Origin: Deltaproteobacteria bacterium
Lineage (GTDB): Bacteria; CG2-30-53-67
Direction of reading: 5' to 3'
DNA length: 10,443 nt
Assembly: GCA_013151235.1 (NCBI GenBank)
Contig: JAADIO010000049.1
Coordinates: 12,518 to 22,960, forward strand
The notes under the pieces are model-generated. The model was not told where the DNA came from and did not search any database. It worked only from the letters and a program-made list of their open reading frames with translations. Of this stretch, positions 1-10,443 are shown one piece after another. A program made the position numbers and the translations under genes. Positions within the stretch are counted from its first letter, which is position 1. Every line of letters starts with the position of its first letter.

Positions 1-573
1 ATGGAGGAGCAGGGGACCGTTACCCTCGATTTTTCCATGGCCCTCTGTCTGTATACCTCGATCTTCACCGATACCGGCTCCTTCCGTTATTCCAATACAA
101 CACCGCAGGCCATGGCTTTTGCCTCGGAACTGCTGGCCTATGGTGTCGATTCCTGGATGGTGGCGGAGCAGGTTTATGAATCCAAGTCCTTCCCCGTATT
201 AAAACTGACGGGTACCTTCCTGGAGTCGCTTGGGGTCAGCCGCCGGGGGCGTTTTGCCTGGGGAATCATCCGGCAGGCGGACCTGAAGGCGACCGGGACA
301 CGGGAAGAGCATACCGACGGTTTCGTGAACTATCCCCGTTCGATCCGGGGAGTGGAGGTCGCCATTCTCTTCCGGGAGGTTTCCGGCACGTCCGTCAAGA
401 TCAGCATGCGTTCCAAGGGAAAGGTGAATGTGGCGGCCGTGGCGGAAAAATTCGGCGGCGGCGGACACCACAATGCCGCCGGCTGTGTCCTCGAGGGAAC
501 ACTGCCCGAAGTCACCCGGCGCGTGCTGGAAATCGTCGGCGATTCTCTGGACGATGAGGTCGATCCCGTCTGA
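1..573 (+). CDS. nrnA: NrnA-like DHH/DHHA1 phosphoesterase (nanoRNase/pAp phosphatase), 5'-truncated by window edge
   Basis: The visible 190 residues are roughly the C-terminal 60% of a protein whose family is usually about 320 residues. The N-terminal DHH metal-binding part lies before the window, so the ATG at base 1 is probably an internal Met rather than the start. What shows the family is a DxG-type motif (FTDTGSFRYSN, residues 22-32), whose Asp normally contributes to the two-metal site, and the glycine-rich DHHA1 substrate-binding motif GGGGHHNAAG at residues 152-161. Family members remove 5' nucleotides from 2-5 nt RNAs and dephosphorylate 3'-phosphoadenosine 5'-phosphate in the cytoplasm. 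The position just before truB-rpsO-pnp matches the common nusA-infB-rbfA-nrnA-truB-rpsO-pnp cluster. A 36-nt gap separates it from truB, so co-transcription is likely. A different DHH subfamily cannot be wholly excluded without the N-terminus. Confidence 0.88.
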   Translation: MEEQGTVTLDFSMALCLYTSIFTDTGSFRYSNTTPQAMAFASELLAYGVDSWMVAEQVYESKSFPVLKLTGTFLESLGVSRRGRFAWGIIRQADLKATGTREEHTDGFVNYPRSIRGVEVAILFREVSGTSVKISMRSKGKVNVAAVAEKFGGGGHHNAAGCVLEGTLPEVTRRVLEIVGDSLDDEVDPV

Positions 574-609
574 GCGTACTCTTCCGAATCCTTTTCACTG
601 TAGGGTTCC

Positions 610-1566
610 ATGCCGCAAAAAAACATATCATCCATGGGAGCAGGGGCGCCGTTCGAAGGGATACTCGTGGTGGATAAACCGGCCGGCTGGACCTCTCACG
701 ACGTGGTGGCCAAATGCCGGGGGGTGATCGGGATCCGGAAGATCGGCCATGCGGGGACGCTGGATCCTGAGGCGACGGGGCTTCTTCCTCTCTGTGTCGG
801 CCGGGCCACCCGGATTGTCGAATACCTGATGGATCTACCGAAGAGCTATGCGGTTCGGATGAAATTAGGCGTGGAGACCGACACGGAAGATGCCGCCGGG
901 CAGGTGATTGCCGAACACGATCTTGCCGAGATTACGGAATCTGCGGTTCGCCTCTGCCTGCAACGTTATCGCGGGGAACGGGAACAGGTTCCTCCCATGT
1001 TTTCCGCCCTCAAGCAGGGAGGGAAACGGCTCTACCAGTATGCCCGGGCAGGGAAGGTCGTGGAACGGAAACCGCGCAAGGTGATCTTCTATGAAATTGC
1101 CGATCTTGTTTTTGATCTTCCTTTTTTAACCTTTCGTGTTCGCTGTTCCCGGGGGACCTACGTCCGATCCCTCTGCCGGGACCTCGGACGGGATCTCGGG
1201 GTGGGGGGACATCTGACGGCCCTCCGAAGGACGGAGAGCGCCGGTTTTGTCGAGGCCGATGCCGTTCCGCTGAGTCGTCTGCTGGAGATGGATCGACGGA
1301 AAATCCCGGGATTGCTGTTTCCGATCGACCGCCCTCTCGCCGGGATGCCGCGCCTGACCGTCCGACCGGATGGTGAGCGCAGGATCTCCCGGGGACGGAT
1401 GTTGTCGGACGAGGACTTGCAGGCGGGGGAGGCGGAAAGGATCGTCGCCGGACGGGTGCGGGTCTATGGTCCGAACGATCGGTTTCTGGCGATCGGGGAA
1501 TGCGAATTTACCCCCGCAGGTCATTTGCGGGTGATCCCGAAAAAGGTCTTCTGCCTGCCGTCATAA
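610..1566 (+). CDS. truB: tRNA pseudouridine(55) synthase TruB
   Basis: This 318-residue protein converts U55 of the tRNA T-loop to pseudouridine. The catalytic motif is clear: GHAGTLDPEATGLL, with the nucleophilic Asp at residue 52. Other TruB hallmarks are VDKPAGWTSHDVV (21-33), the ETDTED segment near 95-100, QVPPMFSALKQGGKRLYQYAR in the middle (the RNA-gripping insertion) and CSRGTYVRSLCRDLG near 185-199. The last about 80 residues (from MPRLTVRPDGERR) form the short PUA-like C-terminal extension that helps grip tRNA. Length is normal. The start at 610 has only a weak upstream AGGG, but the next Met (residue 9, base 634) has no better ribosome-binding site, so 610 is kept with some doubt. 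It lies between nrnA and rpsO in the classic translation cluster. Confidence 0.97.
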   Translation: MPQKNISSMGAGAPFEGILVVDKPAGWTSHDVVAKCRGVIGIRKIGHAGTLDPEATGLLPLCVGRATRIVEYLMDLPKSYAVRMKLGVETDTEDAAGQVIAEHDLAEITESAVRLCLQRYRGEREQVPPMFSALKQGGKRLYQYARAGKVVERKPRKVIFYEIADLVFDLPFLTFRVRCSRGTYVRSLCRDLGRDLGVGGHLTALRRTESAGFVEADAVPLSRLLEMDRRKIPGLLFPIDRPLAGMPRLTVRPDGERRISRGRMLSDEDLQAGEAERIVAGRVRVYGPNDRFLAIGECEFTPAGHLRVIPKKVFCLPS

Positions 1567-1634
1567 TTCTCTTTACTTCCCTGCCTCAATATGCTAAAAA
1601 TCAATCGGTAAATTACTGTGTGCTTGTTATTGGA

Positions 1635-1671
1635 ACTTGCACAATTCAAGTGAATCATTCACGGAAAGGAG
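1635..1671 (+). promoter_or_regulatory. rpsO leader: overlapping small hairpins ending at the ribosome-binding site
   Basis: The 120-nt truB-rpsO gap (1567-1686) is AT-richer than its surroundings and holds two small hairpins just before the rpsO start. ACTTG (1635-1639) can pair with CAAGT (1647-1651), and GTGAA (1650-1654) can pair with TTCAC (1658-1662). They share bases 1650-1651, so they compete in part. The purine-rich AAAGGAG at 1665-1671 follows at once. It is 15 nt from the ATG, long for a Shine-Dalgarno, and GGAAG at 1673-1677 is better spaced. S15 is known to repress its own mRNA through structured leaders in several bacteria. That this leader does so is my inference. I found no convincing -35/-10 pair here. 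Confidence 0.35.
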
Positions 1672-1686
1672 CGGAAGAAAAAAGCA

Positions 1687-1956
1687 ATGACTTTAGTCAA
1701 AGAAGACAAGAAGGAGATTATCGACGATTACAAGCGTCACGACAACGACACCGGTTCGCCCGAAGTTCAGATTGCAATCATCTCGGAACGGATCAAGTAT
1801 CTCACGGAGCATTTTAAAACCCATAAGAAAGATCATCACTCCCGGCGCGGTTTGCTGAAACTGGTCGGGAAACGACGAAGACTTCTCGATTATCTGATCA
1901 AGAAAGATATCAGCCGTTATCGTCAAGTCATCAGCCGGCTCGGTATCCGTCGGTAA
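1687..1956 (+). CDS. rpsO: 30S ribosomal protein S15
   Basis: The product is 89 residues, exactly the usual S15 length. It carries the family signature from the start ([35 protein letters not shown]), the central [15 protein letters not shown] segment that contacts the 16S rRNA three-way junction, and the conserved C-terminus [24 protein letters not shown]15 is a primary binder of the 16S central domain and an early nucleator of 30S assembly. The start at 1687 follows a purine-rich ribosome-binding region. It is followed after 163 nt by pnp, the standard rpsO-pnp pairing. A longer upstream reading in another frame is not real. Confidence 0.98.
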
Positions 1957-1963
1957 TTTTTCA

Positions 1964-2066
1964 GCCTGCACCTCTGCCACAGATGGACACAGGTGAGGAT
2001 CGGCACGGTTTCTTTTCCTGCAGCGTCGGTCCTTGGCTGCGTTTATCTGTGGTCCCTTTTGCAGGC
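1964..2066 (+). promoter_or_regulatory. Long hairpin in the rpsO-pnp intergenic region (candidate pnp processing/autoregulation leader)
   Basis: Almost the entire spacer folds back on itself. CCACAGAT (1977-1984) pairs perfectly with ATCTGTGG (2045-2052). The stem then continues inward, 1985-2006 against 2023-2044, with 19 of 22 positions paired if G-U wobbles are allowed, closing on a 16-nt loop (2007-2022). Outside a 6/7-nt internal loop, GCCTGCA (1964-1970) pairs perfectly with TGCAGGC (2060-2066). In enterobacteria the pnp leader forms a long double-stranded hairpin that RNase III cuts, after which PNPase itself destabilises the message. The structure and place here fit such a role, but that is inference. 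The left arm also resembles short periodic intergenic repeats (CCAC-n-GGACAC-RGG), so it may be a repeat element instead. Many G-U pairs favour function as RNA over a plain DNA palindrome. Confidence 0.6.
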
Positions 2067-2119
2067 GTTTACGTATTTTTCCGCATGCCGGGGAAATGCA
2101 AAGGAGCACAGATAAGCTT

Positions 2120-4219
2120 ATGAAACAGACTGTTGAGATTGAAGTCGGGGGCAGACCCCTTATCATAGAGACGGGCAACGTGGCCAAACAGGCCAATGGT
2201 GCCGTCATGATGACCTACGGAGAGACGGTAGTGTTGGTGACCGCCGTATCCGCAACGACCGCGCGGGAAGGGACCGATTTTCTCCCCCTGACCGTAAATT
2301 ATCAGGAAAAATTCTACGCCGCCGGAAAGATCCCCGGGGGCTTTTTCAAACGGGAAGGGCGGCCCACCAACATGGATACGCTGACTTCCCGATTGATTGA
2401 TCGTCCGCTTCGTCCTCTCTTTCCGGACAACTACTTCTTTGAAACCCAGATCATTGCAACGGTTCTTTCCGCCGATGATGAGAATTGTCCCGATACCCTG
2501 GCCCTGACCGGGGCTTCAGCCGCCCTGGCGATTTCCGACATCCCTTTTGCCGGACCCGTCGCCGGTGTTCGTGTCGGCCGGGTCGATGGAGAACTGATCG
2601 TCAACCCGACATTTGCGCAGTTGGAGGAGAGTGACCTGAATCTGACCGTCGCCGGGACTCGGGAAGCCGTGACCATGGTGGAAGCGGGGGCCGATGAGCT
2701 GTCCGAAGAGAACATGATCGAGGCGATCGAATTCGCACACCGGGAGATCGTCCGGATTGTGGAGATCCAGGAGGAACTGCAAAGCAAGATTGCGCCGGTC
2801 AAGCGGGTTGTGGAGGCGCCTGCCCCGACGGAAGAGGAAAGGAAACTTGAGGAAGAGATCCGGGCCGTTGCCACGGAAAAGATTCGTGCCGTGAATACAG
2901 TACCGGAAAAACATGACCGGCAACATGCCTTGGACGCGGTCGTCGATGAGATTGTTGCGCAATTTGGTGATGAAGAGGGAAACCGCAGGGGGTTTATCCG
3001 GGAGGTCTGCGAGGAGATCGAAAAGGAAGATCTCCGGCGGCTGATCCTCAAAGAGAAAAAGCGTGTCGATGGACGTGCTCTGAACGAAGTACGTCCGATC
3101 ACCTGCGAAATCGGTTTTCTGCCCCGCGTCCACGGCTCGGCTCTTTTTACGCGGGGAGAGACACAGGCGATTGTGACCACAACACTGGGGACTTCTTCGG
3201 ATGAGCAACGAATCGATGCCCTTCAGGGGGAATCGACCAAACGGTTTCTGCTTCATTACAATTTCCCGCCTTACAGTGTGGGGGAGGCAAAATTTCTCCG
3301 GGGGCCCGGTCGTCGTGAAATCGGCCACGGGGCGTTGGCGGAACGGGCTCTTGTTTCACAGATCCCTGATGACGAACGTTTCCCCTATACCCTGCGGGTG
3401 GTGTCGGAGGTGACCGAATCGAACGGTTCCTCTTCCATGGCGACGGTTTGCGGCGGGACGCTCTCTTTGATGGATGCCGGCGTGCCGCTTCGTGCACCGG
3501 TCTCCGGGATTGCCATGGGCCTGATCAAGGAAGGGGACGAGGTGGCCATCCTTTCCGATATTCTCGGGGTGGAAGATCACCTCGGAGATATGGATTTTAA
3601 GGTGACCGGCACCTCAAAAGGGATTACCGCTCTCCAGATGGACATCAAGATCGCCGGTGTGAATCGGGAGATCCTGACGCGTGCGTTGGCCCAGGCGAAG
3701 GAAGGGCGTGCCTTTATTCTCAACAAGATGCTGGAGTCGATCCAGTCGCCCCGGAAAGAGATCTCCCCGCATGCGCCGCGGATCACCACGATTAAGATCC
3801 ATCCCGACAAAATCCGGGATGTCATCGGACCCGGGGGAAAGATGATCCGGAGTATTGTGGAACGGACCGGCGCCAAGATTGACGTAGAGGATGACGGCAG
3901 TATCAAGATCGCCACGGTCGATTCCGAGGCCAGCGCAAAAGCGATCAAGATTATTGAGGATTTAACCCAGGAAGCGAAGGTCGGGAAACTCTATATGGGG
4001 ACGGTACGGAAGATCATGGATTTCGGTGCCTTTGTGGAGATCTTTCCCGGTACCGACGGCCTGGTGCATATCTCGCAATTAGCCGAACACCGTGTGAACA
4101 AGGTCCAGGACATCCTCAAGGAAGGGGACCAGGTCATGGTCAAGGTGCTGGAAATCGACCGGCAGGGGAAGATCCGGTTGAGCCGGAAAGAGGCGATGCA
4201 GGATCAGAAAGGTAAATAG
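2120..4219 (+). CDS. pnp: Polyribonucleotide nucleotidyltransferase (PNPase)
   Basis: PNPase degrades RNA 3' to 5' by phosphorolysis and can add tails in reverse; it acts as a trimer and as part of degradosome-like assemblies. The 699-residue product has the full layout: first RNase PH-like domain (about 10-145, with FFKREGRPT at 75-83), a helical linker (about 150-310), second RNase PH-like domain (about 315-545), KH domain with [10 protein letters not shown] (568-577) and S1 domain (about 621-690, [19 protein letters not shown]). The metal/catalytic aspartates in [10 protein letters not shown] are D486 and D492, the same numbers as in the E. coli enzyme. The start is set at 2120 ([11 protein letters not shown]), where family alignments begin. 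AAGGAG (2101-2106) lies 13 nt upstream, a loose spacing. An in-frame ATG at 2096 overlaps that site and would add eight atypical residues. A strong terminator follows the stop. Confidence 0.98.
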
Positions 4220-4242
4220 CCAGGATGATGGAATGTCCCGTG

Positions 4243-4270
4243 GAGGAGGTGAAAGCCTCCTCTTTTTTTT
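4243..4270 (+). terminator. Intrinsic terminator after pnp
   Basis: GAGGAGGT (4243-4250) and GCCTCCTC (4255-4262) form an 8-bp stem with one terminal U-G pair around the tetraloop GAAA, a stabilising GNRA loop. Eight uninterrupted T residues follow (4263-4270). This is a textbook rho-independent terminator, 23 nt after the pnp stop codon. It would end the nrnA-truB-rpsO-pnp transcript and sits before the peptidase gene, whose chosen start is at 4302. No antisense gene is served by it. Confidence 0.93.
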
Positions 4271-4301
4271 CCTGCGAAAATATAGAGAACAAAAGAGAAC
4301 C

Positions 4302-5567
4302 ATGAAAAATAAAACACAGCAGGGGTTGTTTCGGAAGACCGTTCTGCCGAACGGTCTGACCGTGCTGACCGAAAAGATGCCCCATGTCCGCTCGGTCTGC
4401 ATCGGTATCTGGGTCCCGACGGGAAGTCGTTTCGAGACAAAGGAGAAAAACGGGATCTCCCACTTCCTGGAGCATATGTTCTTCAAGGGAACGGAGAAAC
4501 GGAGTGCCCTGGATATAGCGATGGAAGTCGATTCCCTGGGAGGGGAGATGAATGCCTTTACCTCCAGGGAACAGACCACCTACTACATCAAGGTTCTCGA
4601 TACGCACCTCCGGCTGGCCCTGGATATCTTGACCGATATTTTCCTGCATTCCACACTGGATGCGAAGGAACTCGAGAGGGAACGACAGGTTATCCTCGAA
4701 GAGATCCGGATGCAGGAGGACCAGCCGGAAGATCTGGTCCATGACGTGATGAATGAGATGATCTGGCCGGATCAGGCCCTCGGTTTTCCTGTGGCCGGCC
4801 GGGAAGAGAATGTGATTGCACTGAACCGGGAGGATCTGGTCGCATACGTCCGGGAGATGTACAACCGTGAGAAACTGGTGATCTCCTGTGCGGGCAACAT
4901 CGAGCATGAAAAATTCGTCGCGGATATCGCCGAATATTTCAAGGACTTTTCTTCTATGGAAAAGGCTCGGGTCCCGGTTCCTCCCCGTTTTGTGCCGGGC
5001 ATGAAAGTTCTGACCCGTGAACTTGAACAGGTTCACCTCTGCCTCTCCCTGCCCGGTGTTGCTCAAGCCGATCCGGATCGCTTCGCATTTTATATTCTGA
5101 ATACACTCTTGGGCGCCAACATGAGTTCCCGTCTTTTTCAGGAGGTTCGGGAGAAGAGGGGGTTGGCCTATTCCGTCTATTCTTACCTGTCGAGTTACCG
5201 GGATGGGGGGAATCTGACCATCTATACCGGGGCCAACCGCGACCGTATCCGGGAGGTTCTTGAAGTGATCCGCGTGGAACTGGACCGGATTGCTCGGCAC
5301 CCCGTTACGGCGAAGGAGTTGCACCGTGCCAAGGAATATATGAAAGGCGGGCTCATGCTCAGCCTTGAAAGCTCCTCCAGTGTGATGAGCCGGATCGCCA
5401 AGCAGGAAATCTCACTGGAGGGTTATCAGAGTGTGGATGAGATTGTCCGGCAGGTTGAAGCCGTGACAGCGGACCGCATCCGGGAGATTGCGGCAAAATG
5501 CTTTCAGAAAGACAGGATCGCTCTGGCAGCGATCGGCCCCGTTGAGGAGAAGGACCTGCTTCAATGA
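4302..5567 (+). CDS. M16 family zinc peptidase (processing-peptidase/PqqF-like, single chain)
   Basis: The 421-residue product has the inverted zinc motif HFLEH (residues 54-58: two His ligands with the catalytic Glu at 57) and the downstream ligand region [11 protein letters not shown], where Glu134 is the likely third ligand about 75 residues later. The second, non-catalytic half carries the family's substrate-binding motif [12 protein letters not shown] (Arg283, Tyr290). This matches the bacterial about 420-residue M16B peptidases resembling mitochondrial processing peptidase beta; the physiological substrate in bacteria is mostly unknown. No signal peptide is visible, so a cytoplasmic place is likely. 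The frame opens at 4233, but that start would put the terminator inside the gene and add 23 unlike residues (GGGESLLFFFLRKY). The ATG at 4302 begins the conserved [13 protein letters not shown] region, though its ribosome-binding site is poor. Its stop overlaps the next start (ATGA). M16 genes next to pnp and dut are common in deltaproteobacteria. Confidence 0.93.
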
Positions 5568-6568
5568 AAAAGATACGTGTTCCCGTCTGCAAAAGTGAAG
5601 CGTGCAACGATCTTCCCTATCCGGCCTACATGACCGCCCAGGCCGCGGGAATGGACTTGTACGCATCGGTGGAGCAGGAGGAGATTCTCCCGCCCGGGGG
5701 GCGTGTAAGGATTCCCACGGGGATCTTCATTGCACTGCCTTCCGGTGTGGAGGCCCAGATCCGCGCACGAAGCGGGTTGGCCTTTAAACACGGGATCGGT
5801 CTCGTCAATGGTCCCGGAACGATCGATGCCGACTATCGGGGGGAGATCGGGGTCCTGTTGGTTAATCACGGTTCCGACCCCTTTCCGATTCACCGGGGCG
5901 ACCGGATTGCACAGATGGTCATTGCTCCCGTACTCCAGGCTGAATGGGAGGCCGTGAAAACACTGCCCGAATCGGAGCGCTCCGACGGCGGGTTCGGACA
6001 TACGGGGCATGCTGCCGAATCCCCCATGCGGATCCCCATCAAAAAGGAAGAGATTGAAGAGAAGGCAAAAAAAATCGGATGGATCTTTCTCGATGTAGAC
6101 GGCGTGCTCACCGATGGCCGGATTACCTATGACAGCCGGGGAGATGAACTCAAGACCTTTTACGCCCGGGACGGTCACGGGATCAAACTGGCGCAACGCG
6201 TCGGGATCCGTTTTGCCCTGATCACCGGCCGGGAATCCCGGATCGTCAATCGTCGTGCGGCCGAGCTGGGGATCCGGGAGGTCCACCAGGGATCACTCCG
6301 GAAGCTTGACGCTTATCATGAGATCACCGGGCGTCTCAAACTCTCCGATGAAGAAATTTCCTATGTCGGTGACGACCTGATCGACCTTCCGGTCATGCGG
6401 CGGGTTGGTCTTTCCGCCGCTGTCGCCGATGCAGACCCGGAAACCCGTGACCAGGCGGACCTCATTCTTACCCAACCCGGCGGCCGGGGCGCCGTCAGGG
6501 AATTCATCGAACTCATCCTCAAGGCCCGGAACAAGTGGGTCGAAGCGACGAAACGCTATTATCCCTGA
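5564..6568 (+). CDS. Fusion: dUTP diphosphatase (Dut) + KdsC-like Kdo-8-phosphate phosphatase (HAD)
   Basis: A single open frame of 334 codons encodes two complete enzymes. Residues 1-148 form a trimeric-type dUTPase, which makes dUMP from dUTP, with all five motifs: AGMDLYA (28-34), RARSGLA (67-73), [14 protein letters not shown] (82-95, Asp90 likely activating water, Tyr91 stacking on the base), GDRIAQMVI (112-120) and the C-terminal lid GGFGHTG (142-148). After a short linker and a charged helix (about 160-171), residues 173-334 form a small HAD phosphatase of the KdsC/YrbI type: motif I DVDGVLTD (nucleophile Asp177, acid Asp179), ITGRES (220-225), a lysine near 247, GDDLID (269-274) and the KdsC tail GGRGAVREF. 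KdsC removes phosphate from Kdo-8-P in LPS synthesis; a related sugar-acid phosphatase is possible. Neither domain looks damaged. An internal ATG at 6026 (Met155) could start the phosphatase alone but has no good ribosome-binding site. It overlaps the peptidase gene by 4 nt. A sequencing error that removed a stop seems unlikely, since both halves are in frame, but cannot be excluded. Confidence 0.9.
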
Positions 6569-6612
6569 GAAGAGTTCTTTCCCTCGTGTTTTTCTCCTTT
6601 GTTTACTCCTGA

Positions 6613-7029
6613 TCATCCTTTCGCGACGGTTTCGGCGATGAAGAGGGTCATAATCATATTGAACCCGAAGATGAAGATGGAGAGGACCTCAAGGAGCCCG
6701 GAGAGGATGAAAAGAGTATAAAGGGAATCTCCCGGACCGTTCTGTCCGGTGATTGCAATTCCGGCCAGACCGATGAGTCCCGCATTGGCAAGCCAGAATT
6801 GCAGCTCTCCTAAGCGATTGCTGAAAAGAGGTTTTCCCGAGAAGCGGGGGAGGATATGATAACCGACGCCATAGATAAGCATCGACATCCAGCCTAAAAG
6901 ATTCAGATGTACATGCGCGAACCGGAGATTTCCCGATCCCGGATGTACGATCATGAAGACTCCCAGTGCACTTGCAATCATCAGATAAATGATTCCCATC
7001 AGGATGAACCGTTTGACGAATCCTTCCAT
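6613..7029 (-). CDS. Small four-helix NorB/CcoN-like membrane protein
   Basis: The 138-residue product is very hydrophobic with four likely membrane helices (about 7-28, 40-62, 74-95 and 104-132). The stretch HVHLNLLGWMSMLIYGVGYH (39-58), followed by ILPRFSG, closely resembles the part of haem-copper oxidase subunit I (CcoN and NorB) that holds a low-spin haem b ligand; His39 or His41 is the candidate ligand. None of the high-spin haem or metal-B ligands are present, so it is not an oxidase or reductase by itself. It looks like a detached fold of the superfamily, able perhaps to hold one haem. The start is well supported: AAGGAGGAG (7035-7043 on the minus strand) with 5-nt spacing. It is divergent from norC and shares its operator region, so a role in NO response, NO reductase assembly or electron supply is inferred. 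The gap to the convergent fusion gene is 44 nt, with no clear terminator. Confidence 0.8.
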   Translation of the reverse strand: MEGFVKRFILMGIIYLMIASALGVFMIVHPGSGNLRFAHVHLNLLGWMSMLIYGVGYHILPRFSGKPLFSNRLGELQFWLANAGLIGLAGIAITGQNGPGDSLYTLFILSGLLEVLSIFIFGFNMIMTLFIAETVAKG

Positions 7030-7090
7030 TTTTTCTCCTCCTTATATGGTTTGTATCTCTTCCATCCTCGATTAATGAGCTTTCTTTTCT

Positions 7091-7096
7091 ATCTTA
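7091..7096 (-). promoter_or_regulatory. Candidate -10 box of the leftward promoter
   Basis: Read on the minus strand this is TAAGAT, matching 4 of 6 bases of TATAAT. It would start transcription near base 7084, leaving a 55-nt leader before the small NorB/CcoN-like gene. It lies exactly as far from the central palindrome (21 nt gap) as the rightward -10 box on the other side. There is no -35 match, as expected where an activator replaces that contact. This is inference from position and sequence only. Confidence 0.4.
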
Positions 7097-7117
7097 TCCC
7101 GGCAAAACAGACCTCTC

Positions 7118-7133
7118 TGTGATACAAGTCACG
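7118..7133. promoter_or_regulatory. CRP/FNR-family operator (HcpR/Dnr/CRP-like) between divergent promoters
   Basis: The sequence TGTGATACAAGTCACG is a near-perfect TGTGA-N6-TCACA palindrome, with nine of the ten half-site bases matching. This is the consensus of CRP and, in deltaproteobacteria, also of HcpR, which controls nitrosative-stress genes; classical FNR and Dnr sites (TTGAT-N4-ATCAA) fit less well. Its centre (7125.5) lies 41.5 bp before the transcription starts predicted from the candidate -10 boxes on both sides, the class II activator position. Which regulator binds is inferred; its gene is not in the window. Confidence 0.65.
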
Positions 7134-7154
7134 GTTTGGTCCACTTGCCGATGT

Positions 7155-7160
7155 TATAGT
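7155..7160 (+). promoter_or_regulatory. Candidate -10 box of the norCBQ promoter
   Basis: TATAGT matches 5 of 6 bases of TATAAT and would start transcription near base 7167. That places the upstream palindrome at -41.5, overlapping the -35 region, as for class II CRP/FNR-type activation. The -35 region itself has no TTGACA-like hexamer. The resulting norC leader would be about 131 nt. Confidence 0.5.
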
Positions 7161-7216
7161 TGAATGGTAAACTCATACCGCAAAAACCATTTCTTTGCAA
7201 TACATTCCAGCGGATC

Positions 7217-7234
7217 ATGCGGGAAAGGAGGTGA
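7217..7234 (+). other. Orphan perfect Shine-Dalgarno overlapping a five-codon mini-ORF in the norC leader
   Basis: AAAGGAGGTGA (7224-7234) is a near-full complement to the 3' end of 16S rRNA, yet no ATG, GTG or TTG follows at a usable distance. An ATG at 7217 opens a minimal frame, Met-Arg-Glu-Arg-Arg-stop, whose tandem AGG codons and TGA are formed by the same bases. The true norC start has its own AAGGAG (7285-7290) with 7-nt spacing. It may be a relic, a ribosome standby site or chance; I see no direct sign of function. Confidence 0.25.
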
Positions 7235-7297
7235 GACCGGCGGGAGAAACGAAATTTCCGGAGGCAATCGTTACTGGAGCTGATAAGGAGATGAAAG

Positions 7298-8038
7298 ATG
7301 ACAAAAAATAGTGCAAGGAACCTGTTCTTTATCGGGACCTTTGTCTGCATGGTGGCTTTTTTTGCCCTCTCGATTCATACCATGTCGACCATACCGAAAT
7401 TTACCCATTCGGATAAATTGACGGATGACGTTGTTGCGGGGAAGAAGGTTTGGGAAAAACATGACTGTATCGGCTGCCATACGCTGATCGGAGAGGGATC
7501 CTATTATGCGCCGGAGCTGAAGGATGTTTACAGCCGCAAGGGGCCTGCCTTTATCCGTGCCTTCCTGAAGGATCCGGTGAAAACCTGGTATGGAAGCGCC
7601 GAGGCGGCGGTGGGGCAGCGCAAGATGCCGAATCTTCATCTGTCGGATCAGGAGATTAATCATCTGATCGCATTTTTTGCGTGGGTGGACAAGATCGATA
7701 CGCACAACTGGCCGCCGAGGGCGAAGAAGGGATCGATACAGGCGGCAGGACCGGCAGCTATGGTCGCCGGGGCGACAGCACAGTCGGCGATGGACCCGCA
7801 GGTGCAAAAGGGGGAGGCCCTGGTGCAGGCGAAGGCCTGTACGGCCTGTCACAAGATCAAGGGGGCGGGCACTACGGTCGGTCCCGACCTGACCGGGGTG
7901 ACGAAACGGCTTGATATCGAAATCATCCGGAAGCGGCTCCACGATCCCCGTTCGGTGAAGCCTGATTCGATCATGCCCAACTTCGGTTTCTCCGATACCG
8001 AGGTCGAGGCGATCATTGCCTATCTCAAAACCCTATAG
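7298..8038 (+). CDS. norC: Nitric oxide reductase cytochrome c subunit, dihaem (NorC with an extra C-terminal cytochrome c domain)
   Basis: NorC is the membrane-anchored cytochrome that feeds electrons to NorB. Residues 8-28 form the single N-terminal membrane anchor; the rest should face the periplasm. The first domain is typical NorC: WEKHDCIGCHTLIGEGSYYAPEL, with CIGCH at 57-61 and the distal ligand Met110 in KMPN. A low-complexity Ala/Gly linker (about 146-165) leads to a second cytochrome c domain with CTACH at 181-185 and distal Met226 in SIMPN. Usual NorC is about 150 residues with one haem, so this 246-residue form carries an added haem domain, perhaps a tethered electron donor. The start has AAGGAG (7285-7290) 7 nt upstream; an ATG at 7291 is out of frame. 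The norB ribosome-binding site overlaps this gene's stop, so translation is coupled. Confidence 0.93.
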   Translation: MTKNSARNLFFIGTFVCMVAFFALSIHTMSTIPKFTHSDKLTDDVVAGKKVWEKHDCIGCHTLIGEGSYYAPELKDVYSRKGPAFIRAFLKDPVKTWYGSAEAAVGQRKMPNLHLSDQEINHLIAFFAWVDKIDTHNWPPRAKKGSIQAAGPAAMVAGATAQSAMDPQVQKGEALVQAKACTACHKIKGAGTTVGPDLTGVTKRLDIEIIRKRLHDPRSVKPDSIMPNFGFSDTEVEAIIAYLKTL

Positions 8039-8050
8039 GAGGAGACGAGA

Positions 8051-9382
8051 ATGAAATATCAAAGCCATAGTGTGGCCTACAACCATTTCGTGGTGGCCCT
8101 CCTGCTCTTTGCGCTTCAGGTGATCGCCGGACTTTTCATCGGGGTTCAGTATGTCTTCCCGGATTTTTTCTATCAGGTAATCGATTTCAATGTCATGCGG
8201 ACGATTCATATTAATCTGCTTATCGTCTGGATCCTGATCGGTTTCATGGGGGCATCGTACTATCTTGTTGTGGAAGAGTCGGAGACCGAGGTCTGGAGCC
8301 CGGCCCTGGCGAACATCCATCTTGCGGCTTTTGTCATCGGCGGTGTGGCCGCCATCGTGGGATACCTCTTCGGCTGGACCGACGGTCGGGAGTTTCTGGA
8401 ACAGCCCTTTATTATCAAGTTGGCGATCACCGCTGTGGTTCTGGCCTTTGTCCTGAATATCATCATGACGATCATCAAAGGGGGGCGATGGACTTCGATC
8501 CAGATTGTCCTTGTCATGGGACTTGTCGGCGCGGCCCTCTTCTTCCTGCCGGCCATGGGGAACGATGTGGGGCTCTTGAACAATCTTGCCGTCGACAAGT
8601 TCTTCTGGTGGTGGACGGTGCATCTCTGGGTGGAGGGGGTCTGGGAGCTGATTATGGGCGCCATGCTTTCCTTCCTGCTGTTGAAACTGACCGGGGTGGA
8701 CCGGGAGGTCCTTGAAAAATGGCTCTATGTGATCGTAGGGCTTACCTTTTTCTCCGGAGTCCTCGGAACGGGACACCATTACTACTGGGAAGGATATCCT
8801 TCCTACTGGCTCTGGATCGGCGGGATCTTTTCCGCCACCGAACCTCTGGCTTTTCTCGGTATGACGATCTATGCCTTTACCATGATGGAGCGGGCGGGGC
8901 GGACCCATCCGAACCGGGTGGCGATCTATATGACCCTGGGGTGTGCCATCTTCGCTTTCATCGGTGCCGGTGTCTGGGGGGAGATCCATACCATCCCGAT
9001 GATTAACCGGTATACCCATGGGACGCAGCTCACGGCCTCTCACGGGCATATTGCTTTCTTCGGCGCCTATGCCATGATCGTGATTGCGATGATGGCTTAT
9101 GCCATCCCGGAGATGAAGGGGTACGAAAGTTTTAACAAACGGACGGGACTGACCGCCTTCTGGCTCATGGTCATCGGAATGTCGGATATGACCCTGGCCC
9201 TCTTCGGCGCCGGTGTGGTGCAGGCCTTTATGGAACGATACAATCATGTTCCTTACCTGGAGGTGCAGAACCAGATGTGGCTCTTTTATGCCGTCCGTCT
9301 GGCCGGAGGGGTCGTCTTCGCTATCGGCGTTGTCTACCTGATCAAAGCCTTCTTTGAGCCGGGCGAGAAGCGCACGGCGTAA
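8051..9382 (+). CDS. norB: Nitric oxide reductase catalytic subunit NorB (cNOR type)
   Basis: NorB reduces 2 NO to N2O in the cytoplasmic membrane. The 443-residue, about twelve-helix protein has the complete ligand set of cytochrome-c-dependent NO reductases. His53 and His333 are the low-spin haem b ligands and His331 the haem b3 ligand. FeB is bound by His191, His242 and His243 with Glu195 (VHLWVEGVWEL, GTGHHYYW), and Glu264 in SATEPLAF is the second conserved acidic residue near the site. The absence of a fused N-terminal quinol-oxidase-like extension, together with a norC partner, argues for cNOR rather than qNOR. The start has AGGAGGAG (8037-8044) with 6-nt spacing. A 108-nt gap forming a long hairpin separates it from norQ. 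NO removal may serve denitrification or detoxification; the window has no nitrite or N2O reductase to decide. Confidence 0.97.
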   Translation: MKYQSHSVAYNHFVVALLLFALQVIAGLFIGVQYVFPDFFYQVIDFNVMRTIHINLLIVWILIGFMGASYYLVVEESETEVWSPALANIHLAAFVIGGVAAIVGYLFGWTDGREFLEQPFIIKLAITAVVLAFVLNIIMTIIKGGRWTSIQIVLVMGLVGAALFFLPAMGNDVGLLNNLAVDKFFWWWTVHLWVEGVWELIMGAMLSFLLLKLTGVDREVLEKWLYVIVGLTFFSGVLGTGHHYYWEGYPSYWLWIGGIFSATEPLAFLGMTIYAFTMMERAGRTHPNRVAIYMTLGCAIFAFIGAGVWGEIHTIPMINRYTHGTQLTASHGHIAFFGAYAMIVIAMMAYAIPEMKGYESFNKRTGLTAFWLMVIGMSDMTLALFGAGVVQAFMERYNHVPYLEVQNQMWLFYAVRLAGGVVFAIGVVYLIKAFFEPGEKRTA

Positions 9383-9389
9383 AACCTTC

Positions 9390-9470
9390 GTTGTCAGCGG
9401 TCGGCTTCCAGCCGTCACTCCAGGGGCGTTTGACGTCCTGACGGAGAGCCGGACGCCGACCGCCGGCAAC
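9390..9470 (+). repeat. 81-nt long inverted repeat/hairpin filling the norB-norQ gap
   Basis: GTTGTCAGCGGTCGGC (9390-9405) pairs with GCCGACCGCCGGCAAC (9455-9470): 16 bp with one A-C mismatch and one wobble, including a 9-bp perfect block. Inside it CCGTCA (9412-9417) pairs with TGACGG (9439-9444), and GGGCGT (9424-9429) pairs with ACGTCC (9433-9438) around a 3-nt loop. Seven-base units like GCCGACC/GCTGACA make it look like a repeat element of the GCTGACC type. There is no T-run, so it is not a classic terminator; it could protect norCB mRNA from 3' decay or lower norQ expression. Function is inferred; the pairing is seen directly. Confidence 0.7.
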
Positions 9471-9490
9471 ATCCTGTAAGGATACAACCC

Positions 9491-10309
9491 GTGAATTCAG
9501 AGATAAAAGAGATTCGGCAAGCGAACCCGGATGAAGAAGGTGTCCCTTACTACCTACCTTCCGGTGACGAGGAATCGGTTTTTAAAGCCGCCTGGCGAAA
9601 GAAACTTCCTCTCCTTCTCAAGGGGCCGACGGGGTGCGGGAAAACCCGGTTTGTCCGCTACATGGCACACCGTATGGGAAGGCCGCTGGTGACCGTTGCC
9701 TGCCATGACGATCTGACGGCGAGCGATCTGGTAGGGCGCTATCTCGTGAAGGGCGGCGAGACGGTCTGGATCGACGGTCCCCTGACCCATGCCGTGCGGA
9801 CAGGCGCAATCTGTTATCTTGATGAGATCGTCGAGGCACGGCAGGATACGACCGTTGTGATCCATCCCCTGACCGACGACCGGCGGATCCTTCCGGTGGA
9901 AAAGACCGGTGAACTCTTGCAGGCCCCGGATGATTTCATGCTGGTGATCTCCTTTAACCCCGGTTACCAGAGCCTGCTGAAGGATCTGAAGCCGAGTACC
10001 AAGCAGCGTTTTGTCGCCCTCGAGTTCAACTTTCCGGAAACCGCCCGGGAGGAAGAGATTGTCGTCCACGAAGGGGGAGTTGATGAGAAAACGGCCCGTG
10101 CCCTGGTTCTTCTGGGAGGCAAGATCCGGAATCTCAAGGACAAGGGTTTGGACGAGACGGTTAGCACCCGCCTTCTTGTCTATGCGGCGCAGTTGATCGA
10201 GGATGGAATTTTACCCCGCCGGGCCTGCGAGATCGCCATGCTGCAACCGATCACCGATGAGCCGGAGGTGAAGCGGGGTATCTACGAGCTGATCACGTCG
10301 GTGTTTTAA
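9491..10309 (+). CDS. norQ: NorQ/CbbQ-type AAA+ (MoxR-like) ATPase, NO reductase activation
   Basis: NorQ is a cytoplasmic AAA+ chaperone that, usually with the VWA protein NorD, is needed to load or activate NO reductase. The 272-residue product has Walker A GPTGCGKT (45-52), Walker B CYLDE (108-112), sensor 1 Asn156 in SFNPGYQ, and STKQRF (169-174) with the probable arginine finger Arg173. The C-terminal NorQ/CbbQ region follows ([14 protein letters not shown] near 221-235). The start is GTG at 9491 with TAAGGA (9477-9482) 8 nt upstream. Placement after norB and the family-typical length favour NorQ over CbbQ. norD would be expected next but is not within view; a repeat-rich gap follows. 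Confidence 0.93.
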
Positions 10310-10315
10310 GACCAG

Positions 10316-10377
10316 GGGCAAAGGCACAGAGGCAAGGGCAAAGGCATGAACCACGGGGGACACGGGGGACACGGGGA
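10316..10377. repeat. GC-rich short direct and tandem repeats downstream of norQ
   Basis: GGGCAAAGGCA occurs at 10316-10326 and again at 10336-10346. Next, the 9-base unit CACGGGGGA is repeated at 10352-10360 and 10361-10369, with a third, one-G-shorter copy at 10370-10377. The pattern CCAC-n-GGACAC-GGG recalls periodic intergenic repeats I associate with environmental proteobacterial genomes. No coding potential is apparent between norQ and the window end. Confidence 0.75.
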
Positions 10378-10421
10378 GTGACGGGGAAGGCAAGAAAATT
10401 AAAGTACGGGTTTTTCCTATG

Positions 10422-10438
10422 CTCCCCCGTAGGGGGAG
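10422..10438. repeat. Perfect inverted repeat near the window end
   Basis: CTCCCCC (10422-10428) and GGGGGAG (10432-10438) form a 7-bp GC-rich stem with a GTA loop. The left arm plus loop, TCCCCCGT (10423-10430), is also complementary to ACGGGGGA in both upstream tandem units (10353-10360 and 10362-10369), so alternative folds are possible. The window stops 5 bases later, so a T-run that would make it a terminator cannot be judged. Confidence 0.6.
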
Positions 10439-10443
10439 AGTAA

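Follow-up and report, generated by a model that had tools for sequence, protein, structure and literature searches.

A dUTPase–KdsC Phosphatase Fusion Conserved within a Single Bacterial Genus

In one genus of uncultured bacteria, the dUTPase Dut, which clears a harmful DNA precursor, and a KdsC-type HAD phosphatase, of a kind that serves the synthesis of the outer-membrane sugar Kdo, are encoded by a single open reading frame. This dut-kdsC fusion, located in a stretch of 10,443 nucleotides of a deltaproteobacterial genome (contig JAADIO010000049.1; the whole stretch is hereafter called the window), is real and conserved, and it was found in one genus only. Its best explanation is, very probably, the fusion at the genus level of two neighbouring housekeeping genes, whose unfused and overlapping copies persist in other genera of the same family.

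Two Complete Enzyme Domains in One Chain

The gene (table 1) runs from ATG to TGA over 334 codons and is free of stops through the junction. With this frame intact and both families scoring above their NCBIfam cut-offs, the proposal of an earlier, sequence-only reading that a dUTPase and a KdsC-type HAD phosphatase share one frame is borne out; its placement of the join directly after dUTPase motif V also holds, the dUTPase ending at residue 149 and the KdsC-type half following. The start codon overlaps the stop of the M16 peptidase gene upstream, which indicates a tightly packed string of genes.

Table 1. Coordinates of the fusion gene, its parts and the gene upstream (positions in the window)
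Feature	Position	Strand	Details
dut-kdsC fusion gene	5564..6568	+	334 aa; intact ORF, same fusion in G001
dUTPase domain, motifs I–V	5564..6010	+	residues 1–149; NF001862 and invariant columns
Linker	6011..6046	+	residues 150–161; length constant, sequence variable between the two fused species
ATG in frame at codon 155, not considered a start	6026..6028	+	anti-Shine-Dalgarno pairing
KdsC-type HAD phosphatase domain	6047..6565	+	residues 162–334; TIGR01670 and invariant columns
M16 peptidase gene	4233..5567	+	upstream; stop overlaps fusion start, ATGA at 5564–5567

The two halves were aligned separately, each with its own relatives. Residues 2–149 matched the NCBIfam dut family NF001862 with 188.7 bits (cut-off 103), and TIGR00576 was matched with 163.4 bits (cut-off 102.55). 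The aligned dUTPases share 32 invariant columns, all of which the fusion retains, and the Gly-rich motif V residues R139, G142, G143, G145, and T147 are present. Residues 1–149 thus resemble Dut of the trimeric type (TIGR00576, PF00692) in scoring well over cut-off and in having motifs I–V complete; the difference is that nearly all Dut relatives examined stop at or just past motif V, whereas the fusion chain continues into a second enzyme. An AlphaFold2 model built on a dUTPase-deep alignment gave pLDDT values of 80–98 (blocks of ten, residues 1–140). By analogy with its relatives, this half is expected to assemble as a trimer and to convert dUTP into dUMP by hydrolysis. Motif II (5762–5776) reads RARSG in both fused species and RPRSG in nearly all relatives shown, a substitution that is probably tolerated, since one alphaproteobacterial sequence in the alignment has RSRSG.

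The second half matched the KdsC phosphatase family TIGR01670 (NCBIfam) over residues 174–323 with 178.8 bits against a cut-off of 106.95. The narrower KdsC equivalog NF007019 (PRK09484) fell short of its cut-off of 208 with 187.3 bits, though this score exceeded those of phenylphosphate carboxylase delta (144.6; cut-off 281.95) and KDN-9-phosphatase (127.7; cut-off 180). Across the aligned KdsC relatives 23 columns are invariant, and the fusion retains every one; of the HAD motifs (DxDG, T/S, K, and GDDxxD), the residues D177, D179, K247, G269, D270, D271, and D274 are invariant and T221 nearly so. The HAD part shares 71% identity with KdsC of G004, a species from another genus of the family in which this enzyme is unfused. 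Residues from about 162 to 328 align full length with KdsC/YrbI (TIGR01670; PDB 7t35, 2r8e, 4um5, and 1k1e), whose catalytic motifs and C-terminal GGRGAVRE stretch are retained; unlike those proteins, this one is carried C-terminal to a dUTPase and is encoded outside the kds cluster. With a KdsC-deep alignment, AlphaFold2 gave pLDDT values of 86–98 over residues 161–330, and by analogy the KdsC half is expected to be tetrameric, as its relatives are, and to remove the phosphate from Kdo 8-phosphate. The linker had pLDDT values under 50, the low stretch covering residues 142–159 in the dUTPase-deep model and 138–155 in the KdsC-deep model; in each model the opposite half was poor because the alignment held only two sequences there.

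Downstream of the fusion gene lies a 138-aa ORF on the opposite strand (6613–7029) with a match to the COX1 superfamily, and beyond it the nor genes. The first of these (7298–8038, + strand), upstream of norB- and norQ-like genes, encodes a NorC-like protein that carries an additional monohaem cytochrome c domain at its C-terminus (two CxxCH motifs and two Cytochrom_C stretches), which is possibly another fusion of this lineage.

Gene Neighbourhood and Origin of the Join

The fusion carriers are two species only, both with fragmented genomes (73 and about 250 contigs). In the second, G001, which is the only other species of the genus in our collection, the same protein is encoded in one frame without a stop, 83% identical over 333 residues and with a junction of equal length. 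Synonymous divergence between the window and G001 is about 0.96 per site. The nonsynonymous rate is about 0.08 in dut and about 0.09 in kdsC (dN/dS of about 0.085 and 0.105, respectively) and reaches 0.30 in the 24-codon junction, where residue identity is 54% (codons 149–172). The low dN/dS of both halves indicates purifying selection on each, in contrast to a drifting linker; the frame has stayed open through a long divergence.

In our collection, the phylum comprises eight genomes from one class and two families. In the sister family (G006 and G007), kdsC stands directly behind kdsD in a kdsB-pyrG-kdsA-kdsD-kdsC cluster, and dut lies on a different contig from this cluster, behind pnp in G007. 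In the window's family, the cluster of G000, G004, and G005 reads kdsB-pyrG-kdsA-kdsD without kdsC, and a GGDEF-PilZ gene follows kdsD. In the window's own genome, this GGDEF-PilZ protein (L134, 5746–6927 on contig C60) is encoded directly behind kdsD, that is, at the kdsC position of the sister family; in G004 and G005 a protein of like size and similar start occupies the same place. By searching 386 genomes for the KdsC motif at a distance of about 50–110 nt after dUTPase motif V, we found dut followed by kdsC in five of the six genomes of the window's family and in none of the 380 others, with a pattern strict enough (TTC for Phe, exact motifs) to miss divergent pairs. In the sixth genome of the family (G005, 89% complete) neither dut nor kdsC was found.

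In the three remaining species, which belong to two other genera (G002, G003, and G004), dut and kdsC are separate genes in different frames, with the stop codon of dut and the ATG of kdsC sharing bases (TGATG in G002 and G004, ATGA in G003). The sequence-only reading had named separate genes throughout the clade as a finding that would speak against it; the outcome is split, the genes being separate, with overlapping stop and start codons, in the other genera and fused in the two species of this one. The distance between motif V and the first aligned codon of KdsC is 39 nt in both fused species versus 38 nt in G002, G003, and G004 (the figure for G003 allowing for a later alignment start); the extra base cannot be pinpointed because the linker has diverged.

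These arrangements suggest a scenario in which, in the ancestor of the family, kdsC would have left the kdsB-pyrG-kdsA-kdsD cluster and landed directly behind dut, in an rpsO-pnp-M16 peptidase-dut string, where the stop/start overlap would have allowed its translation. A net gain of one base at the junction, in the ancestor of the genus, would then have brought kdsC into the frame of dut, with loss of the dut stop in that frame. The predicted product comprises two domains, each folding on its own and each catalytically complete, joined by a flexible tether of about 12–18 residues. The single chain would replace coupled translation with a fixed 1:1 ratio of the two predicted activities, an expectation of the sequence-only reading that we accept.

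Both gene trees are in agreement with descent within the family, as its five members form one group in the dUTPase tree (92/86) as well as in the KdsC tree (88/97). Because the dUTPase tree places the fused genus as sister to the other two genera, it leaves the ancestral state of the family undecided, and the trees do not discriminate between a single fusion and an old fusion that was split again in the other genera. However, the latter order of events would take a fusion followed by a fission where the former takes one event, the two genes are normally separate elsewhere, and the stop/start overlap looks like that of a normal coupled pair; we consider it unlikely, and infer that the direction of change was fusion rather than fission.

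Translation, Activity, and Assembly of the Fused Protein

Could translation also begin inside the fusion gene, at the former kdsC start, and yield a free KdsC? The G001 junction retains AAAGAGGAG-TCCC-ATG, and the anti-Shine-Dalgarno pairing for this ATG, from AAAGAGGAG at good spacing, is −8.6 kcal/mol (20 nt upstream; random window positions have a median of −3.5 kcal/mol). In the window, where the dut start pairs at −8.8 kcal/mol, ATC occupies the corresponding place; the ATG at 6026, from which a free phosphatase had been proposed to start, has no Shine-Dalgarno sequence (−1.5 kcal/mol), so that proposal is not supported. Between this ATG and the HAD core there is no further in-frame ATG, GTG, or TTG; an ATT at 6053 pairs moderately (−5.6), but ATT is a rare start. 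That the gene makes both products therefore seems improbable: judging from the start regions, an internal start could operate in G001 and is unlikely in the window's genome.

No second dut or kdsC was found in the window's own genome, in which kdsA, kdsB, and waaA score over cut-off and the kdsD-like gene is of the SIS-CBS type. With a sole dut, a sole kdsC, and the Kdo pathway genes present, the simplest reading is that the protein would have a dual housekeeping role, in dUTP hydrolysis and in Kdo 8-phosphate dephosphorylation.

Tying a trimer-forming enzyme to a tetramer-forming one within a single chain could impose a higher-order assembly that would itself be functional. If trimers and tetramers so tied formed large cages or networks, the tethered motif V could let the ligand state of one enzyme affect the other and thereby link nucleotide-pool cleaning to the supply of LPS sugar, which we regard as quite unlikely. 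The link between nucleotide-pool cleaning and LPS sugar synthesis that had been read into the fusion is explained by gene neighbourhood, as kdsC is found behind dut across the family and in 0 of 380 genomes elsewhere.

The HAD half had also been suggested to act on a new nucleotide substrate, and by taking dUMP, for example, it would relay dUTP to deoxyuridine. HAD phosphatases are often promiscuous, and this one is physically fused to a dUMP-producing enzyme. On the other hand, it is the only KdsC-like protein of a genome that holds the rest of the Kdo pathway (kdsA, kdsB, kdsD, and waaA), it has kept every invariant KdsC residue and shares 71% identity with the KdsC of G004, and the destruction of dUMP would counter thymidylate synthesis. 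We thus find this suggestion unsupported and very unlikely. Neither a new activity nor a regulatory link has support, and we infer that no new function was acquired with the fusion.

Least credible of all, and rejected here, is a sequencing or assembly artefact in which a spurious base joins two genes that in the organism overlap without being fused: the junction is just one base shorter in the other genera of the family, which is what a one-base error would mimic, but the reading is largely refuted by G001, which carries the same fusion with the same open frame and junction length despite its synonymous divergence, the dut-frame stop at the junction being absent from both genomes.

Significance and Comparison with Known Systems

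Genus-level fusion of neighbouring genes provides a stepwise route to a fused enzyme, by relocation, stop/start overlap, and a one-base join, each stage of which is still found in living relatives. The fusion protein also offers two natural tests: can a dUTPase accommodate a large domain attached after its mobile C-terminal arm, and how do trimeric and tetrameric enzymes coexist in one chain? Moreover, it cautions against reading each domain fusion as a functional link, because the partner here appears to be an accident of neighbourhood.

No dUTPase–KdsC fusion was found elsewhere among the best 80 of 584 confirmed relatives in a scan of 84,980 species genomes, nor was a fused chain of this kind found in phages, plasmids, or PDB chains, or such a fusion in the literature searched. 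The domain pairing is new to these searches, while its parts and the mechanism are known. As a precedent, the baculovirus TMK-dUTPase fusion (pelu112) came closest in these searches; in it, both enzymes appear to retain their active sites (PMC4895240). There, the partner is a thymidylate kinase, an enzyme of the same pathway, placed N-terminal to Dut so that the C-terminal arm is free, whereas in dut-kdsC the partner comes from an unrelated pathway and sits behind that arm. As to the mechanism, the GeneTack survey of coupled overlapping prokaryotic gene pairs described co-located stop and start codons and adjacent genes whose homologues can be fused in another genome (PMC3711429). The unfused relatives of dut-kdsC share the co-located stop and start codons with these pairs; unlike them, the overlapping and the fused states both occur here within one family.
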